Below, piece after piece: positions 1 to 64,000 of a DNA stretch of 64,000 nt. Each line of letters opens with the position of its first letter. Within the stretch, counting starts at the first letter, position 1. The position numbers and the translations under genes were made by a program. The stretch is from an uncultured Clostridia bacterium (lineage in GTDB: Bacteria > Bacillota > Clostridia > Christensenellales > Aristaeellaceae): positions 1 to 64,000 of the forward strand of contig CANQEW010000002.1 in assembly GCA_947596085.1 (NCBI GenBank), read 5' to 3'. The notes beneath the pieces were generated by a model, which saw only the letters and a program-made list of their open reading frames with translations, ran no database searches and was not told the DNA's origin.

Positions 1-116
1 GTTTTGCAGTTACATTCTATCACTTGGCTCTCTGTTTTTCTTCCTCCTTCTGTTACCTATCTATTGTATCAAAACATTTTCAAAATTTTACGAACCGGTG
101 GAAATTTTTCGAGTGC
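1..116. other. AT-rich intergenic end of window
   Basis: This stretch lies downstream of sbcC and is clearly more AT-rich than the genes around it. I see no coding signal, no convincing hairpin followed by a T-run, and no RNA gene. It may belong to the regulatory region of a gene beyond the left edge. Confidence 0.4.
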
Positions 117-2882
117 TCAAACGACGACGCGCGCGACGCTCCCGCCGCTGACCTCCTTTGTGACCACGATCTGCCGGTCGATCTCCCGGCGAAGCTCCGA
201 CACGTGGGAGATGATGCCCACCAGCCGGTCGCCTTCCGCGAGGCCTGAAAGCGCGCGCACGGCCTGACGCAGCGCGTCCTCGTCCAGCGTGCCGAAGCCC
301 TCGTCCACGAACATGCTCTCCAACTGGATGCCGCCCGCCGTGGCCTGAATCTCCTCCGAAAGCCCCAGCGCCAGCGCCAGCGAAGCGATGAAGCATTCGC
401 CGCCCGAGAGGCTCTTGACGCTGCGCTGGCTGCCGTTGTAGTGGTCGATTACATCCAGCTCCAGTCCGCTCTGGCTGCGCAGATCGCTGGGGGTCTCCCG
501 GCGCACCAGGTCGTACTTGCCCCCGGACATGCGCATCAGCTGCGCGTTGGCGCGGCCCAGAATGCGGTCGAAGCAGGCGGTCTGCACGTAGGTTTCGAAG
601 GTCACGCGCTCCCGGCCGCCGAGGCTGCCGTTCGCGGTATCGGACAGCGCGTGCACCCAGCTCCACTTCCGGTCGAGTTCAGTGAGCTCCGCGCTCCGGT
701 CGCGGATGTTTTCCAGCGCGGCTCGGTTCGTCGAGAGCCGGTGGGCGGCGTCTTGCCGCGCCTCGGAGAGTTCCGCCTTGCGCCGCGCGAGCGCGCTCCG
801 CTGCGCGAGCAGCGCGTCCACATCGGCGTCCTCGGAGCCGGTCAGCAGCTTTTCCAGCTGTTGAATCCGAGCGCCCAGCCCCGCGCGTTCGCGCTCGCGC
901 TCCGCGTGCGCCTTCTCCGCTCGCTCCAGCGCGGATTTGTGCTGCGCGAGCGTCCGCTCCAGATCGGCCTTCGCGCGCTCGGCGGCGGCGCGGTCGGGAA
1001 ATTCGAGCCGCGCGGCGAGCGCGTCCCGGCGGACGAGGGCCTCTTGCAGCTTCGCCTCCATGGAAGAGATGGACTCGCGCAGGCTGTTCAGTTCGTCGGC
1101 GGAGGCCGCGAGCTCCCGCTCGCGGCGGGGAATCCACGCTTCAAGCTCCGACCTGCGCCTTGCGCGGACGGTTTCGGCCGCGATCTTTTCCGCGAGCGCG
1201 TCGAGCTCCCGCTTCACCGACGCGAGCAGCTCCTCGCAGCGCCGCGCGGCTTCCTCAATTGGGCAGCTTCCGAGGATTTCGGCGGCCTTTTCGGCGGCGG
1301 CCTTTTCCGCCGCGCCGGCGCGGCCCCGGGCTTCGGCGGCTTCGGCGCTCCGCTGGTTGGCGGCTTCCTGCGCGCGCCGGGCCTCGGCCTCGGCGGCCTT
1401 GACCTCCGCCTCCGAGGGAGCGGCGGCGGACTTGCGGGCCTTGCGCGGGTGGACGGTGGAGCCGCAGACGGGGCAGGGCTCGCCCTCCCGCAGCGCCGAG
1501 GCCATGATTCCGGCCTGTTCGTCGTTGAAGGCGCGGCGCTTCGCGTCGGCCAGCTCCTTCGCTTCTTCGGCGCTTTGCGCCGCCCGGACGTAGCTTTGCC
1601 GCGCCATTTGCAGCGCCCCGCGCAGCGCATCCAGCGTCCGAAGCTCATCCCGCAGCGCCTCGGCCGCGCCGCGCCGGGCCTCCAGCCGTTCCCGTTCGCC
1701 GGAGAGCCGAAGCAGGTTTTCACCCGCGTCGGCCAGCGCGCTTTGTTCCCCGCGCCGGTCGGCCAATTCTCGCTGCGACGATTGCAGGGCCGCCTGCTGC
1801 CGCTCGCGATCCTTCGCGGCGACCTCGAGCGCGGCGCTCTGCGCCCGCGCCGCGCTTCGCGACGCGTCGAGTTCGCCATAGGCGGGAAGCGCCGCCTCGA
1901 TAGCGGCGGCGCGCTTCGCCATGGCCTCGCTTTCCGGGGCCTTCGCCCGCTCCGCTTCCAGGGTCGCCGCGAGGCGCGACAGCTCCGGTTCGGCCTCCGC
2001 CAACTCCCGGCGCGCCGATTCGAGCTCGTTCCGCGTCCTGCGCCGCTCCTCCGCCACGGTGACGGCGGCGGTCAGTGCGTCGAGCCGCTTCTCCACTTCA
2101 TCCAGCTCCGTCCGCGCGTCCGCCTCCGCCTGCGCGTCCGTAGCGATGAGCGCGTCCAGCAGCTCGAGGACTTCCGCGATCAGCATGTTTCCGGCCTGCG
2201 CCCGCGCGAGCTCCGGCGCGAGCGGGCTATCCTCCGCGCAGATCGCGCCGCTCACATACTGGCGCAGACTGTCCTTCGCGGCCTCGCGCGCCCCGGCGAC
2301 GGCGGCCATTTCATCCTTCAGCCGTTCCTGAAAGCTTCGATAGACGCCGGTCTTGAAGATGCCCCGGAAGATCTCCTGCCGCTCCTTCGTGTCGGCGAGC
2401 AGCAGCTTCATAAATTCCCCCTGCGCGAGCATGGCGATGCGCGAAAACTGCTGGCGGTCTACGCCCAGCAGCTCCGTGACGCGGCGCGTCACGCGGGAGG
2501 TCTGCGTCTCGATCCGGCCGTCGGGATAGTACAGCTCCGCGCTGGCGGGCTGCCGGGTGAAGCCCTCGCCCCGGCTCTTCCTGCGCGCGTATTCCGGGCT
2601 GCGCTTCACGCGATATTCCCGGCCTGCGTGAGTGAAGATCAGCTCCACCTCCGTGGGCACGTCATCGCGAGCATACTTGGAGCGGAGCATGGAGGTGTTC
2701 CGGGTGTCGCCGCTGGCCTCGCCGTACAGGGCGTAGCAGATGGCGTCGAAGATGGTGGTCTTGCCCGCGCCCGTGTCCCCGGCGATCAGATAGAGCCCGC
2801 GCTCGCCCAGCTTGCGCATCGGAATCTCCTGCCGCCCCGCGTAGGGCCCGAAGGCGGACAGATTCAACTGGATCGGTCTCAT
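117..2882 (-). CDS. sbcC: Exonuclease subunit SbcC (Rad50-like SMC ATPase)
   Basis: This is the ATPase subunit of the SbcCD nuclease, which opens hairpins and processes double-strand ends; 921 aa. The Walker A motif GDTGAGKTT is at about residues 35-43. Two long coiled-coil arms rich in A, E and R flank a zinc-hook CPVC near residue 470. The ABC signature LSGGE is near 822 and the Walker B region FVDEGFGTLDED is near 860. This is the full Rad50/SbcC architecture. The ATG overlaps the sbcD stop by 4 nt (ATGA), so the two are translationally coupled. Confidence 0.96.
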   Translation of the reverse strand: MRPIQLNLSAFGPYAGRQEIPMRKLGERGLYLIAGDTGAGKTTIFDAICYALYGEASGDTRNTSMLRSKYARDDVPTEVELIFTHAGREYRVKRSPEYARRKSRGEGFTRQPASAELYYPDGRIETQTSRVTRRVTELLGVDRQQFSRIAMLAQGEFMKLLLADTKERQEIFRGIFKTGVYRSFQERLKDEMAAVAGAREAAKDSLRQYVSGAICAEDSPLAPELARAQAGNMLIAEVLELLDALIATDAQAEADARTELDEVEKRLDALTAAVTVAEERRRTRNELESARRELAEAEPELSRLAATLEAERAKAPESEAMAKRAAAIEAALPAYGELDASRSAARAQSAALEVAAKDRERQQAALQSSQRELADRRGEQSALADAGENLLRLSGERERLEARRGAAEALRDELRTLDALRGALQMARQSYVRAAQSAEEAKELADAKRRAFNDEQAGIMASALREGEPCPVCGSTVHPRKARKSAAAPSEAEVKAAEAEARRAQEAANQRSAEAAEARGRAGAAEKAAAEKAAEILGSCPIEEAARRCEELLASVKRELDALAEKIAAETVRARRRSELEAWIPRRERELAASADELNSLRESISSMEAKLQEALVRRDALAARLEFPDRAAAERAKADLERTLAQHKSALERAEKAHAERERERAGLGARIQQLEKLLTGSEDADVDALLAQRSALARRKAELSEARQDAAHRLSTNRAALENIRDRSAELTELDRKWSWVHALSDTANGSLGGRERVTFETYVQTACFDRILGRANAQLMRMSGGKYDLVRRETPSDLRSQSGLELDVIDHYNGSQRSVKSLSGGECFIASLALALGLSEEIQATAGGIQLESMFVDEGFGTLDEDALRQAVRALSGLAEGDRLVGIISHVSELRREIDRQIVVTKEVSGGSVARVVV

Positions 2883-4015
2883 CGCGCGCCCTCCCCGAGC
2901 TCCTGGAACAACGCCTCGCAGAAGCGCCGCTGCTCCTCGCTCATCGGTTGATTGTTCTGCTGTGCGTAGAATTCGGCAAACAGCTCCGGCCCGGACTTTC
3001 GCTCGGAACCTTCGGCGGCGCGCAGCCGGCCAGCGCCGCGGGTGCGTGCGTTGTCGTAGTCCAGCTTCATCAGATTTGGGTACACGCTGCGCAGCCGCGC
3101 CGCGGCGTCGGGCACGTCCCGCTCGTCGGTGAGCACGATGCGCAGGTAATCATCCACGGCGGTGCCCTCGTAGTTGGCTTTCAGCGTGAGTTCCTCATAG
3201 CTGCCGCGCAGTTCGCGCAGGTCGCGCCGGGGCACGAGCGGCACGGTTTCCACCTCCACGCTGCCCTTCTCGCGCAGCTCGATCTGCGTGACGGACTTGA
3301 GCTGATCCTTCTCCGAAAAGGAATACTTCAGCGGCGTGCCGCAATAGCGCAGCGTCGGCCGGCCGACGCTCTGCGCGCCGTGGAGATGCCCCAGCGCCAC
3401 GTAATCGAAGCCGTCGAATGCGGCCGCGTCCACGTTGTCGAGGCCGCCGGCGAACAGATCCTCCGAATCGCAGCGCGCCGCGCCGGTGACGAACTGGTGC
3501 GTCACCAGCACGTTGCGCTCCGCCGGGTCGATCTCCATTTGCGCGACCGCCGCGCGCAGCGCGTCGGTGTAGCTTTCGATTTGCGCGTCGGGAAAGAAGC
3601 GGCGCACGTTGGCAGGCTTTAAAAAGGGCAGCAGGAAGAAGCGCACGGGACCGTGCTCGTCCTCCAGCGTCACCGGCGAAACCCGGCCGTCATAGACGGG
3701 GGAGAGGTGCACGCCGGAGCGGTCCATCAGGCGCGCGCCGAAGGCAATGCGCTCGGGGGAGTCGTGGTTGCCGCTGATGACGAACACGTCCACCTCGCGC
3801 CGCGCGAGGTTGTACAGAAAATCGTCGAACAGCCGCACCGCGTCCGCGCCGGGCGCGCTCTTGTCGTACACGTCGCCCGCGATGATCACCGCCCTCGGTT
3901 GTCGTTCATCAATGATGTCCATGATCTGGGAAAGTATGTACTCCTGATCCTCCAGCATGGGAAACTCGTTTACGCGCTTTCCCAAGTGCAGATCAGAGAG
4001 ATGAAAAAAACGCAT
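2879..4015 (-). CDS. sbcD: Exonuclease subunit SbcD (Mre11-like)
   Basis: This is the Mn-dependent nuclease partner of SbcC. The calcineurin-like phosphoesterase motifs are in order: DLHLGK near the N-terminus, then AGDVYDK, SGNHDSPER, THQF and GHLHG. The ATG start is chosen because GGAGG lies 5 nt upstream; an in-frame TTG 12 nt further up would put the ribosome binding site inside the gene. It is the first gene of the sbcDC operon, 378 aa, normal for the family. Confidence 0.95.
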   Translation of the reverse strand: MRFFHLSDLHLGKRVNEFPMLEDQEYILSQIMDIIDERQPRAVIIAGDVYDKSAPGADAVRLFDDFLYNLARREVDVFVISGNHDSPERIAFGARLMDRSGVHLSPVYDGRVSPVTLEDEHGPVRFFLLPFLKPANVRRFFPDAQIESYTDALRAAVAQMEIDPAERNVLVTHQFVTGAARCDSEDLFAGGLDNVDAAAFDGFDYVALGHLHGAQSVGRPTLRYCGTPLKYSFSEKDQLKSVTQIELREKGSVEVETVPLVPRRDLRELRGSYEELTLKANYEGTAVDDYLRIVLTDERDVPDAAARLRSVYPNLMKLDYDNARTRGAGRLRAAEGSERKSGPELFAEFYAQQNNQPMSEEQRRFCEALFQELGEGAR

Positions 4016-4050
4016 GTCCGCCTCCAATTTCAGTTGAAACGATCATCTCA

Positions 4051-4056
4051 ATTATA
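4051..4056 (-). promoter_or_regulatory. Possible -10 box of the sbcDC operon
   Basis: A perfect TATAAT on the minus strand sits about 35 nt upstream of the sbcD start. No good -35 hexamer is visible at 16-18 nt, so only the -10 is proposed. Confidence 0.4.
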
Positions 4057-4092
4057 CCACACAAGGATCGGGCGCGCCAGCCCCGCGCGTCC

Positions 4093-4121
4093 TTGACAGG
4101 GGCGTGCGAAGATGCTATTCT
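4093..4121 (+). promoter_or_regulatory. Sigma-A-like promoter ahead of the fucU remnant
   Basis: TTGACA (4093-4098), a 17-nt spacer, then TATTCT (4116-4121). It drives rightward across the truncated fucU fragment. The -10 lies inside the open frame, so a transcript would begin after the first few codons of that frame. Confidence 0.5.
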
Positions 4122-4310
4122 GATGGCAGCGATTCGCCGGTGTGGGCGGAGTTTTCGAAGATCGTGGAGAAGCACGCGCCGGGAACGAAGATCGAAAAAA
4201 TCGAGCGCTTCGCGTTCTACGAGCGCGCGAAGAAGACGTATGCGACGCTTGCGACCACGGAGCGCGCGCTTTATGCCTGCGTCATCATCAAGAAGGGCTA
4301 CCTGCTCTGA
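4104..4310 (+). pseudogene. fucU: 5'-truncated fucose mutarotase (RbsD/FucU family) remnant
   Basis: About 65 residues match the C-terminal half of RbsD/FucU mutarotases. The hallmark FAFYERAKK appears as in FucU, with a following LYACVIIKKGYL that corresponds to the conserved LYGNxxLKKG end. Family members are about 140 aa and carry the sugar-binding N-terminal half, which is absent here: upstream DNA is the sbcD promoter region with no matching frame. No ribosome binding site precedes a sensible start. It is best read as the 3' remnant of a deleted gene. A promoter lies just inside it and a hairpin terminator just after. Confidence 0.7.
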
Positions 4311-4327
4311 CGGCTGATCAAACGAAG

Positions 4328-4377
4328 GAGGACCACCTCGAACGGCTTTGGAAAGCCGGGGGAAGCGGTCCTCTTTT
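4328..4377 (+). terminator. Rho-independent terminator after the fucU remnant
   Basis: Nested stem: GAGGACC (4328-4334) pairs with GGTCCTC (4367-4373), and inside it CGGCTTT (4343-4349) pairs with AAAGCCG (4352-4358). TTTT follows immediately. Confidence 0.65.
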
Positions 4378-4395
4378 GCGCTTCCGCGGGGCGCG

Positions 4396-7338
4396 TTATC
4401 CTTCCTTCACGCGGATGAGGAATCGCAGGGTGTAATCCTTCGCGGCGGAAAAGCGGAACTCCGGCATGATGTTCGGTCCGCACGCGCCGGTGCCGATACC
4501 CTGCTGGAAGGCCTGGATGGTCACGTAGGTGCCCGTGCGCACCTCGTCCTTGCGGTGCCTCATGGCGCACAGCGCCTTGTCCGTGTAGGGTTTGATGCCC
4601 AGTTCGAAGGGCGCGTCCACCGCTTCGAAGCTCACGGTGCGCTTGCCGTCCGAAACGCTGGCGTAGGTGCAGTCGCAGCGGTTTCCGCTCTCCTGGGGGC
4701 GGATGTTGGGTTCGGTCATGTCCGCCACGGCGCAGCGCACGTCCTGGATGGGGAACTGCTCCTTCATGTCGCAGTAGGATTCGCCGCAGCGGCCCACGTA
4801 ATGGACTTGGTCGAACGCCGCGTCCAGCCGGAAGCTCTTGCCGAAGCGGGGCACGATGCCGCCGCCGGAGGTGCAGTGGAGCACGCTGGTGACCAGCACG
4901 CCGCCGTCCACGCCCTCATAGGTATCGGTGACGGTGAACTTGTTCTTCTTGTTGCAAACATTGGTGACGACCTTGTAGCCGTTGTCCGTCTTTTCGGTGG
5001 AGACGACCTCCTCCGTCTGGGCCGCGTAGGGCGCCATCACCTTGCGGAACAGCAGGTCGGTGTCGTTGTCCGTGCCCGCGCGATAGAGCAGCGTGCCCTC
5101 GTCCGCGCCGGTCAGAATCGTCTCACCGCGCTGGCAGACGAGCTTGCCGCTCTCCACGGAGAATTCATCGCCCAGCGCCCGCACGTCCGGCGCGTCCGCC
5201 ACTCTGCGCTCGAGAATGAGCTGTTCCTCGCTGACGACGCGGTTGGTGACGGTGTCGGTTACGACCACGGTGACGAGGCGCACGCCGTCCATGGATCTGC
5301 CCGGAGCGGTTCGGATCTTTGCCTTGGACAGGGGCGGAACGTCGGGCTGCAGCGCGGCGCTGCTTCCGTCGTTCCACTGGAAGTCCAGCTTGTAGCGGCT
5401 GGCATTGGAGAACGCCGTGGTGTTGAATACTTCAAATTCGCCGCCCGAGATGTGGGATACGCGGATGGGGCGATAGATGAAGCGGATGATCTTCGCGCCG
5501 GCGGACGGCGTGTGGTCGGGATAGAAGATGCCGTCCACGCAGAAATTGCTGTCGTGTTCCCACTCGCCGTGATCGCCGCCGTAGGTGTAATTGCCGTCCT
5601 TGTGGAGCACGGCGTGATCCACCATCTCCCACACGCAGCCGCCGAAGAGGCTGTCGTAGCGGTAGACCTCCTGCCAGTAGGCCTCGGTATTGCCCGGGCC
5701 CACGCCCATGGCGTGCGCGTACTCGCACATGAAGTAGGGACGGTCGTTCAGGCGCTGCTGCTTGCGCTTCTTTTCGCCCACGTCGTGCACCATCTGCACG
5801 CTGGGATACATCTCGCTGCCCACATCATAAGCCTGGCGCTTGCAGTGGATGGCGCTCTCGTAGTGCACGGGCAGGTCGGAGCGGGCCTTGAGGTAGTCGT
5901 ACATGGCGTCGGTGTTGTTGTAGCCGCCGGCCTCGTTGCCCAGGCTCCACATGACGATGGCCGTATTGCCGTGAATCTTGTCCCGCTGATAGAGGCGGGT
6001 GATGCGGTCCAGATAGTGCCGCTGCCACTTGGGATCGTGGCTGATGGAGTTATAGGTGGGCGGGAGCTGATGGGCGAAGGTGCCGTGGGTCTCCAGATCG
6101 TTCTCGTCCACGATATACACGCCCAGTTCGTCCGCCAGCTCCAACAGCAGCGGGTCGGGCGGATAGTGGGAGGTGCGGATGGTGTCGATGTTGAACTCCT
6201 TGCACAGGCGCACGTCCCGCTCGATCTCGTCCGGGGTCATGGTGTAGCCGTTGGTGGGGCTGGTGTCGTGGTGGTTCACGCCCTTGAGCTTGATCTTTTT
6301 GCCATTGACCAGGAATACGTCGCCCTGAATGGTCACGGTGCGGAAGCCGATGCGCTCCTTGACGCAGCAGGCGGGGGTCTCATAGTAGATCGTGTAGAGC
6401 GTCGGCTCCTCGGCGTTCCACTCCCGCACGTTCAGATTGGAGAAGGTGACCTCGGCCGCTTTGTCCTTTGTCGCCACCGTGGCGGTCTGATGAATGCCGT
6501 GTCCCTCCAGCGTGAAGGTGACGGGGGTTTCATCCAGCGCCCTGGCGGAGAGGGTCAGCGAATAGGTGTCGCCGGTCTTTTTCGTCTTCGCGTCGATGTC
6601 CCACAGATCGGCGGGCCCGTCCACGCGCAGCAGCACGTCCCGGAAGATGCCGTTGTTGCGGAACATGTCCTGGCTCTCCAGGTAGGTGCCGGTGCACCAG
6701 CGGTGCACGACGGCCACCAGCTCGTTTTCCCCGGCGTGCAGCTTGCCGCAGAGGTCGAACTCGGCGATGTTGTGCGCGCCCTCGGAGTAGCCCACGAACT
6801 CGCCGTTCAGGTAGAGATCCAGGCAGCTCGCGACGCCCATGAAGGAGATCACGTATCTCTTTTTCGGGTCGTCGATCGTCACGAAGCGGCGGTAGACGCC
6901 CACAAAGTTGTATTCCTCGCCGGGGTCCTTCCAGCGCAGGCTGATGCGCTGATCCACGCCCGTCCAGGAGAACACCTTTCCGGCCTTCTTGGTGGTGGGG
7001 ATCAGCGGTGGCTTGTAGGGGAACTGATAGCGGATGTTGACGTAAAACGGATGATCATAGCCCCGGAACTGCCAGCAGGCGGGCACGTCGATTCGGTCGA
7101 AGCGCACTTCGTCCGTATCCAGCTTCGCCGGAAGCTCCGCGGGCCGGGGATAGAACTTGAAGTCCCATTCGCCGTTCAGGCAGATCACCTTCGGGGAGGC
7201 GTAGCGCTTCTCCCTGGGCGAGACGGCGTCCGCCGCCGCGCGATCCGGGTAGGGAATGAAGTATGTGCGCGCGGGCAGCTTGTTCTGTTCAAACAGCGGA
7301 AACGTGTGATAGTTGCTCGTGTTGATTTGATATTTCAC
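4396..7338 (-). CDS. lacZ: Beta-galactosidase, glycoside hydrolase family 2
   Basis: It hydrolyses terminal beta-D-galactosides in the cytoplasm; about 980 aa, the length of LacZ-type GH2 enzymes. The N-terminal jelly-roll segment has GEWDFKFYPRP and DVPACWQFRGYD. The catalytic barrel carries the acid/base Glu in WSLGNEAGG (near residue 467) and the nucleophile Glu in MCEYAHAMG (near 538). The C-terminal part matches the small-chain domain. The start is taken as GTG (VKYQINTSNYHTF), preceded by GGGGGGT about 8 nt upstream; an in-frame ATG 18 nt further up has no ribosome binding site. It is monocistronic, with its own promoter. No signal peptide is seen. Confidence 0.93.
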   Translation of the reverse strand: MKYQINTSNYHTFPLFEQNKLPARTYFIPYPDRAAADAVSPREKRYASPKVICLNGEWDFKFYPRPAELPAKLDTDEVRFDRIDVPACWQFRGYDHPFYVNIRYQFPYKPPLIPTTKKAGKVFSWTGVDQRISLRWKDPGEEYNFVGVYRRFVTIDDPKKRYVISFMGVASCLDLYLNGEFVGYSEGAHNIAEFDLCGKLHAGENELVAVVHRWCTGTYLESQDMFRNNGIFRDVLLRVDGPADLWDIDAKTKKTGDTYSLTLSARALDETPVTFTLEGHGIHQTATVATKDKAAEVTFSNLNVREWNAEEPTLYTIYYETPACCVKERIGFRTVTIQGDVFLVNGKKIKLKGVNHHDTSPTNGYTMTPDEIERDVRLCKEFNIDTIRTSHYPPDPLLLELADELGVYIVDENDLETHGTFAHQLPPTYNSISHDPKWQRHYLDRITRLYQRDKIHGNTAIVMWSLGNEAGGYNNTDAMYDYLKARSDLPVHYESAIHCKRQAYDVGSEMYPSVQMVHDVGEKKRKQQRLNDRPYFMCEYAHAMGVGPGNTEAYWQEVYRYDSLFGGCVWEMVDHAVLHKDGNYTYGGDHGEWEHDSNFCVDGIFYPDHTPSAGAKIIRFIYRPIRVSHISGGEFEVFNTTAFSNASRYKLDFQWNDGSSAALQPDVPPLSKAKIRTAPGRSMDGVRLVTVVVTDTVTNRVVSEEQLILERRVADAPDVRALGDEFSVESGKLVCQRGETILTGADEGTLLYRAGTDNDTDLLFRKVMAPYAAQTEEVVSTEKTDNGYKVVTNVCNKKNKFTVTDTYEGVDGGVLVTSVLHCTSGGGIVPRFGKSFRLDAAFDQVHYVGRCGESYCDMKEQFPIQDVRCAVADMTEPNIRPQESGNRCDCTYASVSDGKRTVSFEAVDAPFELGIKPYTDKALCAMRHRKDEVRTGTYVTIQAFQQGIGTGACGPNIMPEFRFSAAKDYTLRFLIRVKEG

Positions 7339-7397
7339 GAAAATTCGACCCCCCATTGCGGTTTGTCAGCGGTAGACAATCCCTTCCAATTAAGGAT

Positions 7398-7426
7398 ATT
7401 ATAGCATAACCGCCCGCGCAAATCAA
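7398..7426 (-). promoter_or_regulatory. Promoter of lacZ
   Basis: Minus-strand TTGATT (7421-7426), a 17-nt spacer, then TATAAT (7398-7403), about 60 nt upstream of the GTG start. Confidence 0.65.
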
Positions 7427-7576
7427 TTTGAACATACGGAGAAAATTGCGCCGGAAGGCGCAGTCACGGCTCGAAGGCGCGGGAAAAATCTCCACGAAGC
7501 ACGAAGGAAAACCGAAAGGGGCGTCGAAGGTAGAAGAAATCAAGAAAGGAATATTCCAAAGCGAGGAGAATGAAAA

Positions 7577-8854
7577 ATGAGTTATAATCCCGCACAGCAA
7601 ACCTTGTTTTTATTGATTTATGGTTTTCTGGCATGGGCGGCGGAGGTCGTCTTTTTCGCCGTCAAGGAGAAGAAATTTATCAACCGGGGACTTTTGTCCA
7701 TGCCCATCGACTTTTCAATCGGCCTGGTGTTCGCGAACCTTGCCGTCGTTCTGCCGACCATGGGCCGGAACTACGCCGGCATGTACCTGATCGCCTTCGC
7801 CAATCTCATCATCGTTCGCGCCGTGACGAGCTTTCTTGCCGGGCGGATTACAAAGAACGCCAAGTGGATGGAGAAGGCGCCCGGCGGCACGCGCAGGAGC
7901 GTGGCGTTGAATCTGCTCACCGCGGCGGTGATCCTGCTGCTCTACCTTCTGCTGCAGCCCGCGCTGATGGTGCTGGCGGCGGTGATCCCCGGCGGCGTGC
8001 TGCGCGCGATCGCCATCGCCGTGTGGGTGTTGCTGGCGGTGGACCTCATCACCTCCATCGTCGCGATGCGCAAGGGCCGGGACGGCTTCCTCGAGAAGAT
8101 GGAAAAGGAACAGAGCGACCGCCTGTCGTCGCGCATTGCCCGTTTCGTGTGGCGCAGATTGGAGCGTGCCTATCCCGGCATCAGCGACGAGACGAAGCGT
8201 GGCGAGATCGTGTTCGCCAAAGGTATGAGCCTGGACAAGATCGTGTGGGTGTTCCTGATCTCCGCGCTGCTGGGCGACATCATCGAGACCTTCTACTGCC
8301 GCCTGGTGGGCGGCGTCTGGATGAGCCGCTCCAGCGTGATTTTCGGGCCGTTCAGCTTCGTGTGGGGCATCGGCGCGGTGCTGCTGACGGTGAGCCTGAT
8401 GCGTCTGAAGGATAAGAACGACCGCTGGGTGCTGCTGGCGGGCGGCATCCTGGGCGGCGCGTTTGAGTATATGTGCAGCGTGTTCACCGAGATCGTGTTC
8501 GGCAAGGTGTTCTGGGACTACAGCGACATGCCGCTGAACATCGGCGGCCGCACCAACGTGCTGTTCATGTTTTTCTGGGGCATCCTGGGCCTGGTTTGGG
8601 TGAAGATCGCCTACCCGCCGCTGGACAAGTTCATCGAGAAGTTCCCGCCGGTGGCGGCGAAGGTGTGCACTTGGGTCATCATCAGCCTGATGGCGCTGAA
8701 CGGCCTGCTGACCGGCGCGGTCATGATGCGCTACAACGAGCGCCAGGTCGATCCCCAGCCGTCGAACATCCTTGAACAGTTCATTGACGACACCTACGAC
8801 GACGAATTCGTCGAGCACCGCTGGCAGAACATGGTCAGCGCCGAAGCGGAATAG
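7577..8854 (+). CDS. Membrane protein with two CmpB-type (PF06541-like) domains
   Basis: A 425-aa polytopic membrane protein. Two segments resemble the 'putative ABC-transporter type IV / CmpB' family. The first is at the N-terminus (FLAWAAEVVFFAVKEKKFINRG, then PIDFSIG). The second begins near residue 215 (GDIIETFYCRLVGGVWMSRS, IFGPFSFVWGIGA, then GKVFWDYSD and NVLFMFFWGILGLVWVK). The repeated motif order, a helix ending in E then FINRG or WMSRS then IYGP-like, suggests an internal duplication. The function of the family is not established. A ribosome binding site (GAGGAG) precedes the ATG. It is monocistronic, converging on nagA across a shared hairpin. Confidence 0.7.
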   Translation: MSYNPAQQTLFLLIYGFLAWAAEVVFFAVKEKKFINRGLLSMPIDFSIGLVFANLAVVLPTMGRNYAGMYLIAFANLIIVRAVTSFLAGRITKNAKWMEKAPGGTRRSVALNLLTAAVILLLYLLLQPALMVLAAVIPGGVLRAIAIAVWVLLAVDLITSIVAMRKGRDGFLEKMEKEQSDRLSSRIARFVWRRLERAYPGISDETKRGEIVFAKGMSLDKIVWVFLISALLGDIIETFYCRLVGGVWMSRSSVIFGPFSFVWGIGAVLLTVSLMRLKDKNDRWVLLAGGILGGAFEYMCSVFTEIVFGKVFWDYSDMPLNIGGRTNVLFMFFWGILGLVWVKIAYPPLDKFIEKFPPVAAKVCTWVIISLMALNGLLTGAVMMRYNERQVDPQPSNILEQFIDDTYDDEFVEHRWQNMVSAEAE

Positions 8855-8861
8855 CGCAGCC

Positions 8862-8887
8862 TGGGCCGCCGGTCATCCGGCGGCCCA
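8862..8887. terminator. Bidirectional hairpin between convergent genes
   Basis: An 11-bp perfect stem, TGGGCCGCCGG (8862-8872) with its complement (8877-8887) and loop TCAT. It sits between two converging genes; there is no long T-run on either side. Confidence 0.6.
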
Positions 8888-8912
8888 AGTGTTTGCGCGA
8901 AGCATCGGCGCG

Positions 8913-10058
8913 TCAGCGCTGCCAAACCTTCTCTCCCGCGACGTAAGTGGATATCACCGAGAGATCTTCGTCCAGCACGGCGAAGTCCGCGTCGCAACCT
9001 ATGGCGATGCGGCCCTTGTTGGCGAAGCCGACGAGCCGCGCCGGGTTTTCCGTGAGCAGCGGCAGCACGCGCTCCACGCCCGCGCCGGTGAAGGCGGCGA
9101 GGTTGCGCAGCGCCTGCTGAGCGGTCAGCGTGGAACCGGCGCGCACGCGGGTGTCCGCGAGCAGCGCGTCGCCGTTTTCGACAATCACGTCGTTGACGCC
9201 GAGCTTGTAGTTTCCGTCGGGCAGCCCGGCCGCCTGGATGGAGTCCGTGACGGCCACCACGCGATCCCAGCCCTTGCAGGCGAGCAGCATTCGCACCGTG
9301 CCGGGGTGGAGGTGCCGTCCGTCGCAGATGGCCTCGCAGTATACGTCACGTTCGAGCACCGCACCCATGATGGCGGGGCGGTGCTGGTGAAACAGGCCCA
9401 TGGCGTTGAAGGTGTGCGTAGCGGCCCGCGCGCCCGCGTCGATGGCGCGGATCGCGGTCTCGTAATCCGCTCCGGAGTGGCCGATGGCGACCGTCACCTC
9501 GCCGGCGATTTCGCCGATCATCTCCACCACGCCCGGAACCTCCGGCGCGACGGTGATGTAACGAATGTTGCCGCCCGCCGCCTCCTGATAGCGGCGAAAC
9601 AGCGACGCGTCGCCCGCGCGAAGCAGGGATTCCGGCATTGCGCCCTTGTAGGCGGGGGCGAGGAACGGCCCCTCCAGGTGGATGCCCAGCAGCCGCGCGC
9701 CCACCGGGGGACGCTCCATGAAGCGCCTCGCCTCGCCGATGATATGCAGCGTCCGCTCCTCGCTGTCGGTGAGGATGCTGCACAGCCAGCCCGTCACGCC
9801 CTGCGCCGAGAAGAAGCGCGAGATGGTCTCGAAGCCCGCTTCGCCGGCGGCGTTTACGTCCACCCCGCCGCCGCCGTGGGTGTGGATGTCCAGAAGGCCG
9901 GGAACCAGCCGCTTTCCCTTCAGATCCACCGTCGGGCAGCCCTCCGGAAACGTGCCGATGGCGGCGATTTTTCCGTCCCGCGCCAGCACGGGAACCTCCT
10001 GAAACCGGCCCTCGATGTAGATCGGGCCGTTGGTAAACAACAATTCGTTCATATTCAT
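8913..10058 (-). CDS. nagA: N-acetylglucosamine-6-phosphate deacetylase
   Basis: It removes the acetyl group from GlcNAc-6-P to give glucosamine-6-P. The amidohydrolase metal and catalytic motifs are all visible: DIHTHGGGG, HLEGPFL (metal Glu), IGHSGAD, THTFNAMG and the catalytic Asp in AVTDS. 381 aa, typical length. The start ATG overlaps the end of nagB by 4 nt, so the pair is one coupled operon in the order nagB-nagA. Confidence 0.95.
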   Translation of the reverse strand: MNMNELLFTNGPIYIEGRFQEVPVLARDGKIAAIGTFPEGCPTVDLKGKRLVPGLLDIHTHGGGGVDVNAAGEAGFETISRFFSAQGVTGWLCSILTDSEERTLHIIGEARRFMERPPVGARLLGIHLEGPFLAPAYKGAMPESLLRAGDASLFRRYQEAAGGNIRYITVAPEVPGVVEMIGEIAGEVTVAIGHSGADYETAIRAIDAGARAATHTFNAMGLFHQHRPAIMGAVLERDVYCEAICDGRHLHPGTVRMLLACKGWDRVVAVTDSIQAAGLPDGNYKLGVNDVIVENGDALLADTRVRAGSTLTAQQALRNLAAFTGAGVERVLPLLTENPARLVGFANKGRIAIGCDADFAVLDEDLSVISTYVAGEKVWQR

Positions 10059-10876
10059 TCAGCGAAGGGCCGCTGCGCGGCGACGTTGTTGGCGTAGATG
10101 ACCGCGTCGGGGTGATTCTGCAAGAGCGAGGCGGGAAAATGCGCCGTCACCGGCCCGTACGCCGCCTGCCGGATCACCGCGCGGTGCCACTCCCGGAACA
10201 CGCCCAGCCGTACCTTGCGCGCGCCGAGGATCTGCTTTATGCCGATGGTGACGGCCAGCTTCGGCATGGCGTCGATGGCGCCGCCCCGATCGCCGATGGC
10301 GTTGGCGGTGCGCGTCTCGGGGGTCAGGCGCACCACGCGCGTGCCCAGCCGCCCAAAGTCCGCCGCGCTCATGTCGTCGTCGGCCTCGTTGAAGGCCAGA
10401 TGGCCGTTGATGCCGATACCGCCGAACGCCACGTCCACGCCGCCCAGTTCCTCGATGAGATCGTCCCCCCGCTTCGGATCGGCGGGATCGGGGAATACGC
10501 GCTGCGCGGCGGGCATCAGGAGCTCGGGATCGATCTTTCCATAGACGATTCGATTCATGAAGCCCCGGAACGACAGCGGGCTGGCCTCGTCGATGTAGGT
10601 TCCGTCGTCGTTGAGATACTCGTCCATGTTGAAGAACCAGCAGTTTTTCAGGCTGACGCGCCGCTCGTTGACCAGCCGAACGAATATGGGATACTGGCCC
10701 ACCGGCCCCACCGGGCAGATGAGCACGGTTTTTTCGCCCGCGGCGTTGTTTTTCTCGATGGTTTCCACCATGGTCAGCGCCAGCTCGTAGAACACCTCGC
10801 CGGAGTCACCTAACTTCACGATGGGAATCTTCGCGCCCCGGCCGAGCTCCTCCGCGGTCAATGCGTAGTAGTTCAT
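10055..10876 (-). CDS. nagB: Glucosamine-6-phosphate deaminase-family protein
   Basis: It converts glucosamine-6-P to fructose-6-P and ammonia, the step after NagA. NagB/6-phosphogluconolactonase fold motifs: FNMDEYL and GIGINGHLAFNEAD, containing the catalytic His and the substrate-loop Asn. The ATG start has AAGGGA 7 nt upstream; an in-frame GTG nine codons earlier lacks a site. 273 aa, close to the family norm. Its sequence is somewhat divergent from classical NagB at the N-terminus, so a NagB-like isomerase acting on a related amino sugar is possible; the partner nagA supports the amino-sugar role. Confidence 0.88.
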   Translation of the reverse strand: MNYYALTAEELGRGAKIPIVKLGDSGEVFYELALTMVETIEKNNAAGEKTVLICPVGPVGQYPIFVRLVNERRVSLKNCWFFNMDEYLNDDGTYIDEASPLSFRGFMNRIVYGKIDPELLMPAAQRVFPDPADPKRGDDLIEELGGVDVAFGGIGINGHLAFNEADDDMSAADFGRLGTRVVRLTPETRTANAIGDRGGAIDAMPKLAVTIGIKQILGARKVRLGVFREWHRAVIRQAAYGPVTAHFPASLLQNHPDAVIYANNVAAQRPFAE

Positions 10877-10918
10877 ATTCTCATCCCTTCGGCAGAATTT
10901 CACATTTTCACTGATATA

Positions 10919-10947
10919 AGATTATCAATTCGCGTCCGCGTTGTCAA
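10919..10947 (-). promoter_or_regulatory. Promoter of nagBA
   Basis: Minus-strand TTGACA (10942-10947), a 17-nt spacer, then TAATCT (10919-10924), about 45 nt upstream of the nagB ATG. Confidence 0.75.
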
Positions 10948-11020
10948 GATGATTTCGAGATGCGGATAAATTTAAAAATCACTTTATCCCAAAAATCCAT
11001 CAAATATCTATGTACACGTA

Positions 11021-11060
11021 TTGCAAGTTGGACGTAAGTGTGTTAAACTAATATTATAAT
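11021..11060 (+). promoter_or_regulatory. Promoter region of the fba operon
   Basis: Two overlapping options. One is TTGCAA (11021-11026), 17 nt, TAAACT (11044-11049). The other is a perfect -10 TATAAT (11055-11060) with no clear -35. A 7-bp hairpin (TGTCCGC paired with GCGGACA, near 11103-11121) lies in the untranslated leader. The 10877-11154 intergenic region holds only this and the divergent nagB promoter. Confidence 0.5.
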
Positions 11061-11154
11061 ATGTGATCTGTGGGAGGATGGCGGCGGCGCGAATCGCGTG
11101 CGTGTCCGCTGTATGCGGACAGCCGCCTGCCCGGATGAAAAGGAGTGTTGTTCA

Positions 11155-12312
11155 TTGCCGCTCGTTCCAATGAAAGCGATTCTCGACGCCGCGGAGAAGC
11201 ACAATTACGCGCAGGGCGCGTTCAACGTCAACGCCGTGTGCCAGGCCAAGGCCGTGATCGAGGTGCACGAGATGTTCCGCTCCGCCGCCATACTGCAGGG
11301 GGCGGATCTGGCCAACGCCTTCATGGGCGGCCGCACGGACTTCGCTCACGGCACGCTGGAGGACAAGAAGATCGGCGCGCAAAACATCGCCAACGCGGTG
11401 AAGAAGTATGGCGAGCACAGCCCGATTCCCGTGGCGCTGCACCTGGATCACGGCAAGACCTTCGACGCCTGCGTCGCGGCCATCTCGGGCGGCTACACCT
11501 CCGTGATGATCGACGGCTCCGACTTGCCCTTCGACAAAAACGTGGAGCTCACCCGCGAGGTGGTCAAGTACGCCCATGAGCGCGGCGTGACCGTCGAAGG
11601 CGAGCTGGGCGTGCTGGCGGGCGTGGAGGACCACGTGTTCGCCGCCACCTCCACCTATACCAATCCCATGGATGCGGTGAAGTTCTTCCGCCAGACAGGC
11701 GTGGATGCGCTGGCGATCAGCTATGGCACCAAGCACGGCGCGAACAAGGGCAAGAATACCGTCATACGCAAGGAGATCGCCATCGCTACCAAGGAGTGCA
11801 TGATGCATGAAGGCATCGAAGGCACGCTGGTGAGCCACGGTTCCTCCACCGTTCCGCAGTACATCGTGTCCGAGATCAACGCGCTGGGCGGCGACATCCG
11901 CGATGCCTACGGAATCAAGAAGGAGCAGCTCAAGGAGGTCAGCAAGCTCGGCATTCGCAAGATCAACGTGGACACCGACATCCGCCTGGCCGTCACCCGC
12001 AACCTGCGGGAGCTGTTCCACGGCGAGCCTGCGCTGCGGGATTCCGCCTCCATCGGGGCGATCTATGAGCTGCTGGTGAAGAATCCCTCCGCCTTCGATC
12101 CCCGCGTGTTCCTGCCGCCCATCATGGATACCGTGATGTACGGGCGGGTGCCGGATGCGGATGTGGCGCGCATCGTGGACTGCATCGAGCGCGGCGTGAA
12201 GGAGGTCGTGGGCGCGCTGATTGTGGAATTTGATTCGCTGGGCAGGGCTCCGCTGGTGGAGTGCGTCTCCCTGGACGAAATGGCGGAGCGCTACCGCGGG
12301 AAGGGGATCTGA
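11155..12312 (+). CDS. Class II fructose-bisphosphate aldolase family protein
   Basis: A zinc-type ketose-bisphosphate aldolase, cleaving fructose-1,6-bisphosphate or a related sugar phosphate. Motifs: GAFNVN near the N-terminus, HLDHGKT (catalytic Asp and zinc His), EGELGVLAGVED, SYGTKHG (zinc His), VSHGSS and INVDTD. The start is TTG (PLVPMKAILDA), with AAGGAG 9 nt upstream, because class II aldolases begin with MPLV-like residues; upstream codons in frame lie in the leader. At 385 aa it is longer than the usual 285-310, mainly through an N-terminal insertion around residues 30-75 and a C-terminal tail. It is the first gene of a forward run with pfk and tpi paralogues. Confidence 0.85.
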   Translation: MPLVPMKAILDAAEKHNYAQGAFNVNAVCQAKAVIEVHEMFRSAAILQGADLANAFMGGRTDFAHGTLEDKKIGAQNIANAVKKYGEHSPIPVALHLDHGKTFDACVAAISGGYTSVMIDGSDLPFDKNVELTREVVKYAHERGVTVEGELGVLAGVEDHVFAATSTYTNPMDAVKFFRQTGVDALAISYGTKHGANKGKNTVIRKEIAIATKECMMHEGIEGTLVSHGSSTVPQYIVSEINALGGDIRDAYGIKKEQLKEVSKLGIRKINVDTDIRLAVTRNLRELFHGEPALRDSASIGAIYELLVKNPSAFDPRVFLPPIMDTVMYGRVPDADVARIVDCIERGVKEVVGALIVEFDSLGRAPLVECVSLDEMAERYRGKGI

Positions 12313-12313
12313 C

Positions 12314-13474
12314 ATGGCGAACATCCTCATCGCCCACGGCGGCGGCCCGACGACGGTCATCAACTGCTCCCTGCAGGGGGCGGTGGAGGCTGCGCGCGCG
12401 TCGGGAAAGGTACATAGGATTTACGCCGCGCGCTTCGGCGCGGAGGGCGTGCTCAAAGGCGACCTGATCGACCTGACGGACGCGCCGGCCGCGACCATCT
12501 CAAAGCTTCGCGATACGCCCGCATCGGCCATCGGCTCCTGCCGGCGCAAGCTGGGGGAAGCGGACTATCCCACCATACTGGAGACGCTGAAGAAGTTTGA
12601 CATCGACTGCTTCTTCTACAACGGCGGCAACGACTCCATGGATACCTGCCATAAGATCGACGCGCTCGCCCGACGCGAGGGCATGGATCTGCGCGTGATC
12701 GGCATTCCCAAGACCATGGACAACGACTTGGAGGTCACCGACCACTGCCCCGGCTTTGGTTCCGCCGCCCGCTACGCGGGCATCAGCGCCAGTGAATTGG
12801 CGCTGGACGCGTCGGCGCTGCCGATTCACGTGGTGGTGCTGGAATTGATGGGCCGCAATGCGGGCTGGGTCACCGCCGCCGCCGCGCTGGCGGGCAGGCT
12901 CACGGATTGCCGGACGCTCACCTACCTGCCGGAGCTGCCGGTGGACGAGGGAAGGATGCTCGCCGACATCGAGCGGGAGTACGCCAAGGGGAAGGGCCTG
13001 CTGGTGACGGTCAGCGAAGGCATTCGCGGCATGGACGGAAAGCCGCTGGCGGACACGGGCATCGTGGACGGCTTCGGCCACACCGTGCCGGGGGGTACGG
13101 CGCAGCACGTGGCGGACGCGATCATGCGAAAGCTTGGCCTCAAGGCGCGGGCGGAGAAGCCGGGCCTGCTGGGCCGGGCGAGCATTCCTTACGTGTCCGA
13201 AGTCGACCGGCGCGAGGCGTACGCCGTGGGCGAATACGCCGTGCGCGCGGCGCTGCGGGGCGAGAGCGGCTCCATGGTCGCCATTCGCGCGGAGCGCGCG
13301 CCGGAGTACAAAAGCGAGCTGTTTTTGACGCCGCTGGCGGAAGTGGCGAACGCAGAGAAGAAGTTCCCGTCGGAGTGGATCGCAGACGGCAATCAGATCG
13401 CGGACGCGTTTTTCGACTATGCCCTGCCGCTGATCGGCGGAAACCTGCCGGAGTACGCGCTGCTGAGAAAGTGA
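12314..13474 (+). CDS. pfp: 6-phosphofructokinase, pyrophosphate-dependent type
   Basis: It phosphorylates fructose-6-P, probably with pyrophosphate as donor. The phosphoryl-donor loop reads GGNDS, where ATP enzymes have GGDGS; Asp in place of the second Gly is the classic PPi signature. The catalytic loop reads PKTMDND, with Lys where ATP-PFK has Gly, also a PPi signature. Further substrate motifs ELMGRNAGW and ITVSEG-like VTVSEG are present. 386 aa. The ATG follows the aldolase stop after 1 nt and has AAGGGG upstream. The donor assignment is inferred from these two residues and not demonstrated. Confidence 0.88.
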   Translation: MANILIAHGGGPTTVINCSLQGAVEAARASGKVHRIYAARFGAEGVLKGDLIDLTDAPAATISKLRDTPASAIGSCRRKLGEADYPTILETLKKFDIDCFFYNGGNDSMDTCHKIDALARREGMDLRVIGIPKTMDNDLEVTDHCPGFGSAARYAGISASELALDASALPIHVVVLELMGRNAGWVTAAAALAGRLTDCRTLTYLPELPVDEGRMLADIEREYAKGKGLLVTVSEGIRGMDGKPLADTGIVDGFGHTVPGGTAQHVADAIMRKLGLKARAEKPGLLGRASIPYVSEVDRREAYAVGEYAVRAALRGESGSMVAIRAERAPEYKSELFLTPLAEVANAEKKFPSEWIADGNQIADAFFDYALPLIGGNLPEYALLRK

Positions 13475-13484
13475 GGGAATTCCC

Positions 13485-14321
13485 TTGAAGCATATCTATC
13501 TGAATTTGAAGCGCTTCGACACGCCCGTGGAGCTGGGCGGCGTGAACCGGCTGGCCCCGGTGAAGGACTGGGCCGCCGCCGTGGTGGGCGGCACGCAGGA
13601 GGCGCTGAAGAAGTACGATCCCGCGAAGGTGGAATTCGTGCAGTACCTGCCGGAGGCGCACCTGCTGGGCGCGGTGGCCGCGCGCTGCGCGGGCAGCCCC
13701 GTGCAGATTGGCAGCCAGGGCGTGTATCGGGCGGACACGGCCGTCGGGGGCAACTTCGGCGCGTTTACCACGAACCGCACCGCGAACATCGTCAGGGCCA
13801 TGGGCTGCACCTCCACGCTGATCGGCCACTGCGAGGAGCGCAACGATAAGAAGGGCGTGCTCGCCGAGGCGGGCGTGACGGACATGAGCGCCGTCAATCG
13901 CCTGCTGAATCAGGAGATTCTCTGCGCGCAGCGGGCGGGGCTGACCGTGCTCTACTGCATCGGCGAGACCAGCGCGGAGCAGCCGCGCTGGCAGGAGGTG
14001 CTGGGTGAGCAGCTCGACGTGGGCCTGGCCGGGGCGGACAGGAGCCGCGTGGTGATCGGCTACGAGCCGGTGTGGTCCATTGGCCCGGGCAAGACCCCGG
14101 CGGGGAAGGACTACATCACCAAGATCGCGCGCTTCGTCAAGGAGCGCACCGGGGGCATGGACGTGGTCTACGGCGGCGGCCTCAAGGCGGACAACGCCGC
14201 GATGCTGGCCTCGATCGACGAGATCGACGGCGGGCTCATCGCCCTGACGCGCTTCACCGGAGAGATCGGTTTCTATCCGGAGGAATATTTGGAGATCATT
14301 CGCCTGTATCTGGGCGAATGA
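13485..14321 (+). CDS. Triosephosphate isomerase family protein (divergent)
   Basis: TIM-barrel isomerase related to TpiA; 278 aa against about 250 for canonical enzymes. Catalytic elements are recognisable: N/K in YLNLKRF, His in IGHCEERND (canonical IGHSERR), Glu in GYEPVWSIGPG (canonical AYEPVWAIGTG) and the phosphate-binding YGGGLK. The altered flanks of His and Glu and the extra length set it apart from housekeeping TpiA, so a variant substrate is possible. It starts at TTG, with GAGGGA upstream, 10 nt after pfp. It belongs to the fba-pfp-tpi set. Confidence 0.82.
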   Translation: MKHIYLNLKRFDTPVELGGVNRLAPVKDWAAAVVGGTQEALKKYDPAKVEFVQYLPEAHLLGAVAARCAGSPVQIGSQGVYRADTAVGGNFGAFTTNRTANIVRAMGCTSTLIGHCEERNDKKGVLAEAGVTDMSAVNRLLNQEILCAQRAGLTVLYCIGETSAEQPRWQEVLGEQLDVGLAGADRSRVVIGYEPVWSIGPGKTPAGKDYITKIARFVKERTGGMDVVYGGGLKADNAAMLASIDEIDGGLIALTRFTGEIGFYPEEYLEIIRLYLGE

Positions 14322-14355
14322 AGGGAAGGGCCGGCGGGCGGCGAAGCATCGTGAA

Positions 14356-14558
14356 GGGTCCGACGAGCGGAGAGGACACGGCGAAGCCGTACCGCAGCGG
14401 CGTAGTCGCAGCGGGGTGCGAAGCAGCACGATGCGGCCGACAAGGAGGGAGGACCCAACGGGTCCGACGAGCGGAGAGGACACGGCGAAGCCGTACCGCA
14501 GCCGCGTAGCCGCGGTGCGGTGCGAAGCGCCGCAACGCGGCCGACAAGGAGGAATGCG
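14356..14558 (+). repeat. Tandem duplication of a ~104-bp leader unit before larA
   Basis: Unit 1 (14356-14459) and unit 2 (14460-14558) begin with the same 42 nt and end with the same 16 nt (GCGGCCGACAAGGAGG). The middle parts differ by about a dozen substitutions without indels across the 58-nt stretch before the shared end. Each unit holds a small ACGGC-GAA-GCCGT hairpin (14378-14390 in unit 1) and ends in a Shine-Dalgarno-like AAGGAGG; the second serves larA. Together with 14322-14355 this fills the gap between tpi and larA; no small gene is evident. Confidence 0.85.
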
Positions 14559-16055
14559 ATGAAGCACTTTGATTTTGAGTATGGCACGGGCACCATGGGC
14601 GCCGAGCTGCCCGACAGCACCGACGTATTTATTCCCGGCGTCACCGTTCCCGATCCGCCCTGCATCCCCGGGGCGGAGTTGGAGGCAGCCTACCTGGAGA
14701 GCCTCCGTCATCCCATCGGCATGAAGCCTCTGAGCGAGCTGGCGCACAGGGGCAGCAGGGTCGTGTTCGTTGTGCCCGACCGCGTGAAGGGCGGCGAGCA
14801 GCCCACCTGCCATCGCAGACTGTCCATCAAGTACATTCTGAACGAGCTCTACGCCGCGGGCGTGGAGAAGAAGGACGTGCTGTTCATCATCTCCAACGGC
14901 CTGCATCCCCGCTCTACCGCGCAGGACGCGCGCGCGCTGTTCGGGCCCGAGCTCTACGACGCCTTCTGGTCTACAGGGCAGATCATCAGCCACGACAGCG
15001 AGGACGCCGAGCACATGGTGGATCTCGGCCTGACCGATCGGGGCGATCCGGTGTGGATGAACCGCTACGTCTACGAGTGCGACCTGCCCATATTGATCGG
15101 CCACGTGCAGGGCAACCCCTACGGCGGATACTCCGGCGGCTACAAGCACTCCGCCACCGGAATCACCAACTGGCGCAGCATCGCCAGCCACCACGTGCCC
15201 TCCGTCATGCACCGCGACGACTTTACGCCTGTCAACGGCGGGAGCCTGATGCGCAGCAAGTTCAATGAGATCAGCATGAAGATGGAGGAGAAGATGGGCC
15301 ATCCCTTCTTCTGCTGCGACGCGGTGCTGGACAGCAAGAGCCGCCAGATCGCCATCTTCTCCGGCTACGCAAAGGAGATGATGCCGCTGAGCTGGAAGGT
15401 GGCCGACGAGCGCACCTACGTGCACTGGGCGGAGAAGAAGTACGACGTGCTGGCGTTCGGCATGCCCCAATCGTTCCACTACGGCAACGGCATGGGCACC
15501 AATCCCATCATGATGATGCAGGCGCTGTCGGCCCAGGTGCTGCGCTTCAAGCGCGTGATGAGCGACCGCTGCGTGATCCTCTGCGCCAGCCTCTGCAACG
15601 GCTTCTTCAACGACGACCGCTGGCCCTACCTGCGCGAGTGTTACGACTGGTTCCAGCGCGACCGCATGAACCAGCTTCCGGACATGGACCGCCTGGGCGA
15701 ATACTTCGCCACGAATGAGGAGTACGTGCGCAAGTACCGCTTCGCCAACGCGTTCCATCCGTTCCACGGCTTCTCGATGATGGCCTGCGGCCACATCGCC
15801 GAGATGAACACCAGCGCCATCTACATCGTGGGCGCGGAGCAGCCCGGCTGGGCGCGGGGCATGGGGCTCAAGACCCGGGCGACCTTCGAGGAGGCGTTGG
15901 AGGACGCGAAAAAGAAGTACCTGCCCGCGGAACCCAACATTCTGGCGCTGCCGCTGACCTTCAAGACCGCCGCCGTACACCTTTGCATGAAGAACCCGAC
16001 CGACGACCCCATGGACGCCTACGGGCGCCGCGGCGGGGGCTGCGGCTGCTGTTGA
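14559..16055 (+). CDS. LarA-type nickel-pincer racemase/epimerase family protein
   Basis: Related to lactate racemase LarA, which interconverts 2-hydroxy-acid stereoisomers using a nickel-pincer nucleotide. Seen here: VVPDRVKGG (in place of DxTR), SNGLHPRST near residue 115 (the family NGxHR element), and YSGGYKHSATGITNWRS, the cofactor-lysine region. 498 aa is longer than LarA (about 425), with an extended C-terminus ending GGGCGCC. No larB, larC or larE cofactor genes are in the window. The substrate is unknown; LarA homologues act on several 2-hydroxy acids and sugar acids. It is followed by a TauABC-like importer, which may bring in the substrate. The ATG is set by AAGGAGG upstream. Confidence 0.75.
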   Translation: MKHFDFEYGTGTMGAELPDSTDVFIPGVTVPDPPCIPGAELEAAYLESLRHPIGMKPLSELAHRGSRVVFVVPDRVKGGEQPTCHRRLSIKYILNELYAAGVEKKDVLFIISNGLHPRSTAQDARALFGPELYDAFWSTGQIISHDSEDAEHMVDLGLTDRGDPVWMNRYVYECDLPILIGHVQGNPYGGYSGGYKHSATGITNWRSIASHHVPSVMHRDDFTPVNGGSLMRSKFNEISMKMEEKMGHPFFCCDAVLDSKSRQIAIFSGYAKEMMPLSWKVADERTYVHWAEKKYDVLAFGMPQSFHYGNGMGTNPIMMMQALSAQVLRFKRVMSDRCVILCASLCNGFFNDDRWPYLRECYDWFQRDRMNQLPDMDRLGEYFATNEEYVRKYRFANAFHPFHGFSMMACGHIAEMNTSAIYIVGAEQPGWARGMGLKTRATFEEALEDAKKKYLPAEPNILALPLTFKTAAVHLCMKNPTDDPMDAYGRRGGGCGCC

Positions 16056-16101
16056 GCGGGCGCGCCTCCTCCAAATCGAACCGGAAAGAGAGTGACGGCA
16101 A

Positions 16102-16884
16102 TTGAAAGACAAGAAGAAACGGAACTTGAGCAAGCAGGTGTGGCTGCTGATCTCCCTGGCGGTCGCCATCCTCGTGTGGTATCTGCTCAGCCTGGGCAAG
16201 GCCACGGGGCGCAGCTTCCCCTTCATTCAAAAGACCTTCATCGAATCGTTCCCCAAGATGGCGTTTGAGCGCAAGGCGCTCTGGCCGGACTTCGTAAGCT
16301 CCATGATCTGCGTGGCGGCGGGCTTCTCGTTGGGCTTCGTCACCGCTGTTCCCGTGGCGTTTTTGATGGCGTGGTACGCGCCGGTGCAGAAGATCCTGAT
16401 GCCCTGGATCAACTTCATCCGCAACATTCCCGCGCTGGCCTACGCGCCGCTGATCGTCATCATGGTGGGCGTGGGCAAGACCCCGGCCATCATACTGATC
16501 TGGATCTGTACGTTCATGACGATGTGCGTCACCATCTACGGCGGCATCGCCAACATCGACAATACGCTGATCAAGGCCGCGCGGGTGCTGGGGGCGAATG
16601 ACGTGGACATCTTCTTCCGCATCACGCTGCCGGCAACGGTGCCCTTCATCATTACCGCCGTGCGCCTGGGCCTCGGTGCGGGCCTGACGACGCTGCTGGC
16701 CGCTGAATCCACCGGCGCGCAGGCGGGCTTGGGCATGCGCATCCGCGCGCTGTCGGGCACCTTTGAATCCGCGCCCATGCTGCTCTATATCATCATTCTG
16801 GGCATCATCGGCATGCTGCTGAACATGCTGGTAAACTTTATTGAAAGGAAGCTGACGTCATGGCAGGAGAAGATCGAAAATTAA
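16102..16884 (+). CDS. ABC transporter permease (TauC/SsuC family)
   Basis: Inner-membrane permease of an importer of the nitrate/sulfonate/taurine class; 260 aa. It has an N-terminal helix (LLISLAVAILVWYLLS) and five further helices. The EAA loop reads AARVLGANDVDIFFRITLPA. The TTG start has GAGAG about 9 nt upstream. It overlaps the ATPase gene by 25 nt. With the following two genes it forms a complete permease-ATPase-binding-protein importer. The ligand cannot be read from sequence. Confidence 0.88.
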   Translation: MKDKKKRNLSKQVWLLISLAVAILVWYLLSLGKATGRSFPFIQKTFIESFPKMAFERKALWPDFVSSMICVAAGFSLGFVTAVPVAFLMAWYAPVQKILMPWINFIRNIPALAYAPLIVIMVGVGKTPAIILIWICTFMTMCVTIYGGIANIDNTLIKAARVLGANDVDIFFRITLPATVPFIITAVRLGLGAGLTTLLAAESTGAQAGLGMRIRALSGTFESAPMLLYIIILGIIGMLLNMLVNFIERKLTSWQEKIEN

Positions 16885-17651
16885 AACTCCGCATTGAAAA
16901 CGTGTACAAGGAGTACAAGGGTGAGCGCGGCACCACCGTGGCGTTGAACGGGGTGAACCTCGACATCATGGAGAACGAGTTCATCTGCGTGGTTGGGCCC
17001 TCCGGCTGCGGAAAATCCACGCTACTGAACATCATCGCGGGCCTGCACGAGGCCACCAGCGGCGCCTGTTACCTGGACGGCAAGCTCATCACCGGCACCG
17101 GCGTGGAGCGCGGCGTGGTATTTCAGCAGTACGCGCTGTTCCCCTGGCAGACGGTGCTCAAGAACGTCATGTTCGGCCCGCAGATGAAGCGCATGCCCAA
17201 GGACCAGTGCGAGGCCATCGCCCGCAAGTACATCAAGCTGGTCGGTCTGGAGGGCTTTGAAAATTCCTATCCCAAGGAGCTGTCCGGCGGCATGAAGCAG
17301 CGCGTGGCCATCGCCCGCGCCTATGCCAACAACCCGGAGGTTCTGCTGATGGACGAGCCCTTCGGCGCGCTGGACGCCCAAACCCGCGCCCAGCTGCAGA
17401 CCGAGCTCCTGAAGACTTGGGAAGAGGAGAAGAAGACCTGCTTCTTCATCACCCACGATGTGGACGAGGCGATCCTGCTGGCCCAGCGGGTGGTCATCAT
17501 GTCCGCGCGCCCCGGCCGCATCAAGCGCATCGTGCCCATCGACATTCCGTATCCGAGGGATCAGGGCACCAAGTCCGACCCCCGGTTCATGGAGCTCAAG
17601 GCCGAGATCTGGAACGAGGTCTATCAGGAGTACCTGGAAGTTCGCAAGTAA
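16860..17651 (+). CDS. ABC transporter ATP-binding protein (TauB/SsuB family)
   Basis: Cytoplasmic ATPase of the importer; 263 aa. Walker A GPSGCGKST near residue 45, Q-loop FQQYALFPW, signature LSGGMKQRVAIARAY, Walker B VLLMDEPFGALD, H-loop FITHDVDEA. All motifs are intact. It begins inside the end of the permease gene, consistent with coupling. Confidence 0.93.
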   Translation: MAGEDRKLKLRIENVYKEYKGERGTTVALNGVNLDIMENEFICVVGPSGCGKSTLLNIIAGLHEATSGACYLDGKLITGTGVERGVVFQQYALFPWQTVLKNVMFGPQMKRMPKDQCEAIARKYIKLVGLEGFENSYPKELSGGMKQRVAIARAYANNPEVLLMDEPFGALDAQTRAQLQTELLKTWEEEKKTCFFITHDVDEAILLAQRVVIMSARPGRIKRIVPIDIPYPRDQGTKSDPRFMELKAEIWNEVYQEYLEVRK

Positions 17652-17714
17652 ACCCATCGCGCCTGTCCGCGCAAAGCGGATAAAATAAAGGAAAGAAGTT
17701 TAGGAGGAAAACAC

Positions 17715-18695
17715 ATGAAGAAGATCATCGCTCTGATGCTGGCGCTCGTACTGACGCTGGCGCTGGCTACCTGCGCTTGCGCGGAGGCCGAACCCGTCAC
17801 CCTGCGCGTCGGCTACATGGCCAACTACGCGTCCCTGTGGGGCGTGCTCACCGGCATGAACAAGGGATTCTTTGAGGAAGAGGGCATCACCATCCAGCTG
17901 ATCGAGTTCGCCGATGGTCCGTCCGAGATCGCCGCGATGGAGGGCGGCTCCATTGACCTGGCCTACATCGGCAAGGGCGCGCACCGCCTCTGCATCCTGG
18001 GCAACGCCATCATCTTCGCGCCCAGCTCCGTGCACACCACCGACCGCCTGGTCTGCAGCGCCGCTTCCGGCATCGAATCGGTCGCGGATCTGGCCGGAAA
18101 GAAGATCGGCTACAGCGCCGGTTCCTCCTCCGAGACCACGCTGGACAACGCGCTCAACGTCGCCGGCCTGACCCGTGACGACGTGACGCTGTCCGCGCTG
18201 GATCCGGCCTACATCGTGCCCGCCATGATCTCCGGCGATATCGATGTCGCCGTCACCTGGAACCCCTACACCGCCATGTGTCTGGAGCAGTCCGAGGGTT
18301 CCTATGAGATCGAGTTCGCCGACGGCTCCACCAACATGTCCAGCTGGATCTGCCTGCCCGGCTATGCTGAGGAGAACCACGATCTCCTCGTGCGCTTCAC
18401 CCGCGCGCTGTTCAAGGCCATGGATTACGGCTCCAACCCCGATGTGGCGGAGGAGGTCGCCGGCTGGTGCGCTGATCAGACCAAGACTGACAAGGCCGTC
18501 AACCTCATGCAGTGGGGCGACGCGCACTGGTTCAACATCGCCGACATCAAGGCCGCGCTCGAGGACGGCACGATGCAGGGCTACTATGAGGGCGTGCAGA
18601 ACGACATGATCGCCGGCGGGAACATCACCGAGGAAGAGGCGCATGACACCGCCGAATGGGTGCTCTACGACATCATGAGCGAGGCGCTCGCGTAA
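17715..18695 (+). CDS. ABC transporter substrate-binding protein (TauA/NMT1-like)
   Basis: Secreted ligand-binding component; 326 aa. The signal peptide covers residues 1-24 (MKKIIALMLALVLTLALATC). The Cys lies in LATC, a poor lipobox (Thr before Cys), so attachment as a lipoprotein is uncertain. The mature part shows the NMT1/SsuA layout (VGYMANYASLWG near the start, GFFEEEGI, then the KIGYSAGSSSE ligand loop). AGGAGG precedes the ATG. A 9-bp hairpin lies just after the stop. Confidence 0.87.
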   Translation: MKKIIALMLALVLTLALATCACAEAEPVTLRVGYMANYASLWGVLTGMNKGFFEEEGITIQLIEFADGPSEIAAMEGGSIDLAYIGKGAHRLCILGNAIIFAPSSVHTTDRLVCSAASGIESVADLAGKKIGYSAGSSSETTLDNALNVAGLTRDDVTLSALDPAYIVPAMISGDIDVAVTWNPYTAMCLEQSEGSYEIEFADGSTNMSSWICLPGYAEENHDLLVRFTRALFKAMDYGSNPDVAEEVAGWCADQTKTDKAVNLMQWGDAHWFNIADIKAALEDGTMQGYYEGVQNDMIAGGNITEEEAHDTAEWVLYDIMSEALA

Positions 18696-18722
18696 GCGCT
18701 GCCGAACAGGATTGCGTACTTT

Positions 18723-18746
18723 GGGGCGCCGTTTCCGCGGCGCCCC
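18723..18746 (+). promoter_or_regulatory. Intra-operon hairpin after the substrate-binding gene
   Basis: A 9-bp stem, GGGGCGCCG (18723-18731) with CGGCGCCCC (18738-18746), loop TTTCCG, with no T-run. Such hairpins often protect the 3' end of a highly expressed binding-protein message or reduce readthrough into the next gene. Confidence 0.5.
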
Positions 18747-18766
18747 GATTCATGGGGAAGGATTTC

Positions 18767-20596
18767 ATGAGGATATACGTGAGCTTCGCGCCCGAGGGCA
18801 GCGCGGTCGCGGCCTTCGCTGCGCGGGAGTTGGAGCGCTACCTCTCCCGAATGCTGCGGGGGGAGGGAGAAGTGCGCATCGCGCTCGCGGCGGATGAATC
18901 GGACCCGTGCGGCCCCGAGCGCTTTCGCGCGGAGTTGACCCCCTCCGGCGGCGAACTGCGCGGAAACTGCACCCGGGCCCTGCTGCTGGGGGTGTACGAG
19001 CTGCTGCGACGGCTGGGCTGCCGCTTTCTGGGGCCGGGCGCGGAAAACGAGCGGGTGCCCCGGATCGAGGCGGCCGCGCTGGCGCTGCGCTTCGAGCACA
19101 ACGCGCGCTTTCCGCACCGGGGCGTCTGCATCGAGGGAGCGACCAGCCGGGAGGACGTGCTGAACTTCATCGACTGGCTGCCCAAGGCGGGTTTCAATTC
19201 CTTTTTCTTCCAGTTTCAGGTGCCATACGTGTTCTACGCGCGCTGGTACGAGCACCGGCTGAATCCGTCGCTTTCCCCGGAGCCGTTTTCGATGGAGGAC
19301 GCGTGGCGGCTGACGGCGGAGGCCGAAGCCGAACTGCGCAGGCGCGGCCTGCTGCTGCACAAGGTGGGACACGGCTGGACGAGCGCAGCGCTGGGCTACG
19401 AGGCCGCGTCCTGGGACGAGGCGGAGCCGCTGTCCGATGAATTGCGGCCCCTGGCGGCGCAGGTGAACGGGCGGCGGGAGCTGTTTCTGCGCATCCCGCT
19501 GGACACCAACCTGTGCCTGTCGAATCCCGACGCGGCGGCGCACTTCGTGGATCTCGTCGCCGGGTATGCCGAGGCGCACCCGAACGTGGATTACCTGCAC
19601 GTCTGGCTCGCGGACGAGTACAACAATGTCTGCGAGTGCGAGCGCTGCCGCGAGACCACGCCGTCGGATCAGTACGTGGCGCTGCTGAACGCCATCGACG
19701 CGCGGCTGACGGCGGACGGCCTGCGCACGAAGCTGGTGTTCTTGCTCTATCAGGAGCTGCTGTGGCCGCCGAAGCGGGAGCGGCTGCGCAATCCCGGCCG
19801 CTTCGTGCTGATGTTCGCCCCCATCAGCCGCGGCTTCGACCGCTCCTACGAAGTCGGCGGCAGCGGCGAAATTCCGCCCTACGTTCGAAACCACATCACG
19901 CTTCCCGTCAATCTGGCGGAGAATCTCCGCTTCCTGCGGGGATGGCAGGAGATTTTTGACGGGGACAGCTTCGTCTACGACTATCCCCTCGGCCGGGCGC
20001 ACTACGGCGACTTCGGCTACATGCACATCGCGCGGGTCATCTTCGAGGACGTCGGCAAGCTGCGCGAATTGGGCTTGCGCGGCTATGTGAGCTGTCAGGA
20101 ACTGCGTGCGGGGATGCCGAACTTTCTGCCGGACTACGTGATGGGCCGCGCGCTGATGGACGAGGGTGCCGGCTTTGACGAGATCGCGAACGAATATTTT
20201 CAGGCAGCCTATGGCGAGCGCTGGCGGGACGCGAAGGTGTTTCTGGCCGCGCTGTCGGACTGTCAGGTGTGCGACTATCTGAACGGCAAGGGCCCGCGAA
20301 CGAATCCCGAAGCCGCTGCGAAGCTGGCGCGCGCGGAGGAGCTCTGCGCCGCGTTCGCGCCGGGCGGCGACGGACCCTTCTGGGAGCGGCTGGCGTATCA
20401 CGCGCGGTACGTTTGCCTGCTGGCCCGCGCCATGCGCGCCCTCGCCGAGGGCGACGCGGCGCGCGGCCGAGAAGAGTACGCCCGCCTGCTGGAATATTTG
20501 CGGGAGACGGAGCCGCGGGTGCAGCCTGATTTGGACGTCTATCGCGTGATCGAGGTGACGGAGAAGTACACCGGCCTGAACGCGCCAAAACTGTAA
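18767..20596 (+). CDS. DUF4838 domain protein (alpha-glucuronidase-like fold)
   Basis: 609 aa. The N-terminal part (residues 1-100) resembles the small alpha/beta domain in front of GH20 and GH67 barrels (AARELERYLSRML, TRALLLGVYELLRRLGCRFLGPG). The middle carries the DUF4838-type signature LADEYNNVCECERCR near residue 285-300. The family is of unproven activity, with structural likeness to alpha-glucuronidases; no catalytic pair is asserted. No signal peptide, so cytoplasmic. The ATG has AAGGA 4 nt upstream. Last gene of the 11.2-20.6 kb forward run; its place after an importer suggests it acts on an imported glycoside. Confidence 0.65.
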   Translation: MRIYVSFAPEGSAVAAFAARELERYLSRMLRGEGEVRIALAADESDPCGPERFRAELTPSGGELRGNCTRALLLGVYELLRRLGCRFLGPGAENERVPRIEAAALALRFEHNARFPHRGVCIEGATSREDVLNFIDWLPKAGFNSFFFQFQVPYVFYARWYEHRLNPSLSPEPFSMEDAWRLTAEAEAELRRRGLLLHKVGHGWTSAALGYEAASWDEAEPLSDELRPLAAQVNGRRELFLRIPLDTNLCLSNPDAAAHFVDLVAGYAEAHPNVDYLHVWLADEYNNVCECERCRETTPSDQYVALLNAIDARLTADGLRTKLVFLLYQELLWPPKRERLRNPGRFVLMFAPISRGFDRSYEVGGSGEIPPYVRNHITLPVNLAENLRFLRGWQEIFDGDSFVYDYPLGRAHYGDFGYMHIARVIFEDVGKLRELGLRGYVSCQELRAGMPNFLPDYVMGRALMDEGAGFDEIANEYFQAAYGERWRDAKVFLAALSDCQVCDYLNGKGPRTNPEAAAKLARAEELCAAFAPGGDGPFWERLAYHARYVCLLARAMRALAEGDAARGREEYARLLEYLRETEPRVQPDLDVYRVIEVTEKYTGLNAPKL

Positions 20597-20610
20597 GAAT
20601 TGCCTGCAAC

Positions 20611-20651
20611 AAAGGCGCCCATGAAACCGAAACGGGAATCATGGGCGCTTT
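20611..20651. terminator. Bidirectional terminator between DUF4838 and CBM9-like genes
   Basis: A 13-bp stem with one bulge: AAAG-G-CGCCCATGA (20611-20624) pairs with TCATGGGCGCTTT (20639-20651). A short pyrimidine tail follows on the plus strand and A-to-T symmetry serves the minus strand. Confidence 0.75.
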
Positions 20652-20665
20652 CTCAATGCGGGGAA

Positions 20666-21268
20666 TCAGACGAAGATCATCCGGCCGAAGTCGCGGGGAC
20701 GATGGAAGTCCGGCGCGGCGCTGGTGCAGGGATTCCACGAGAGGTAGTGCTCGCGGACGGTCAGGTCTCCGCACTTGTAGCAGTTCGCGCGCAGATCGTC
20801 GCCCGCCTTGGGCGCGTAGCCGGGGTAGAACTGACGGAGGAAGTCGAAGGGCACGTGGTATGCGATCTCCCAGCCGTCCTCCGTGCGCTTTGCCACCGGA
20901 TCGAGGGGATCGCGCTTGGGAATCAGCCGCACCCGCCGCGCGCGCTCCCCTCCGAAGCCCAGGTAGAGGCAGCAATTCGGGTTGTACTCGATGTTGAAGT
21001 AGCGCTCGTCCCCCGGCGCGGGCGAGAAGAAGAACTCCAGGCAGCTATCCTGGCAGGGCATGGCCAGCGGCGCGCCGGCGGGATGCTCGGCTCGAATCTC
21101 GCGCTCCCGCGCCCGCAGGCGCACCCAGAGCGCTCCATCGTCCCAGCAAAGCTGCGCCCAGGCGCGAACGCCCGCCTCCGTGTTCCAGAGAACCGTGTCG
21201 ATGGGAAGCTCGGGCACCTTCGCCCAGTCCATCGGTTCGGGCCTGCGTATGATCGTATATTCTCGCAT
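20666..21268 (-). CDS. Carbohydrate-binding family 9-like protein
   Basis: A 200-aa protein with the fold signature of CBM9/DOMON-like modules: an early Trp (MDWAKVPELP), WDDGALWVRLRARE, DSCLEFFFSP, YFNIEYNPNCCLYLGFG and a terminal HRPRDFGRMIF. No signal peptide is visible, so it is probably intracellular and may bind a sugar or sugar acid. It is encoded 34 nt after the YhcH gene in the same operon. Confidence 0.72.
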   Translation of the reverse strand: MREYTIIRRPEPMDWAKVPELPIDTVLWNTEAGVRAWAQLCWDDGALWVRLRAREREIRAEHPAGAPLAMPCQDSCLEFFFSPAPGDERYFNIEYNPNCCLYLGFGGERARRVRLIPKRDPLDPVAKRTEDGWEIAYHVPFDFLRQFYPGYAPKAGDDLRANCYKCGDLTVREHYLSWNPCTSAAPDFHRPRDFGRMIFV

Positions 21269-21302
21269 GCGCGCTTCCTCCCAATGCGCAAATTTTCTGC
21301 GT

Positions 21303-21764
21303 TCAGCGCTCCATTCGCACCTTGATCACGGCCTTGCGGCCGGTCGCGGCGCTTCCGCACTTCAAATTCGGCATGTGCGCGTCCTGCGGCAGAAGAATCA
21401 TGAACGTTCCGGCGGGCAGCGGCAGCGCGACTCCCTTCTCCTCCACGTCGGAGAAGCCGATGTCCTTTTCCTCGTCGAAGGGCGCCCACTTGGCGACGCG
21501 CTCCACGGGCAGCACGGAGATGGCCTCTCCGTCGGCCAGCGCCAGCTGAATGTCGGCGTAGCGGCGGTGCGCCTCAAACTGCGCGTCGGCCGGGGCGCGG
21601 AATTCCGGCTCCTGAATCATCAGATAGACGTTCGCGCCATCCACCTCGTATCTGCCCGCGGCGAGCCTGGACAGATCGGTGTTCGAGAGATAGTCGATGG
21701 CGCGATCCATGTTCGCGCCGAGGCCGCGATAGGCGGCAATGTGATCGAGGGTATCGTAAATCAT
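21303..21764 (-). CDS. YhcH/YjgK/YiaL family protein (DUF386, cupin-like)
   Basis: A 153-aa beta-barrel protein of the EbgC/YhcH group, found with genes for beta-galactosides, sialic acid and sugar acids. Motifs: FEAHRRYADIQ with conserved His/Asp, and LLPQDAHMPNLK near the end with the family's PxDxHxP-like element. The ATG is set by GGAGG 8 nt upstream; the open frame extends further but has no start signal there. First gene of a two-gene operon transcribed away from the GntR regulator. Confidence 0.85.
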   Translation of the reverse strand: MIYDTLDHIAAYRGLGANMDRAIDYLSNTDLSRLAAGRYEVDGANVYLMIQEPEFRAPADAQFEAHRRYADIQLALADGEAISVLPVERVAKWAPFDEEKDIGFSDVEEKGVALPLPAGTFMILLPQDAHMPNLKCGSAATGRKAVIKVRMER

Positions 21765-21788
21765 GCCGGTCGCCTCCGTTTTTGTTTC

Positions 21789-21818
21789 AGTATAAGCGCT
21801 TCGCCGCGCTCCTGTCAA
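21789..21818 (-). promoter_or_regulatory. Promoter of the YhcH-CBM9 operon
   Basis: Minus-strand TTGACA (21813-21818), an 18-nt spacer, TATACT (21789-21794), about 25 nt upstream of the YhcH ATG. Confidence 0.75.
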
Positions 21819-21858
21819 TAGCGGCGGCGAGAACCGCGGGAAAATCCCGTCCAGCCCC

Positions 21859-21887
21859 TTGCGCAAGAGGCGCTTCATTGTTATAAT
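21859..21887 (+). promoter_or_regulatory. Promoter of the GntR regulator gene
   Basis: TTGCGC (21859-21864), a 17-nt spacer, TATAAT (21882-21887). The -35 regions of this and the divergent YhcH promoter are about 40 nt apart, so a regulator bound between them could act on both. Confidence 0.7.
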
Positions 21888-21924
21888 ATAGGTATCACCC
21901 TTAACAAAGAACGGGGGCGACGGG

Positions 21925-22629
21925 ATGGATCGGGCGAAGAGAACCTTGCAGCGCGCGCAGCTCTCGGAGCAGATCGCGAACCAGCTGGAAGAAGAGATTC
22001 TCTCCAAGGGCAGGGCCGGCGAACGGTTGGGCTCGGAGCAGCAGCTCTGCGAGCGCTTCGACGCGAGCCGCACGGTAGTTCGCGAGGCGCTCAAAATTCT
22101 GCATGCTCGTGGGTTGATCCAATCCCGAATCGGCAGCGGCGCGTACATCGTCCGCCCGGACGTGCAGGATCTGTCCCAGATGGTCGCGCGCATCATCCGC
22201 ATGGACCGCATCGACTACCGCAGCATCTACGAGGTGCGCTACTATCTCGAGGCGGCCGCCGCGCGGCAGCTGGCCGAACATGGCACCGAGGACGACTTCA
22301 ACGCGCTGGAGGCCATTTTGCGCAAGCTGCACAACCGCGATCTGACCGTGCTCGAACGCCTGGATCTGGATTACGGCTTTCACGAGAGCATCGCCCGGCG
22401 GTCCGGCAACCCGCTGCTGGCGCTGCTGGTGGAGACCATGGCGTATGTATTTAAAGACGTCATCAAGACGGGCATCTTTGTGGCGGGCGGCATCGAGGAC
22501 GCGATCATTCGCCATCAGCGCATCTTCGATGCGATGCGCAAACACGATGCGGCGCTGGCGGAGCGGATGGTGTGGGAGCACCTGGATCAGTCCCGCCAGA
22601 ATTACGAGGTATACTACGGCATCCGGTGA
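21925..22629 (+). CDS. FadR-subfamily GntR transcriptional regulator
   Basis: 234 aa. N-terminal winged helix (ERLGSEQQLCERFDASRTVVREALKIL, the GntR signature), wing GLIQSRIGSGAYIV, then an FCD all-helical ligand domain with metal-ligand-type residues in DLDYGFHESIARRSGN and IIRHQRIFDAM. FadR-type regulators typically sense acids such as sugar acids. It is flanked by the divergent YhcH operon and the aldolase-TRAP operon, which it plausibly controls. Confidence 0.88.
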   Translation: MDRAKRTLQRAQLSEQIANQLEEEILSKGRAGERLGSEQQLCERFDASRTVVREALKILHARGLIQSRIGSGAYIVRPDVQDLSQMVARIIRMDRIDYRSIYEVRYYLEAAAARQLAEHGTEDDFNALEAILRKLHNRDLTVLERLDLDYGFHESIARRSGNPLLALLVETMAYVFKDVIKTGIFVAGGIEDAIIRHQRIFDAMRKHDAALAERMVWEHLDQSRQNYEVYYGIR

Positions 22630-22773
22630 CATGCGTCCCTCGTGGCTGTTCGCCGCGGAAGGGGACGCGAAAATGGTTTCGGAAGGTTTTGTCGAATGGC
22701 CCCAAAATTCTATTAAATTTGTCGTGATGCACATACAAGCTCGGTTTTTTTGGTTAATTATCTGAATTTATTC

Positions 22774-22801
22774 TTGACCATCACCATAAAATCCGTATAA
22801 T
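22774..22801 (+). promoter_or_regulatory. Promoter of the aldolase-TRAP operon
   Basis: TTGACC (22774-22779), a 16-nt spacer, TATAAT (22796-22801). A 10-nt palindrome TATAATTATA overlaps the -10 and is a possible operator for the adjacent GntR protein. Confidence 0.7.
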
Positions 22802-22848
22802 TATAATACAGATTAATTTTCACATAACAAGCAATGGAGGCGTGGAAT

Positions 22849-23766
22849 ATGAACAACTATCCGGGTGGCGTTTGGCCCGTCATGCTGACCCCCTTCACCC
22901 GCAAGGGTGAGATCGACGAGGAGGGCCTGATCGCTCTCATCGAATGGTATATTCAGAACGGCGTGAGCGGCCTGTTCGCGTCCTGCCAGTCCAGCGAGAT
23001 CTACAAGCTGAACTTCGAGGAGCGCATCCGCGTGGCAGAGATCACCGTCAAGGCGGCGAAGGGCCGCGTGCCGGTGGTGGCCTCGGGCCACGTGTCCGAT
23101 GACTTTGACCAGCAGGAGCGCGAGCTCAACACCATGGCGGGAACCGGCGTGGACGCGGTCATCATGATCACCAACCACTTCGCTCGCCAGGACGAGAGCG
23201 ACGCGGTGTGGATGAAGAACATCGACGAGATGCTCAAACGCATCGATCCCAAGGTGCACCTGGGCGCCTACGAGTGTCCCACGCCCTACAAGCGGTTGAT
23301 GACGCCGGAGATGATCCACCACATCGCCGAGACCGACCGTTTCTACTTCCTGAAGGACACCTGCTGCGACGCGGCCACGATCCGCGAGAAGCTGGCGGCC
23401 ATTCAGGGCACCAACCTCAAGCTCTACAACGCCAATACCACCACCACGCTCCAGAGCATGCTGGACGGCGCGCCGGGCTACAGCGGCATCATGGCCAACT
23501 TCCACCCGGAGCTCTACGTGTGGCTGACGGCGAACATCCACCATCCCAACGCCCAGAAGGTCCAGAACGTGCTGACCATCGCCTCTCTGATCGAGCGCCA
23601 GCTCTATCCGGTGAACGCCAAGTTCCACCTGAAGGAGATCGAAAAGCTGCCCATCACTACCTTCTGCCGCGTGCAGGACGACAGCCTGCTCACCGAGACC
23701 TTCAAGACCGAGGTCTACCAGATGAACGAGCTGTGCAATGACGCCTATGAGCGCTACTGCAAATGA
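22849..23766 (+). CDS. DapA/NanA-family lyase (dihydrodipicolinate synthase superfamily)
   Basis: A 305-aa Schiff-base class I aldolase of the DapA/NanA superfamily. Seen: GGVWPVMLTPF at the start, the substrate-carboxylate loop SCQSSE (in place of GTTGE), the Tyr in GAYECPTPYKR, and the Schiff-base Lys in YFLKDTC. The altered loop argues against true DapA or NanA; a sugar-acid or ulosonic-acid lyase is more likely. GGAGG is 8 nt before the ATG. First gene of an operon with an HpaI-type aldolase and a TRAP transporter, overlapping the next gene by 4 nt. Confidence 0.83.
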   Translation: MNNYPGGVWPVMLTPFTRKGEIDEEGLIALIEWYIQNGVSGLFASCQSSEIYKLNFEERIRVAEITVKAAKGRVPVVASGHVSDDFDQQERELNTMAGTGVDAVIMITNHFARQDESDAVWMKNIDEMLKRIDPKVHLGAYECPTPYKRLMTPEMIHHIAETDRFYFLKDTCCDAATIREKLAAIQGTNLKLYNANTTTTLQSMLDGAPGYSGIMANFHPELYVWLTANIHHPNAQKVQNVLTIASLIERQLYPVNAKFHLKEIEKLPITTFCRVQDDSLLTETFKTEVYQMNELCNDAYERYCK

Positions 23767-24563
23767 ACAGGAACGAAAATATGCTGCCCGCCGAGCGGCT
23801 TCGGGAGAGGCTCCGCTCAGACAGGCCGGTGATCGGCGGCCACGTGTTCTTCACCGACCCCGAAATCACGGAGCTGTTGGGCTATCACGGCTTTGAGGCC
23901 GTCTGGATTGACGCGGAGCACTCCGCCTTCGATCTCAACACCATTCTGGGCCACATCATGGCCTGCGCGTCCTCGGGAACGGCGTCGCTGGTGCGCGTGG
24001 CGTGGAACGATCCCGTGCGAATCAAGCCCGTTCTGGAGATGGGCCCGGACGGCATCATCCTGCCCATGGTGTGCACGGCGCAGGAGGCCCGGGAGGCGGT
24101 GCGCGCGTGCACCTACCCGCTCGAGGGCGTGCGCGGCTTCGGGCCCCGGCGCGCGAACCGCTACGGCGCGCTGGACAATTCCGAGTACCTGGCGCAGGCG
24201 GAGAAGTCCTTTTTGCGCATCCTCCAGATCGAGCACCGGGACGCCATCGACAACCTGGATGAGATCCTCGCGGTGGAGGGCATCGATCTGTTGATCTGCG
24301 GGCCGAACGATCTCTCCGCGTCCTACGGCCATCTCTGCGACACCCGCAACCCGGAGATGTTCCCCATCTACGACCGCTTCGCCGAGAAGTGCAAGGCGGC
24401 GGGCAAGCCCTTCGGCGTGTCGCTGGGCGCGGGCGACCGCGAATCCATGGTCGATTGGTTCCACAGGGGCGCGAACTTCATCGGCTGCGGCGACGACATC
24501 GCTTACATGAGCCTGGGCTGCCGGGCGACCTTCGATTTCCTGCGGGAAAACGGAATGATCTGA
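23763..24563 (+). CDS. HpcH/HpaI-family aldolase
   Basis: Class II pyruvate aldolase of the HpaI/GarL family, releasing pyruvate from 2-keto-3-deoxy acids; 266 aa. Motifs: VWIDAEHSAFD (substrate His), VRVAWNDP, LEMGPDGIILPMV (metal region), GPRRANRYG, LQIEHRDAIDNLDEI (metal Glu) and CGPNDLSASYG (metal Asp). The ATG forms ATGA with the preceding stop; an alternative ATG at 23781 has AGGAA upstream. Its pairing with the DapA-like lyase and a TRAP importer points to sugar-acid breakdown. Confidence 0.87.
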   Translation: MNRNENMLPAERLRERLRSDRPVIGGHVFFTDPEITELLGYHGFEAVWIDAEHSAFDLNTILGHIMACASSGTASLVRVAWNDPVRIKPVLEMGPDGIILPMVCTAQEAREAVRACTYPLEGVRGFGPRRANRYGALDNSEYLAQAEKSFLRILQIEHRDAIDNLDEILAVEGIDLLICGPNDLSASYGHLCDTRNPEMFPIYDRFAEKCKAAGKPFGVSLGAGDRESMVDWFHRGANFIGCGDDIAYMSLGCRATFDFLRENGMI

Positions 24564-24569
24564 ATCTGC

Positions 24570-24586
24570 GCGGATCCAAGATCCGC
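24570..24586 (+). promoter_or_regulatory. Short hairpin before dctP
   Basis: A 7-bp perfect stem, GCGGATC paired with GATCCGC, loop CAA, between the aldolase and dctP. Possible processing or stability element. Confidence 0.4.
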
Positions 24587-24616
24587 TTAGAGAAATTAGA
24601 CAAGGAGGCAAACCCC

Positions 24617-25615
24617 ATGAAGAAGATTCTTGCTCTGGTTTTGGCCCTGATGCTGGGCCTGTCCCTCGTCGGCGCCTTCGCCGAGGACCTCGGCGACCCG
24701 GTCACCCTCGCCGTCACCCTGACCGCGGTGTCCACCGACACCCACGCCCAGGCCATGATGGAGTTTGAGAAGTACGTCGAAGAGGCCTCCGGTGGCAACA
24801 TCCAGGTGGAAGTTTACACCGACGCCGTGCTCTTCCCGCAGGAGATGGAAGTTTCCGCCGTCGCGATGGGCACCGAGGCGCAGATGTCCCTGATCTCCGC
24901 CAGTTGGATCGCCGCCGGTTCCCCGTGGGCGGGCCTGTTCGCGGCCGGCTACGTGTTCACCAGCTACGACCACATGACCAAGGTCCTCAACGGCGACATC
25001 GGCAAGGCCGCCTTCGAGCGCATCGCTGAGGAGCAGGGCGTGCTCCCGCTGGGCGCCTGGTATCTGGGCTCCCGCGAGATCTCCCTGGGCGAGGATCGCC
25101 CGATCACCACGCCCGAGGATCTGGCCGGCGTGAACCTGCGCATGCCCAACTCCGACGCCTGGCTGCTGCTGGGCAAGGCCCTGGGCGCCAACCCGACCCC
25201 CATCTCCTTCTCCGAGCTGTACCTCGCGCTGCAGACCGGCACGGTCGACGGCCAGGACAACCCGCTGCCCTCCGTTGAGAGCGCCAAGTTCTATGAGGTT
25301 CAGAAGTCCATCACCCTGACCGACCACCTGGTCGACTCCGTGTGGCCCTGCATCAACCTCAACGTCTGGAACGGCCTGACCGAGGCCCAGCAGAAGATCA
25401 TCATGGACGGCGTCGAGGCCGGCCGCAAGTTCTGCGACGAGACCAACCTGGCCCGCGAGGCGGAGCTGGTTCAGTTCTTCAAGGATCAGGGCCTGAGCGT
25501 CTACGAGGCCGACAAGCAGGCCTTCGCCGACCACGTGCTCGACTACTACCTGAACGATCCCTCTTCTGAGGCTTGGGATCTCGAACTGCTCGACGAAATC
25601 CGCGCGATGGGCTGA
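24617..25615 (+). CDS. dctP: TRAP transporter substrate-binding protein DctP
   Basis: Secreted binding protein of a tripartite ATP-independent periplasmic-type transporter; 332 aa. Signal peptide MKKILALVLALMLGLSLVGAFA. DctP-family core: GVLPLGAWYLGSREIS, GVNLRMPNSDAWLLLGKALG with the ligand-carboxylate Arg, and ALQTGTVDGQDNPLP. TRAP ligands are usually organic or sugar acids. GGAGG precedes the ATG; hairpins lie on both sides of the gene. Confidence 0.93.
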   Translation: MKKILALVLALMLGLSLVGAFAEDLGDPVTLAVTLTAVSTDTHAQAMMEFEKYVEEASGGNIQVEVYTDAVLFPQEMEVSAVAMGTEAQMSLISASWIAAGSPWAGLFAAGYVFTSYDHMTKVLNGDIGKAAFERIAEEQGVLPLGAWYLGSREISLGEDRPITTPEDLAGVNLRMPNSDAWLLLGKALGANPTPISFSELYLALQTGTVDGQDNPLPSVESAKFYEVQKSITLTDHLVDSVWPCINLNVWNGLTEAQQKIIMDGVEAGRKFCDETNLAREAELVQFFKDQGLSVYEADKQAFADHVLDYYLNDPSSEAWDLELLDEIRAMG

Positions 25616-25642
25616 TCGCCGGTAGAATCACCGAAATGAAAA

Positions 25643-25718
25643 GGGGCCGCTGCGATCGCGGCGGCCCCGCTTCAAAACCTTAGGGGGCGGCCGGGCTTGG
25701 GAGCGGCCGCGCCCGGCC
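25643..25718 (+). promoter_or_regulatory. Two intra-operon hairpins between dctP and dctQ
   Basis: First: GGGGCCGC (25643-25650) with GCGGCCCC (25661-25668), with a self-complementary loop. Second: GGCCGGGC (25689-25696) with GCCCGGCC (25711-25718). No T-run follows either. They likely lower readthrough or protect the dctP 3' end so that binding protein exceeds membrane subunits. Confidence 0.6.
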
Positions 25719-25737
25719 ACAATTGGGGGGAAATTGT

Positions 25738-26316
25738 ATGAATTCACTGATTAAGACGCGCGACATTTTGCGCGACATCGTGGAGATTTACATCCCTGTT
25801 GCGACCTTCGTAATCATGTTCGTGACGTTCGTGCTGCAAATCTTCTTCCGTTACATTCTGCGCCAGCCGCTGGCCTGGGCGTATGAGGTGACGGTGTCGT
25901 GCTACCTGTGGCTGGTCATTCTGGGCGCGTGCTACGCCCAGCGCGATCACGGCCACGTGACCTTTACCCTGATTACCGATAAGATGCCCATCCGCGGCCG
26001 CGCCTTCTGCACCTTCATGGGCAGCCTGTTGATCTGCGTGGCGTTCGCCTGGGCGTTCGTGCCGAGCCTGAAGTTCGTGCTGATGATGAAGATGCAGAAG
26101 ACGAGCATGCTCAAGATCGGCCTGAACATCGTCTACTTCCCCTACGTCGTGTTCCTGGCGCTCACGATCCTGTACATGCTTCGCGACATGATCCTGGACT
26201 TCAAGGTGTGGACCGGTCTGGCCTCCGATGAGGATCGCAAGCGCTATATGAAGCTGAACGCCAGCGAGGTCGAGCAGGCCATCGAGGCCTCCAAGGAAGG
26301 GGGTAGCATGCTGTGA
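25738..26316 (+). CDS. dctQ: TRAP transporter small permease DctQ
   Basis: 192 aa with four membrane helices. The family hallmark is present: RYILRQPLAWAYEVTVSCYLWLVILGACYAQRDHGHV with the conserved W-E-E/V and R-HV region. The ATG is set by GGGGGG about 9 nt upstream. It overlaps dctM by 4 nt. Confidence 0.92.
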   Translation: MNSLIKTRDILRDIVEIYIPVATFVIMFVTFVLQIFFRYILRQPLAWAYEVTVSCYLWLVILGACYAQRDHGHVTFTLITDKMPIRGRAFCTFMGSLLICVAFAWAFVPSLKFVLMMKMQKTSMLKIGLNIVYFPYVVFLALTILYMLRDMILDFKVWTGLASDEDRKRYMKLNASEVEQAIEASKEGGSML

Positions 26317-27608
26317 GCCTTCCGCTGATCGTATTTCTGATCGTATTCGTGCTGATCTTCGTGCTGCGGATGCCGATTCCTCTGGGCCTGATGACCGCCT
26401 GCTGCTTCTACTTCATCTTCCGCGGCAGCGGCATTGAGACCGTGGGTCAGCAGACGCTGACCACCTTCTATACCAACTACACGATCATCGCCGTGCCTCT
26501 GTTCATCTTCGCCGCGAACGTCATGAACTCCGGCAAGATCACGGACAAGATCTTCGACTTCGCGCTGGGCTTCGTGGGCCGCTTCAAGGGCGGTTTGGGC
26601 CACGTGAACGTGCTGGCCTCCCTGGTGTTCGCCGGCATGACCGGCTCCGCCATCGCGGACGCCTCCGGCCTGGGCAAGATGGAGATCGAATCCATGAAGA
26701 ACGAGGGCTACGACGCGGGCTTCTCCTGCGCGGTCACCGCGGCTTCCGCGGTCATCGGCCCGATCTTCCCGCCGTCGATCCCGATGGTCATCTACGCCAT
26801 GTACTCCGGCGCCTCCGTCGGCGCGCTGTTCCTGGGCGGCATGGTTCCCGCCATCCTGCTGGCGATCGCGCTGATGGCCTACATCATGTTCGTCGCTCAC
26901 AAGCGCAACTACCCGATCTCCCAGAAGATGGGAATGAAGAAGTTCCTGATGTCCACCCTCACGGCGATCCCGGCGCTGCTGACCCCCATCATCCTGCTGG
27001 CCGGCATCTACACCGGCGTCATGACGCCCACCGAGGCGGGCGCCGTCGCGGGCTTCTACGCGCTGCTGGTCTCCTTCTTCGTGTACCGCGTGATGGGCTG
27101 GAAGGAACTGTGGAACATCCTGAAGGAGACCGTCAAGGGCGTGGGCACCTGCTCCCTGATGATCGGCGCCGCGGCGTGCATCAACTACATCGCCGCCCGC
27201 GAGCAGGTTTCCATGGCGATCCGCAACCTGATCCTGAACACGACCAACAATCCCTACGTGTTCCTGCTGATCGTGAACATCGCCATCCTGGTGCTGGGCA
27301 TGTTCATCGACACGTCGGTCATTCAGTCGGTGTTCGTGCCGCTGATGATCCCGATCGCCACCGCGCTGGGCATCGACCTGCTGCACTTCGGTCTGGTCTG
27401 CGTGTTCAACATGATGGTCGGCCTGTGCACCCCGCCGTTTGGCATGCTGCTGTTCATTACCTCCGGCATCAGCAATACGCCGCTGAAGGACGTAATAAAA
27501 GAAGTGCTATTGCCATTGTCCGCGATGCTGTTGGTGCTGATTATCATCACGTACATCCCCGATGTCGTGCTGTTCCTGCCCCGCATCTTCATGGGCTACG
27601 GCGGCTGA
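26313..27608 (+). CDS. dctM: TRAP transporter large permease DctM
   Basis: 431 aa, about 12 membrane helices, sodium-coupled translocation subunit. Typical motifs: MPIPLGL near the start, GMTGSAIADASGLG, IGPIFPPSIPMVIYA, and TPTEAGAVAGFYALL. The GTG start overlaps dctQ. The stop TGA lies inside the first copy of a 15-bp tandem repeat. Confidence 0.93.
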   Translation: MSLPLIVFLIVFVLIFVLRMPIPLGLMTACCFYFIFRGSGIETVGQQTLTTFYTNYTIIAVPLFIFAANVMNSGKITDKIFDFALGFVGRFKGGLGHVNVLASLVFAGMTGSAIADASGLGKMEIESMKNEGYDAGFSCAVTAASAVIGPIFPPSIPMVIYAMYSGASVGALFLGGMVPAILLAIALMAYIMFVAHKRNYPISQKMGMKKFLMSTLTAIPALLTPIILLAGIYTGVMTPTEAGAVAGFYALLVSFFVYRVMGWKELWNILKETVKGVGTCSLMIGAAACINYIAAREQVSMAIRNLILNTTNNPYVFLLIVNIAILVLGMFIDTSVIQSVFVPLMIPIATALGIDLLHFGLVCVFNMMVGLCTPPFGMLLFITSGISNTPLKDVIKEVLLPLSAMLLVLIIITYIPDVVLFLPRIFMGYGG

Positions 27609-27664
27609 TCGTCAAGGCACTGATCGTCAAGGCACTGATCGTCAAGGCACTGATCGTCAAGGCA
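27605..27664 (+). repeat. Four tandem copies of a 15-bp unit across the dctM stop
   Basis: The unit CTGATCGTCAAGGCA occurs four times without mismatch (27605, 27620, 27635, 27650). The dctM stop TGA is in copy 1. As 15 is a multiple of three, each further copy also presents TGA in the same frame. Confidence 0.97.
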
Positions 27665-27665
27665 A

Positions 27666-27700
27666 AAAGAAAGTCGTCTCGCAGAGAGGCGGCTTTCTTT
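27666..27700. terminator. Terminator after the dctM repeats
   Basis: A 15-bp stem with G-U pairs (27666-27680 with 27686-27700), loop GCAGA. The 3' arm is T-rich. It lies between convergent dctM and the small membrane protein and could serve both. Confidence 0.75.
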
Positions 27701-27720
27701 CTGTCTGACAGAGGTTCGGA

Positions 27721-28176
27721 TCAGTTCATAAACTTGAAGCCCGACTGCGCGCCGAGCACGAGGAAGTCGATCACGACCACGAGGGCCAGCGCGATGACCA
27801 TGGCGGTGCGCAACTTGGGAATGCGGCGCAGGCTCTGCTTCTCGATGATGTTCGGCACGATCAGCGCGATTACGATGGCGATGATCAGCGGCAGCGAGAA
27901 CAGCCCCTGCTGTTGCTGGGATTCGGGCGAGGGCCGCACCAGCGTGTCCCAGAACAGCGCCAGGCCCGCGGCCACGCCCAACAGCGCGCCCGCCACGCGC
28001 TGCATCAGCGCCCAGCGCGCGTCGCTCATCCGGGCGCAGTATTTTTGAAAGGCGTTCATGCCGGAGTCCTCCAGAATGCTCTCCTGGAGCTCGTCCTCCG
28101 TCATGAAGGGGGCGACGTCCTCGTCGAGGGTGGCGTCGCGCTCCTCGATCTCCTGGGTCTGCTTGTTCTCTTCCAT
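27721..28176 (-). CDS. Hypothetical membrane protein, 151 aa
   Basis: Not recognised. The N-terminal half is acidic (residues 1-37 rich in E and D). It is followed by two or three hydrophobic segments: VAGALLGVAAGLALFW near residue 65, LPLIIAIVIALIVPNII near 97, and TAMVIALALVVVIDFLVLG near 125. The ATG is set by GGAGG 7 nt upstream. It has its own promoter and lies downstream of the alarmone synthetase on the same strand. Confidence 0.75.
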   Translation of the reverse strand: MEENKQTQEIEERDATLDEDVAPFMTEDELQESILEDSGMNAFQKYCARMSDARWALMQRVAGALLGVAAGLALFWDTLVRPSPESQQQQGLFSLPLIIAIVIALIVPNIIEKQSLRRIPKLRTAMVIALALVVVIDFLVLGAQSGFKFMN

Positions 28177-28209
28177 GGCTCGGCCTCCGTTGTCGAATGT
28201 GCTGTCTCT

Positions 28210-28238
28210 ATTATGCCCGAAAACCCGGCGCGGCGCAA
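28210..28238 (-). promoter_or_regulatory. Promoter of the 151-aa membrane protein gene
   Basis: Minus-strand TTGCGC (28233-28238), a 17-nt spacer, CATAAT (28210-28215). Confidence 0.5.
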
Positions 28239-28253
28239 GTGCTTTTTTGAAAT

Positions 28254-28916
28254 TCAGCCGCTTTGCGCTTCGTGTCCGCCGCACAGCTCGGTGTAGATGC
28301 TCTGCATCTCCTCGTCCAGACGCGCGCTGTCATCGGCACACTTTTTCAGCCGCCGGCGCAGCTGCCGCGTGGCCTCCTGGTCGGACTTATAGCGCAATTG
28401 ATGCTCCAGCGTGGCCCAGAAGTCCATGGCGATGGTGCGGATCTGCACCTCCACCGGCACCAGCTCCGTATGGCTGGACAGGAACACCGGAATGCGCACC
28501 ACCAGATGCAGGCTGCGATAGCCCGAATCCTTCGGCTCCCGGATGTAATCCCGGCGGCACACCAGTTCCACGTCGTTCTGCCGCGTCAGCAATTCCGCGA
28601 TGCGATAGATGTCCTCCAGATAGTTGCACACGATGCGCACGCCCGCGATGTCGTTCAGGTTCTCCTCGGCCGCCTCCAGCGTCGGGGGGAGGCCCTTGCG
28701 CCGGAGCTTTTCGATGATGCTGGACGGGGACTTCAGGCGCGCGTCGATGTGGTGGATGGGATTGCGGTCGTAGCGCACGCGAAACTCCGCGTCCAGCACC
28801 TCCAGCTTCGTGCGCACCTCGCGGATCGCGCCCTCGTAGAGCTGCATCATCTCGCGGTACTGCTGATGCGTGGCCGCGGTGGACGGCGCGTCCATCGGTA
28901 TCATTGCTTCATTCAT
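28254..28916 (-). CDS. Small alarmone synthetase (RelQ/YjbM-type GTP pyrophosphokinase)
   Basis: Synthesises (p)ppGpp from ATP and GTP or GDP; 220 aa, single synthetase domain without hydrolase, TGS or ACT. Motifs: ARLKSPSSIIEKLRRKG, NDIAGVRIVCNYLEDIY, DYIREPKDSGYRSLH (substrate-binding) and PVEVQIRTIAMDFWATLEHQLRYK, the RelQ signature. GGAGGAG lies upstream of the ATG. Divergent from the two-component system. Confidence 0.93.
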   Translation of the reverse strand: MNEAMIPMDAPSTAATHQQYREMMQLYEGAIREVRTKLEVLDAEFRVRYDRNPIHHIDARLKSPSSIIEKLRRKGLPPTLEAAEENLNDIAGVRIVCNYLEDIYRIAELLTRQNDVELVCRRDYIREPKDSGYRSLHLVVRIPVFLSSHTELVPVEVQIRTIAMDFWATLEHQLRYKSDQEATRQLRRRLKKCADDSARLDEEMQSIYTELCGGHEAQSG

Positions 28917-29023
28917 TCCAGTTCTCCTCCATATTGGCGTATTATATCGGGTTCAGATCAACCGACTATAAACAGTGCGCAACGATAAACGAAAAAACGC
29001 TGTTTCTTTGGACGGATTTGCGC

Positions 29024-29029
29024 TATAAT
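29024..29029 (+). promoter_or_regulatory. Possible -10 box of the two-component operon
   Basis: A perfect TATAAT about 70 nt upstream of the regulator ATG; no good -35 is seen at 16-18 nt, which may indicate activator dependence. Confidence 0.4.
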
Positions 29030-29099
29030 AGGTTGCAAGCGGAAGGATTCTTTATATTTGGTTCATGGGCGCGTGTCACAATAGCGGCGAGGTGAGATT

Positions 29100-29774
29100 A
29101 TGTTTCATATCCTGGTGGTCGAGGACAACGACAACAGCCGCAAGCTGATGGAGGCGGTGCTCTCCCAGAACGGCTACGAACCCATTCCCGCGCGGGATGG
29201 AATCGAGGCGCTGGAGCTGCTCGACCGCAAGCATGTCGATTTGATCGTGCTGGACATCATGATGCCGCGCATGGACGGTTACGAGTTCACCGAGACGCTG
29301 CGGAGCTCGGGCTGCGACATTCCGATTCTGATGGTCACGGCCAAGGAGAAGCCCGCCGACAAGCATCGCGGCTTTCTCACCGGCACGGACGACTACATGG
29401 TCAAGCCGGTGGATGAGGAGGAGATGCTTCTGCGCATCGCGGCGCTCCTGCGGCGTTCGCGCATCGTCAACGAGCACCGGCTGGAGGTGGGCGGCACGGT
29501 GCTGGATTACGACGCGCTCACCGTGAGCTGCGCGCAGGGCGTATTGGAGCTGCCGAAGAAGGAGTTCATGCTGCTGTTCAAGCTCCTGTCCTATCCGAAC
29601 AAGATCTTCACCCGCCGCCAGCTGATGGACGAGATCTGGGACATGGAGAGCGAGTCCGACGAGCGCACCGTGGACGTGCACATCAACCGCCTGCGCGATC
29701 ACTTCCGGGGCAGCGACGATTTTGAGATCGTCACCGTGCGCGGCCTGGGCTACAAGGCGGTGAAGCGCGGATGA
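29100..29774 (+). CDS. OmpR-family response regulator
   Basis: 224 aa. Receiver domain with acidic pocket EDND near residue 8-11, phospho-acceptor D52 in VLDIMMPRMDG, Thr and Lys in MVTAKEK and DYMVKPVD. C-terminal winged helix with ELPKKEFMLLFKLLSYPN and DERTVDVHINRLRDHF, then VRGLGYKA. Overlaps the kinase gene by 4 nt. Confidence 0.94.
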   Translation: MFHILVVEDNDNSRKLMEAVLSQNGYEPIPARDGIEALELLDRKHVDLIVLDIMMPRMDGYEFTETLRSSGCDIPILMVTAKEKPADKHRGFLTGTDDYMVKPVDEEEMLLRIAALLRRSRIVNEHRLEVGGTVLDYDALTVSCAQGVLELPKKEFMLLFKLLSYPNKIFTRRQLMDEIWDMESESDERTVDVHINRLRDHFRGSDDFEIVTVRGLGYKAVKRG

Positions 29775-30919
29775 GCCGCGGGCGCGACTCGGGCGGCCGG
29801 CGGCAGGATCAGCGCCTGCGGAGGGACGCGAAGCGGCGCGAACAGCGGGAGCGCCGCCGCCGGGCCAGCGAGCGGCACGCGCGGGAGAGCGGTATGTCGC
29901 TGAGCTGGCTGCTGGTCACCTTCATCGTGGCGGTGCTGTTGAACGCAGGGCTGATGACCAGCTCGTCCTACATGCTGCTGATGCGGCTGGGCGCGCTGCC
30001 GCGGATGAACACGGCGCTGTGGCCGCTGCTGATGGTGGCGCTGTGCATCCTGTTCGCGCTGGTGCTCACGCTGGGCTTCGGCGGGCAGAAGCTCAAGCCC
30101 ATCCACAAGGTCAACGACGCCATGAAGCGCGTGTCCAAGGGCGACTTTTCCATCCGCCTGGACGAGCGCGAGGGTGACGGCGAAATTCGCGAGCTGATGG
30201 CCAGCTACAACCACATGGCCGAGGAATTGAGCGGCATCGAAATGTTCCGCACGGACTTCATCAACAACTTCAGCCACGAGTTCAAGACGCCCATCGTGTC
30301 GATTCGCGGCTTCGCGCGCCAGCTCGAGCGCGGCGATCTGACCGAGGAGCAGCGCCGGGAGTACACCCACATCATCGTTGCGGAGTCCGAGCGTCTGGCG
30401 AACATGTCGGCCAACGTGCTGCTGCTGACGAAACTGGAGAATCAGCAGATCGTGACGGACGTGACGCGCTACCGGCTGGACGAGCAGATTCGCGGCTGCA
30501 TCCTGCTGCTGGAGAAGCAGTGGGAGGAAAAGGAGCTGGAACTGCGGCTCGATCTGGACGAGCTCGAATACGAGGGCAACGAGGAGATGATGTCCCACGT
30601 GTGGGTGAATCTCCTCAGCAACGCCGTCAAGTTCTCGCCCCGGGGCGGAGTCCTGGAGGTCGGCTGTATGAAGGTGCAGTCCTTCATCGTGGTGCGCGTG
30701 GCCGACCACGGCGATGGCATGGACGCGGAGACCCAGGCCCGGGTGTTTGAGAAGTTCTACCAGGGCGACTCCGCCCACGCCACCGAGGGCAACGGCTTGG
30801 GGCTCTCGCTGGTGAAGCGCATCGTGGACCTCTGCCGGGGCAAGGTCGCGGTGACGAGCGCGCCGGGGCAGGGCGCGACGTTCGAAGTCTACCTGCCCGT
30901 GGATTCCCCCAACCCTTGA
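29771..30919 (+). CDS. Sensor histidine kinase with Arg-rich N-terminus
   Basis: 382 aa. Two membrane helices (SLSWLLVTFIVAVLLNAG and LLMVALCILFALVLTLGF) with almost no extracellular loop, then HAMP, HisKA with His169 in NFSHEFKTPIVSIRGF, and HATPase with N-box VNLLSNAVKF, G boxes DHGDGMD and GNGLGLSLVK. The first 41 residues are extremely rich in Arg, unusual for kinases. An alternative ATG at 29894 with GGAGAG upstream would remove this tail. It is translationally coupled to the response regulator; the small loop suggests intramembrane or cell-envelope sensing. Confidence 0.9.
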   Translation: MSRGRDSGGRRQDQRLRRDAKRREQRERRRRASERHARESGMSLSWLLVTFIVAVLLNAGLMTSSSYMLLMRLGALPRMNTALWPLLMVALCILFALVLTLGFGGQKLKPIHKVNDAMKRVSKGDFSIRLDEREGDGEIRELMASYNHMAEELSGIEMFRTDFINNFSHEFKTPIVSIRGFARQLERGDLTEEQRREYTHIIVAESERLANMSANVLLLTKLENQQIVTDVTRYRLDEQIRGCILLLEKQWEEKELELRLDLDELEYEGNEEMMSHVWVNLLSNAVKFSPRGGVLEVGCMKVQSFIVVRVADHGDGMDAETQARVFEKFYQGDSAHATEGNGLGLSLVKRIVDLCRGKVAVTSAPGQGATFEVYLPVDSPNP

Positions 30920-30938
30920 GACGAGGAGAGATTTCCCC

Positions 30939-32114
30939 ATGCAAAAGCGCTACGACCGCACGATGCGCGCCTGCTTCGCGAGCTACATCGTGCAGGCGGT
31001 GATCAACAACTTCGCGCCGCTGCTGTTTGTGACGTTTCACGACAGCTTCGGCATTCCGCTTTCGAAGATCACGCTGCTGGTGACGTTCAATTTCCTGTTG
31101 CAGCTGGTGATTGACGCGGCCTCGGTGAAGTTCCTGGACCGCATCGGCTACCGCGCGGCGGCGGTGCTGGCCAACGCCTGCTCGGCGGCGGGGCTGGTGC
31201 TGCTGACCGTGCTGCCGGGGGCGACTGCGGATCCCTTCGCGGGGCTGCTGATCGCCGTTTCGATCTGCGCGCTGGGCGGCGGGCTGCTGGAAGTGGTCAT
31301 CAGCCCCATCGTGGAGGCCTGCCCGTCGGACGGTAAAGAGCGCGCCATGAGCATGCTGCACTCCTTCTATTGCTGGGGCCACGTTGCCGTGGTGCTGATT
31401 TCCACGCTGTTCTTCGCGGCGTTCGGGCTCGCGCGCTGGCGGATCATGGCGCTGATCTGGGCGGCGCTGCCGCTGATCGTGTCGCTGATGTTTTTGAACG
31501 TGCCCATCGAGGGCCTGCTGGGCGAAGGCGAGCGGGGCATGAGCCTCCGGGAACTGGCCTGCTCGAAAGTGTTCTGGCTGATGTTCGCGGCGATGCTGTG
31601 CAGCGGCGCGAGCGAGCAATCGGTGAGCCAGTGGGCCTCGGTGCTGGCGGAGAAGGGCCTGGGCGTGAGCAAGGCGCTGGGCGATCTGACCGGGCCGATG
31701 CTCTTCGCGATCTGCATGGGAACCGCGCGGCTGCTCTACGGCAAGTTTGGCGACCGCATCCCGCTGAAGAAATTCATGCTGGGAAGCTGCGCGCTGTGCG
31801 TGTTCGCCTATCTGCTGATCGGATTCGCGCCCGTGCCGGCGCTGGGGTTGATCGGCTGCGGAATCTGCGGCTTCTCGGTGGGCATCTTCTGGCCGGGCAC
31901 GGTGAGCCTGGCCTCGGCGGCGATGCGGCGGGGCGGAACGGCGCTGTTCTGCCTGCTGGCGCTGGCGGGGGATCTGGGCTGCTCGGCGGGCCCGACGCTG
32001 GCGGGCATGGTCTCCAGCGCGGCGGGCGACAACATCCGCGCGGGCATACTCGCGGCGGTGGTCTTCCCGGTGCTGTTGATGCTCTGCGTGCTGCGGCAGC
32101 GGAAGATGCGCTGA
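30939..32114 (+). CDS. MFS transporter
   Basis: 391 aa with about 12 membrane helices. The A-motif-like loop is LDRIGYRAAAV after helix 2, and a second similar loop is GKFGDRIPLKKFM after helix 8, as expected of the duplicated MFS fold. Family resemblance is to sugar or fucose-type permeases. The substrate is not deducible. It is 19 nt after the kinase gene with GAGGAGA upstream, so probably under the same promoter. Confidence 0.85.
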   Translation: MQKRYDRTMRACFASYIVQAVINNFAPLLFVTFHDSFGIPLSKITLLVTFNFLLQLVIDAASVKFLDRIGYRAAAVLANACSAAGLVLLTVLPGATADPFAGLLIAVSICALGGGLLEVVISPIVEACPSDGKERAMSMLHSFYCWGHVAVVLISTLFFAAFGLARWRIMALIWAALPLIVSLMFLNVPIEGLLGEGERGMSLRELACSKVFWLMFAAMLCSGASEQSVSQWASVLAEKGLGVSKALGDLTGPMLFAICMGTARLLYGKFGDRIPLKKFMLGSCALCVFAYLLIGFAPVPALGLIGCGICGFSVGIFWPGTVSLASAAMRRGGTALFCLLALAGDLGCSAGPTLAGMVSSAAGDNIRAGILAAVVFPVLLMLCVLRQRKMR

Positions 32115-32149
32115 AGCGCCTCGACAGTATTTATCCACATTTCCCGAGG

Positions 32150-32180
32150 GAGCGAGCGGCATATGGCTATGCCGCCCGCC
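32150..32180 (+). repeat. Left copy of a 31-bp palindromic direct repeat
   Basis: It matches the right copy (32488-32518) at 28 of 31 positions in the same orientation. It folds with an 8-bp stem (32156-32163 with 32168-32175) plus 3 bp beyond one mismatch. Confidence 0.85.
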
Positions 32181-32221
32181 CAGTCTGTCAAAAAACCAAC
32201 CGCAGGACAGCCTGTTCAATC

Positions 32222-32255
32222 AAATCCGACGGCGTGTACGTCGGATTTGTTTTTT
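32222..32255 (+). terminator. Terminator within the hairpin interval
   Basis: A 10-bp perfect stem, AAATCCGACG (32222-32231) with CGTCGGATTT (32239-32248), loop of 7, followed by G and six T. Likely ends the regulator-kinase-MFS transcript. Confidence 0.8.
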
Positions 32256-32294
32256 GTCGGAGTGAAATGCAGACAAAAACGATACCTATGGTCA

Positions 32295-32517
32295 GGTTTC
32301 CGCCCGGAATTTCGTGAGAAATTCAGGAAACCGTAGTCCTCTTCTACGGCGACTTGCTCAAATCTTTGATTTGACCAAGTCGGTCTGCCCTGAAAGGCAG
32401 ACTTGGAAACCCAACGGGTTTCCAACCTTCGCACGGGAAATCCTCAGATTTCCCGTGCAAGTGTCGAAAATACTTTTTCGACACGCTGAGCGGGCGGCAT
32501 ATGCTTATGCCGCCCGC
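32295..32517 (+). repeat. Array of eight consecutive hairpins in non-coding DNA
   Basis: The interval 32115-32597 has no gene. Between 32295 and 32517 nearly every base sits in an inverted repeat. They are: 32295-32332 (7+7 bp with an internal loop); 32331-32349 (6 bp, overlapping the last); 32350-32382 (7+7 bp, one mismatch); 32383-32402 (7 bp); 32403-32425 (10 bp, loop 3); 32431-32458 (12 bp, loop 4); 32461-32484 (10 bp, loop 4); 32490-32517 (12 bp, loop 4). The stems have unrelated sequences, so it is not a simple tandem repeat. Function unknown; no RNA family recognised. Confidence 0.9.
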
Positions 32518-32518
32518 C
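32488..32518 (+). repeat. Right copy of the 31-bp palindromic direct repeat
   Basis: It includes the last hairpin of the array: a 12-bp perfect stem with loop TGCT, followed by CTTTTCT, so it could also act as a terminator upstream of spoIIR. Confidence 0.85.
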
Positions 32519-32597
32519 TTTTCTCACCAGAGCTGCATAAAAATCCCTTCGATTGCCGACGATAGAGACAGATTTTCCCGAAAGAGGTGAAAATGTC

Positions 32598-33125
32598 TTG
32601 ATTCGACGGCTTTTTTCGGCGCTGCTGCTGGCGGCGCTGCTCTGCGGCGGAGCCCGGGCGGCGGAGATGACGGAACTGGTGCGGCTGCAGGTGCGCGCGG
32701 AGAGCGACGATCCCGAGGCGCAGGCGCTCAAGCTCGAGGTGCGCGATGCCTGCCTGCGCGCGGCGGAGCTCTGCCTGGCGGATGCCGCCGGCGCGGACGA
32801 GGCCTACGCGCGCCTCGTCGAGCATCTGGACGACTTCCAGGCCGCCGCCCTTCGCCGCGCGCGGGAGCTGGGCTACGCGGGCCCCGTGCGCGCGGAGACG
32901 GGCGTGTTTGAATTTCCGGACCGCGTGTACGGAAAGCTGCTGGTGCCCGCGGGCGAGTACCGCGCGCTGCGGGTGACCATCGGCGCGGGGGAGGGACACA
33001 ACTGGTGGTGCGTGCTGTATCCATCGCTGTGCCGGCTGAACGAGGCTGACGCGGCGGGAAGGATCGACGCGAAGGGCGTGCTCGAGTGGCTCCGCGAGAA
33101 GCTGTTCGGAGGTGATGCCGCGTGA
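32598..33125 (+). CDS. spoIIR: Stage II sporulation protein R
   Basis: Forespore-secreted signal that activates the SpoIIGA protease and so sigma-E in the mother cell. 175 aa: signal peptide LFSALLLAALLCGGARA, LKLEVRDACL motif, then the family hallmark PAGEYRALRVTIGAGEGHNW followed by WCVLYPSLC. The TTG start is chosen because GAGGTG lies 8 nt upstream and the signal peptide begins there; an in-frame ATG 45 nt earlier would add a charged extension. It overlaps sleB by 4 nt. Confidence 0.9.
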   Translation: MIRRLFSALLLAALLCGGARAAEMTELVRLQVRAESDDPEAQALKLEVRDACLRAAELCLADAAGADEAYARLVEHLDDFQAAALRRARELGYAGPVRAETGVFEFPDRVYGKLLVPAGEYRALRVTIGAGEGHNWWCVLYPSLCRLNEADAAGRIDAKGVLEWLREKLFGGDAA

Positions 33126-33793
33126 AGCGTGCACTATGCGCGATGCTGACGCTGGCGCTGCTGATCTCCTGCCTGGGCTCGGCCAGTGCGGCGGTGCTGG
33201 AGGTGGGCTCGAAGGGCAGCGACGTGGTGAAGGTGCAGCAGCGGCTGATCAAGTACGGCTATCTCAGCGGCACCGCCGACGGGCGCTACGGCGAAAAGAC
33301 CCGGAAGGCTGTGCTCTGGTTCCAGCGCAAGAACGGCCTTACGCAGGACGGCAAAGTCGGCCCGGCCACAGCGGCGGCGTTGGGCGTGACGCTCTCGGGG
33401 AGCAAGTCGTCCGCGCCCGCGTCGGCATCGTCGGGCTACGTCTCCTCGGATCACCGCTTGCTGGCGAAGCTGGTGTATGCCGAAGCCCGGGGCGAGCCCT
33501 ACAAGGGGCAGGTGGCCGTGGCCGCGGTGGTGCTCAACCGCGTGGCGAGCGCGTCCTTTCCCAACACCGTGTCCGGCGTGATCTACCAGTCCGGAGCCTT
33601 CTCCTGCGTGGAAAACGGCTCCATCAACAACACGCCCGATTCCAACTGCATCCGCGCGGCGCTGGACGCGCTCAACGGCTGGGACCCCACCGGCGGCTGT
33701 TTGTATTATTACAATGCAAACACCGCCAAGGACCGGTGGATCTTCAGCCGCACCGTGCAGACGGTAATCGGAAATCATTCCTTCGCGGTCTGA
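33122..33793 (+). CDS. sleB: Spore cortex-lytic enzyme SleB-type hydrolase
   Basis: Lytic transglycosylase acting on spore cortex peptidoglycan in germination. 223 aa: signal peptide (to about ASA-A), peptidoglycan-binding domain (VGSKGSDVVKVQQRLIKYGY), Ser/Ala linker, and a Hydrolase_2 domain with the catalytic Glu region LAKLVYAEARGEPYKGQVAV and QSGAFSCVENGSI. Start GTG overlaps the spoIIR stop; GGAGG is upstream. ypeB, its usual partner, follows. Confidence 0.93.
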   Translation: MKRALCAMLTLALLISCLGSASAAVLEVGSKGSDVVKVQQRLIKYGYLSGTADGRYGEKTRKAVLWFQRKNGLTQDGKVGPATAAALGVTLSGSKSSAPASASSGYVSSDHRLLAKLVYAEARGEPYKGQVAVAAVVLNRVASASFPNTVSGVIYQSGAFSCVENGSINNTPDSNCIRAALDALNGWDPTGGCLYYYNANTAKDRWIFSRTVQTVIGNHSFAV

Positions 33794-33803
33794 GGAGGCA
33801 TAC

Positions 33804-35123
33804 ATGAAATCCATCCTGAACCGAAACTGGACGCGCACGGCGCTGCTGGCGCTGAGTTTATTGCTGTTGTCCATGGTGATATTGAACATCGCGCGCTCGG
33901 AGGAGCTGGAGGCGGCGCGCACGCGCATCAGCGCCGTGTACGCCAAGGCGTTCTACGAGACCTGCGAGCTGACCGAATCCATCTCCTCCAACTATCGAAA
34001 GCTGCTGGTGGCCGGGGATCGGGCACAGATGCAGGCGCTGCTGGGCGACATCAGCCGCCAGACCCAGGGCGCGTCCAGCAATCTGGCGCTGCTGCCGCTG
34101 GGCGAGGAGACGATCTCCGCCACGATCAAGTTCATCAACCAGGCGGAGGACTTCGCCGAGAGCCTCGATCAGCGCCTCGCGGCGGGCAGCGAGCCCACCG
34201 CCGAGGACTATTCGACGATGGAACAGCTCTCCGAGAGCGCGGCAAAGCTGTCGGTGGGGCTGACGCGGCTGCTGGGCAGCTTTGAGCGCGGCGAGACCGT
34301 GTTTGATTCCACCGACTTCAACGAGACGGGCGAAGAGTCCCTCTATCCGCTCACCAGCGAAGCGGGGGAGTATCCGGTGCTGCTCTACGACGGCCCCTTT
34401 TCCGACGGGTCGCAGGCCGGAAGCTATGCGCTGCTCGCGAATTTGAAGGAGTTGAGCCGGGAGGAGGCCGAAGCACGGCTGCGGGCGTTCGTCCCGGTGG
34501 ACGAATTGACCTACCTGGGCGAGAGCCACCCCGAGGTGGACGTGTACGAGTTTCACATTCAGAGCGGCGGCTACGGCATCTCCGCGGGCGTAACGAAGCG
34601 CGGCGGGCAGATTCTCTACCTGCTGCCGGAGACCGGTGAGACCGAGGTCAACTACGGCGAGAACGAACTCTGCGAGATCGCGAAGGCGTTCCTCGTGTCC
34701 CGGGGCTACGGACAGATGGAGATGAGCTACTACTCCCGCTACGGCGGCATACTGACGATCAACTTCGCGGCGGTGCAGGACGGGGTGGTGCTCTATCCCG
34801 ATCTGGTAAAGCTGCAGCTCTCGATGAAGGACGGCCGGGTGATCGGCTTGGATGCGGAGAACTATCTGAAGAACCATGTATCCCGCGCGCTCGCCGCGCC
34901 GGCGGTCAGCGAGGAGGAAGCCATGCTGCGCGTGAGCGAACGGCTCGCGCCGCTGTCGGCCCGGCTGTGCGTGATTCCCCAGGGGTCGGGCGAGTACCTC
35001 TGCTACGAGGTCACGGCGGCGGATGCCGAGGGCGAGTTTCTGGTCTACGTGGACGCGATGACCGGCATGGAGCGGGAGCTGATGCAGTTGATCTCACGAA
35101 ATAATGGAACGCTGGTGATGTGA
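33804..35123 (+). CDS. ypeB: Germination protein YpeB
   Basis: Partner that stabilises SleB in the spore; 439 aa, normal length. N-terminal membrane anchor [19 protein letters not shown], a long helical middle part, then C-terminal PepSY-type repeats ([20 protein letters not shown] and [15 protein letters not shown]). GAGGAG precedes the ATG, 10 nt after sleB. Confidence 0.93.
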
Positions 35124-35202
35124 TATGGAATACACGCGGCCTTCACACGAGCGCGCGGGCGCGCATACGATGCGGCAGACCCTCTATGCGGAGCGTGATC
35201 CA

Positions 35203-35559
35203 ATGATAATGCGCGGAGACCTCTTCAGCGCCTGTCTGGATCCGGTGGTCGGCTCGGAGCAGGGCGGCATCCGCCCGGTGCTCGTGGTACAGAACGACGT
35301 CGGCAACCGATACAGCCCCACGGTGATCGTGCTCGCGGTCACAGGTCAGATCAACAAGACGCGCCTGCCCACCCATGTGCCGGTGGCGGCCGGGAACACC
35401 GGCCTCGCGAAGGACAGCGTGGTGCTCGCGGAGCAGATACGCACCCTCGACAAGCGCCGCCTGCGCGAGAAGATCGGCACGCTGCGGCCGGAGGTCATGC
35501 AGAAGGTGAGCGAGGCGATGATGATCTCGCTGGGGTTCCCCTCGATGAGCAAAAATTGA
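35203..35559 (+). CDS. mazF: MazF/PemK-family endoribonuclease toxin
   Basis: 118 aa. MazF core: [20 protein letters not shown] then [27 protein letters not shown], and [16 protein letters not shown]. It closely follows the Bacillus/Clostridium MazF layout. The ATG at 35203 has GGAG 9 nt upstream; an earlier in-frame ATG at 35125 would add 26 non-conserved residues. No mazE-like antitoxin gene is visible next to it; ypeB is directly upstream. Confidence 0.9.
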
Positions 35560-35584
35560 GGGCGGAAAATTCAACAGACGGGCG

Positions 35585-35627
35585 CGGGGCCGCGGATGGC
35601 GGAAGAAGCCATCGGGCGGCCCCTTTT
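35585..35627 (+). terminator. Terminator after mazF
   Basis: GGGGCCGC (35585-35592) pairs with GCGGCCCC (35615-35622), with an inner GATGGC/GCCATC stem, then five T. Confidence 0.85.
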
Positions 35628-35631
35628 TCGC

Positions 35632-35661
35632 GTTGTTTTTTCCTTCGATTTATGCTATCAT
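35632..35661 (+). promoter_or_regulatory. Promoter of dnaD-dnaC
   Basis: TTGTTT (35632-35637), an 18-nt spacer, TATCAT (35656-35661), about 30 nt before the ATG. Confidence 0.5.
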
Positions 35662-35690
35662 TATTCCATAGACGCGAAAGAGGGATCCAT

Positions 35691-37148
35691 ATGTCGTTTT
35701 GCAGCTTTTCCCGGGACGCGGCGATGTTCGACGTCACGCCCATCGAGAACGAGTTCCTGATGGAATATCTGCCCACCACGCCGGAGGGCTTCCTGCGGGT
35801 GTACCTGTACGCGCGCATGGTTTGCACGCACCCGGAGCTGGGCGGAGAATTGAAGGAACTGGCGAAGGCGCTGCGCATGGAGGAGGACGAGGTGCTCAAC
35901 GCCATGCAATACTGGGAGCGGCAGGGCCTGGCGGAGAAGCTGAGCGACCATCCCGCGAGCTACGCGTTGTTTCCGCTGCACGGCAGCGCCGTCGCCCAGA
36001 GCCAGGCGGAGCGGGAATATTACGAGTACCGGGAATACAATTCGTCTCTGCAGGAGCTGTTTGGCGAGGCGGATCTGCTGGAACCGAGGCAGTACAAGCT
36101 GGCGAACGACTGGCTGAACGTGCTGGGATTTACGCAGGAGGCGGCGCTGCGCCTGCTGGCGTACGAGCTGAACCAGCCCGGCGGACGCAAGCCCGCGGCG
36201 GTGTTCAAGCGCGCGGACAAGCGCGCCATAGAGTGGGCCGAGCGGGGGATTCACAGCATCGAGGATGTGGAGCGCGCCATCTCCTACGACGAGCGCGTGT
36301 ACGAAATGGCGGCGGCGGCGTTGAAGCAGCTCGCCATCGGGCGGCGGCCCACGGGCAACGAACTCGACTGCGTGCGCCGTTGGATCGACGACTGGGGGCT
36401 CACCATGAAGGACGTGCTCTCCGCCTGCGAACAGACCACGAAGTCCCGCGCGCCGTCCATTGCCTATCTGGACGCGATTCTGAAGGCGCGCGTGGAGAGC
36501 GGATCGGGCGAGCACTTCGAGGCGATGAAGCTGGTGCTGCGCGAACTGGGCGCGGTCAACACCATTCCCACGCCGGAGCAGACGCGCGCCTACGCCAAGC
36601 TGATGGAGCAGGGCTTCGCGCCGGAGACCGTTCGGCTGGCGGCGGTGCAGTGCGCGCGCAAGCGCCGCCACAGCTTCGAGGACCTGGATTGGATGCTGCG
36701 CTCCTGGGGCGACGCGGGCGTGCGCACGCAGGACGAGGCGCAGCGCTACATCGCGGACATGCAGCGCAACACGGCGGAGGTGCGCGCGCTGCTGGAGGCG
36801 GCGGGGCTGTCGCGCCGGCCGAACATGGATGATCTGGAGCTGTACGAGGGCTGGAAGCGCGTCCATTCCCCGGAGATGATCCGCTGCGCGGCGGAGCTCT
36901 CGCGGGGAGCGCGGGTTCCGGTGAAGTACATGGACAAGCTGCTCGCCAACTGGGCGCAATCCGGCATCGCGACGCCGGAGGCGGCCCGCGCGGAATCCGA
37001 GCGGCGCGCGAAGAAAGCTTCTACGGCGCAGGGCGGCGCGCCGGCCGGAGCAGACTACCTGGAGCACGATTACAGCGAAATGGACTTCGGCAAGGATTTC
37101 TTCTATGACTTGGATCGGGACCATCCGGAGGGGGGCGGCGACCAGTGA
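35691..37148 (+). CDS. dnaD: DnaD-domain replication protein
   Basis: Primosomal protein that helps load the replicative helicase; 485 aa, about twice the 230 aa of Bacillus DnaD. N-terminal winged helix (LPTTPEGFLRVYLYARMVC, LAKALRMEEDEVLNAMQYW). It is followed by at least two DnaB_2/DnaD C-terminal-type segments: around residues 205-260 (LDCVRRWIDDWGLTMKDVLSA with YLDAILK) and 400-430 (YEGWKRVHSPEMIRCAAELS with YMDKLLANWAQSGI). AGAGGGA is upstream of the ATG. It overlaps dnaC by 4 nt. Confidence 0.85.
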   Translation: MSFCSFSRDAAMFDVTPIENEFLMEYLPTTPEGFLRVYLYARMVCTHPELGGELKELAKALRMEEDEVLNAMQYWERQGLAEKLSDHPASYALFPLHGSAVAQSQAEREYYEYREYNSSLQELFGEADLLEPRQYKLANDWLNVLGFTQEAALRLLAYELNQPGGRKPAAVFKRADKRAIEWAERGIHSIEDVERAISYDERVYEMAAAALKQLAIGRRPTGNELDCVRRWIDDWGLTMKDVLSACEQTTKSRAPSIAYLDAILKARVESGSGEHFEAMKLVLRELGAVNTIPTPEQTRAYAKLMEQGFAPETVRLAAVQCARKRRHSFEDLDWMLRSWGDAGVRTQDEAQRYIADMQRNTAEVRALLEAAGLSRRPNMDDLELYEGWKRVHSPEMIRCAAELSRGARVPVKYMDKLLANWAQSGIATPEAARAESERRAKKASTAQGGAPAGADYLEHDYSEMDFGKDFFYDLDRDHPEGGGDQ

Positions 37149-38119
37149 CGAGGGCGGATTGTGTGCGCGCGGTGCTCGCGGAGTTTCAGGAGCGGCGCGC
37201 GCAAGACGAGCGCGATTTGTACGCGCGCGTGGCAGAGGCCGAGCGGCTCGATCCGGAGATTGCCCGCCTGCGCGCGGAGAGCCGCGACCTGGCGTTTGAG
37301 TCGGTGCGGCAGATGATGTCCCTCGAGGACGAGGCCGCGCGCCGGACGTGCGCGGAGCGAATGCGGGAGCGCGGCATCGCCAACAACCGCGAGATTCGCC
37401 GCCGCTTGAAGGCGCTCGGACTGCCGGAGGATCAGCTGGAGATGCACTATCGCTGCGCCGCCTGCCGGGACACGGGCTACGTGGGCGACGCGCCCGCGCG
37501 CTTCTGCGATTGCTTTGAAACGGAGGTGCGCCGCCTGCTGCACGAGGACGGCTCCATGGCGGGGATCGACGCGCAGTGCTTCGAGCGCTTCGACGAGCGC
37601 GTGTTTCCCGAGGAGGGCGGGCAGCGCGAGCGCATGGTCCGCGCCCGCAAGCTCTGCGAGGATTACGCGAACGCCTTCCCCGGCGGGAAGTTTCAGAATC
37701 TGCTGCTGGTGGGCAGCGTGGGGCAGGGCAAGACCTTCCTGCTCAACTGCGTCTATGTGCGCGTGGTGAGCCGGGGATTCCCGGCGGTGCGCGTGACGGC
37801 GTTTCGCATGTTCGAGGCCATGCGCCGGCAGCACTTTGCCAACAGCATGGAGGAGCAGTCCTTCGCGGAATTGATCGCCGCGCCGCTGTTGCTGATCGAC
37901 GATCTCGGCACCGAGCCGATGATGCGCAACATCACCGTGGAATATCTGTTCACCCTGCTCAACGAGCGCGCGGCCGCCCGCCGGCACACGGTGATCGCCA
38001 CGAATCTCGGCCCCGAGCAGCTGAAGGACCGCTACGGCGAGCGCGTGGCGTCCCGAATCCTGGATCGCGGCGGCGGCGTGGCGCTGATGCTCTCCGGCAG
38101 GGACGTGCGGTTGCTCTAA
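37145..38119 (+). CDS. dnaC: DnaC/DnaI-type helicase loader ATPase
   Basis: AAA+ ATPase that loads DnaB helicase; 324 aa. An N-terminal helical region is followed by a Zn-type cluster (CAACRDTGYVG then CDCF), then Walker A GSVGQGKTF near residue 189, Walker B LLLIDDLG and sensor ATNL, with the arginine-finger-type ERVASRIL. The GTG start overlaps dnaD. The dnaD-dnaC pair is a clostridial arrangement. Confidence 0.9.
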   Translation: MTRADCVRAVLAEFQERRAQDERDLYARVAEAERLDPEIARLRAESRDLAFESVRQMMSLEDEAARRTCAERMRERGIANNREIRRRLKALGLPEDQLEMHYRCAACRDTGYVGDAPARFCDCFETEVRRLLHEDGSMAGIDAQCFERFDERVFPEEGGQRERMVRARKLCEDYANAFPGGKFQNLLLVGSVGQGKTFLLNCVYVRVVSRGFPAVRVTAFRMFEAMRRQHFANSMEEQSFAELIAAPLLLIDDLGTEPMMRNITVEYLFTLLNERAAARRHTVIATNLGPEQLKDRYGERVASRILDRGGGVALMLSGRDVRLL

Positions 38120-38172
38120 TGCACGCGGAGTGAGACTCAACAAAAAATTAACAATTATTTTGAGCCCACTCC

Positions 38173-38201
38173 TTGACATTTGCCCGCCGACATATTAAAA
38201 T
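38173..38201 (+). promoter_or_regulatory. Promoter of the SH3-domain gene
   Basis: TTGACA (38173-38178), a 17-nt spacer, TAAAAT (38196-38201). An imperfect inverted repeat TACAA-GAT-TTTGTA lies just downstream. Confidence 0.75.
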
Positions 38202-38261
38202 AAATCTACAAGATTTTGTAAAACATTTGTCATAATTATGGAGTGCGGGAGGGAACAAAAG

Positions 38262-38735
38262 ATGCGCAAAATGAAATGGTTCAAGGCGGCGCTCGCGCTC
38301 GTGTTGATTGCCGTGCTGGTATGCGGCGGCGCCATGGCGGAATCTAGGGGCGCAAAGGTACTGTCGGCGTCCATGTCGGTCTATAACTCCATGTCCAGCA
38401 GAAACCGCTTGGGCTCGTTGAAGCGCGGAACGTCTGTCACGGTGGAGAGCATCTCCGGCGACTGGGCGAAGATTTCCTATCGCGGCAAGACCGGCTACGC
38501 GCGGATGAAAGATCTCGTGTTCAACAAGCACTACAAGGCCGTGACCACTACGTCCTCGTCGATCAAATTTGTCACGCGCAGCTCCTATCGAAAGAATACC
38601 TATTACACCGGAACACTGGCGGCGGGCGTCACGCTGTATCTGGCCGGGGTCAAGGACAGCTACTATCTGTTCTACGACAGCACCGGCGACGTGATGGGCT
38701 ACGTGAAGAAATCCGCCGTGCGCAGGGAGAGCTGA
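38262..38735 (+). CDS. Secreted SH3-domain protein
   Basis: 157 aa. Signal peptide MRKMKWFKAALALVLIAVLV ending GGAMA, then two bacterial SH3-like segments (LGSLKRGTSVTVESISGDWA with RGKTGYARMKDL, and a second ending GYVKKSAV). Extracellular, probably binding cell wall. Start ATG has GGGAGGG 8 nt upstream. Own promoter and terminator. Confidence 0.85.
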   Translation: MRKMKWFKAALALVLIAVLVCGGAMAESRGAKVLSASMSVYNSMSSRNRLGSLKRGTSVTVESISGDWAKISYRGKTGYARMKDLVFNKHYKAVTTTSSSIKFVTRSSYRKNTYYTGTLAAGVTLYLAGVKDSYYLFYDSTGDVMGYVKKSAVRRES

Positions 38736-38760
38736 CGGCCCCATCGTGCGTAAGGAAAGG

Positions 38761-38784
38761 GCATCCGGCTCGGATGCCTTTTTT
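38761..38784 (+). terminator. Terminator after the SH3 gene
   Basis: GCATCCG (38761-38767) pairs with CGGATGC (38771-38777), loop GCT, followed by C and six T. Confidence 0.92.
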
Positions 38785-38806
38785 CTGTAGAGCGGCGTTT
38801 TTTCCC

Positions 38807-38836
38807 TTGACGGAGCGCGGGGGGCTGTGGTATTCT
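38807..38836 (+). promoter_or_regulatory. Promoter of the aminotransferase gene
   Basis: TTGACG (38807-38812), an 18-nt spacer, TATTCT (38831-38836), about 24 nt before the ATG. Confidence 0.65.
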
Positions 38837-38859
38837 GTTTTTTAAAGCGGGGTGGGTAC

Positions 38860-40044
38860 ATGCGATTCAGTGAGGAATACTTTTCTAAATACATTCAGGG
38901 CGTCACGGGCAGCGCGATTCGCGACATCTTCAAGCTCCTGGGCAAGCCGGGGATGATCTCCTTCGCCGGCGGCAACCCGTCCAACCGGGCGCTGGAGCCG
39001 GAGGTGGTGCGCGGCCTGACCGGGGAGGCCATCGACCGCTACGGCGCGTCCATACTGCAGTACGGGCCTACGGACGGCCTGCCGGGTCTGCGCGAGCAGA
39101 CAGCGAAGTATCTGCGCGAGAGCGCGGGCGTGCACTGCTCGGCGGACAACATCCTGCCGGTGCAGGGCTCGTCCCAGGCGTTCGACCTGCTGCTCAAGGC
39201 GCTGATCAATCCCGGCGACGCGATTCTCGTGGAGAGCCCCACCTTTCTGGGCGCGATTCAGGCCATGCGCATCTACGGGGCGAAGCTGATTCCCATGCCC
39301 ACGGACGAGGAGGGCGTGATCGTCTCGGCGGCGGAGGAGCTGGTGAAGGAGCATCATCCGAAGCTGATGTATGTGATTCCCACCTTCCAGAACCCCACGG
39401 GCCGCACGCTGTCTCTCGAGCGCCGGAAGGCGCTGGCGGCGCTGGCCGCGAAGTACGGCTTCGTGATCGCCGAGGACGATCCCTACCGCGATTTGCGCTA
39501 CGAGGGCGAAGCGCTGCCGTCCATCTCCTCCTTTGACGAGGAGGGCTGGGTGGTGTACATGTCCAGCTATTCGAAGTACATCTCTCCCGGACTGCGCGTG
39601 GGCGCGGCGGCGGTGCCGGACGCGCGGCTCTTGCGCAAGATGGTCATCGGCAAGCAGTCCACGGACGTGCACTCCCCGCTGCTGACGCAGGCGATCGTGG
39701 AGCTATATATGGAGAAGAATCTGCTGCCGGGGCATCTCGCGCGCATCCGCGGCGAGTACCGCGAGCAGCTGAACGCCATGCTGGACGGCTTCACCGAGCT
39801 TCCCGAGGGCACGGCGCATACGCTGCCCCAGGGTGGACTGTTCGTCTGGGCGGAGCTTCCCGAGGGCATGGACGCGCTGCCGGCGCTGAACCGCGCGGTG
39901 GAGCGCGGCGTGGCCTTCGTGCCGGGCACGCACTTCTACCCCGAAGGGGGTCACGAAAATACATTGCGGCTCAACTTCTCCATGCAGGAGCCTGCGGACA
40001 TCCGCGAAGGCATGGCGCGCCTGGGCGCGGCGCTCAGGGATTGA
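38860..40044 (+). CDS. PLP-dependent aminotransferase (class I/II, LysN-like)
   Basis: 394 aa, fold type I. Motifs: ISFAGGNPSN, QYGPTDGLPGLREQ, PTFQNPTGRT, AEDDPYRDLRY (PLP-binding Asp and Tyr), SSYSKYISPGLRVG with the Schiff-base Lys near residue 239, and a C-terminal NTLRLNFS with the carboxylate Arg. Closest in style to 2-aminoadipate/MocR-type transaminases, but without the regulator domain. The amino acid served is not clear. Followed by tyrS after 30 nt. Confidence 0.9.
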   Translation: MRFSEEYFSKYIQGVTGSAIRDIFKLLGKPGMISFAGGNPSNRALEPEVVRGLTGEAIDRYGASILQYGPTDGLPGLREQTAKYLRESAGVHCSADNILPVQGSSQAFDLLLKALINPGDAILVESPTFLGAIQAMRIYGAKLIPMPTDEEGVIVSAAEELVKEHHPKLMYVIPTFQNPTGRTLSLERRKALAALAAKYGFVIAEDDPYRDLRYEGEALPSISSFDEEGWVVYMSSYSKYISPGLRVGAAAVPDARLLRKMVIGKQSTDVHSPLLTQAIVELYMEKNLLPGHLARIRGEYREQLNAMLDGFTELPEGTAHTLPQGGLFVWAELPEGMDALPALNRAVERGVAFVPGTHFYPEGGHENTLRLNFSMQEPADIREGMARLGAALRD

Positions 40045-40074
40045 CTTTTCATAAATGATGGAGTGATTGAAAAT

Positions 40075-41307
40075 ATGAACGCGTTGGATATTTTGAAGGA
40101 GCGCGGCTTTGTCAAGCAGGTGACCTTCGAGGAAGATCTCTACAAGCTGTTCGACAGCGAGATGGTGCCCTTCTACATTGGCTTCGATCCCACAGCGGAT
40201 TCGCTGCACATCGGCCACTACATCCCGATCATGGCGATGGCGCACCTGCAGCGTGCGGGCCACAAGCCCTTTGCGCTGATGGGCGGCGGCACGGGAATGA
40301 TCGGCGACCCCAGCGGCAAGAGCGACCTGAGAAAGGTGCTCACGGTGGAGGACATCGACAATAACGTCGCCCACATCAAGGCGCAGATGTCGCGCTTCCT
40401 GGACTTCGACGAGTCCAAGCCCAACTGCGCGGTGATCGTCAACAACGCCGACTGGCTGCGCAGCCTCAACTACATCGAGTTCCTGCGCGACGTGGGCGCG
40501 CTGTTCTCGGTCAATCGCATGCTGACCGCCGAGTGCTACAAGCAGCGCCTGGAGCGGGGCCTGACCTTCCTGGAGTTCAACTACATGCTCTTGCAGTCCT
40601 ACGACTTCCTGGAGCTGTTCCACCGCCACGGCGTGAAGCTGCAGTGCGGCGGCGACGATCAGTGGTCGAACATGCTCTCCGGCGCGGATTTGATCCGCCG
40701 CAAGGAGCGCAAGGATGCCTTCGCGCTGACCTTCCAGCTGCTGCTGACGCACGATGGCCGCAAGATGGGAAAGACCGAGAAGGGCGCGCTGTGGCTGGAC
40801 GCGGACAAGTGCTCGCCCTACGACTTCTACCAGTACTGGCGCAACGTGGATGACGCGGATGTGGAGAAGTGCCTGGGCTTGCTCACCTTCCTGCCGATGG
40901 ACGAGGTGCGCCGGCTGGGTGCCCTGCAGGGCAGCGAGATCAACGAAGCCAAGCGCGTTCTGGCGTTCGAGGTGACGAAGAACGTGCATGGCGAGGAGGA
41001 GGCCCGCAAGGCCCAGCAGGCGGCCGAGGCCCTCTTCGGCGGCGGCGCGCTGGCGGGCTCGGTGCCGACCACGGAGGTGAGCGCCGAGGAGCTGGCGGCG
41101 GATTCGCGGCTGCTCTCCTGGGTAGCGAAGGCCGGGCTGTGCAAATCCAATGGCGAGGCGCGCAAGACCATTCAGGCCGGCGGCCTCTACGTGGGCGACG
41201 AGAAGGTCACCGACATCGACTACCAACTGACCCCCGAATTGCTGGCGGGCGAGGGCCTGCTGGTGCGCAAGGGCAAGAAAAGCTATCACCGCTTCGTGAT
41301 GGAGTGA
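40075..41307 (+). CDS. tyrS: Tyrosyl-tRNA synthetase
   Basis: Charges tRNA-Tyr; 410 aa, normal. Class I signature LHIGHY near residue 45 and KMGKTEKG near 230 (the KMSKS equivalent), Tyr-pocket YDFLELF and [10 protein letters not shown], and a C-terminal S4 RNA-binding domain ([19 protein letters not shown]). ATG is set with GGAG 11 nt upstream; a GTG at 40063 is an alternative. No T-box leader is present; it follows the aminotransferase directly. Confidence 0.95.
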
Positions 41308-41315
41308 GACGGCAT

Positions 41316-41339
41316 GGGCGCGGACGGAAGTCCGCGCCC
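41316..41339 (+). terminator. Terminator after tyrS
   Basis: A 10-bp perfect stem, GGGCGCGGAC with GTCCGCGCCC, tetraloop GGAA; TTTT follows a few bases later. Confidence 0.75.
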
Positions 41340-41463
41340 GATTGCGTTTTGGAGCAAGAAGCCGGATGTGGAAATTTCCTTCCGGCGGAGCTAACAAAGT
41401 GCCTCGCTTTTGCGTCTATAGAGTATCCGGAAGATGGAACGCGAATCGAAAGGAGGATGCGCG

Positions 41464-42090
41464 ATGCGAAGGAAGATATTCTGCGCCGGGCCGTCGGACG
41501 CGTAGATCGAGGCCGCGCGGCAGGCGGGCGTGGAGTTTGAGCTCACGCCATTCGGCCGGGAGGCGTTCGTGTTCGTGGTGAACGCGGACAACCCGCTGGG
41601 AAATTTGAGCGTCGAACAGGTGCGGGAAATCTACGGCGGCCAAATCACCCGCTGGGACGAGCTGGGCGTGCCCGGGCTGGGCGAGATCGTCGCCTACCAG
41701 CGCCCGAAGGACAGCGGCAGCCAGACCGCGCTGGAGCGGCTGATGGGGGACGTGCCCATCATGGACGCGCCCGAGGGCTACGTGCCGGACGACATGGGCG
41801 CCATACTCGACGTTATCGAATACCGCAACCTGCCCAACGCCATCGGCTACAGCTTCCGCTTCTTCTGCACGGACATGATGGGCAGCGAGGTGAAGCTCCT
41901 CTCGCTGAACGGAATTTCTCCCACGGTGGAGAACATCCGCAGCGGCGCGTATCCGCAGATCACCACCCTCTACGCCATCACCCGCAAGGGCGATCCCAAT
42001 CCCAACATCCGCGCGCTTCTGAACTGGATCACCTCGGCGCAGGGCCAGGAATTGGTGGAGAAGAGCGGCTATGTGGGTTACACGGAATAA
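41464..42090 (+). pseudogene. PstS-like phosphate-binding protein, decayed
   Basis: A good ribosome binding site (AAAGGAGG) and ATG begin MRRKIFCAGPSDA, then TAG at 41503-41505, and the same frame continues IEAARQAGVEFELTPFGREA to the stop at 42090. After the TAG it matches the C-terminal half of PstS-family proteins (FVFVVNADNPLGNLSVEQVR, EIYGGQITRWDE, KDSGSQTALERL, AIGYSF). The N-terminal lobe is missing, so there is both an internal deletion and an amber codon where homologues tend to have Gln (a CAG to TAG change fits). The 5' end resembles that of the next gene. Confidence 0.8.
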
Positions 42091-42127
42091 AATTACTCGA
42101 TTCAACTAACAAAACCCCGTCTTTTCG

Positions 42128-42141
42128 CGTCTATATAGACG
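42128..42141 (+). promoter_or_regulatory. Perfect 14-bp palindrome before the WG-repeat gene
   Basis: CGTCTATATAGACG lies directly upstream of the ribosome binding site. A half-site with the same flank (CTTTTGCGTCTATA) is upstream of the PstS-like pseudogene (41407-41420). Candidate operator. Confidence 0.45.
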
Positions 42142-42156
42142 AGAGGAGGAGTGAAC

Positions 42157-43995
42157 ATGCTTCGAAGGATGCTTTGCGCGGCGCTGCTGCTGGCGCTGTG
42201 CCTGACGGGCGCGGCGCTGGCGGACGAGGCGGCGCTGCTGGATGCCTACGATCTGATCTCCCCGCTGGGCAACGGCATGTACGCCGTGCGCCGGGACGGG
42301 CTGTGGGGAATCGCCGGCGAAACCGGCGAGGTCGCGCTGGAGGTTCAGCTCGAACAGGAGCCGGTGTTCGAGGACGGCCGCGCGGTGGTCACGTCCGCCG
42401 CGGGGAAGGAGCGGCTGTCCGGCGTGGACGCCTTCTTTGGCGGCGCGGGCGACCAGGGCCGCTGCGGCGTGATCGACGAGGAGGGGCGCGTGCGCGTTCC
42501 CTTCGAGTATGACTACATCCAGATCAGGGACGGTGTAGCGCTGGCGATGCGCGACGAGAAGTACAGCTATTTTGACCTGAACGGCGATCCGATTTCCCGG
42601 GAGAGCTACGACTACGCCGACGGCTTCATCGGCGACTATGCCAAGGTAGGCAAAAGCGACGGCTTCGCGCTCTCCTTCGGCGTGATCGACCGCGCGGGCG
42701 CGGAGGTCGTGCCCCTCGAGTTCAACGACATCCGCCTCAGCGAGGATGGCGCGGCGGCGGCTCGCAGGAGCACCGGGGAGAAGTACGGCTTCATCGACAT
42801 GCGCGGCGACTGGGTCATCGAGCCGAAGTTCGACAGCGCGGAGCCCTTCAAAAACGGTTGCGCCGCCGTGGGCATGGAGAGCAAGGACAAGTCCTACGAA
42901 GCGTGGGACTATGGAATCGCCTGTGACTGGGGGCTGATCGACGCGCAGGGCGATGAAATTCTCCCCATGGCGTACGATTTCGTGAACGTGCGCGACGATG
43001 GAATCATCGAGACGAGCGTATTCGACGGGGAGATGAACAAGGTGCGCTGGTTCGAAATCTCCGGCGGATGGGCCGTGGAGGTCGACGCGCCGCCGGAGGA
43101 GCCGGAGCCGCCCCGGTCGGAGCCACTCGACAATCCGCGCCCGGCTAAGGGCCGCGCCGGGGACGGGGCGCTCTTCGTCGAGCGCCGCGACGGGCGCTGG
43201 CGGCTCACCGACGCCTCCGGCGAACCGGCCGTGGACGAAGTATTTCTCAACGAGCCGGCGTTCGGCGGCGGCTGCGCCGCGGTGAGTATCCAGACCGGCA
43301 ACATCGTCGAGGGCTTCAGCAACGAGAACGCCTATGAGGTGCTCTGGGGCGTGATCGACGAGGCGGGGCAGATTCGCGTTCCCATTGAATACAATTCCAT
43401 GCAAATCAGCGAGGGCGTGGCGCTGGCGCGGGAGGGCGAGGCGTACGTCTTTCTGAATCTGGACGGCACGCCCCTCAGCGAGAAGCGCTACTTCCGCGCG
43501 GAGCCGTTCCGCGACGGCTACGCCACGGTGGCCGATGAATACGAATTGGGTGAATCCGAAAGCGTGGCCTACAACGCGCTCTGGGGCGCGATCGACCGCA
43601 CGGGCGCGGAGGTCGTGCCCTGCAAGTACGGTTTCCTGGAGATGGGCGACGGTGGCACGGCGCTGGTTCAGGACTGGAATACCCGCCTGAGCGAAACCGA
43701 GTATTACATCGACATGACGGGCGCGCGCCTCTTCGACGCGGAGTACGACCGGGCGACGCCCTTCGTGGGCGGCTGCGCGGCCGTGGCAGAGAAGGTGGAG
43801 CGCGGGAATACACAAGACAGCGAGCCCGACGCCTACCTCTGGGGCGCGATCGACCGGCAGGGGAACGCGGTGCTGCCGCTGGAGTACGACCAGGTCAGCG
43901 TCTACGAAGACGGCAGGATTCTGGCCGTACAGGACGACGCGGAGCGTTGGTTCGAGCTCCGGGACGGCCGGGCCGTGGAGACCGGCGCGCCGTGA
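42157..43995 (+). CDS. Secreted WG-repeat protein
   Basis: 612 aa. Signal peptide MLRRMLCAALLLALCLTG ending AALA, then about ten WG (KWG) repeats of the pattern W-G-x-I-D-x-x-G-x-x-V-x-P-x-x-Y, for example LWGIAGETGEVALE, RCGVIDEEGRVRVPFEYDY, FGVIDRAGAEVVPLEF, LWGVIDEAGQIRVPIEYNS and LWGAIDRQGNAVLPLEYDQ. A Pro-rich linker near residue 310-330 (PPEEPEPPRSEP) separates two repeat blocks of similar order, suggesting duplication. Function of such proteins is unknown; they are secreted. AGGAGG is 7 nt before the ATG. Confidence 0.85.
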   Translation: MLRRMLCAALLLALCLTGAALADEAALLDAYDLISPLGNGMYAVRRDGLWGIAGETGEVALEVQLEQEPVFEDGRAVVTSAAGKERLSGVDAFFGGAGDQGRCGVIDEEGRVRVPFEYDYIQIRDGVALAMRDEKYSYFDLNGDPISRESYDYADGFIGDYAKVGKSDGFALSFGVIDRAGAEVVPLEFNDIRLSEDGAAAARRSTGEKYGFIDMRGDWVIEPKFDSAEPFKNGCAAVGMESKDKSYEAWDYGIACDWGLIDAQGDEILPMAYDFVNVRDDGIIETSVFDGEMNKVRWFEISGGWAVEVDAPPEEPEPPRSEPLDNPRPAKGRAGDGALFVERRDGRWRLTDASGEPAVDEVFLNEPAFGGGCAAVSIQTGNIVEGFSNENAYEVLWGVIDEAGQIRVPIEYNSMQISEGVALAREGEAYVFLNLDGTPLSEKRYFRAEPFRDGYATVADEYELGESESVAYNALWGAIDRTGAEVVPCKYGFLEMGDGGTALVQDWNTRLSETEYYIDMTGARLFDAEYDRATPFVGGCAAVAEKVERGNTQDSEPDAYLWGAIDRQGNAVLPLEYDQVSVYEDGRILAVQDDAERWFELRDGRAVETGAP

Positions 43996-44011
43996 TTCAT
44001 TGCGAAAGCTT

Positions 44012-44047
44012 ATCCCGTCCGCGCTTGACGTGCGGCGGGATTTATTT
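44012..44047 (+). terminator. Terminator after the WG-repeat gene, overlapping a promoter
   Basis: ATCCCG-t-CCGC (44012-44022) pairs with GCGGCGGGAT (44032-44041), followed by TTATTTT. The -35 of the next promoter is in the loop. Confidence 0.75.
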
Positions 44048-44053
44048 TATAAT
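44025..44053 (+). promoter_or_regulatory. Promoter of the yigZ-rluA-HAD-trmL operon
   Basis: TTGACG (44025-44030), a 17-nt spacer, TATAAT (44048-44053). It is embedded in the preceding terminator. Confidence 0.8.
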
Positions 44054-44084
44054 AGGATAACTTTTTCGGAAGGGGGAGGCGGCC

Positions 44085-44732
44085 GTGGCGCTCAAGCCCT
44101 ACAAAACGCTCATTCGGCGCGCGTCGGACCAGTTTGTCGTGAATAAGTCGCGCTTCATCGGCTACGGCTGCCCCTGCGAGAGCGAAGAGGCGGCGCTCGC
44201 CTTTCTCGCGGAGATTCGCGCGAAGCATCGAGATGCCACGCACAACTGCTACGCTTACATCATCGGCCCCAACATGGGCGTGATGCGCTACAGCGACGAC
44301 GGCGAGCCCGGCGGCACGGCGGGCATGCCCATCATCGAAGTGATGAAGGCCCGGGGCGTGACCAACTGCGCCGTGGTGGTCACGCGCTACTTTGGCGGCG
44401 TGCTGCTGGGCGCGGGCGGGCTGGTGCGCGCCTATTCCCAGGGCGCGGCGGCGGCGGTCAACGCCTGCGGCGTGGGCGTGATGCACCCCACCGCGCGCTA
44501 CCTGATCGAGATTCCCTACCCCCTGCTCAGCCGCGTGGATTACTTTCTCGCCGCTGAGCCGGTGATCGTGGAGGAGAAGAGCTTCGGTGCGGCGGTGACG
44601 TACACACTGGTGGTGCGCGCGGCGGACGAGGACGGCTTCATCGCCCGGCTGATCGACCTGTCCGAGGGAAAGCTCGAACCGCTGCGGGCGGAGGAAGTGT
44701 ACCTGGCCTGGCCGGAGGAGGCGGAGAGGTGA
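44085..44732 (+). CDS. YigZ/IMPACT family protein
   Basis: 215 aa. N-terminal IMPACT domain: KSRFIGYGCPC, HRDATHNCYAYI, RYSDDGEPGGTAGMP (family signature) and VVTRYFGGVLLGAGGLVRAY. A C-terminal DUF1949-like ferredoxin fold follows. Role unproven, linked to translation in homologues. GTG start with GGGAGG 5 nt upstream. First of four genes joined by ATGA/GTGA overlaps. Confidence 0.92.
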   Translation: MALKPYKTLIRRASDQFVVNKSRFIGYGCPCESEEAALAFLAEIRAKHRDATHNCYAYIIGPNMGVMRYSDDGEPGGTAGMPIIEVMKARGVTNCAVVVTRYFGGVLLGAGGLVRAYSQGAAAAVNACGVGVMHPTARYLIEIPYPLLSRVDYFLAAEPVIVEEKSFGAAVTYTLVVRAADEDGFIARLIDLSEGKLEPLRAEEVYLAWPEEAER

Positions 44733-45598
44733 TTCGCCATGAGATCCCCCCGGCCGCGCCGGAGCAGGAGCTTTCGCGCTACCTGCGCCGCGCCTGGCCG
44801 TTGCTGCCGGGGCACGTGTTGAAAGACTTAATGAAGCGGCGCGACGTGCGCGTGAACGGCGCGCGCTCGGGAAAGGGAACTGCCGTGCGCGGCGGCGACG
44901 TGCTGGAGATCTACGGCGACGCGCGCTGGTTCGAACCGGACGTGGAGGTGCTGTTCGACGACGGGCGGCTGCTGGCGGCGGTCAAACCCCAGGGCCTGCC
45001 CTCGCTTCCCGACCGGGACGGCGTGGGCGCGGACACCATGGAGGCGCGGCTGAAACGGCTGCATCCCTCGGCACGGCTCTGCCACCGCCTGGACGCAGCC
45101 ACCGGCGGCGCGATGCTCGCGGCGCTGGACGATGAGACGGAGGCGCTGGCGCTGCGGGCATTCAAGAATCGCGAGCTTGTCAAGAACTACCGGGCGGTGC
45201 TCTGCGGGGAGCCGCTCGCGGGCGAACGGACGCTGACGGCGCAGCTCTTCAAGGACGCGAAGCGCGGCGTGGTGCGCGTGAGCGAGCGATCCTCGCCGGG
45301 TTCGCAGGAGATCGTCACGCGGGTCAGGCCGCTGTGCGCGCTTCCGAATGATCTGTGGGAGGCAGAGTTGGAGCCCGTCACCGGGCGCACGCACCAGCTT
45401 CGCGCCCACATGGCCTTCATCGGCCGCCCGATTCTGGGCGACGATAAGTACGGCGACCGGGAGATCAACAAGCGGCTGGGCTTCGACGGCCGCCTGTGCC
45501 TGTGGTGCGAGCGCATCGCTATTCCCGAGGGCGGCGCGCTGGGCGCATACGCGGGCCGGGAATTTTGCGCGGCCGCGCCGGAGTGGGTGAAGCAATGA
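44729..45598 (+). CDS. RluA-family pseudouridine synthase
   Basis: 289 aa. Isomerises uridine in rRNA or tRNA. N-terminal S4-like part (LPGHVLKDLMKRRDVRVNG), catalytic motif CHRLDAATGG with the essential Asp, and GRTHQLRAHMAFIGRPILGD. Target uridine not predictable. GTG start overlapping yigZ by 4 nt. Confidence 0.9.
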   Translation: MIRHEIPPAAPEQELSRYLRRAWPLLPGHVLKDLMKRRDVRVNGARSGKGTAVRGGDVLEIYGDARWFEPDVEVLFDDGRLLAAVKPQGLPSLPDRDGVGADTMEARLKRLHPSARLCHRLDAATGGAMLAALDDETEALALRAFKNRELVKNYRAVLCGEPLAGERTLTAQLFKDAKRGVVRVSERSSPGSQEIVTRVRPLCALPNDLWEAELEPVTGRTHQLRAHMAFIGRPILGDDKYGDREINKRLGFDGRLCLWCERIAIPEGGALGAYAGREFCAAAPEWVKQ

Positions 45599-46446
45599 GG
45601 CCGGAGATCCGATTGCTGGCGCTGGATATAGACGGCACGCTGATGGATACGAAGAAGCGCTTCCCGGAGATCAACGTTCGCGCGCTGCGCGCGTGCGAGG
45701 CGCAAGGCGTGCGCATCGCGCTGGTCAGCGGCAGGAGCTTCGAGATGATGCGCCGTTTCGCCCGGGAACTGGGCGTGCATCCCCTGTTCGCTGCCTGCAA
45801 TGGCGCGCGCATCGAGGCGGGGGAGGACGGGCCGACCCTCGCCGAGCACACCTTCTCCCGCGCCGGCGCGGAGCGCGTCTGCCGTGCGTTGGAGGACAGC
45901 GGCTTGTACTTCAACGCGTACAGCCGGGGCAAGTGCTGCATGGGCAATCCGCACGTGCGCCCCTCGCTGGGCGAGCGCTACGCCCATCACATTCCCGGCG
46001 TGACCGGCGATCCCGGCTACCCCTACGAGACCGTGTGCGATCGCGAGCGGCTCTGGGGCGAAGGGCTCGAGCGCGTGTATAAGTTCGTCGCCATGGGCGC
46101 GCCCTACGATCCCGGCTTCGACCGCCTGTGCGCGGAGCTTCGGGACATGAATCTGTCCGTGTCCAGCGCGTCCCGGCGCAACGTGGAGTTCATGCCGCCG
46201 GGCGTGGACAAGGGCAGCGCCGTGCGCGCGCTGTGCGCCGCCGCGAACGTATCGCCGCAACAGGTGATGGCCTTCGGCGATCAGACCAACGACATCCCGA
46301 TGCTGCTCGCGAGCGGCTGGGGCGTGGCCATGGAGAATGCCGAGGAGGCCGTGAAGCGCGCCGCGCGGCAGATCGCGCCGCACTGCGACCTGGGCGGCGT
46401 GGGACGGGTGCTCATCGAATGCGTATTGGGAGGCGAGGAACCGTGA
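45595..46446 (+). CDS. HAD-superfamily hydrolase, Cof type
   Basis: 283 aa sugar-phosphatase-like enzyme. HAD motif I LALDIDGTLMD, motif II LVSGRS, motif III Lys in VDKGSAV, motif IV AFGDQTNDIPMLLASG, with a C2-type cap between residues 85 and 190. Substrate unknown. ATG overlaps rluA by 4 nt; only 1 nt overlap with trmL. Confidence 0.92.
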   Translation: MRPEIRLLALDIDGTLMDTKKRFPEINVRALRACEAQGVRIALVSGRSFEMMRRFARELGVHPLFAACNGARIEAGEDGPTLAEHTFSRAGAERVCRALEDSGLYFNAYSRGKCCMGNPHVRPSLGERYAHHIPGVTGDPGYPYETVCDRERLWGEGLERVYKFVAMGAPYDPGFDRLCAELRDMNLSVSSASRRNVEFMPPGVDKGSAVRALCAAANVSPQQVMAFGDQTNDIPMLLASGWGVAMENAEEAVKRAARQIAPHCDLGGVGRVLIECVLGGEEP

Positions 46447-46961
46447 TGCACGTCGTGCTGGTCAATCCGGAAATTCCGCAGAACACCGGCAACATCGCCC
46501 GCACCTGCGCGGCCACGGGGGCGAAGCTGCACCTGATCGAGCCGCTGGGCTTCGAGCTTTCGGACAAATATCTGAAGCGCGCGGGGCTGGATTACTGGCA
46601 CATGATGTCGCTGGAGGTGCACGAGAGCTGGGAGGCGTTCCGGGCGGCGTATCCCGGCGCGCGGCTCCATTTCGCCACCACCAAGGCGCCGCGCGACTAC
46701 TGCCAGGCGGCGTATGCCGACGGCGACTTTCTCGTGTTCGGCCGGGAGACCAGGGGGCTGGACGAGGAGCTGCTCGCGGCCAATTACGACGCCTGCGTGC
46801 GCATCCCGATGGTGCCGGATGCGCGCAGCCTCAATCTATCGAACTCCGTGGCGATCCTCATCTACGAGGCGCTGCGGCAGCAGGGCTTCCCCGGCCTGTC
46901 GGGACAGGGAAAGCTCCATCATACCGAACCCCAGCGCCCCGAGTGGCGCGACTACATCTGA
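46446..46961 (+). CDS. trmL: tRNA (cytidine/uridine-2'-O-)-methyltransferase TrmL
   Basis: SPOUT methyltransferase for the wobble base 34 of leucine tRNAs; 171 aa. Motifs: PEIPQNTGNIARTCAATGA, FGRETRGLDEELL and the knot MVPDARSLNLSNSVAILIYE. Typical length and complete. Confidence 0.95.
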   Translation: MHVVLVNPEIPQNTGNIARTCAATGAKLHLIEPLGFELSDKYLKRAGLDYWHMMSLEVHESWEAFRAAYPGARLHFATTKAPRDYCQAAYADGDFLVFGRETRGLDEELLAANYDACVRIPMVPDARSLNLSNSVAILIYEALRQQGFPGLSGQGKLHHTEPQRPEWRDYI

Positions 46962-46980
46962 AATACGGGAGGATTCAACC

Positions 46981-48255
46981 ATGCGCATCGAAACTAAGTG
47001 CGTCCAGGCAGGCTACAACCCCGGCAACGGCGAGCCGCGTCAAATTCCGATCATCCAGAGCACGACCTTCAAGTACGACACCAGCGAGGCCATGGGCAGG
47101 CTCTTCGATTTGGAGGACTCGGGATACTTCTATTCCCGCCTGCAGAATCCCACCTGCGACGCGGTGGCGGCGAAGATCGCCGCGCTGGAGGGCGGAACCG
47201 CCGCGATGCTGACCTCCTCGGGCCAGGCGGCGAACTTCTTCGCGGTGTTCAACATCGCGGGTTGCGGCGACCACGTGGTGTCCTCCGCGTCCATCTATGG
47301 CGGCACATTCAACCTCTTCGCGGTGACGATGAAGAAGATGGGCGTGGACTTCACCTTCGTCTCCCCGGACTGCACCGACGAGGAGCTGGAAGCCGCGTTC
47401 AAGCCGAATACCAAGGCCGTGTTCGGCGAAACCATCGCCAATCCGGCGCTGACGGTGTTTGACATCGAGCGCTTCGCTCATGCGGCTCACGCCCACGGCG
47501 TGCCGCTGATCGTGGACAACACCTTCGCCACGCCCATCAACTGCCGCCCCTTCGAGTGGGGCGCGGACATCGTGACCCACTCCACCACCAAGTATATGGA
47601 CGGCCACGGCGCGCACGTGGGCGGCGCGGTGGTGGATTCGGGCAAGTTTGACTGGATGGCCCACGCGGAGAAGTTTCCGGGCCTCACGACCCCGGATGAG
47701 AGCTACCACGGCGTGACCTACGCGGAGAAGTTTGGCCAGGGCGGCGCTTATATTACCAAGGCCACGGCGCAGCTGATGCGCGACTTCGGCTCCACGCCCT
47801 CGCCCCAGAGCGCGTTTTTGCTGAATCTGGGCCTGGAGAGCCTGCACGTGCGCATGCCGCGCCACTGCGAGACGGCGCTGAAGGTGGCGCAGTATCTGGA
47901 AAAGCATCCGAAGATCGCCTGGGTGAACTATCCCGGCCTGCCGTCGAATGCCTACTACGAGCGCGCGAAGAAGTACATGCCGAACGGAACCTGCGGCGTG
48001 GTGAGCTTCGGCGTGCGCGGAGGCCGCGAGGCCGCGGCGGCGTTCATGCGCGAATTGAAGGTGGCGGCCATCGAGACGCACGTGGCCGACGCCCGCACCT
48101 GCTGCCTGCATCCGGCCAGCACCACCCATCGCCAGATGAGCGACGCGGAGCTGATCGCCGCGGGCGTGTCGGGCGATCTGGTGCGCATGAGCTGCGGCCT
48201 GGAGAGCGCGGAGGATCTGATCGAGGACATCGCGCAGGCGCTGGACAAAATCTAA
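46981..48255 (+). CDS. metY: O-acetylhomoserine sulfhydrylase (MetY-type)
   Basis: PLP enzyme making homocysteine from O-acetylhomoserine and sulfide; 424 aa. Cys/Met-metabolism signature: YFYSRLQNPT, LTSSGQAANFFAV, YGGTFNLF, VDNTFATPINCRPFEWGADI and the Schiff-base Lys in THSTTKYMDGHG. The length and FATP motif favour MetY over cystathionine gamma-synthase. GGGAGGA precedes the ATG. metA follows 29 nt later. Confidence 0.92.
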   Translation: MRIETKCVQAGYNPGNGEPRQIPIIQSTTFKYDTSEAMGRLFDLEDSGYFYSRLQNPTCDAVAAKIAALEGGTAAMLTSSGQAANFFAVFNIAGCGDHVVSSASIYGGTFNLFAVTMKKMGVDFTFVSPDCTDEELEAAFKPNTKAVFGETIANPALTVFDIERFAHAAHAHGVPLIVDNTFATPINCRPFEWGADIVTHSTTKYMDGHGAHVGGAVVDSGKFDWMAHAEKFPGLTTPDESYHGVTYAEKFGQGGAYITKATAQLMRDFGSTPSPQSAFLLNLGLESLHVRMPRHCETALKVAQYLEKHPKIAWVNYPGLPSNAYYERAKKYMPNGTCGVVSFGVRGGREAAAAFMRELKVAAIETHVADARTCCLHPASTTHRQMSDAELIAAGVSGDLVRMSCGLESAEDLIEDIAQALDKI

Positions 48256-48284
48256 AAGACGGGTAGACCGAGGAGAAAATTTCA

Positions 48285-49214
48285 ATGCCCATTAAGATCC
48301 CAAACAACCTGCCCGCGGCGGAGATACTGCTGCGGGAGAACATCTTCGTGATGACGGAGACGCGCGCCATCACGCAGGACATCCGCCCGCTGCGGCTGCT
48401 GCTGCTCAATCTGATGCCCAAGAAGATCGAGACGGAGACGCAGCTCACGCGCCTGCTTGGCAATACGCCCCTGCAGCTCGAGCTCGATCTGCTGCGCGTG
48501 GAGGCCCATAAGTCGCTCAACACCTCGCAGGAGCACCTGCTGTCCTTCTATCGAACCTTCTCCGAGGTGCGCGACACCTATTACGACGGCATGATCATCA
48601 CCGGCGCGCCGGTGGAGCAGATGCCCTTCGAAGAGGTGGACTACTGGCCGGAGCTCACCGAGATCATGGCCTGGAGCCTGAAGCACGTGCATAGCACCAT
48701 GCACATCTGCTGGGGCGCGCAGGCGGGGCTGTACTTTCACTATGGCATCGAAAAGCGGCCTTTGGAGAAGAAGCTGTTCGGCGTGTTTCCCCACACGGCG
48801 GAGTACCGGGAATCCATGCTTCTGCGCGGCTTTGACGATTGCTTCATGCTGCCCCACTCCCGCCACACCACCGTGCTGCGCGAGGACATCGAGCGCGTGC
48901 CGGGCCTGCAGATTCTGGCGTCGTCGCCGGAGGCGGGCGTGGCGCTGGTGCGCCATAAGAAGGACCGGCAGTTCTTCATCTTCGGCCACCCGGAGTACGA
49001 CGCGTACACGCTGGACGCCGAGTACCGCCGCGACCTCGCAGCGGGCAAGCCCATCGAAATTCCGAAGCGCTATTATCCCGGCGACGATCCGGCGCGGGAG
49101 CCCATTGTAAGCTGGCGCGGCCACGCGAATCTGCTGTACTCGAATTGGCTCAATTACTTCGTCTACCAGACCACGCCGTTCGACGTGACGAAGGTGGGCG
49201 CGCAGGATATCTGA
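48285..49214 (+). CDS. metA: Homoserine O-acyltransferase MetA
   Basis: Acylates homoserine (acetyl or succinyl donor); 309 aa. Conserved KIPNNLPA start, catalytic Cys142 in [28 protein letters not shown], and HSRHT and FGHPEYDA with the catalytic His/Glu. Together with MetY this favours O-acetylhomoserine. GAGGAG is 9 nt upstream. Confidence 0.94.
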
Positions 49215-49227
49215 TTTGAGACGCATG

Positions 49228-49375
49228 CCACGCTTTTAGCGTGGAGACCGCCGCGCGTTTGTCCGCGGCGACGAACTTCCGCCAGAATCCGGATGCAAAC
49301 AAATCTATGAAAAGCGGGATCGCGTTTTGCGGTTCCGCTCTTCGTTTCACGATGACACGTGGGTTCACAACCCGC
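49228..49375. repeat. Four successive hairpins between metA and rluF
   Basis: Stems at 49228-49244 (7 bp, loop 3), 49249-49270 (7 bp), 49313-49339 (11 bp with G-U pairs, loop GTTTT) and 49359-49375 (7 bp, loop CAC). The genes converge here, so at least some act as terminators. Confidence 0.7.
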
Positions 49376-49389
49376 AACTTCAAATTCGC

Positions 49390-50127
49390 CTATTCCCTGT
49401 GCGCGGGCAGACCGGACGATCCTTCAATGGACTTGAGCAGCCCATCGAGCTCGCTCGGGGTCAATTCGCGCCACTGGCCGGGTTGGAGGTTCCCCAGCTT
49501 CAGGTTGTTGATGCGCACCCGGCGCAGCTTTCGCACGTTGTAGCCCAGCGCTTCGCACATGCGGCGGATCTGGCGGTTCAGGCCCTGCACCAGCACCAGA
49601 TTGAAGCTGCGCGCGCCCGTGCGGCGCAGCTTGCAGGGAAGCGTCACCGTATCCAGAATGGGCACGCCGTGCATCATGGATTCCATGAACTCGCGGGTGA
49701 GTGGCTTGTCCACCTCCACCTCGTACTCCTTCTCGTGCCCGCCGGCGGCGCGCAGCAGCTTGTTGACGATATCGCCGTCGCTGGTGAGCAGCAGCAGGCC
49801 TTCGCTGTCCTTGTCCAGCCGCCCCACGGGATAGACGCGCGCGGGATAGCCCACGTAATCGACCACGTTCATCGGCTCGCGCGGGTCGGCCGTGCACACC
49901 ACGCCCCGGGGTTTGTAGAGCAGGATGTAGACCTTTTCGCTCTCGCCGGCCACGGGCTTGCCGTCCAGCGTGACCTCCATGCCGGGCAGCACCAGGTCGC
50001 CCAGCGCGCCGAGTCTTCCGTCAATGCGTACCCGGCCCTCCTGAATCCTGCGATCCGCTTCCCGCCGGGAACAGATTCCGCTCTCGGCGATAAACTTGTT
50101 CAGACGCACGCCGCGCTCGTTTTCCAA
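49390..50127 (-). CDS. RluF/RsuA-family pseudouridine synthase
   Basis: 245 aa. N-terminal S4 domain (VRLNKFIAESGICSRREADR) and catalytic motif VGRLDKDSEGLLLLT, then QGLNRQIRRMCEALGY. Closest to the RluF/RluB type that modifies 23S rRNA. TTG is chosen as start because GGGAGGA sits 7 nt upstream; an ATG 15 nt earlier lies upstream of that site. Converges on metA. Confidence 0.9.
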   Translation of the reverse strand: MENERGVRLNKFIAESGICSRREADRRIQEGRVRIDGRLGALGDLVLPGMEVTLDGKPVAGESEKVYILLYKPRGVVCTADPREPMNVVDYVGYPARVYPVGRLDKDSEGLLLLTSDGDIVNKLLRAAGGHEKEYEVEVDKPLTREFMESMMHGVPILDTVTLPCKLRRTGARSFNLVLVQGLNRQIRRMCEALGYNVRKLRRVRINNLKLGNLQPGQWRELTPSELDGLLKSIEGSSGLPAHRE

Positions 50128-50236
50128 GGGAATTCCTCCCATTTTGCATTTTTCTCAATTATAGCATGAAACGCCGCGCTGGACAAGTTTACATCGGCGC
50201 GGTAAAATAGGAACATCAAGCGAATTGGAGGCGGCT

Positions 50237-51406
50237 ATGGCGACGATCACCCTGCGCAAGACCCGCGAGACCCGCGTGCGCGGCGGGCATCCCTGGATCT
50301 ATTCGTCCGAGATTGAAAAGGTGGACGGCGCGTTTGAGAACGGCGACATCGTGAACGTGTGCGACTTTCGCGGCAAGTTCATCGGCCGGGGCTTCTACAA
50401 TCCTCAGTCGCAGATTTCGCTGCGCATCCTCACCCGCAACGACGAACCCTGCGACCGCGCCTTCTTCGAGCGCCGCGTTCGCGACGCCTGGGAATACCGC
50501 AAGCGCCTCTGCGATCCACAGAGCTGCCGCCTGATCTACTCCGAATCGGATTTCCTGCCCGGACTCGTGGTGGACAAGTTCGGCGACATATTGGTGCTGC
50601 AGTCGCTTTCGCTGGGCATCGAGCGAATCAAGGATATGATCGCCGATCTATTGATGGAGATCGTCGAACCGGCCGGCATCTGGGAGCGCAGCGACGTGCC
50701 CGTGCGCAGGCTCGAGGGGCTGGAGCAGACCACGGGACTGCTGCGCGGCGCGGTGCCCGATCTGGTGGAGATGCGCGAAAATGGCATCCTGTTCGGCGTG
50801 GACGTGAAGAACGGCCAAAAGACGGGCTTCTTCCTCGATCAGAAGGAGAACCGCGCGGCCATCGCCCCGCTGTGTCCGGGCGCTCGGGTGCTGGACTGCT
50901 TCTGTCACAACGGCTCGTTTTCGCTGCACGCGGCGAAGTACGGCGCGGCGAGCGTGCTGGGTGTGGACATCTCCGAGGAGGCGCTGGAGGTGGCGCGGGC
51001 GAACGCCCGCAGAAACGATATGGCCAACGTGACCTTCGAGGCGCACAACTGCTTCGATCATCTGCGCGAGCTCACCGACGCGGGGGAGAAATTCGACCTG
51101 GTGATCCTCGACCCCCCGGCGTTCACGAAGAACAAGGCCGCCGTGCCCGCCGCGCTGCGCGGCTACAAGGAGATCAATCTGCGGGGGCTCAAGCTGGTGC
51201 GGCCGGGCGGATTCCTGGTGACGTGCTCCTGCTCCCAGCACGTGCTGACCGAGATGTTCCAGGACATCGTCAATCAGGCCGCCCGGGACGCCAAGAAGCG
51301 TGTGCGGCTGGTGGAGTACCGCACGCAGGGCAAGGATCATCCGATTCTGCCGCAGAGCATCGAAACGAAGTATCTGAAGTGCATGATCCTGCAGGTGCTA
51401 GAATAG
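50237..51406 (+). CDS. RlmI-like 23S rRNA (cytosine-C5) methyltransferase
   Basis: 389 aa, SAM-dependent. N-terminal PUA-type domain (GGHPWIYSSEIEKVDG), a middle beta domain, and a Rossmann domain with KTGFFLDQKENRA, VLDCFCHNGSFSLHAAK, VDISEEAL and catalytic ILDPPAF plus TCSCSQHV. It matches RlmI/RlmK-type enzymes. GGAGG is upstream. Its 3' end overlaps the convergent Cys-rich gene by 9 nt. Confidence 0.9.
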   Translation: MATITLRKTRETRVRGGHPWIYSSEIEKVDGAFENGDIVNVCDFRGKFIGRGFYNPQSQISLRILTRNDEPCDRAFFERRVRDAWEYRKRLCDPQSCRLIYSESDFLPGLVVDKFGDILVLQSLSLGIERIKDMIADLLMEIVEPAGIWERSDVPVRRLEGLEQTTGLLRGAVPDLVEMRENGILFGVDVKNGQKTGFFLDQKENRAAIAPLCPGARVLDCFCHNGSFSLHAAKYGAASVLGVDISEEALEVARANARRNDMANVTFEAHNCFDHLRELTDAGEKFDLVILDPPAFTKNKAAVPAALRGYKEINLRGLKLVRPGGFLVTCSCSQHVLTEMFQDIVNQAARDAKKRVRLVEYRTQGKDHPILPQSIETKYLKCMILQVLE

Positions 51407-51892
51407 GAAGGGCTTTCGAAATTCGGCCTCGATTGCGGCCCAGCGGGTGAGGAACGCCTCGCCTTCGGGCGCTTCGGCCAGCAGCCGCGCGGCGCGAACC
51501 GCGCCGCGGACGAACTCCGGGTCGAGGCCGTGCAGACCGCTTCCGCAGAGCGGGCAGACCGCGCGGGCGCGCGCGTCCATGCGCACGGTCCAGTCTCCCT
51601 CGCGCCCCCGAACGGGGCACAGCGGAAATACCCGGCACAGAAACGGCCGCTTCTCCCGCTCGCAGGGGCCGTCGCAGACGAGCATCGGCGCGTCCATGGC
51701 CTCGTCGCGCTCGACGCGGCCCCACTCGATTCCGGCAAGCAGCTCCGCCTCGCCAGGCAGCAGCGCCACGCCGCCCCGGCCGTCGTCGTCGCACCGGCAG
51801 CAGGCCGCGCCGCACAGCGCGCCGCAGTCGGTCTTCATGGGCGTAGTTTCGCCGATGGCGGCGTAAATTTCGAGGATGCGCGCGCGATTCAT
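51398..51892 (-). CDS. Cys-rich YkgJ-like metal-binding protein
   Basis: 164 aa with about ten Cys. Clusters: CGALCGAACCRC near residue 23-34, DGPCEREKRPFLCRVFPLCP near 74-93, and CPLCGSG near 113. The RPFLCRVFP segment resembles the RPxxCRxFP motif of YkgJ/UPF0153 putative zinc or iron-sulfur proteins. No function known. Confidence 0.7.
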   Translation of the reverse strand: MNRARILEIYAAIGETTPMKTDCGALCGAACCRCDDDGRGGVALLPGEAELLAGIEWGRVERDEAMDAPMLVCDGPCEREKRPFLCRVFPLCPVRGREGDWTVRMDARARAVCPLCGSGLHGLDPEFVRGAVRAARLLAEAPEGEAFLTRWAAIEAEFRKPFLF

Positions 51893-51992
51893 GAAATCGT
51901 CCTCTCACGTGTGATGGGTATATGGTAACACGGAGGAGTGGGGGATGTCAAACGCGGATTGAATCCGCGCCGAATACGGAGGAAAACGACGC

Positions 51993-52487
51993 ATGGTGAT
52001 TCTTGGCATCGACCCGGGGCTGGCCACGATGGGCTACGGCGTGATCCGAGGCGAAAAGAACGAATTTCGGCTGGTGCAGTACGGGACGATCAACACCCCG
52101 GCGGGCCAGCCGATGCCGCTGCGATTGCGGGCGGTATATCAGGGCGTGCGGCAACTGATGGAGATCTACCAGCCCGACGAGGTGGCCTTCGAGGAGCTGT
52201 TCTTCTCGAAGAACATCACCACGGGCATGGCGGTGAGCGCCGCGCGCGGCGTGGCGCTGCTGGCGGTGGTGGAACACACCGAGGCGCTCTACGAATACAC
52301 GCCCATGCAGATCAAGCAGGCCGTCACCGGCTACGGCGGCGCGGACAAGCAGCAGGTGCAGCAGATGGTGAAACTTTTGCTGCACATGAAGGAGATCGCC
52401 CGCCCGGACGACGCGGCGGACGCGGTGGCGGTGGCGCTGACCCACGCCCACAGCCAGCAGGCCAAACAGCTGTTTAAGATCAAATAG
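51993..52487 (+). CDS. ruvC: Holliday junction resolvase RuvC
   Basis: 164 aa. Acidic catalytic residues in LGIDPGLATMGYG (Asp), FEELFFSKN (Glu), and C-terminal HMKEIARPDDAADAVAVALTH (Asp/Asp). Complete. GGAGG upstream. ruvA follows after 10 nt. Confidence 0.95.
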   Translation: MVILGIDPGLATMGYGVIRGEKNEFRLVQYGTINTPAGQPMPLRLRAVYQGVRQLMEIYQPDEVAFEELFFSKNITTGMAVSAARGVALLAVVEHTEALYEYTPMQIKQAVTGYGGADKQQVQQMVKLLLHMKEIARPDDAADAVAVALTHAHSQQAKQLFKIK

Positions 52488-52497
52488 GAGGCGCGAC

Positions 52498-53094
52498 ATG
52501 TACGCACACATCGAGGGAGTCGTATCCGAAAAGACGCAGGATGCCATCGTGCTGGACGCGAACGGCGTGGGCTATCTGCTGAACGTGAGCGGCGCGACGC
52601 TGAACGCGGCTCCGGCCGTGGGCGAGCGCATGAAGCTCTACTGCGTGCTGAACGTGCGCGAGGACGCCATGGAGCTCTGCGGCTTTTCCAGCCGGGAGGA
52701 AAAGCGCATGTACGAACGGCTGCGCAACGTCAGCGGCGTGGGCTCGCGCACAGCGCTGCAAATCCTATCCGCGCTGAGCGTGCGGGAGCTGTCCATCGCG
52801 TTGGTGACGGGCGACGCGGCAGCGCTGACCCGGGTGCCGGGCATCGGCAAAAAGATCGCCCAGCGCCTGGTATTGGAACTGCGCGACAAGGTGGAGGACG
52901 CGGAGCTCACCGGGCAGAGCGGCGCCCCCGCGCCGCGGGTCTCCAACGACGGCCCTGAGGCCGAGGCCGTCGCGGCGCTGATCTCGCTGGGCTATTCCAG
53001 CTCCGAGGCGGCGCAGGCCGTCTCCCGGGTGTCCGGCCAGGCGAGCGAGCCCGACAAGCTGATCTTCCTGGCGCTGCGGGATTTGGGCGGCTAA
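52498..53094 (+). CDS. ruvA: Holliday junction branch-migration protein RuvA
   Basis: 198 aa. OB-fold N-terminus (MYAHIEGVVSEKTQDAIVLD), two helix-hairpin-helix motifs (LRNVSGVGSRTALQIL, LTRVPGIGKKIAQRLV) and a C-terminal RuvB-binding domain (AVAALISLGYSSSEAAQAV). ruvB, normally next, is not adjacent. Confidence 0.96.
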   Translation: MYAHIEGVVSEKTQDAIVLDANGVGYLLNVSGATLNAAPAVGERMKLYCVLNVREDAMELCGFSSREEKRMYERLRNVSGVGSRTALQILSALSVRELSIALVTGDAAALTRVPGIGKKIAQRLVLELRDKVEDAELTGQSGAPAPRVSNDGPEAEAVAALISLGYSSSEAAQAVSRVSGQASEPDKLIFLALRDLGG

Positions 53095-53170
53095 AAACGG
53101 AATTCCCCGATAAAATCGCAAAAAAGTCGAATGGCGCGGTGACATAACGCAGCTCTTCTTCGCATAAATA

Positions 53171-53192
53171 TTTGTCAGAAGTTTGTCAGAAG
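53171..53192 (+). repeat. Two tandem 11-bp repeats before the orphan kinase gene
   Basis: TTTGTCAGAAG occurs twice head to tail, ending at the ribosome binding site. The 11-bp period of a direct repeat is typical of OmpR/PhoB-family binding sites. Confidence 0.8.
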
Positions 53193-53205
53193 AGGAGATT
53201 GTATT

Positions 53206-53883
53206 ATGGATTTGCGTTCAATACAATTTGCGCACGACCTGAAGCTGCCGATTCAGCTGATCTATAGCTGCGTGCAGCTGTTGGAGCTCGAGGTCGGGCC
53301 GAACGCCCGCGCGGAGAGCTATTTGAAACTGTTGGAGCGCAGCGCCGATCAGCTGCAGAGCATGGTTCGCAATGCGATGGACGACGGCTTGCCCGAAGGC
53401 GGCGCGCCGCTGCGACTGGAGACCCGCGACGTGATCGCCGAGGCCCGCGACATCGTTCGGCAGTGCGATCCCTACGCCCGGGAGCGCGGCGTGCGGCTGA
53501 TGTTTCGCTCGAACGGTTCGGAGTTTCCCATGGCGGTGGACGTGGAGAAGTTGGATCGCATCCTCCACAACCTGCTGTCCAACGCGTTGCGCTTCACGCC
53601 CGCCGGCGGCAGGGTGGAGGTGGCGGTGGAGCTGCGGGGCGACGCGGTGGATTTCATCGTAACCGACGATGGCTGCGGGATTTCGGCGGAGCGCCAGGCG
53701 CGCATCTTCGAGCTGGGAGAGACCGACGGCGGCGACGGTTACGGCCTCGCCATCGTGCGGGAGTACGCCCGGCTGCTGGGCGGGAGCGTGCGCGTGGACT
53801 CGCGCCCGGGCGAGGGCAGCCGCTTCACCGTGCGCCTGCCGGCGCGTTATCCCGCCGCAGCCATGGAGCGCGGGAAGGCTTAA
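53206..53883 (+). CDS. Orphan soluble sensor histidine kinase
   Basis: 225 aa with no membrane helix or sensor domain. It begins almost at the H-box: FAHDLKLPIQLI with His10. The ATPase domain is complete: N-box HNLLSNALRF, G1 DDGCGIS, G2 DGYGLAIVREYARLLGG and SRPGEGSRFTVRLP. No response regulator next to it. It might act through a partner elsewhere or need another input protein. Confidence 0.85.
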   Translation: MDLRSIQFAHDLKLPIQLIYSCVQLLELEVGPNARAESYLKLLERSADQLQSMVRNAMDDGLPEGGAPLRLETRDVIAEARDIVRQCDPYARERGVRLMFRSNGSEFPMAVDVEKLDRILHNLLSNALRFTPAGGRVEVAVELRGDAVDFIVTDDGCGISAERQARIFELGETDGGDGYGLAIVREYARLLGGSVRVDSRPGEGSRFTVRLPARYPAAAMERGKA

Positions 53884-53918
53884 TTCTGTAATTTGAATCA
53901 TACATATTTGGAAGATTC

Positions 53919-53947
53919 GAACGCCGCTTTTTTCGGAAGCGGCGTTC
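53919..53947 (+). terminator. Hairpin after the orphan kinase gene
   Basis: An 11-bp perfect stem, GAACGCCGCTT with AAGCGGCGTTC, loop TTTTCGG. There is no T-run after it. Confidence 0.6.
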
Positions 53948-54065
53948 AATCTGCTCTATACGAATACATAGTAAACAATTCAGCCAGACATTATAACGAT
54001 ATATGAAAACGAATGAATTGCCAAGCCGTTCATTTGGAAATAGTATAAAGGAGAGGTGATCGCCT

Positions 54066-54308
54066 GTGACAGAAAAGACGATATTGCTGATTCAGGAGTA
54101 CGGCGTGATTGATGTGAAGCTGGGAAAGCTGATGGAGGAAAAGGGAATTCGGCGCGGCGCGCTTTCGCGCCTGACGGGCGTGCGCTTCGAGGTGATCGAC
54201 AAGTGGGCGAAGGGCAAGGTGGAGCGCATGGATCTGGACGTGCTCGCCCGCCTCTGTTATGTGTTGGACTGCAAGGTCACGGATATACTGGAATATAGAG
54301 AGCGATAA
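54066..54308 (+). CDS. Small XRE-family HTH regulator
   Basis: 80 aa, a single Cro/C1-type helix-turn-helix (KLMEEKGIRRGALSRLTGVR then DKWAKGK) followed by LARLCYVLDCKVTDILEY, as in YozG-like regulators. GTG start with GGAGAGGTG upstream. The 180-bp region before it is AT-rich but no clear promoter pair is seen. Confidence 0.85.
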   Translation: MTEKTILLIQEYGVIDVKLGKLMEEKGIRRGALSRLTGVRFEVIDKWAKGKVERMDLDVLARLCYVLDCKVTDILEYRER

Positions 54309-54334
54309 ATTGCGTCCGGCAATCGCAGTCATCC

Positions 54335-54366
54335 AAAAACGTGGCGCGCCGCGAAAGCGGCGCGCC
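54335..54366 (-). terminator. Terminator of ppdK
   Basis: On the minus strand a 10-bp stem GGCGCGCCGC/GCGGCGCGCC (54343-54366 with a 4-nt loop) is followed by ACG and five T. Confidence 0.85.
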
Positions 54367-54381
54367 CATTGGTATGGTGCT

Positions 54382-57027
<2,646 letters not shown>

Positions 57028-57063
57028 GTTGATCCTCCTACGCAAATTTCTAAATAGCAACTT

Positions 57064-57092
57064 ATTATATGCGAGTTTTCGTGAGTAGACAA
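57064..57092 (-). promoter_or_regulatory. Promoter of ppdK
   Basis: Minus-strand TTGTCT (57087-57092), a 17-nt spacer, TATAAT (57064-57069), about 37 nt before the ATG. Confidence 0.75.
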
Positions 57093-57176
57093 GCACCTTT
57101 CTGTTAAGGATTGCCACATATGCGGGTTTTAAACGCATTTTTGGCGAAAAATAATGGAGAAAATTCGCATTTGCGG

Positions 57177-57205
57177 TTGACGAAAATTCACTTCTGGGAG
57201 ATAAT
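57177..57205 (+). promoter_or_regulatory. Promoter of the DUF512-der-plsY operon
   Basis: TTGACG (57177-57182), a 17-nt spacer, GATAAT (57200-57205), about 40 nt before the ATG. Confidence 0.65.
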
Positions 57206-57246
57206 AAAATTGGTCGATTTTGTGGGTCTATGGAGTGGTTGTGACA

Positions 57247-58578
57247 ATGGCGCAGCGCGTCGTTTCGGTGGAAAAGGGGAGCCCCGCATACCGGGCGGGC
57301 CTTCGCGCGGGCGATGAGATCCTGCGCATCGGCGGTGAAACGGTGATCGACCTGCTGGACTATCAGGCGCTGACCGCGCGCAATCGCGTGGAGCTCGCCT
57401 GCCGCCGGGACGGCGCGGAGTTTCGCGCGGTCGTCCGCAAGGGCGAGTACGACTTCCTCGGCCTGGAGTTTGAAAGGCCGCTGATGTCCGGCATGCGCAT
57501 GTGCTGCAACCACTGCCTGTTCTGCTTCGTGGATCAGCTTCCCAGGCACGTACGCCCCAGCATGCGCGTGAAGGACGACGACTGGCGCATGTCGCTGATG
57601 ACCGGAAGCTATGTGACGCTCACGAACGTCTCCGACCGGGAGCTCGACCGCATCGTCGCGCGCCACGCCTCGCCGCTGTACATTTCGGTGCACGCGGCCG
57701 ATCCCGAGCTGCGCGCGCGCATCCTGGGCCAGCCGCGCGGAAAGCGCGTCATGGAGCAGTTGAAGCGCCTGTCCGACGGCGGAATCGAGTTTCACTGCCA
57801 GGCAGTGCTCTGCCCGGGGCTCAACGACGGCCCCGCGCTGGACGAGACCGTCGAGGCGCTGATCAGACTTCCCGGCGCGCTCTCGCTGGCGCTGGTGCCC
57901 GTGGGACTCACCGGCCACCGCGAGGGCCTGACCGAGCTGCGGCCCTATACGCGCGAACAGGCGCACGGGGTGCTCGAGGCGGCGCAGCCCTGGCGCGAGC
58001 GCCTGCTGGCGGAGCGCGGCACCCGATTCGTGTTTCCGGCGGACGAGTTCTATCTCATCGCGGGCGTCGAACCGCCGGCGGACGAGGAGTACGAGGACTA
58101 CGGCCAGATCGACGACGGCGTGGGCATGCTGCGGCTGCTGGAGACGGAGTTTTGCGCAGCTTGGGAGGAGCTGCCCGAGGCCGAGCGTGCGCCGGGCGGC
58201 GAGCGCGTGCGGCTGCTGATCGGCTGCGGCGTTTCGGCCGCGCCGTTTCTGCGAAGGCTGTTGGACGAGCACCCGGTCGCGGGTGTCGAAGCGGCCGTGA
58301 TACCGGTGGAGAACCGCTTCTTCGGGCCGAGCGTGACGGTCTCCGGGTTGGTGACCGGGGGCGATCTCACGGAGCGCCTGAAGGACGAACCCGGCGAGCG
58401 CGTGCTCATTACCGAGTGCATGCTGCGAAACGAGGGCGACCGCTTCCTGGACGACATGACGCTGGCGGAGGCCGAGGCACGGCTGGGGCGAAGAATCATG
58501 CCGGTGGGCCGCCGCGGCGATGAACTGCTAGATGCGCTGATTGTGGCGCGGAATGAAATTGTGAGGAGTAGAAAGTAA
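57247..58578 (+). CDS. DUF512 radical SAM protein with PDZ domain
   Basis: 443 aa. N-terminal PDZ-like domain (VEKGSPAYRAGLRAGDEIL), radical-SAM cluster CxxxCxxC in MCCNHCLFCFVDQLP near residue 88-96, SVHAADPELRARILG and HCQAVLCPGLNDG, then DUF512 with DEFYLIAG. Conserved in clostridia next to der. Chemistry unknown. The ATG overlaps nothing upstream; der starts on its last base. Confidence 0.92.
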   Translation: MAQRVVSVEKGSPAYRAGLRAGDEILRIGGETVIDLLDYQALTARNRVELACRRDGAEFRAVVRKGEYDFLGLEFERPLMSGMRMCCNHCLFCFVDQLPRHVRPSMRVKDDDWRMSLMTGSYVTLTNVSDRELDRIVARHASPLYISVHAADPELRARILGQPRGKRVMEQLKRLSDGGIEFHCQAVLCPGLNDGPALDETVEALIRLPGALSLALVPVGLTGHREGLTELRPYTREQAHGVLEAAQPWRERLLAERGTRFVFPADEFYLIAGVEPPADEEYEDYGQIDDGVGMLRLLETEFCAAWEELPEAERAPGGERVRLLIGCGVSAAPFLRRLLDEHPVAGVEAAVIPVENRFFGPSVTVSGLVTGGDLTERLKDEPGERVLITECMLRNEGDRFLDDMTLAEAEARLGRRIMPVGRRGDELLDALIVARNEIVRSRK

Positions 58579-59909
58579 TGGCAAAACCCCTTGTGGCCAT
58601 CGTGGGACGGCCGAACGTGGGCAAATCGACCTTTTTCAATACCATGGCGGGGCGCAGAATCGCCATCGTAGAGGACACGCCGGGCGTGACCCGCGACCGC
58701 GTGTACGCCGATTGCGAATGGCAGAATTACAAGTTTACGCTGATCGACACCGGCGGCATCGATCCCCAGAGCGACGACCCGCTGCTGGCGCAGATGCGCC
58801 GTCAGGCGGAGATCGCCATTGAGACCTGCGACGTGATCCTGTTCTTCGTGGACGGCAAAACCGGCCTGACCGCCGATGACGAAGCCGTGGCCGATATGCT
58901 GCGCCGGGCGAAGAAGCCCATGATGCTGATCGTCAACAAGATCGACAGCCCCAAGGCCCTGGACAACGTGTACGAATTCTACAACCTTGGACTGGGCGAT
59001 CCCATCGGCATTTCGTCGGTGAATCTGCTCAACCTGGGCGACATGCTGGAGGAGCTGTGCAAGCTGCTGCCCAACCCCGACGAGGAGGAAGTGGAGGATA
59101 ACTCGATCAAGCTGGCCGTGTGCGGCAAGCCAAACGTGGGCAAGAGCTCGCTGGTGAACCGCATTCTCGGGCAGGAGCGCGTGATGGTTTCCGACATCGC
59201 GGGCACCACCCGCGACGCCATCGACACCGCCTTCACCGACGAGGCGGGCGACGACTTCATCATCATCGACACCGCCGGCATCCGCCGCAAGCGGGCCATC
59301 GGCTACCAGACGCTGGAGCGCTTCTCCATCGTACGCGCGCTGGCGGCCATCGACCGCTGCGACGTGGCGCTATTGGTGATCGACGCCACGCAGGGCGTGA
59401 CCGAGCAGGACGCCAAGATCGCCGGCTACATCGACGAGAAGGGCAAGGCCGCGATCATCGTGGTCAACAAGTGGGACGCCATCGAGAAGGACACGGGCAC
59501 CATGAAGGAGTTTGAGTCCAAGGTGCGCGAGAATTTGAAGTTCATGGCCTACGCGCCGGTACTGTACATCTCCGCGCTCACGGGGCAGCGGGTGAACCGC
59601 GTGCTGGAGGCGGTCAAGGCCGCCTGCGCCGAAGCCCGCAGGCGCGTGACCACCGGGCTCCTCAACGACATTCTCACCGACGCGCAGGCGGCGCTGCAGC
59701 CCCCGGCCACCTCCGGCCGCAGGCTCAAGATCTACTACGCCACGCAGCAGAGCGTGCAGCCGCCGACGTTCGTGATGTTCGTCAACGACGAAAAGCTGAT
59801 GCACTTCTCCTACGAGCGCTATCTGGAGAAGCAATTCCGCAAGGCGTTCGGCTTCGAGGGAACGCCGCTGCGATTCATACTTCGCGAAAAGAAGAGAGAT
59901 GAAGACTGA
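58578..59909 (+). CDS. der: Ribosome-assembly GTPase Der (EngA)
   Basis: 443 aa with two tandem GTPase domains: GRPNVGKST with DTPGVTRDR and DTGGID, then GKPNVGKSS with DIAGTTRDAID and DTAGIRRK, and NKID/NKWD motifs. A C-terminal KH-like domain follows. Required for 50S maturation. Overlaps both neighbours by 1 nt. Confidence 0.97.
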   Translation: MAKPLVAIVGRPNVGKSTFFNTMAGRRIAIVEDTPGVTRDRVYADCEWQNYKFTLIDTGGIDPQSDDPLLAQMRRQAEIAIETCDVILFFVDGKTGLTADDEAVADMLRRAKKPMMLIVNKIDSPKALDNVYEFYNLGLGDPIGISSVNLLNLGDMLEELCKLLPNPDEEEVEDNSIKLAVCGKPNVGKSSLVNRILGQERVMVSDIAGTTRDAIDTAFTDEAGDDFIIIDTAGIRRKRAIGYQTLERFSIVRALAAIDRCDVALLVIDATQGVTEQDAKIAGYIDEKGKAAIIVVNKWDAIEKDTGTMKEFESKVRENLKFMAYAPVLYISALTGQRVNRVLEAVKAACAEARRRVTTGLLNDILTDAQAALQPPATSGRRLKIYYATQQSVQPPTFVMFVNDEKLMHFSYERYLEKQFRKAFGFEGTPLRFILREKKRDED

Positions 59910-60562
59910 TGGCGACCTGGCTGAAGATAATCATCATCGCCGTGATCGGCTACCTGCTGGGCAACGTATCCTCAGGAATTCTGGTGGCGAAGCTGTACGG
60001 GATCAGGGACATCCGCAAGCAGGGCAGCGGCAATGCCGGCACCACCAACGTGCTGCGCACGCTGGGCTGGGTTCCGAGCGTGCTGACGCTGTTGGGCGAC
60101 TGCCTCAAGGGGCTGATCGCCGCGCTGATCGGCAAGTGGATCGCGGGCGACGCGGGTTTGCTGGTGGGCGGCACCTGCGCCGTGCTCGGCCACGACTTCC
60201 CGGCGGCGTTCGGGTTCAAGGGCGGCAAGGGAATCGCCACCTCCTGGGGAATGATCTTCGTCGTCAATCCGTGGATCGCGCTGATCCTGCTGGCGTTGGT
60301 GCTGGTCATCGTCGGCGTCTCGCGCTACATGTCGATGGGTTCCATCGCCGCGGCGGTGCTCTATCCCATCCTCACGGCCATCTTCCAGCGGGGGAACGAG
60401 CATTGGCTCATGTACCTGCTGTTTTCAATCTTCGCGGGCGCGCTGGCGATCTTCTGCCACCGCGCGAACATCGCCCGGCTGATTCACGGCGAGGAAAACC
60501 GGCTGGACTTCGCGAAGATTTCCCACATCAAGAGCAAAATTGGCAATAAGAATAAAAAGTAA
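59909..60562 (+). CDS. plsY: Glycerol-3-phosphate acyltransferase PlsY
   Basis: 217 aa membrane enzyme transferring acyl from acyl-phosphate to glycerol-3-P. Motifs: GNVSSGILVAKLYGI, RKQGSGNAGTTNVLRTLG and GHDFPAAFGFKGGKGIAT. Five or more helices. Starts on the last base of the der stop. Confidence 0.95.
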   Translation: MATWLKIIIIAVIGYLLGNVSSGILVAKLYGIRDIRKQGSGNAGTTNVLRTLGWVPSVLTLLGDCLKGLIAALIGKWIAGDAGLLVGGTCAVLGHDFPAAFGFKGGKGIATSWGMIFVVNPWIALILLALVLVIVGVSRYMSMGSIAAAVLYPILTAIFQRGNEHWLMYLLFSIFAGALAIFCHRANIARLIHGEENRLDFAKISHIKSKIGNKNKK

Positions 60563-60577
60563 AGGAGTGTCGCTGCA

Positions 60578-62107
60578 ATGAAGTATCTGATCGGTCTGGA
60601 CGTGGGCACCTCCGGCGCGAAGTGCATCATGATCGACGAGACGGGGAAGGTCGTGGCCTCGTCCACCCAGGAGTATCCGCTGTACACGCCCCGGCCCGGC
60701 TGGGCGGAGCAGAACCCCGAGGATTGGTGGCAGGGCGTGGTGCGCGGATTGAAGGCCATTCTTGAAAAGGCGAAGGTTGATCCCGCCGATATTCTCGGCC
60801 TGAGCTACTCCGGCCAGATGCACGGCCTGGTGGCGCTGGACGAGAACAACGAGGTGATTCGCCCCTCGATTCTCTGGTGCGACCAGCGCACGCAAAAGCA
60901 GTGCGACTGGATCACCGAGAAGGCCGGCGGACTGGAGGAGCTTCTCAAGTACACCAACAACCGGATGCTCACCGGCTATACCGGCGGCAAGATTCTCTGG
61001 CTGCGCGACGAGGAGCCGGACAACTTCGCGAAGATGAAGCTGTTTGTCTGCCCGAAGGACTACATACGCTTCCGCATGACCGGCGAATTGATGATCGACG
61101 TGTCCGACGCTTCCGGCACGGGCTTCTTTGACACCCGCAACCGCGTGTGGAGCGACGAACTGATCCGCATCGCCGGGCTGGACAAGTCCATCTTCCCGAA
61201 GGCCGTGGAATCCACGGAGCTGGCCGGGCGCGTGACGAAGGAGGTCGCCGCGCTCACGGGCCTGCCCGAAGGCCTCGCCTGCTACGCGGGCGGCGGCGAC
61301 GCGGTCATTCAGGCGGTGGGCAGCGGCCTGGTCAAGCCGGGCATATTGGGCGTGGTGATCGGCACCAGCGGCAATGTGACCATGGGCCTCGACCACTATG
61401 AGGACAATCCCCACGGCGATTTGCAGATGTTCTGCGGCAACGAGCCGGGGTTGTGGACGGACTTCGGCTGCACGCTCTCGGCGGGCGGCAGCTACCGTTG
61501 GTATCGGGATACGCTGTGTGAAAGCGCCTCCCGCGAGGCCAGGGAGAGCGGCAAGAACGTCTACGACGTGATGGGAGCACAGGCGGAGAGCTCCGTTCCC
61601 GGCGCGAACGGCGTGGTGTTTGCACCCTATCTGGCGGGCGAGCGCTGCCCGTATCCGGATCCCAACTGCCGGGGCAGCTTCTACGGCCTGAGCCTGACCA
61701 CCACCCGGGGTGACATCACCCGCGCGGTGATGGAGGGCGTGACCTATTCGCTCAACCAATTGGTTGAAATCTTCGGCTCGATGACGAAGATCGAGAAGGT
61801 CTACACCTCCGGCGGCGGCGCGGCCAGCGCCCTCTGGCGGCAGATGCAGGCGGACATCTTCGATCTGCCGGTGTACACCATGTCCGCTGCCAGCGAGGGC
61901 GGCGCCTACGGCGCGGTGCTGGTGGCCGGCGTGGGCGCGGGGCTGTGGAAGGATCTGGGCGAGGCCGTGAAGGTGATCCGCCCGGAGACCGAGGCGCTGC
62001 CCAAGTCCGAGAATCAGCCGGGCTATCGCAAGAGCTACGAACTTTATAAGCGCGTCTATCCCGCTCTGAAGCCCGTGTACGATCTGGGCGCGCAGATGGG
62101 ATACTGA
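60578..62107 (+). CDS. xylB: Xylulokinase (FGGY family)
   Basis: Phosphorylates D-xylulose; 509 aa. FGGY signatures: GLDVGTSGAKCIMID, GQMHGLVALDENNEVIRPSILWCDQRT (XylB-specific GQMHG and WCD-R), DASGTGFFDT, GGGDAVIQAVGSG and YTSGGGAASALWRQMQAD. AAAGGAG upstream. No xylose isomerase adjacent; ended by a terminator. Confidence 0.93.
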   Translation: MKYLIGLDVGTSGAKCIMIDETGKVVASSTQEYPLYTPRPGWAEQNPEDWWQGVVRGLKAILEKAKVDPADILGLSYSGQMHGLVALDENNEVIRPSILWCDQRTQKQCDWITEKAGGLEELLKYTNNRMLTGYTGGKILWLRDEEPDNFAKMKLFVCPKDYIRFRMTGELMIDVSDASGTGFFDTRNRVWSDELIRIAGLDKSIFPKAVESTELAGRVTKEVAALTGLPEGLACYAGGGDAVIQAVGSGLVKPGILGVVIGTSGNVTMGLDHYEDNPHGDLQMFCGNEPGLWTDFGCTLSAGGSYRWYRDTLCESASREARESGKNVYDVMGAQAESSVPGANGVVFAPYLAGERCPYPDPNCRGSFYGLSLTTTRGDITRAVMEGVTYSLNQLVEIFGSMTKIEKVYTSGGGAASALWRQMQADIFDLPVYTMSAASEGGAYGAVLVAGVGAGLWKDLGEAVKVIRPETEALPKSENQPGYRKSYELYKRVYPALKPVYDLGAQMGY

Positions 62108-62130
62108 GGATTCGAGAAAATCGGTTGGAG

Positions 62131-62157
62131 GGGGACGCCGCACCGCGTCCCCTTTTT
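62131..62157 (+). terminator. Terminator after xylB
   Basis: GGGGACGC (62131-62138) pairs with GCGTCCCC (62145-62152), followed by five T. Confidence 0.92.
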
Positions 62158-62199
62158 CGAAACGCGGCCCGCCGGCTGCCGGCGAAGGGAGGGCGAGGA

Positions 62200-63126
62200 A
62201 TGCAAAAGTTCAAAGAAATACTGCGCCGCGCCTTTCATCTGCCGCCGCTGATGACGGTGCTGGTGGCCGTTCCGAGCTTCGCGCTGGTATTTTACGTGCT
62301 CGGCGCGAAGCTGGAGAAGACGCCGCTGGCTTACGCGGCCTACCCCCTCTCGGCCTACGCACTGGCGGTGGTCTGCGCGGGGATGCCGGAGCTTGTGCGC
62401 GCGCTGCGGCGCGGCGTGAACGAGAGCGCGCTGATGCGCAGGATACTGAGCATTCCCTTCGGCGAGCGCTACGTGCGCGACGAGCTGTTCCGCGCCGGGG
62501 TCAACCAGTACCGCAGCCTGTTCGTCAACCTGCTCTTCGCGGCGGTCAAGCTGAGCGCGGGCGTCGCCCTGCGTTCAAAGTGGCTCCTGTCGCTGGGCGT
62601 CTACTATCTGCTGCTGGCGTTCATGCGGGCGCTGCTGTTTCGCGGTTTGGGGCCGGGCGGCTTGGGCGGCGACGTGCCACTGGAGCTCAAGCGCTCGCGC
62701 CAGTGCGGCGTCGTGCTGCTGATGATGACCCAGGCGCTCATGACGATGGCTGGACTGATGATCGTCGAAAACGACAGCTACCGCTACCCGGGGCCGCTGA
62801 TCTATGTGATGGCGCTGCACGCCTTCATCGCGGTCAGCGCCGCCGCCGTGAATCTGGCGAGGTTCCGGCGCAGGGGCAGCCCGGTCATGTACGCCGCAAA
62901 GGCGCTGAACCTGGTGGCCGCGCTGGTGTCGGTGCTGGCGCTGGAGACCGCGCTGATCGACCGCTTCGGCGACGGGGGAAACTTCCGCCGCGCGATGATC
63001 GGCTCCACGAGCGCGGTGGTGTGCGCTGCGGCCCTGGCCGCCGCGCTGACGATGATCGTCCGCTCCACGCGCGAGCTGAACCGAATGAAAAGCGACGCTT
63101 GTCTGTCAAAAGAGAATGTGATATAA
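62200..63126 (+). CDS. Hypothetical membrane protein, 308 aa
   Basis: Not recognised. About seven membrane helices in two groups: residues 15-65 and 110-310. Between them is a basic cytoplasmic stretch (LRRGVNESALMRRILSIPFG). Gene is preceded by GGGAGGGCGAGGA and followed by degV, whose promoter overlaps its stop codon. No catalytic motif seen. Confidence 0.75.
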   Translation: MQKFKEILRRAFHLPPLMTVLVAVPSFALVFYVLGAKLEKTPLAYAAYPLSAYALAVVCAGMPELVRALRRGVNESALMRRILSIPFGERYVRDELFRAGVNQYRSLFVNLLFAAVKLSAGVALRSKWLLSLGVYYLLLAFMRALLFRGLGPGGLGGDVPLELKRSRQCGVVLLMMTQALMTMAGLMIVENDSYRYPGPLIYVMALHAFIAVSAAAVNLARFRRRGSPVMYAAKALNLVAALVSVLALETALIDRFGDGGNFRRAMIGSTSAVVCAAALAAALTMIVRSTRELNRMKSDACLSKENVI

Positions 63127-63127
63127 T
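63099..63127 (+). promoter_or_regulatory. Promoter of degV, overlapping the preceding stop
   Basis: TTGTCT (63099-63104), a 17-nt spacer, TATAAT (63122-63127). The stop codon of the membrane-protein gene is inside the -10. Confidence 0.75.
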
Positions 63128-63160
63128 GGTGAAACCGCGCTGCGAGGGGAGGCTTCGAAC

Positions 63161-64000
63161 ATGGTGCGCATCATCACGGATTCCGCGGCGGACTTCGAGC
63201 CCTGGGAGTTGGAAGCCATGCACATCGACTGCATTCCGCTGGACGTGTCCTTCGGCGACAGGAACTATCAGGAGAACCTGACGCTGTCCAAGGAGCGGTT
63301 CTATCAGCTGCTGCGCGAGTCGAAGGAATTCCCCCGCACCTCTCACCCCGGCCCGTACGTCTACGAACGCCGGATGCGCGAGACGAAAAAGGCGGGCGAC
63401 ACCGCAGTGTTCATCACCATTTCCTCGGCGATCAGCGGAACCTATCAGACCGCGCGGATGGCGCTTGAGGAGAGCGGGGCGGCCGACTGCTGCGCCGTGA
63501 TCGACGCGAGGACGGCGACGGGCGGCCAGCGGATGCTGGTGGAGCTTGCGGTGCGCATGCGGGACGAGGGACGTTCCCTGCGGGAGATTGTGGAGGCCGT
63601 GGAGGCACTGCGCCCCCGGACGCGCATCTACGCCTGCATGGACACGCTGGAGTACCTCTATCGGGGCGGCCGCATTCCCAAGGCGGCCTACGCGCTGGGC
63701 ACCGCGGTCAATCTCAAGCCGATGATCACCGTGGCCCGGGACGGAAGCGTGCAGGTGACCGCGAAGATGCTGGGCCTGCACCGGGGCATGGATTACATCC
63801 TCAAGCGCTATCGCGAGGAGCCGCCGGATATGGACTATCCCATCTATTTCATGTACACCGAGAACCCCGGCAACGGAAAGAAGCTGATGGAGTACATGCG
63901 GCGCTGCGGGGAACCGTTTGAGGACAACCGGGTGATACCGGTCGGCGCGGCCATCGGCAGCCACGTGGGTCCGGGCGCCTGCGGCATGGTGTACATCGCG
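63161..64000 (+). CDS. DegV-family fatty-acid-binding protein (partial)
   Basis: 280 codons are present before the window ends, so the gene is nearly complete. DegV/FakB motifs: IITDSAADF, PLDVSFGDRNYQE, FPRTSHPGP, ITISSAISGTYQTARMA and YLYRGGRIPKA. It binds a fatty acid for phosphorylation by FakA. AGGGGAGG lies upstream of the ATG. Confidence 0.93.
   Translation, partial: MVRIITDSAADFEPWELEAMHIDCIPLDVSFGDRNYQENLTLSKERFYQLLRESKEFPRTSHPGPYVYERRMRETKKAGDTAVFITISSAISGTYQTARMALEESGAADCCAVIDARTATGGQRMLVELAVRMRDEGRSLREIVEAVEALRPRTRIYACMDTLEYLYRGGRIPKAAYALGTAVNLKPMITVARDGSVQVTAKMLGLHRGMDYILKRYREEPPDMDYPIYFMYTENPGNGKKLMEYMRRCGEPFEDNRVIPVGAAIGSHVGPGACGMVYIA

Follow-up and report, generated by a model that had tools for sequence, protein, structure and literature searches.

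Bacterial MITEs (short non-autonomous transposons) such as RUP, Correia and BOX-type elements are short, non-coding and dispersed, with terminal inverted repeats, and BOX is modular. Rickettsia palindromic elements are structured repeats that can sit in frame in protein genes. Terminator hairpins are the target of IS1272, a member of the IS1182 family (PMC4923244; PMC5678879). Its insertion has been described as occurring without duplication (PMC4923244) and as replacing the stem-loop (PMC5678879), and Figure 13 of the latter paper draws another possibility, duplication of the stem-loop through attack at its 5′ feet.

The window analyzed here is a stretch of 64,000 nucleotides from an uncultured Clostridia bacterium, in which an earlier note made from the letters alone had reported a dense array of eight neighboring hairpins in non-coding DNA. 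The array very probably consists of two nested non-autonomous mobile elements, here called A and B, with A carrying B and lying in the terminator of an MFS gene (Table 1).

Results

All eight adjacent stems were recovered within 32295-32517 at the positions reported earlier, and 32403-32425, 32431-32458, 32461-32484 and 32490-32517 are indeed perfect stems of 10, 12, 10 and 12 bp with loops of 3-4 nt. Folded as DNA, 32295-32517 reaches -81 kcal/mol against a mean of -29.5 for shuffled sequences (z = -14.7, none of 200 shuffles being equally stable), and 32150-32530 folded as RNA gives z = -14.4. Two additional stems lie upstream of the eight, at 32221-32249 and 32251-32279. A near-copy of the last stem (32490-32517) lies at 32152-32179, which makes the unit a 307-bp insertion between duplicated terminator hairpins. 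The earlier note had recognized no known RNA family, and the searches agree with it: Rfam 15 returned no family at or above the gathering score in a strict search of the window and of eight loci with copies, and no match in a permissive search of the array. The array is not an assembly artefact, a doubt that the note had raised, because independent genomes carry the same elements; homologous hairpins, whose absence from relatives had been its other concern, were found in the genus and in the family.

Table 1. Features of the hairpin array and its surroundings, in window coordinates.
Feature	Position	Strand	Evidence
MFS transporter gene, its terminator the predicted insertion target	30939..32114	+	ORF list; an uncultured Clostridia genome encodes a protein with 87% identity
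Left target copy: terminator stem-loop GAGCGAGCGGCATATGGCTATGCCGCCCGCC, no T-tract	32150..32180	+	direct-repeat analysis; inverted repeat I7
Element A, assigned as IS1182-type MITE, 307 bp (223 bp minus nested B); ends +/-1 nt	32181..32487	+	dispersed copies; flank duplication; IS with same ends
A left terminal repeat CAGTCTGTCAAAAAA	32181..32195	+	pattern copies; same as end CAGCCTGTCAAAAAA of IS L106
A hairpin 1, then T6, terminator-like	32221..32255	+	inverted-repeat and fold evidence
A hairpin 2	32251..32279	+	
A hairpin 3, first of the eight stems	32295..32332	+	
Small hairpin spanning the A/B junction, second of the eight stems	32333..32349	+	DNA fold
Element B, four-way junction: short closing helix P1 with P2, P3 and P4	32346..32430	+	covariance-model match, 90.3 bits; covariation
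B helix P2, internal C.C mismatch	32350..32382	+	
B helix P3	32383..32402	+	
B helix P4	32403..32425	+	
A hairpin 4	32431..32458	+	
A hairpin 5 and right terminal repeat TTTTTCGACACGCT	32461..32487	+	
Right target copy: terminator stem-loop GAGCGGGCGGCATATGCTTATGCCGCCCGCC with T-tract	32488..32522	+	
spoIIR, downstream, no functional link to array	32598..33125	+	TIGR02837, sole NCBIfam match, 129 bits, below the 152-bit cut-off

The genome of the window is a 3.1-Mb MAG, 87% complete. Searched with 32115-32597, it gave 45 matches, including two copies that exceed 90% identity across most of the unit and about twenty that have blocks in common with it. Without its insert, A measures ~223 bp and has the terminal repeats CAGTCTGTCAAAAA and TTTTTCGACACGCT; it starts CAG[TA]CTGTCAAAAA and finishes TTTTTCGACACGCTG, the two forming imperfect inverted repeats. 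At least 20 relatives of A are present in this genome, with no transposase ORF inside, and related copies are also found in the two congeneric genomes and in several genomes from the family; some copies are degraded. The fold common to the copies has 97.3% of cells paired, with compensatory changes in 18 of 51 pairs, compared with 1-7 when the structure is slid. A same-strand ORF ends shortly upstream of A in most copies, an orientation bias that convergent gene pairs make uncertain.

Where both ends of A could be found (15 copies), 14 have a repeat on both sides, in most of them a clear GC-rich hairpin, and one (L016) has no flank duplication. The flanking hairpin abuts the ends of A and its sequence changes from locus to locus. 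The two flanks aligned with a median score of 50 when taken from the same locus and of 12 when mismatched, and 10 of the 15 copies score above 28, the best value of all mismatched pairs. At the window, only the right copy of the terminator has a T-tract. From the locus-specific flank repeats, together with the T-tract at the right copy only, we infer that A landed in the terminator that follows the MFS gene and that the stem-loop was thereby duplicated. The empty site of this insertion was not recovered in the two congeners, where the neighboring gene differs. Among named genomes searched through their MFS gene, the nearest relative (L224) has other neighbors and therefore offers no empty site either.

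A partner of A was sought among DDE_Tnp_1_6 transposase loci in 200 relatives. One of these (L106, in G025) is a complete IS of 1503 bp with ends CAGCCTGTCAAAAAAGG and CAGCCTGTCAAAGAAGG and a 449-aa transposase, flanked by an exact palindromic direct repeat of 20 bp, AAACTGCCCAAGGGCAGTAA. Another IS, L112, comes from the genus of the window; its ends are CAGACCGTTGACAAAG and CTTTGTCAGTGGGCTG, and a 28-bp terminator palindrome, GTCCCCGCATTCTTTGCGAATGCGGGGG, is duplicated around it. Both transposases match NF033551 (IS1182 family), with 410 and 439 bits for L106 and L112 respectively at a cut-off of 270. The CAG[TA]CTGTCAAAAA ends of A correspond to the CAGCCTGTCAAAAAAGG-type repeats found at both ends of L106, an element of another genus with which A has only ~15 bases in common, all terminal. 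An intact IS with exactly the ends of A was not found in the 87%-complete MAG. The IS1182 genes of that genome were rejected as the direct partner of A, being only remnants whose ends do not match. The best of them, L031 (G000:C124), is a pseudogene with in-frame TGA codons where the intact L112 has W and R. Judged by its ends and target behavior, A was probably mobilized by an IS1182-family transposase acting in trans. The replacement described for IS1272 was not seen at A or at the two complete IS1182 elements, all of which have the stem-loop duplicated, and the elements match the duplicating alternative of PMC5678879 (Figure 13). Its insertion into a duplicated terminator hairpin and its IS1182-type ends lead us to classify A as an IS1182-family MITE, one that enters terminator stem-loops and duplicates them.

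Element B accounts for three of the eight stems, ~85 nt in all. Sixteen copies share one fold, in which a short closing helix (AGG/CCT) bears three arms. Pairing covers 96.7% of their cells, and compensatory changes affect 19 of 32 pairs; none of 500 shuffles came as high. Most pairs are kept in over 90% of 46 distinct copies, and a position can show as many as five pair types. These double changes in A and B are the changed bases in conserved stems that the earlier note had named as the sign of an RNA, and the sign it had named for a mobile element, exact conservation at many loci, was found as well, the sequence being dispersed in its own genome and in relatives. Of 300 related genomes scanned with a covariance model, 34 contain B, and 33 of these belong to the family of the window genome. 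At least nine of the searched genomes reached the scoring cap, with 15 copies or more each, and 90 copies fell into 24 flank contexts. B is common within this gut-bacterial family, and apparently undescribed.

Most copies of A lack B. Where it is present in A, it occupies three positions in both orientations: between hairpins 3 and 4 in the window copy, C10 and C42; reversed inside the hairpin 1 loop, in C12 and C20; and within hairpin 3, again in C12. B also lies in another repeat with AGGCAACACCG ends, and at G000:C67 inside another copy of B. The repeat with AGGCAACACCG[TC]ACAG termini is a second MITE holding B (G000:C8 and C67; L023, L025). In other genomes IS1182 ends stand beside only some B copies, in G040 and G019, and B therefore has other hosts too. 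In G019 (L194-L203) it sits inside an outer helix, CGTTCCCG..CGGGAACG and variants, which itself covaries between copies. One copy (L063:1511-1591, in G018) is inserted in frame and adds 27 codons to a tagaturonate reductase gene, whose 501 residues align to 470 model positions; among 12 copies tested this was the one convincing case. A viral contig (IMGVR_UViG_3300032038_000969) has a copy scoring 79.6 bits between phage-like structural genes (L339:3505-3593), and phages may carry B as a route of spread.

In G086 (2.8 Mb) the B-free sequence AGATCCTTCGC-TNCGCTCAGGATGACA occurs ~145 times and the filled site reads CCTTCGC[ACGGCG...CCAACCT]TCCGCTCAGG, without target duplication and within a small hairpin. 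One to three bases were lost or gained at further B junctions. The G086 repeat, AGATCCTTCGCTNCGCTCAGGATGACA (for example at G086:C16:12172-12239, ~145 copies), is often arranged in facing pairs, and some copies carry B. Among the relatives (L323-L335, in G086, G207, G107 and others) there are RAYT-like genes of ~250 codons, several flanked by GAACCGTCCCC or GGGGACGGTTC repeats, which are likely REP/RAYT systems of this family.

A link between the array and spoIIR, which lies downstream, did not survive comparison: both congeners retain the sequence immediately before spoIIR but lack the array, and a regulatory element tied to spoIIR was rejected on that ground. The retained sequence upstream of spoIIR (L317 and L318 in the congeners) includes the stretch 32533-32590 (TGCATAAAAATCC..TTGCCGACGATAGAGACAGATTTTCCCGAAAGAGG), which has a GCATA motif and a downstream box and by these could be a promoter of the forespore sigma-F type.

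Discussion

The observations at A are most simply ordered by a scheme in which an IS1182-family transposase would insert the element at the foot of a terminator stem-loop, possibly in the form of a cruciform or hairpin, and the stem-loop would be copied to both sides. The far hairpin copy keeps the T-tract, leaving a complete terminator, and A itself adds a terminator-like hairpin (32221-32255). B is a separate cassette that would earlier have inserted into A between hairpins 3 and 4 and then spread with it, perhaps moving as a folded single strand. The folds of both elements may have been selected since folded copies persist or transpose better.

It is extremely improbable that the twin flanking hairpins are tandem terminators or a part of the element itself instead of a target duplication. 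Tandem terminators exist and certain of the flank duplications are imperfect, but the hairpin varies at each locus, pairs only with its own partner and adjoins the element ends, and duplicated hairpins are also found at complete IS1182 copies. A folded transcript as the product, that is, a structured ncRNA or a 3′-UTR regulatory RNA controlling, for example, spoIIR or the MFS gene, is very unlikely. The stems of A and B do covary strongly, and retained G.U-type pairs outnumber A.C mismatches on this strand (29 versus 10); however, two P2 positions common to related copies supply 20 of these 29 cells, and the strand bias therefore does not decide between RNA and single-stranded DNA. Against an RNA product there are the copies downstream of unrelated genes at unrelated loci, the two orientations of B within A, the spoIIR orthologues that lack the array, the absence of an Rfam match, and the transposon-type ends with target duplication. 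The options offered by the earlier note (a structured RNA, a folded single-stranded DNA element or a protein-binding array) are thus partly borne out: the array is mobile DNA with covarying stems, whose folded form may act as RNA or as single-stranded DNA, and not a unique RNA gene.

The covariation could also have arisen without selection, if template-switch correction during replication keeps hairpins perfect and the array has no folded function as either DNA or RNA. Quasi-palindrome correction by template switching is established for bacterial palindromes; compensatory changes can come from it without selection, and many of the stems here are perfect. Such correction should, however, erase mismatches, and one internal pyrimidine-pyrimidine position in P2 of B is unpaired in ~29 of the 46 distinct copies (by our tally), whereas nearly all remaining positions pair in more than 90%. 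Template switching is disfavored as a full account because this mismatch is kept across many genera, and we consider it rather unlikely. The mover of B is a separate matter. Derivation of B from REP/RAYT or IS200/IS605 elements, with a Y1 tyrosine transposase as the mover, would agree with its hairpin structure and its lack of a clear target duplication, and Y1_Tnp genes are present in 112 of 300 relatives, although in these incomplete MAGs their occurrence does not track B. This derivation is decidedly unlikely: repeats of their own, of the GAACCGTCCCC type or otherwise, flank the RAYT-like genes examined, B lies within a few kb at only 1 of 16 such loci, B-rich genomes such as G019 have no Y1_Tnp match, and the genome of the window has only broken Y1_Tnp remnants. 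RAYT/REP was rejected as the mover for this want of linkage. We tentatively regard B, with a confidence somewhat short of even, as a new family of structure-defined mobile cassettes, in which sequence drifts while the fold and one internal mismatch are kept. Such cassettes would insert without clear target duplication, often in hairpin regions of other repeats and of B itself, and would be moved in trans by an enzyme recognizing the fold in single-stranded DNA or in an RNA copy.

Read as A carrying B, an unexplained run of hairpins becomes a concrete instance of miniature elements nested in one another. The loci are also natural cases in which IS1182 relatives duplicate the stem-loop on insertion. 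The IS1272 model draws this outcome, which is the opposite of what was reported for that element, and through these cases the cruciform-target mechanism becomes testable. B is a structured repeat absent from Rfam and could pass for a conserved RNA gene in covariation screens. That covariation here goes with mobility is a caution for RNA discovery. In literature on four-way-junction repeats, nested MITEs and palindromic-target MITEs, neither A nor B was found described.

Compared with known systems, the complete elements L106 and L112 resemble the IS1182-family elements IS1272 and TnSha1 in having a DDE transposase of the same NCBIfam equivalog. A resembles IS1272 and TnSha1 in favoring palindromic stem-loops, frequently those of transcription terminators, with no specificity for the primary sequence. 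It differs in having no transposase gene and in consisting of a chain of hairpins; moreover, the published elements delete or replace the stem-loop without duplication, whereas A duplicates it. With RUP, Correia and BOX-type MITEs, A shares its short, non-coding and dispersed nature, its terminal inverted repeats and, as in BOX, a modular build, but nearly its whole length lies in separate covarying hairpins and a second structured cassette is nested within it. B is similar to Rickettsia palindromic elements in its in-frame insertion in a protein gene (tagaturonate reductase), and probably differs from them in sequence and fold, as it does in host phylum. REP/REPIN sequences with RAYT (PMC3116915) are, like B, hairpin-forming miniature mobile DNA without target duplication, whereas B joins its three hairpins in a four-way junction and has no RAYT gene linked to it. 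Thus, the outer part of the array is apparently known in kind, as an IS1182 MITE, and new in its duplication of the stem-loop, while the inner B is apparently an undescribed structured mobile cassette.
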